This document shows positions 1 through 5,480 of a stretch of DNA of 5,480 nt, piece after piece. Position numbers and translations under genes: made by a program. The DNA lies in contig JASIGS010000116.1 in the NCBI GenBank assembly GCA_030052355.1, positions 1 through 5,480 on the forward strand, in the 5' to 3' direction. Below the pieces are notes generated by a model. That model was not told where the DNA came from, made no database searches, and was given only the letters and a program-made list of their open reading frames with translations. Each line of letters opens with the position of its first letter. Position 1 is the stretch's first letter. The DNA is from Streptosporangiaceae bacterium. GTDB lineage: Bacteria; Actinomycetota; Actinomycetes; Streptosporangiales; Streptosporangiaceae.

Positions 1-1190
1 GCGCGCTTGGCCCGGCGGAACTCGGTGCGGCGGCGCACCACCTCGATCCTGTGGTCGACGTAGATCTGCAGGAGCTCACGAAGGCCGAGGACCTTGGGCC
101 GGTCGTCTACCAGTGCCACGTTGTTGATGCCAAAGCTTTCCTCGAGCGGAGTCAGCCGGTACAGCTCCTCGAGCACGGCCTCGGGCACGAAGCCCGACCG
201 GATCTCGATGACCAGCCGCAGTCCGCTGTGCCGGTCGGTCAGGTCCTTGCAATCGGCGACGCCGTTCAGCTTCCGTGACTCGATGAGGTCGTTGATCCGC
301 AGCCTGACCCGCTCCGGGCCGACCCCGTAGGGCAGCTCGGTGACGACGATGCCGTTCCGCCGCGGCGTGAGCTTCTCGACCCGGGCGGTGGCCCTGGTAC
401 GGAAGATGCCGCGGCCCGTCTCGTAGGCCTCCCTGACGCCCTCCAGGCCGACGATCTTGCCACCGGTCGGCAGGTCCGGGCCCGGCACGAACCGCATCAG
501 TGTCTCCAGGTCGGCGTCCGGGTTCGCGATCAGATACCGGGCCGCCGCGACGACCTCGCCGAGGTTGTGCGGCGCCATGTTGGTCGCCATGCCGACAGCG
601 ATCCCCGTTGCGCCGTTGACCAGCAGGTTCGGGAACGCGGCTGGCAGCACGTCGGGCTGAGTCTCGGTGCCGTCGTAGTTGGGGATGAAGTCGACGGCGT
701 CCTCGTCGAGCGAGGCGATCATCTCCATCGCCGGCGCGGCCAGCCGGGCTTCGGTGTAGCGCATCGCCGCCGGCGGGTCCTCGGCCGTGCCGAAGTTGCC
801 GTGACCGTCGATCAGCGGCAGCCGCATGGCCCAGGGCTGCGCCATCCGCACCAGCGCGTCGTAGATGGCGCTGTCGCCGTGCGGGTGCAGGCGGCCCATC
901 ACGTCGCCGACCACGCGCGCGGACTTGACGTGCGCCCGGTCGGGCCGCAGCCCCATCTCGCCCATCTGGTACAGGATCCGGCGCTGGACCGGCTTCAGCC
1001 CGTCCCTGGCATCGGGCAGCGCCCGCTGGTAGATCACCGAGTACGCGTACTCCAGGTAGCTGGCGCGCATCTCGTCGGTGACGTCGATGTCGACGATGTT
1101 CTCCTCGAACTCGTCGTCGGTGCCGTCACCGCTGCCTGGTCCACTGCCGCGGCCGCCCCGGCCCGTCGTTGTCGCGGTACGTCTTGCCAT
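1..1190 (-). CDS. parC: DNA topoisomerase IV / gyrase-type subunit A, N-terminal half (partial)
   Basis: This is the DNA-cleaving and religating A subunit of a type IIA topoisomerase, which works with a GyrB/ParE ATPase subunit to unlink or supercoil DNA. About 396 residues are visible; the family is usually about 800 or more, so the C-terminal part lies beyond the left edge. Reading from M1 at 1190, the winged-helix region contains [17 protein letters not shown] (residues 102-118). [10 protein letters not shown] follows, with the catalytic tyrosine at residue 145, then the tower-type sequence [23 protein letters not shown]. The GyrA Ser83/Asp87 quinolone positions are Ser107 and Asp111, the unmutated type. 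The MARR start and DFEE-like acidic leader resemble Streptomyces ParC more than GyrA, so I prefer parC, but gyrA cannot be fully excluded. An in-frame ATG at 1199 is an alternative start; neither has a strong ribosome binding site. The acetyltransferase gene lies 57 bases upstream on the same strand and may share its transcript. Confidence 0.93.
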
Positions 1191-1221
1191 GCCCGCCATT
1201 GTGCCGCGCCGCCCCGTCGTC

Positions 1222-1243
1222 CGGCGCGAGCCGCGCTGCGCCG
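1222..1243 (-). terminator. GC-rich hairpin between the acetyltransferase and topoisomerase genes
   Basis: CGGCGC (1222-1227) pairs with GCGCCG (1238-1243). Inside it AGC (1229-1231) pairs with GCT (1235-1237) around a CGC loop, with one bulged G at 1228, giving nine GC-rich pairs. It starts five bases past the acetyltransferase stop codon and precedes the topoisomerase start. There is no T-tract, so it could be a weak terminator of the U-less kind common in actinomycetes, an attenuator reducing readthrough into the topoisomerase gene, or chance structure in GC-rich DNA. Confidence 0.35.
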
Positions 1244-1247
1244 CCGG

Positions 1248-1838
1248 TTAGCTCGTGGCCGTGGGGAGGGCGATCACGAGCACATCCGAGGCCGGCGAGC
1301 CGGGTCCGGGACCACGGGTGCGCGCGACCTTGCGCCAGCCCCAGTTCTGCAAGGCGGCCTGTGCCGCGGTGGCCGCCGGCGGAATCGTCAGCGTCGCCCG
1401 CTCCTCTGGCCGGCCCGACAAGATGAGGTCGTGCAGGTACGCACCGATGCCCTGGCGCCGCCAGGCGGCGCGGACGGCGAGCTCGGTGAGCGCGAAGGTC
1501 CGGCCAGGATGCTCGGCGGTCACGTCCTCCGGCAGCGGCGCGGTCAGCTCACGCCACCATGACGTCGTCGGCCGCAGCGGCAGCCCGGTCGCGTACCCGA
1601 TCAGGTAGCCCCCGCTGCGGGCCTCGGCGAGCACGAAACCGGGCTGGCGGCGCTGCACGCTGAAGGAGCCGGCGGCCCCGGTGGCGTCGTCGCCGGCGGC
1701 ATCCGGCTGGCCGGAGTAGACCTCGGCGTGCAGTGCCGCCAGCTCGGCCTCGTGCTGCGCAGCCTGCCTGCCGTCGAGCAGCTGGAACGTGACATCTGCG
1801 GCGGGCACGATCACCTTCCTGCGCAGGGCGGACAACAC
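1248..1838 (-). CDS. GNAT-family N-acetyltransferase
   Basis: A 196-residue protein of the GNAT fold, which transfers the acetyl group of acetyl-CoA to an amine; the substrate cannot be told. The acetyl-CoA pyrophosphate loop (motif A) is visible as RRQGIGA (residues 127-133), following the beta-4 strand FALTELAV (115-122). Motif B is represented by ALQNWGWRKVAR (162-173), the usual place of an aromatic-Gly-Phe/Trp segment. The N-terminal half holds the expected helix (about 25-42) and the strands FVLAEAR and YLIGYATG. The GTG start at 1838 is favoured because GGAGGATAGGAG lies just upstream on the minus strand (1845-1856), with six bases between the nearer GGAG and the start. It is divergent from the mau-like cluster and upstream of the topoisomerase gene in the same direction. 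Confidence in the family is high; the function is unknown. Confidence 0.88.
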   Translation of the reverse strand: MLSALRRKVIVPAADVTFQLLDGRQAAQHEAELAALHAEVYSGQPDAAGDDATGAAGSFSVQRRQPGFVLAEARSGGYLIGYATGLPLRPTTSWWRELTAPLPEDVTAEHPGRTFALTELAVRAAWRRQGIGAYLHDLILSGRPEERATLTIPPAATAAQAALQNWGWRKVARTRGPGPGSPASDVLVIALPTATS

Positions 1839-1844
1839 GCGCGA

Positions 1845-1856
1845 CTCCTATCCTCC
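1845..1856 (-). promoter_or_regulatory. Strong ribosome binding site setting the GTG start of the acetyltransferase
   Basis: On the minus strand the sequence reads GGAGGATAGGAG, followed by TCGCGC and the GTG start codon at 1838. The GGAG nearest the start has ideal spacing (six bases). It supports GTG 1838 over the internal GTG codons a few residues downstream. I could not identify a convincing promoter for this minus-strand transcript in 1857-1968. Confidence 0.75.
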
Positions 1857-1895
1857 AGGAACAGTCCGGGCGGCTGCGACCCCGCGGCAAAGGCC

Positions 1896-1925
1896 TTGAC
1901 TTGCGGACTCGTGGCGGTATCTGAT
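1896..1925 (+). promoter_or_regulatory. Candidate sigma-70/HrdB-type promoter for the mau-like cluster
   Basis: TTGACT at 1896-1901 matches the -35 consensus at five of six positions. A -10 element could be TATCTG at 1918-1923 (spacer 16) or TCTGAT at 1920-1925 (spacer 18, four of six matches). This AT-richer patch stands out in the 130-base intergenic region, and transcription from about 1930 would leave a leader of about 40 bases before the ATG at 1969. A GGTGAG ribosome binding site lies at 1955-1960. The -35 is good and the -10 is only moderate. I see no riboswitch or clear operator dyad in this interval. Confidence 0.5.
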
Positions 1926-1968
1926 TACAGCCTGTGGGGGTGAGGTCGTGCTGCGGTGAGCAGTCGCG

Positions 1969-2565
1969 ATGATTATCACGGTCGCTTTCGTCGTCGTGGC
2001 GGCGTTGCTGTGCGTGGCGGCGCTCATGCTGATGCTCGGCACCGCGAACGTGTACTTGTCAGGCCCGGCGGCGATCGAGCACGACGGCCTCGCCCGGGGC
2101 AGGCCGGCACCGCGCTGGTCGTTGCCTGATTCCGCGGGCGCGGTGCACACGTCACCGCCGGCCAGGCCGCTCCAGCTTGTTGTCTTCGCTGACCACTCGC
2201 TGAAGTCGTTCCCCTCGGTGGTGGACGGCCTGCGCGAGCTGATCGCCAGCGATCCTGACCTGGAGATCGTGGTCTTGCTGCGCACGCGGAGCGACCTCGC
2301 GGGCCCGATGCTGGAAATGATCGGGCTCGGCGACGTGCCGGTGCTGACCGGCTCACCGGCCCTGTACGCGGGTTACAACGTTCGGGTCGGGCCGTTCGCG
2401 ATCTTCGTCGACTCGGCGGGCCTGGCGCGGGCTTCCAGCCTCGTCAACCACGACTGGCAGGTGGCCAAGCTGCGACAGCTCGCCGGCCTCGACATCTCGG
2501 CGGATGAGCTGGCAGGCGCGGGCCGGCGACGGCCGGGGCGCGGGCTGGCCCGGATGGCTGGGTAG
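1969..2565 (+). CDS. Membrane-anchored thioredoxin-fold (MauD/TlpA-like) protein lacking the CXXC site
   Basis: A 198-residue protein with one N-terminal transmembrane anchor (residues 2-23) and an extracytoplasmic thioredoxin-like domain. The segment GRPAPRWSLPDSAG (44-57) is the usual entry to TlpA/MauD domains, LQLVVFAD (68-75) is the strand before the active site, and RVGPFAIFVDSAG (139-151) matches the strand after the cis-proline, with Gly-Pro at 141-142. The active-site position reads LKSF (78-81) where the downstream paralogue has CPSC, so both redox cysteines are gone. The only cysteine is in the membrane anchor. It therefore cannot act as an ordinary thiol oxidoreductase; a binding, chaperone or heterodimer role with the second thioredoxin-fold protein is an inference. 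It is the first gene of the cluster, with GGTGAG eight bases before the ATG. The stop is four bases before the MauE-like start, so the genes are probably translationally coupled. The tail from 180 is Arg/Gly rich and looks disordered. Confidence 0.8.
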   Translation: MIITVAFVVVAALLCVAALMLMLGTANVYLSGPAAIEHDGLARGRPAPRWSLPDSAGAVHTSPPARPLQLVVFADHSLKSFPSVVDGLRELIASDPDLEIVVLLRTRSDLAGPMLEMIGLGDVPVLTGSPALYAGYNVRVGPFAIFVDSAGLARASSLVNHDWQVAKLRQLAGLDISADELAGAGRRRPGRGLARMAG

Positions 2566-2569
2566 CGGC

Positions 2570-3124
2570 ATGTCGGCGGCGATACTGGGGGCCAAGGCGC
2601 TGCTCGCCGTCATGCTGGTCGTCGCCGGCGCGGCAAAGCTGGCCGACCTCAGCGGGTTCGCCGGGACCGTGCGACTGTTCTTGCCGCCGGCCGTCGCCGC
2701 GCGACCGTGGTCGGCAGGGGCTGCCGGGCGGACCGCGGCAGCCGTGGCGGGCGGCGAGCTGCTGCTCGGTGCGGCGAGCCTGAGCTCGCCGGGAGTGGCC
2801 TGGCTGAACGCCGCGGTGCTCGGTCTCGCGTGCTCGTTCGTGGTGGCGTCCGGCGTCGGCTACGCGTTCCACCGCGGCCGGTCCTGCCGCTGCTTCGGCG
2901 CCTTGTCGCAGCGCCGGTTCGACCTGGCCGGCATCGGCCGGTCCGTGGTGATCGCGGGAATGGCCGCCGTCGCCGTCCTCGCCGTGCCCGGCTCACTCAC
3001 CCGGCTCACGCTGGCCGACCGCGGGCTGCTCCTTTGCGCCGCGGCTCTGCTTGCCTGCCTCGCCTTCACCGCCGCCAGGTGCCTGGCAGCCATCAGGCAG
3101 CCGATGGCCGGGGGGATGTCGTGA
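2570..3124 (+). CDS. mauE: MauE/DoxX-family redox-associated membrane protein
   Basis: A 184-residue integral membrane protein with about four to five hydrophobic segments (approximately residues 4-24, 55-72, 77-100, 125-145, 150-172). The start of the first helix with GAAKL (20-24) and the GGELLLG segment (61-67) are typical of the MauE/DoxX superfamily. RSCRCFGAL (105-112) contains the C-x-C-F-G signature seen in MauE-type proteins (Cys106, Cys108). In methylotrophs MauE works with MauD to form the disulfide-rich methylamine dehydrogenase light chain, probably passing electrons or oxidising equivalents across the membrane. Placement between two thioredoxin-fold genes fits that partnership. 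The ATG at 2570 was chosen because it begins the first membrane helix and follows the previous stop by four bases; an upstream in-frame start at 2504 would add a non-membrane extension overlapping the previous gene. Its stop overlaps the next GTG as GTGA. Confidence 0.85.
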   Translation: MSAAILGAKALLAVMLVVAGAAKLADLSGFAGTVRLFLPPAVAARPWSAGAAGRTAAAVAGGELLLGAASLSSPGVAWLNAAVLGLACSFVVASGVGYAFHRGRSCRCFGALSQRRFDLAGIGRSVVIAGMAAVAVLAVPGSLTRLTLADRGLLLCAAALLACLAFTAARCLAAIRQPMAGGMS

Positions 3125-3732
3125 TCCGCATTCCGCTGTACCTGGCCGTCGCGCAGTGGGCGCTGCTGCTGTGCCTGGCTGTGCTGCTCATCGCTGCCTA
3201 CCGGCAGCTCGGCCGCGTCCTCGGCCAGTCCCGGACGCCGCCGGAGCTTGGCCCGCGGACGGGAGCCAGGGCCGGCCGCATCGGCTACGAGCCGCTCTCT
3301 CCGGCGGGCGGTATCGATGGCGGCGACGGCCAGCGCGGCCGCGTGCCGCGCACGTTCGTGCCCGGCGGCGGGCCCGCCCTTGTCGCGTTCGTGGACCCGA
3401 CGTGCCCGTCCTGCGAGGAACTGGTGGCCGCGCTTGGCCGCGCCCGCGAGGCCGGCGAGCTCGACCGGGTCCGGGTGCTCCTGCTGACCACGGACCCGCC
3501 CCGGTACCTGCAGATCTCGCCGGTCTTCCGGGCCACGGCCCTGGAGATCGGGCGCCCGCTTGACGATGCCGAGCTTGAGCCCTACCGGCCGTCGGCCACG
3601 CCGCTGGTGGTGGCGATCGACGCGTCGGGCATCGTGCGCGCGGCGGGTAGCGGCGCCCGGCCGCACGAGGTGCGCGCGATGATCGCGGCCAGCCTGCTGC
3701 CGCCGCCGGCCGAACTGCTGCCGGTCGTCTAG
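3121..3732 (+). CDS. mauD: Membrane-anchored thioredoxin-fold oxidoreductase (MauD/TlpA-like) with CPSC active site
   Basis: A 203-residue protein with an N-terminal membrane anchor (residues 5-26) and a thioredoxin-like domain on the outer side. The strand ALVAFVDPT (86-94) leads into CPSC (95-98), the redox-active CXXC at the start of the first domain helix. VRVLLLTTD (117-125) is the next core strand, and SATPLVVAIDASGIV (158-172) holds the cis-Pro (Thr160-Pro161) and the following hairpin. This is the arrangement of MauD, which is required for disulfide formation in the methylamine dehydrogenase light chain. Here the likely clients are the cysteine-rich Tat protein encoded next and the MauE-like partner before it. 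The GTG start at 3121 overlaps the preceding stop (GTGA), a classical coupled start; an open frame extends upstream to 2707, but that part lies on the mauE-like gene and is not coding. The segment 40-80 is a flexible Gly/Arg-rich linker. The symbol reflects family resemblance, not proven function. Confidence 0.82.
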   Translation: MIRIPLYLAVAQWALLLCLAVLLIAAYRQLGRVLGQSRTPPELGPRTGARAGRIGYEPLSPAGGIDGGDGQRGRVPRTFVPGGGPALVAFVDPTCPSCEELVAALGRAREAGELDRVRVLLLTTDPPRYLQISPVFRATALEIGRPLDDAELEPYRPSATPLVVAIDASGIVRAAGSGARPHEVRAMIAASLLPPPAELLPVV

Positions 3733-3757
3733 GCCTGCAGACTCGAACAGACCCGAC

Positions 3758-3766
3758 GAGGAGGAG
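3758..3766 (+). promoter_or_regulatory. Strong ribosome binding site of the cysteine-rich Tat protein gene
   Basis: GAGGAGGAG ends seven bases before the ATG at 3774 and is the best Shine-Dalgarno sequence among the plus-strand genes. The preceding genes rely on overlaps or weak sites, so the cysteine-rich protein is probably made in larger amounts than its membrane partners, as expected if it is the product the cassette serves. Confidence 0.75.
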
Positions 3767-3773
3767 AACGACG

Positions 3774-4268
3774 ATGGGGTGGACTCGCTGGGGCACCGGC
3801 TTGGACGCGCGGATCGGCGACATGGCCGAGCGCGCCGCGAGGAGGCTGAGCCGCCGGGACGCGATGCGCAGCGCGGTGGTGACCGGCACGGCCGGGCTAG
3901 CCTCTCTGTCGCTCGGCCGCAAGCCTTCCAGGGCGAGCACGGTGACGTGCGACTGTGGCCCGACCAAGCGCTGCTCGGGCTGCCCGGACACTGGCTGCCC
4001 CTCCGGCCAGCACATCTGCAAGGGCTCGGCCACGAGCACCTGCTTTAACAAGCAGGGCTACCGGTGCGAGTGGCCCAACGGCACCTGGATCGCCTGCATG
4101 AACATGGGCAACGGCTACGGCTACAAGGTCTGCTACGACTGCATCGGCAAGGGCGGCTGCCCGGACTGGTGTACCTGCCTGAGCGAGTGCATCTGCTGCG
4201 ATTGCCTGACAGCGGCCGACCTGAAGGCCGAGCAGCGGCGGCTCCAGGCCGCGGGCCTGCCGGGCTAG
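3774..4268 (+). CDS. Tat-exported cysteine-rich protein, methylamine dehydrogenase light-chain (MauA)-like
   Basis: A 164-residue protein with a long charged N-terminus, a twin-arginine motif SRRDAM (residues 26-31) and a short hydrophobic stretch (34-48), so it should be folded and exported by the Tat system. The mature part holds 18 cysteines between 59 and 144, an even number compatible with nine disulfides; no cysteine lies outside this block. The segment NGTWIAC, then YGYKVCYDC, GGC and WCTC (102-135) loosely recalls the MauA stretch around its first tryptophylquinone tryptophan (SWVASCY... YRDCCG... CPC). Trp100, Trp105 and Trp132 are the only tryptophans past the signal. No second Trp occupies the C-terminal place where MauA has its crosslink partner, so true tryptophan tryptophylquinone is uncertain. 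The C-terminal 20 residues form a charged helix. The genes for MauE- and MauD-like proteins just upstream support a disulfide-rich client. The Tat signal and cysteine content are certain; MauA kinship is tentative, and a metal-binding or structural protein is an alternative. Confidence 0.75.
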   Translation: MGWTRWGTGLDARIGDMAERAARRLSRRDAMRSAVVTGTAGLASLSLGRKPSRASTVTCDCGPTKRCSGCPDTGCPSGQHICKGSATSTCFNKQGYRCEWPNGTWIACMNMGNGYGYKVCYDCIGKGGCPDWCTCLSECICCDCLTAADLKAEQRRLQAAGLPG

Positions 4269-4278
4269 CGAGGCGAGC

Positions 4279-4353
4279 GTGGTGACGGCGGTCGCGGGGC
4301 TCGCGGTCGTGCTGGCGGCGGTCAACGGCTTCGGCAAGGCGTACTCCCCTTGA
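4279..4353 (+). CDS. 24-codon hydrophobic ORF, probable 5' part of the next gene before an in-frame TGA
   Basis: GTG at 4279 (or GTG 4282) opens a 24-codon frame that ends at TGA 4351-4353. The peptide is a single hydrophobic helix (TAVAGLAVVLAAVNGFG) followed by KAYSP. A GAGG site at 4270-4273 lies five bases before the start, and the gene begins ten bases after the cysteine-rich protein stop. Twenty-three of 24 third positions are G or C. The frame is the same as that of the membrane-protein gene starting at 4402, and the codons between (4354-4401) also have G or C at 15 of 16 third positions. Read through, the product would be a 221-residue protein with the TGA at residue 25, in the sequence SP-(TGA)-G. 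It may thus be the true N-terminus of the next gene with selenocysteine or a nonsense mutation at 25, or a genuine independent micro-membrane peptide. I favour the first reading. Confidence 0.5.
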   Translation: MVTAVAGLAVVLAAVNGFGKAYSP

Positions 4354-4379
4354 GGCGTCAACTCGGCGGCTTCCCTGGC

Positions 4380-4404
4380 CACCAGCCTCCCGGTCGGGAG
4401 GGTG
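4380..4404 (+). promoter_or_regulatory. GGTC-loop stem-loop downstream of the in-frame TGA
   Basis: CCTCCC (4386-4391) pairs perfectly with GGGAGG (4396-4401) around the tetraloop GGTC. CAC 4380-4382 and GTG 4402-4404 can extend it to nine pairs with a three-base bulge. The loop begins 38 bases after the TGA at 4351-4353. Bacterial SECIS elements are hairpins a few tens of bases after the UGA with G in the first loop positions, often GGU, so the loop fits, but the distance is at or just past the normal upper limit. Alternatively the stem hides the GGGAGG Shine-Dalgarno-like sequence in front of GTG 4402. A smaller hairpin, CTGG-CCA-CCAG (4375-4385), sits directly before it. Confidence 0.45.
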
Positions 4405-4944
4405 TCTCGTGTCCTCGTCGTGATCACCGCCTACGCGGTGCCGGCGATCGCTGCCTGGGCGGTGCTCGGCGCGCTGCTCGGCGCGCTGCCGCTGACCCGG
4501 CCGGCGCTGGTCCTCACGGCGGCCTACGGCCTGTGCTACGGGGCGGCCGAGGTGGCCGGCCGCCGCTGGCCGCGGTCGCCCGGCACCTCGTGGCAGGTTT
4601 CCCAGACGATGGTGATCAACACCCCGCCCTGGCGGCGGACCCTGGTCTGGGGCTCGGTTCTTGGTCCCGGCTTCGCGACCCGCAACCCGTACGCGGGGTT
4701 CGGCCTGCTGCCGCTGGCAGTCGCCAGCGCCAGCGGCGTCCGGGAGGCGGTCGCAGCGGCGGCACTAATCGGGCTCGCCCACGGCGCCGGGCGGGCGCTG
4801 GCCCTGCTGCGGGACGCCGGGCCGTCGGCCGGCGCCGATCCCATGCGGACGATGCTGGCATCCCTGCGGTGGCGCAGGCTCGACGGCGTCATCCTGCTCG
4901 TCATCGGCGGCGTGGCAGTAGTGGCCTGTGCCGCCACCTTGTGA
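4402..4944 (+). CDS. Multi-pass membrane protein of the mau-like cluster (MauF/CcdA-like function possible)
   Basis: From GTG 4402 this encodes 180 residues with about five hydrophobic segments: roughly 4-30 (VLVVITAYAVPAIAAW), 35-53, 82-112 (LVWGSVLGPGFATRNPYAG then GLLPLAVASA), 116-135 and 162-179. The G-x-G-F-A-T-R-x-P-Y pattern with aromatic and proline residues resembles actinobacterial membrane proteins found beside MauE/thioredoxin genes, and by position it could play the role of MauF or CcdA, moving reducing or oxidising equivalents for the exported protein. No cysteine pair typical of CcdA is present in this part; the cysteines are at about residues 52 and 176. The start is doubtful: GGGAGG directly abuts GTG 4402 with no spacing, and the next in-frame GTG (4420) is too far. 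The open frame continues upstream in phase to TGA 4351 and beyond it to GTG 4279, so the real gene may be 4279-4944. Membrane nature is well supported; the family assignment is from memory and weak. Confidence 0.7.
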   Translation: MSRVLVVITAYAVPAIAAWAVLGALLGALPLTRPALVLTAAYGLCYGAAEVAGRRWPRSPGTSWQVSQTMVINTPPWRRTLVWGSVLGPGFATRNPYAGFGLLPLAVASASGVREAVAAAALIGLAHGAGRALALLRDAGPSAGADPMRTMLASLRWRRLDGVILLVIGGVAVVACAATL

Positions 4945-4973
4945 CCGAGCCCAGCCTCCTGACCCGTACAGGC

Positions 4974-4989
4974 GCGGCCGGGCGGCCGC
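4974..4989 (+). terminator. GC-rich hairpin after the membrane-protein gene
   Basis: GCGGCC (4974-4979) pairs with GGCCGC (4984-4989) around a GGGC loop, 29 bases after the stop at 4944. There is no T-tract after it; an A-tract follows instead. It could be a U-less terminator or a processing signal that separates expression of the cluster from the secreted-protein gene, but GC-rich palindromes of this size also arise by chance at this base composition. Confidence 0.3.
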
Positions 4990-4992
4990 CGC

Positions 4993-5024
4993 AGCGACCG
5001 CAAAAAAGAGCGACCGCAAAAAGG
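4993..5024 (+). repeat. 16-bp tandem repeat with A-tracts ahead of the secreted-protein gene
   Basis: AGCGACCGCAAAAAAG (4993-5008) is followed immediately by AGCGACCGCAAAAAGG (5009-5024), 15 of 16 bases identical. The second copy supplies the first two G bases of the GGGAG ribosome binding site (5023-5027), five bases before the ATG at 5033. Runs of five and six A are rare in such GC-rich DNA. Possible roles are keeping the ribosome binding site unstructured, an A-rich translation enhancer, or a protein-binding direct repeat. Confidence 0.8.
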
Positions 5025-5032
5025 GAGCAGAC

Positions 5033-5480
5033 ATGAAGAAAATCCTCGTCACCCTCATCGCCCTGGCCTGCGCCGCCGCGCTGGCCAGCGGTCTCGCGAT
5101 TACGGCTGCCCAGGCGAGCGCGGGCAGGCCGGGTCAGGCTAGCGCCAGCGACAAGGAGACGTTCGGGTTCGTCAACACGGTGGTCGGCTCGACAAAGGTC
5201 AGCACGCTGGCAATCGGCGTGTTTACCGATGGCGGCTACACCGTGCCCGGCAAGCTGAACGCGACCACCTTGCGCGCCACCGACAAGGTGGTCTTCCCGA
5301 CCGGGTCCTTCGACGTGAACGAGCACGTCACGAGCCAGTACCTGCCGGTACCCACCGCCCAGTGCCTGGTGCACGAGACCATCCGCGGCACTTACACGCT
5401 CGGCAGCGGCAGCGGGTCCTTCAAGGGCATCAGCGGGTCTGGCACGTTCCTGACCTACATGAACGGCGTACTCAGCAGCA
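5033..5480 (+). CDS. Secreted protein with signal peptide, probable beta-barrel (partial, runs off right edge)
   Basis: The first 149 residues are visible. MKK plus a hydrophobic stretch (residues 4-25) and an A-S-A cleavage site (28-30) form a classical Sec signal peptide, so the mature protein is exported. The mature part has many short alternating strands with Gly-rich turns: FGFVNTVVG, LAIGVFTDGGY, KVVFPTGSFDVNEH, a single cysteine at 111, RGTYTLGSGSGSFKGISGSGTF. The pattern GTYTLGxGxGxFKGIxGxG recurs in small secreted actinobacterial proteins of uncharacterised function that resemble allene-oxide-cyclase or lipocalin-like barrels. I recognise the pattern but not a named family. The GGGAG site five bases upstream fixes the start. 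It lies 88 bases after the membrane-protein gene in the same direction; whether it belongs to the mau-like operon is open. Confidence 0.8.
   Translation, partial: MKKILVTLIALACAAALASGLAITAAQASAGRPGQASASDKETFGFVNTVVGSTKVSTLAIGVFTDGGYTVPGKLNATTLRATDKVVFPTGSFDVNEHVTSQYLPVPTAQCLVHETIRGTYTLGSGSGSFKGISGSGTFLTYMNGVLSS

What the first reader, a model, noticed from the sequence alone, without database searches (positions are those of the whole stretch)
4279..4944. In-frame TGA inside a membrane-protein gene: candidate selenocysteine or nonsense mutation
The frame GTG 4279 to TGA 4944 is broken only at TGA 4351-4353. GC at third positions is 23/24 before and 15/16 between the TGA and GTG 4402, so the segment before GTG 4402 behaves as coding in this frame; the other two frames do not. 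GTG 4402 has a Shine-Dalgarno-like sequence with zero spacing, so it is a poor independent start. From memory, related actinobacterial membrane proteins beside thioredoxin/MauE genes carry SPCG after the first helix; here the codon is TGA instead of a Cys codon. A selenoprotein in a redox cassette would be new to my knowledge. The mundane options are a TGC to TGA mutation, a sequencing error, or two separate genes.
Basis: partly seen in the sequence, partly recalled or inferred. Interest (0 to 1): 0.75.

Follow-up and report, generated by a model that had tools for sequence, protein, structure and literature searches.

The report
Hidden selenoprotein in a redox operon
The in-frame stop codon is very probably read as selenocysteine: many actinobacterial relatives keep the same codon with an RNA hairpin behind it, and gene catalogues have cut the protein short at that point.

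Summary
The TGA at 4351-4353 is real and conserved. DNA of relatives has TGA at the same SP[TGA]G site in 13 of 13 family genomes whose match spans it, and in 48 of 55 readable genomes of a phylum-wide sample; the other 7 have TGC. selA is present in 46 of those 48 and in 0 of the 7; tRNA-Sec of at least 55 bits in 44 of 48 and 0 of 7. A hairpin with a GGUC loop follows the TGA (4386-4401); related subfamilies keep hairpins there through compensatory changes. Rare Arg codons that the stem needs stand there in 13 of 13 genes, against 11 of 89 nearby Arg codons. Of 240 listed catalogue homologues 238 start downstream of the site.

Best reading: an undescribed selenoprotein family, a membrane protein distantly like DsbD/CcdA, in a mau-like operon. 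No NCBIfam 20 model matched it, and the table of 119 families in a 2026 review does not list it. Sec insertion is inferred from comparative genomics, not shown biochemically; the function, a membrane selenol relay, is a hypothesis. The window's own genome is not held.

The parts
4279..4350 (+). 5' part of the gene: start GTG 4279 and 24 codons, first predicted helix, ending ...NGFGKAYSP
   Evidence: translation; conserved in A1; helix 2-22 in the model; GC3 23/24
4351..4353 (+). TGA codon read as selenocysteine (residue 25)
   Evidence: TGA at this site in 62 of 69 sites read (window included), TGC in 7; association with selA and tRNA-Sec
4354..4944 (+). rest of the membrane protein and its real stop (TGA 4942-4944); gene callers report part of this stretch
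4386..4401 (+). distal hairpin CCTCCC-GGTC-GGGAGG, loop 4392-4395, 38 nt after the TGA; proposed bacterial SECIS
4365..4383 (+). proximal hairpin (4365-4370 with 4378-4383), weaker; a proximal hairpin is also present in related subfamilies
4270..4273 (+). GAGG, ribosome-binding-like sequence 5 nt before GTG 4279
   Evidence: sequence
3774..4268 (+). Cys-rich exported-looking protein, MauA-like by gene order and Cys/Trp pattern (my reading)
   Evidence: MADH light chain only at chance level, E 0.61
3121..3732 (+). MauD-like thioredoxin-fold protein with CPSC
   Evidence: TIGR02661 E 6.5e-6, far below cut-off; CP[SA]C in 7 of 7 relatives read
2570..3124 (+). MauE membrane protein
   Evidence: PF07291, 41.8 bits, cut-off 27
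1969..2565 (+). TlpA/thioredoxin-like protein of the cassette, without CxxC
   Evidence: no Pfam or NCBIfam hit, so the name is my reading

Best explanation
The gene 4279-4944 encodes a selenoprotein. SelB with tRNA-Sec reads UGA 4351-4353 as selenocysteine, guided by the hairpin just downstream. The product is a membrane protein of about 221 residues, distantly related to the DsbD/CcdA transmembrane family. Its single conserved redox residue, Sec, sits at the break between helix 1 and helix 2 (SPUG). It most likely passes electrons (thiol/selenol exchange) across or at the membrane to the co-encoded MauD-like and MauE proteins, which keep or mature the disulfide-rich MauA-like exported protein. 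Shown by comparison: codon conservation, Sec/Cys exchange, hairpin conservation, Sec machinery in relatives, operon conservation in the window's family. Inferred: Sec in the protein. Hypothesis (about 0.45): the relay function.
For: TGA at the site in 13 of 13 family-level matches that span it and 48 of 55 readable phylum-level matches, TGC in 7. selA in 46/48 TGA and 0/7 TGC genomes, Fisher p 1.8e-7; 231 of 396 genomes of that sample have selA. tRNA-Sec of 55 bits or more in 44/48 and 0/7; at Rfam's own cut-off of 47 bits 45/48 and 2/7. Hairpins in 27 genes of two subfamilies: 95.2% of cells paired, covariation 0.292 against 0.081 in shuffles, 37 cells changed on both sides against 11.8; in the window's subfamily, 13 genes: 90.1% paired, 0.229 against 0.119. 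AGG/AGA in 13/13 against 11/89 nearby Arg codons; GTC for Val in 13/13. GGTC flanked by complementary bases also follows the Sec codon of formate dehydrogenase in two carriers. 238 of 240 listed catalogue homologues start downstream of the site. Cassette in 12 of 13 carrier loci.
Against: Three of 13 family carriers show no tRNA-Sec at E<=1e-10, and one of them, G118, shows neither selA nor a selB over the cut-off; completeness is not given. In the phylum sample 2 of 48 TGA genomes lack selA and one of these (G497) lacks tRNA-Sec too. Two of 7 Cys genomes have a tRNA hit near 50 bits, over Rfam's cut-off; I take these for other tRNAs, and the 55-bit line was drawn after seeing the scores. The loop lies 38 nt behind the TGA in the window, just outside the usual 16-37 nt (PMC13188914, section 5). 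Folding energy does not set Sec genes apart (mean z -0.39 against 0.03); only 24 of 62 single hairpins beat a synonymous-codon null at 0.05, and L157 and L162 gave none. Some covariation measures do not exceed shuffles (further pair types; pairs changed on both sides, 43 of 500), and A7 has no variation to judge. The folds computed for the two formate dehydrogenase segments did not choose the GGUC hairpin. One metagenome protein, P0035, has Trp at the site. No protein or selenium data. Fold searches gave no clear match.
Confidence: 0.9

Rival explanations
1. Nonsense mutation or sequencing error in one gene: the TGA was TGC and the protein is broken or misread.
For: TGA is one change from TGC; the window's reads cannot be seen.
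Against: The same codon is TGA in 62 of 69 sites read, in different genomes, with conservation on both sides.
Confidence: 0.02
2. Two separate genes: a 24-residue leader peptide or small protein, then a protein starting at GTG 4402 or nearby.
For: Catalogues list the homologues that way; GTG 4402 follows GGGAGG.
Against: The codons between TGA and GTG 4402 keep a GxNSAxSLAxxLPVGR-like stretch though they would be untranslated; Cys homologues are one open frame across the site; GGGAGG is a hairpin arm. In the Egicoccus type the reported ATG lies only 9 nt behind the TGA.
Confidence: 0.03
3. UGA is decoded as another residue: Trp by near-cognate readthrough, or Cys by a minor tRNA that uses SelB.
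For: P0035 has Trp; tRNA-Sec-like tRNAs charged with Cys have been described (recalled, not looked up); three family carriers lack detectable tRNA-Sec.
Against: Where a sense codon is seen in DNA it is TGC in 7 of 7, and no selA was found in those genomes; TGA genomes have selA in 46 of 48, and SelA makes Sec on tRNA-Sec.
Confidence: 0.05

Closest known systems
DsbD/CcdA transmembrane family (Pfam DsbD_2 PF13386, DsbD_TM PF02683)
   Same: 32 of 45 Egicoccus-type members scanned hit DsbD_2 and 16 of 45 hit DsbD_TM at E<=0.01; SPC/SPU at the break after helix 1; two similar halves in the model (my reading)
   Different: No hit for the window protein even at E<=5; of its 14-row alignment one member hits MauE (E 0.022) and none DsbD; there is one invariant redox residue, Sec, and no invariant Cys elsewhere
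mau (methylamine dehydrogenase) maturation genes mauE, mauD, mauA
   Same: MauE over the Pfam cut-off in the window and in Egicoccus; MauD-like and Cys-rich MauA-like genes in the same order in 12 of 13 loci; MauD at E 8.1e-29 beside a third subfamily, L193
   Different: MauD scores stay below the NCBIfam cut-off (25.7, 22.7 and 100.4 of 188.6 bits); no Pfam light-chain hit and MADH light chain only at chance level; no heavy chain recognised in the window; MauF, which I recall from mau clusters, was not compared
TsoB, rhodanese/DsbD fusion-like selenoprotein (NF045694), and TsoY (NF047643)
   Same: TsoB is a selenoprotein with a DsbD-like part (table of PMC13188914)
   Different: Sec motif UxxxxU (TsoB) and UxxV (TsoY) against SPUG here; no NCBIfam hit for the window protein at E<=1 or for six relatives at E<=0.1
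Selenocysteine formate dehydrogenase
   Same: In-frame TGA followed by GGTC between complementary bases in two of the same genomes (by eye)
   Different: Unrelated protein; GGTC 18 nt behind the TGA instead of 38; no FDH match at E<=1e-60 in 6 of 13 carriers

Membership tests
Bacterial selenoprotein | In-frame UGA conserved at one site across species | tested here: met
   62 of 69 sites TGA, 7 TGC
Bacterial selenoprotein | Cys homologues at the same position | tested here: met
   7 TGC loci and P0240; hhalign puts residue 25 on residue 25 between subfamilies. In the window's own subfamily no Cys homologue was found
Bacterial selenoprotein | bSECIS hairpin behind UGA with G in the first two loop positions, spacing 16-37 nt | tested here: met
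Bacterial selenoprotein | selA, selB and tRNA-Sec in the genome | tested here: met
   relatives only; not in every draft; the window's own genome is not held
Bacterial selenoprotein | Selenium in the protein | not testable with these tools
   needs 75Se labelling or mass spectrometry
DsbD/CcdA family | Match to the Pfam models over the cut-off | tested here: inconclusive
   window protein: none; relatives: 24.6 of 24.9 bits for P0131, 32 of 45 at E<=0.01
DsbD/CcdA family | Pair of Cys in TM1 and TM4 (recalled) | tested here: not met
   residue 25 is the only invariant Sec/Cys column in A1
DsbD/CcdA family | Fold | tested here: inconclusive
Methylamine dehydrogenase (mau) cluster | MauE | tested here: met
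Methylamine dehydrogenase (mau) cluster | MauD over its NCBIfam cut-off | tested here: not met
   25.7 of 188.6 bits in the window; 22.7 and 100.4 in L100 and L193
Methylamine dehydrogenase (mau) cluster | MauA light chain with TTQ tryptophans | tested here: inconclusive
   one invariant Trp in A5; 3c75_L at E 0.61 over 9-135, below other chance hits; no Pfam light-chain hit; in L193 the light-chain model hits only the leader, E 0.077

The most novel reading that the evidence does not exclude
A large selenoprotein family of Actinomycetota has been overlooked because gene callers start it behind its Sec codon. It is a one-selenol membrane electron relay of a mau-like pathway that matures a Cys-rich exported protein, possibly one with a Trp-derived cofactor. 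In lineages without formate dehydrogenase it may be a main reason to keep selenocysteine.
Probability: 0.35. Interest if true: 0.88.

Novelty: new variant of a known kind. Interest (0 to 1): 0.8.

Why it matters
It would add a widespread family to the bacterial selenoproteome and correct the N-termini of many catalogued membrane proteins: 277 and 325 hits, of which 240 were listed and 238 start downstream of the site. It links selenium to mau-like redox operons in Actinomycetota. It gives a named species as test case, Egicoccus halophilus (P0121, G348), and a natural Sec/Cys comparison that tracks the Sec machinery.

Tried and rejected
Nonsense mutation, sequencing error and two-gene readings were considered and rejected (see rivals). 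General folding energy against a synonymous-codon null did not separate Sec from Cys genes and is not used as support; the window segment alone folds hardly better than shuffles (z -0.56). Rfam found no SECIS family in the window (one hit below its cut-off, E 0.99, elsewhere). PDB searches by fold and by profile found no convincing relative; DsbD or CcdA structures are not among the rows shown, which does not exclude them. A hairpin count on alignment A7 was uninformative because its pairs hardly vary. A plasmid tblastn with the Egicoccus protein found nothing. A hit in G189 (E 4.9e-4, 3 TAG, not spanning the site) was dropped as spurious. L025, whose hairpin is CCCCTC-CGGGA-GAGGGG, was left out of alignment A4. 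Six of the 61 phylum genomes with a match were not counted: one is masked at the site, one match starts at a contig edge, and four had no readable site or were not fetched there. Outside the window's family the cassette was seen only in part by tblastn: MauE and MauD-like beside the gene in L190, L191 and L200, MauD-like in L192, L193 and L195 (weak in the last two), none in L194, L196, L197, L198, L199 and L201.

Literature: paper searches showed no report of this family in the rows listed (searches had more matches than rows). Of PMC13188914 I saw the abstract, passages, section 5, and parts 1 and 2 of 3 of section 7 with the table. Of PMC12013277 I saw the search listing and a term search without hits. 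The other papers were seen as listings only. Haft and Tolstoy 2025 (PMC12013261) is not held, so I cannot exclude that it mentions this family.

Full report
Observation. GTG 4279 follows GAGG by 5 nt, and 10 nt separate it from the stop of the preceding gene.

Catalogue homologues. A search of 5.8 billion proteins with the read-through protein gave 277 hits at E<=1e-3, 120 listed. Of these 120, only P0035 spans the site, with Trp there; 11 start at 'VNSA/MNSA/NSA' directly behind it and the rest further downstream. A search with residues 1-50 of a relative again found only P0035 among 3446 candidates. So the databases show almost only truncated forms, and the reason had to be read from DNA.

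DNA of relatives. Four named loci from the genome scan all have TGA at the site: a Streptosporangiaceae bacterium, an Actinomycetota bacterium, an Actinobacteria bacterium and a Streptosporangiales bacterium, all metagenome-assembled. They lie in genomes G001-G004 and are counted once below. Of 297 family genomes, 14 matched; 13 matches span the site and each has exactly one stop, TGA, at SP[TGA]G (12) or AP[TGA]G (1), at 37 to 80% identity to the window. The fourteenth, in G189, is spurious. The alignment keeps residues on both sides of the site, including the GxNSAxSLAxxLPVGR-like stretch between the TGA and GTG 4402; L025 departs from it in the last part.

A wider family. A profile search of 396 genomes of the phylum found a distant relative in G348, with one TGA. 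The catalogue protein from it, P0121, is Egicoccus halophilus, class Nitriliruptoria. Of its 120 listed homologues 119 start just behind the site and one, P0240, has SPCG. hhalign relates the two subfamilies at 96.6% with residue 25 on residue 25. A second profile search, of 396 phylum genomes drawn around G348, matched 61. I read the site in 55 of these: TGA in 48, TGC in 7. Six were not readable. On a tree of 69 proteins the Cys forms need at least two changes.

Machinery. selA was searched with the same draw (same handles): 231 of 396 genomes have it; 46 of the 48 TGA genomes (not G497, G539) and 0 of the 7 TGC genomes (G431, G671, G679, G352, G662, G375, G311) (Fisher p 1.8e-7). tRNA-Sec of at least 55 bits is in 44 of the 48 (not G314, G454, G497, G446) and in 0 of the 7. 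At Rfam's cut-off of 47 bits it is 45 and 2, the two (G352, G375) near 50 bits. I take those for other tRNAs: in that search three well-known genomes beyond E. coli and M. jannaschii also rang. In the window's own family the 13 carriers have selA at E<1e-40 in 11, tRNA-Sec at E<=1e-10 in 10 and selB over the cut-off in 9. The nearest relative, G001, has selA, selB and tRNA-Sec on one contig, C488. G118 lacks all three, though its close relative G154 has a selA match. Completeness of these drafts is not given. selA alone does not mark carriers in the family, since 173 of 297 genomes have it over the cut-off.

RNA signal. In the window's subfamily the codons of LPVGR form CTCCC-GGTC-GGGAG, loop 38 nt behind the TGA. 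Over 13 genes the Val codon is GTC in 13 and the Arg codon AGG or AGA in 13, although only 11 of 89 other nearby Arg codons in these genes are AGG or AGA. L024 changes both sides of one pair, and pairs 36-51 and 35-52 also change on both sides in some genes. Other subfamilies encode other residues there but keep hairpins: GGTC loops at 29 nt in 17 of the 48 phylum genes, and three-base loops at 33 nt in 22 of the other 31. For 27 genes of two subfamilies that share this second geometry, 95.2% of cells pair, 37 cells changed on both sides against 11.8 in shuffles, and sliding the partner by one to three columns destroys it. Shuffles do not keep relatedness, so the sliding control and the exchange between subfamilies are the stronger part. 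A proximal hairpin is also kept. The Sec codon of formate dehydrogenase in G062 and G004 is followed, 18 nt on, by GGTC between CGCC or CGTC and TGGCG; that hairpin is my reading by eye, and the computed folds chose other pairings. Against the signal: overall folding energy is not informative, single-gene tests pass 0.05 in 24 of 62 Sec genes and 0 of 7 Cys genes, two Sec genes show no such hairpin, and the window's spacing is one beyond the usual range given in PMC13188914.

What the protein is. No NCBIfam hit and no Pfam hit for the window protein; single members of its alignment hit RcnB (0.014) and MauE (0.022) weakly. Egicoccus-type members hit DsbD_2 in 32 of 45 and DsbD_TM in 16 of 45 at E<=0.01. 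The predicted structure (pLDDT 87.7) has eight helix segments, which I read as two halves, each with a broken first helix; the Sec is at the first break. Solved structures gave no clear match. There is no invariant Cys besides the Sec column, so no obvious partner thiol within the protein.

Operon. In 12 of 13 carrier loci of the window's family the gene follows the same four genes: TlpA-like, MauE, MauD-like (CP[SA]C in the 7 read), and a Cys-rich MauA-like protein (the exception is L185). Beside the Egicoccus gene lie a MauE (44.8 bits, cut-off 27) and a weak MauD. L193, of another subfamily, has a MauD (E 8.1e-29, below the cut-off) and a Cys-rich protein whose leader alone touches the MADH small-subunit model at E 0.077. 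In six of the eight loci of more distant members examined, tblastn found no MauE or MauD, though that test is weak at such distance. The MauA-like profile aligns to methylamine dehydrogenase light chain over most of its length, but only at E 0.61. I therefore propose that the selenoprotein serves as a CcdA/MauF-like relay in a mau-like maturation set; this is inference, and MauF is recalled.

Known or new. The table of 119 selenoprotein families in PMC13188914 does not list a family with SPUG, MauE or CcdA context; TsoB is its only entry named after DsbD. Ten literature searches showed nothing (listed in Tried and rejected). Haft and Tolstoy 2025 could not be read. I call it a new variant of a known kind: a new selenoprotein family, and a Sec form of a DsbD-like membrane protein.

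Noticed in passing
1969-2565: The first thioredoxin-like protein of the cassette has no CxxC; DHSLK stands at that place in the window, L001 and L183; other loci were not read there.
   Followed up: partly
3774-4268: Cys-rich protein with a twin-arginine-like start (RRLSRRDAMR) and one invariant Trp in GxWxxC; could carry a Trp-derived cofactor or be a structural Cys-rich protein.
   Followed up: partly
5033-5480: Exported-looking protein behind the cassette, with a relative near the same place in 6 of 13 carrier loci; no family over a cut-off.
   Followed up: no
L168, L172 (loci of G397, G337): Very divergent members with STG[TGA]GTSMN / SSG[TGA]GLSMN, still with a GGTC-loop hairpin 32 nt behind the TGA.
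   Followed up: partly
   Followed up: no
genomes G002, G003, G022, G027, G080, G095: Six of 13 carriers show no formate dehydrogenase match at E<=1e-60, although tRNA-Sec is present in all six.
   Followed up: partly
1-1199, minus strand: Gene that reads like a DNA gyrase/topoisomerase IV A subunit (my reading), running off the window; 1248-1838 minus is a GNAT acetyltransferase. Neither belongs to the cassette.
   Followed up: no
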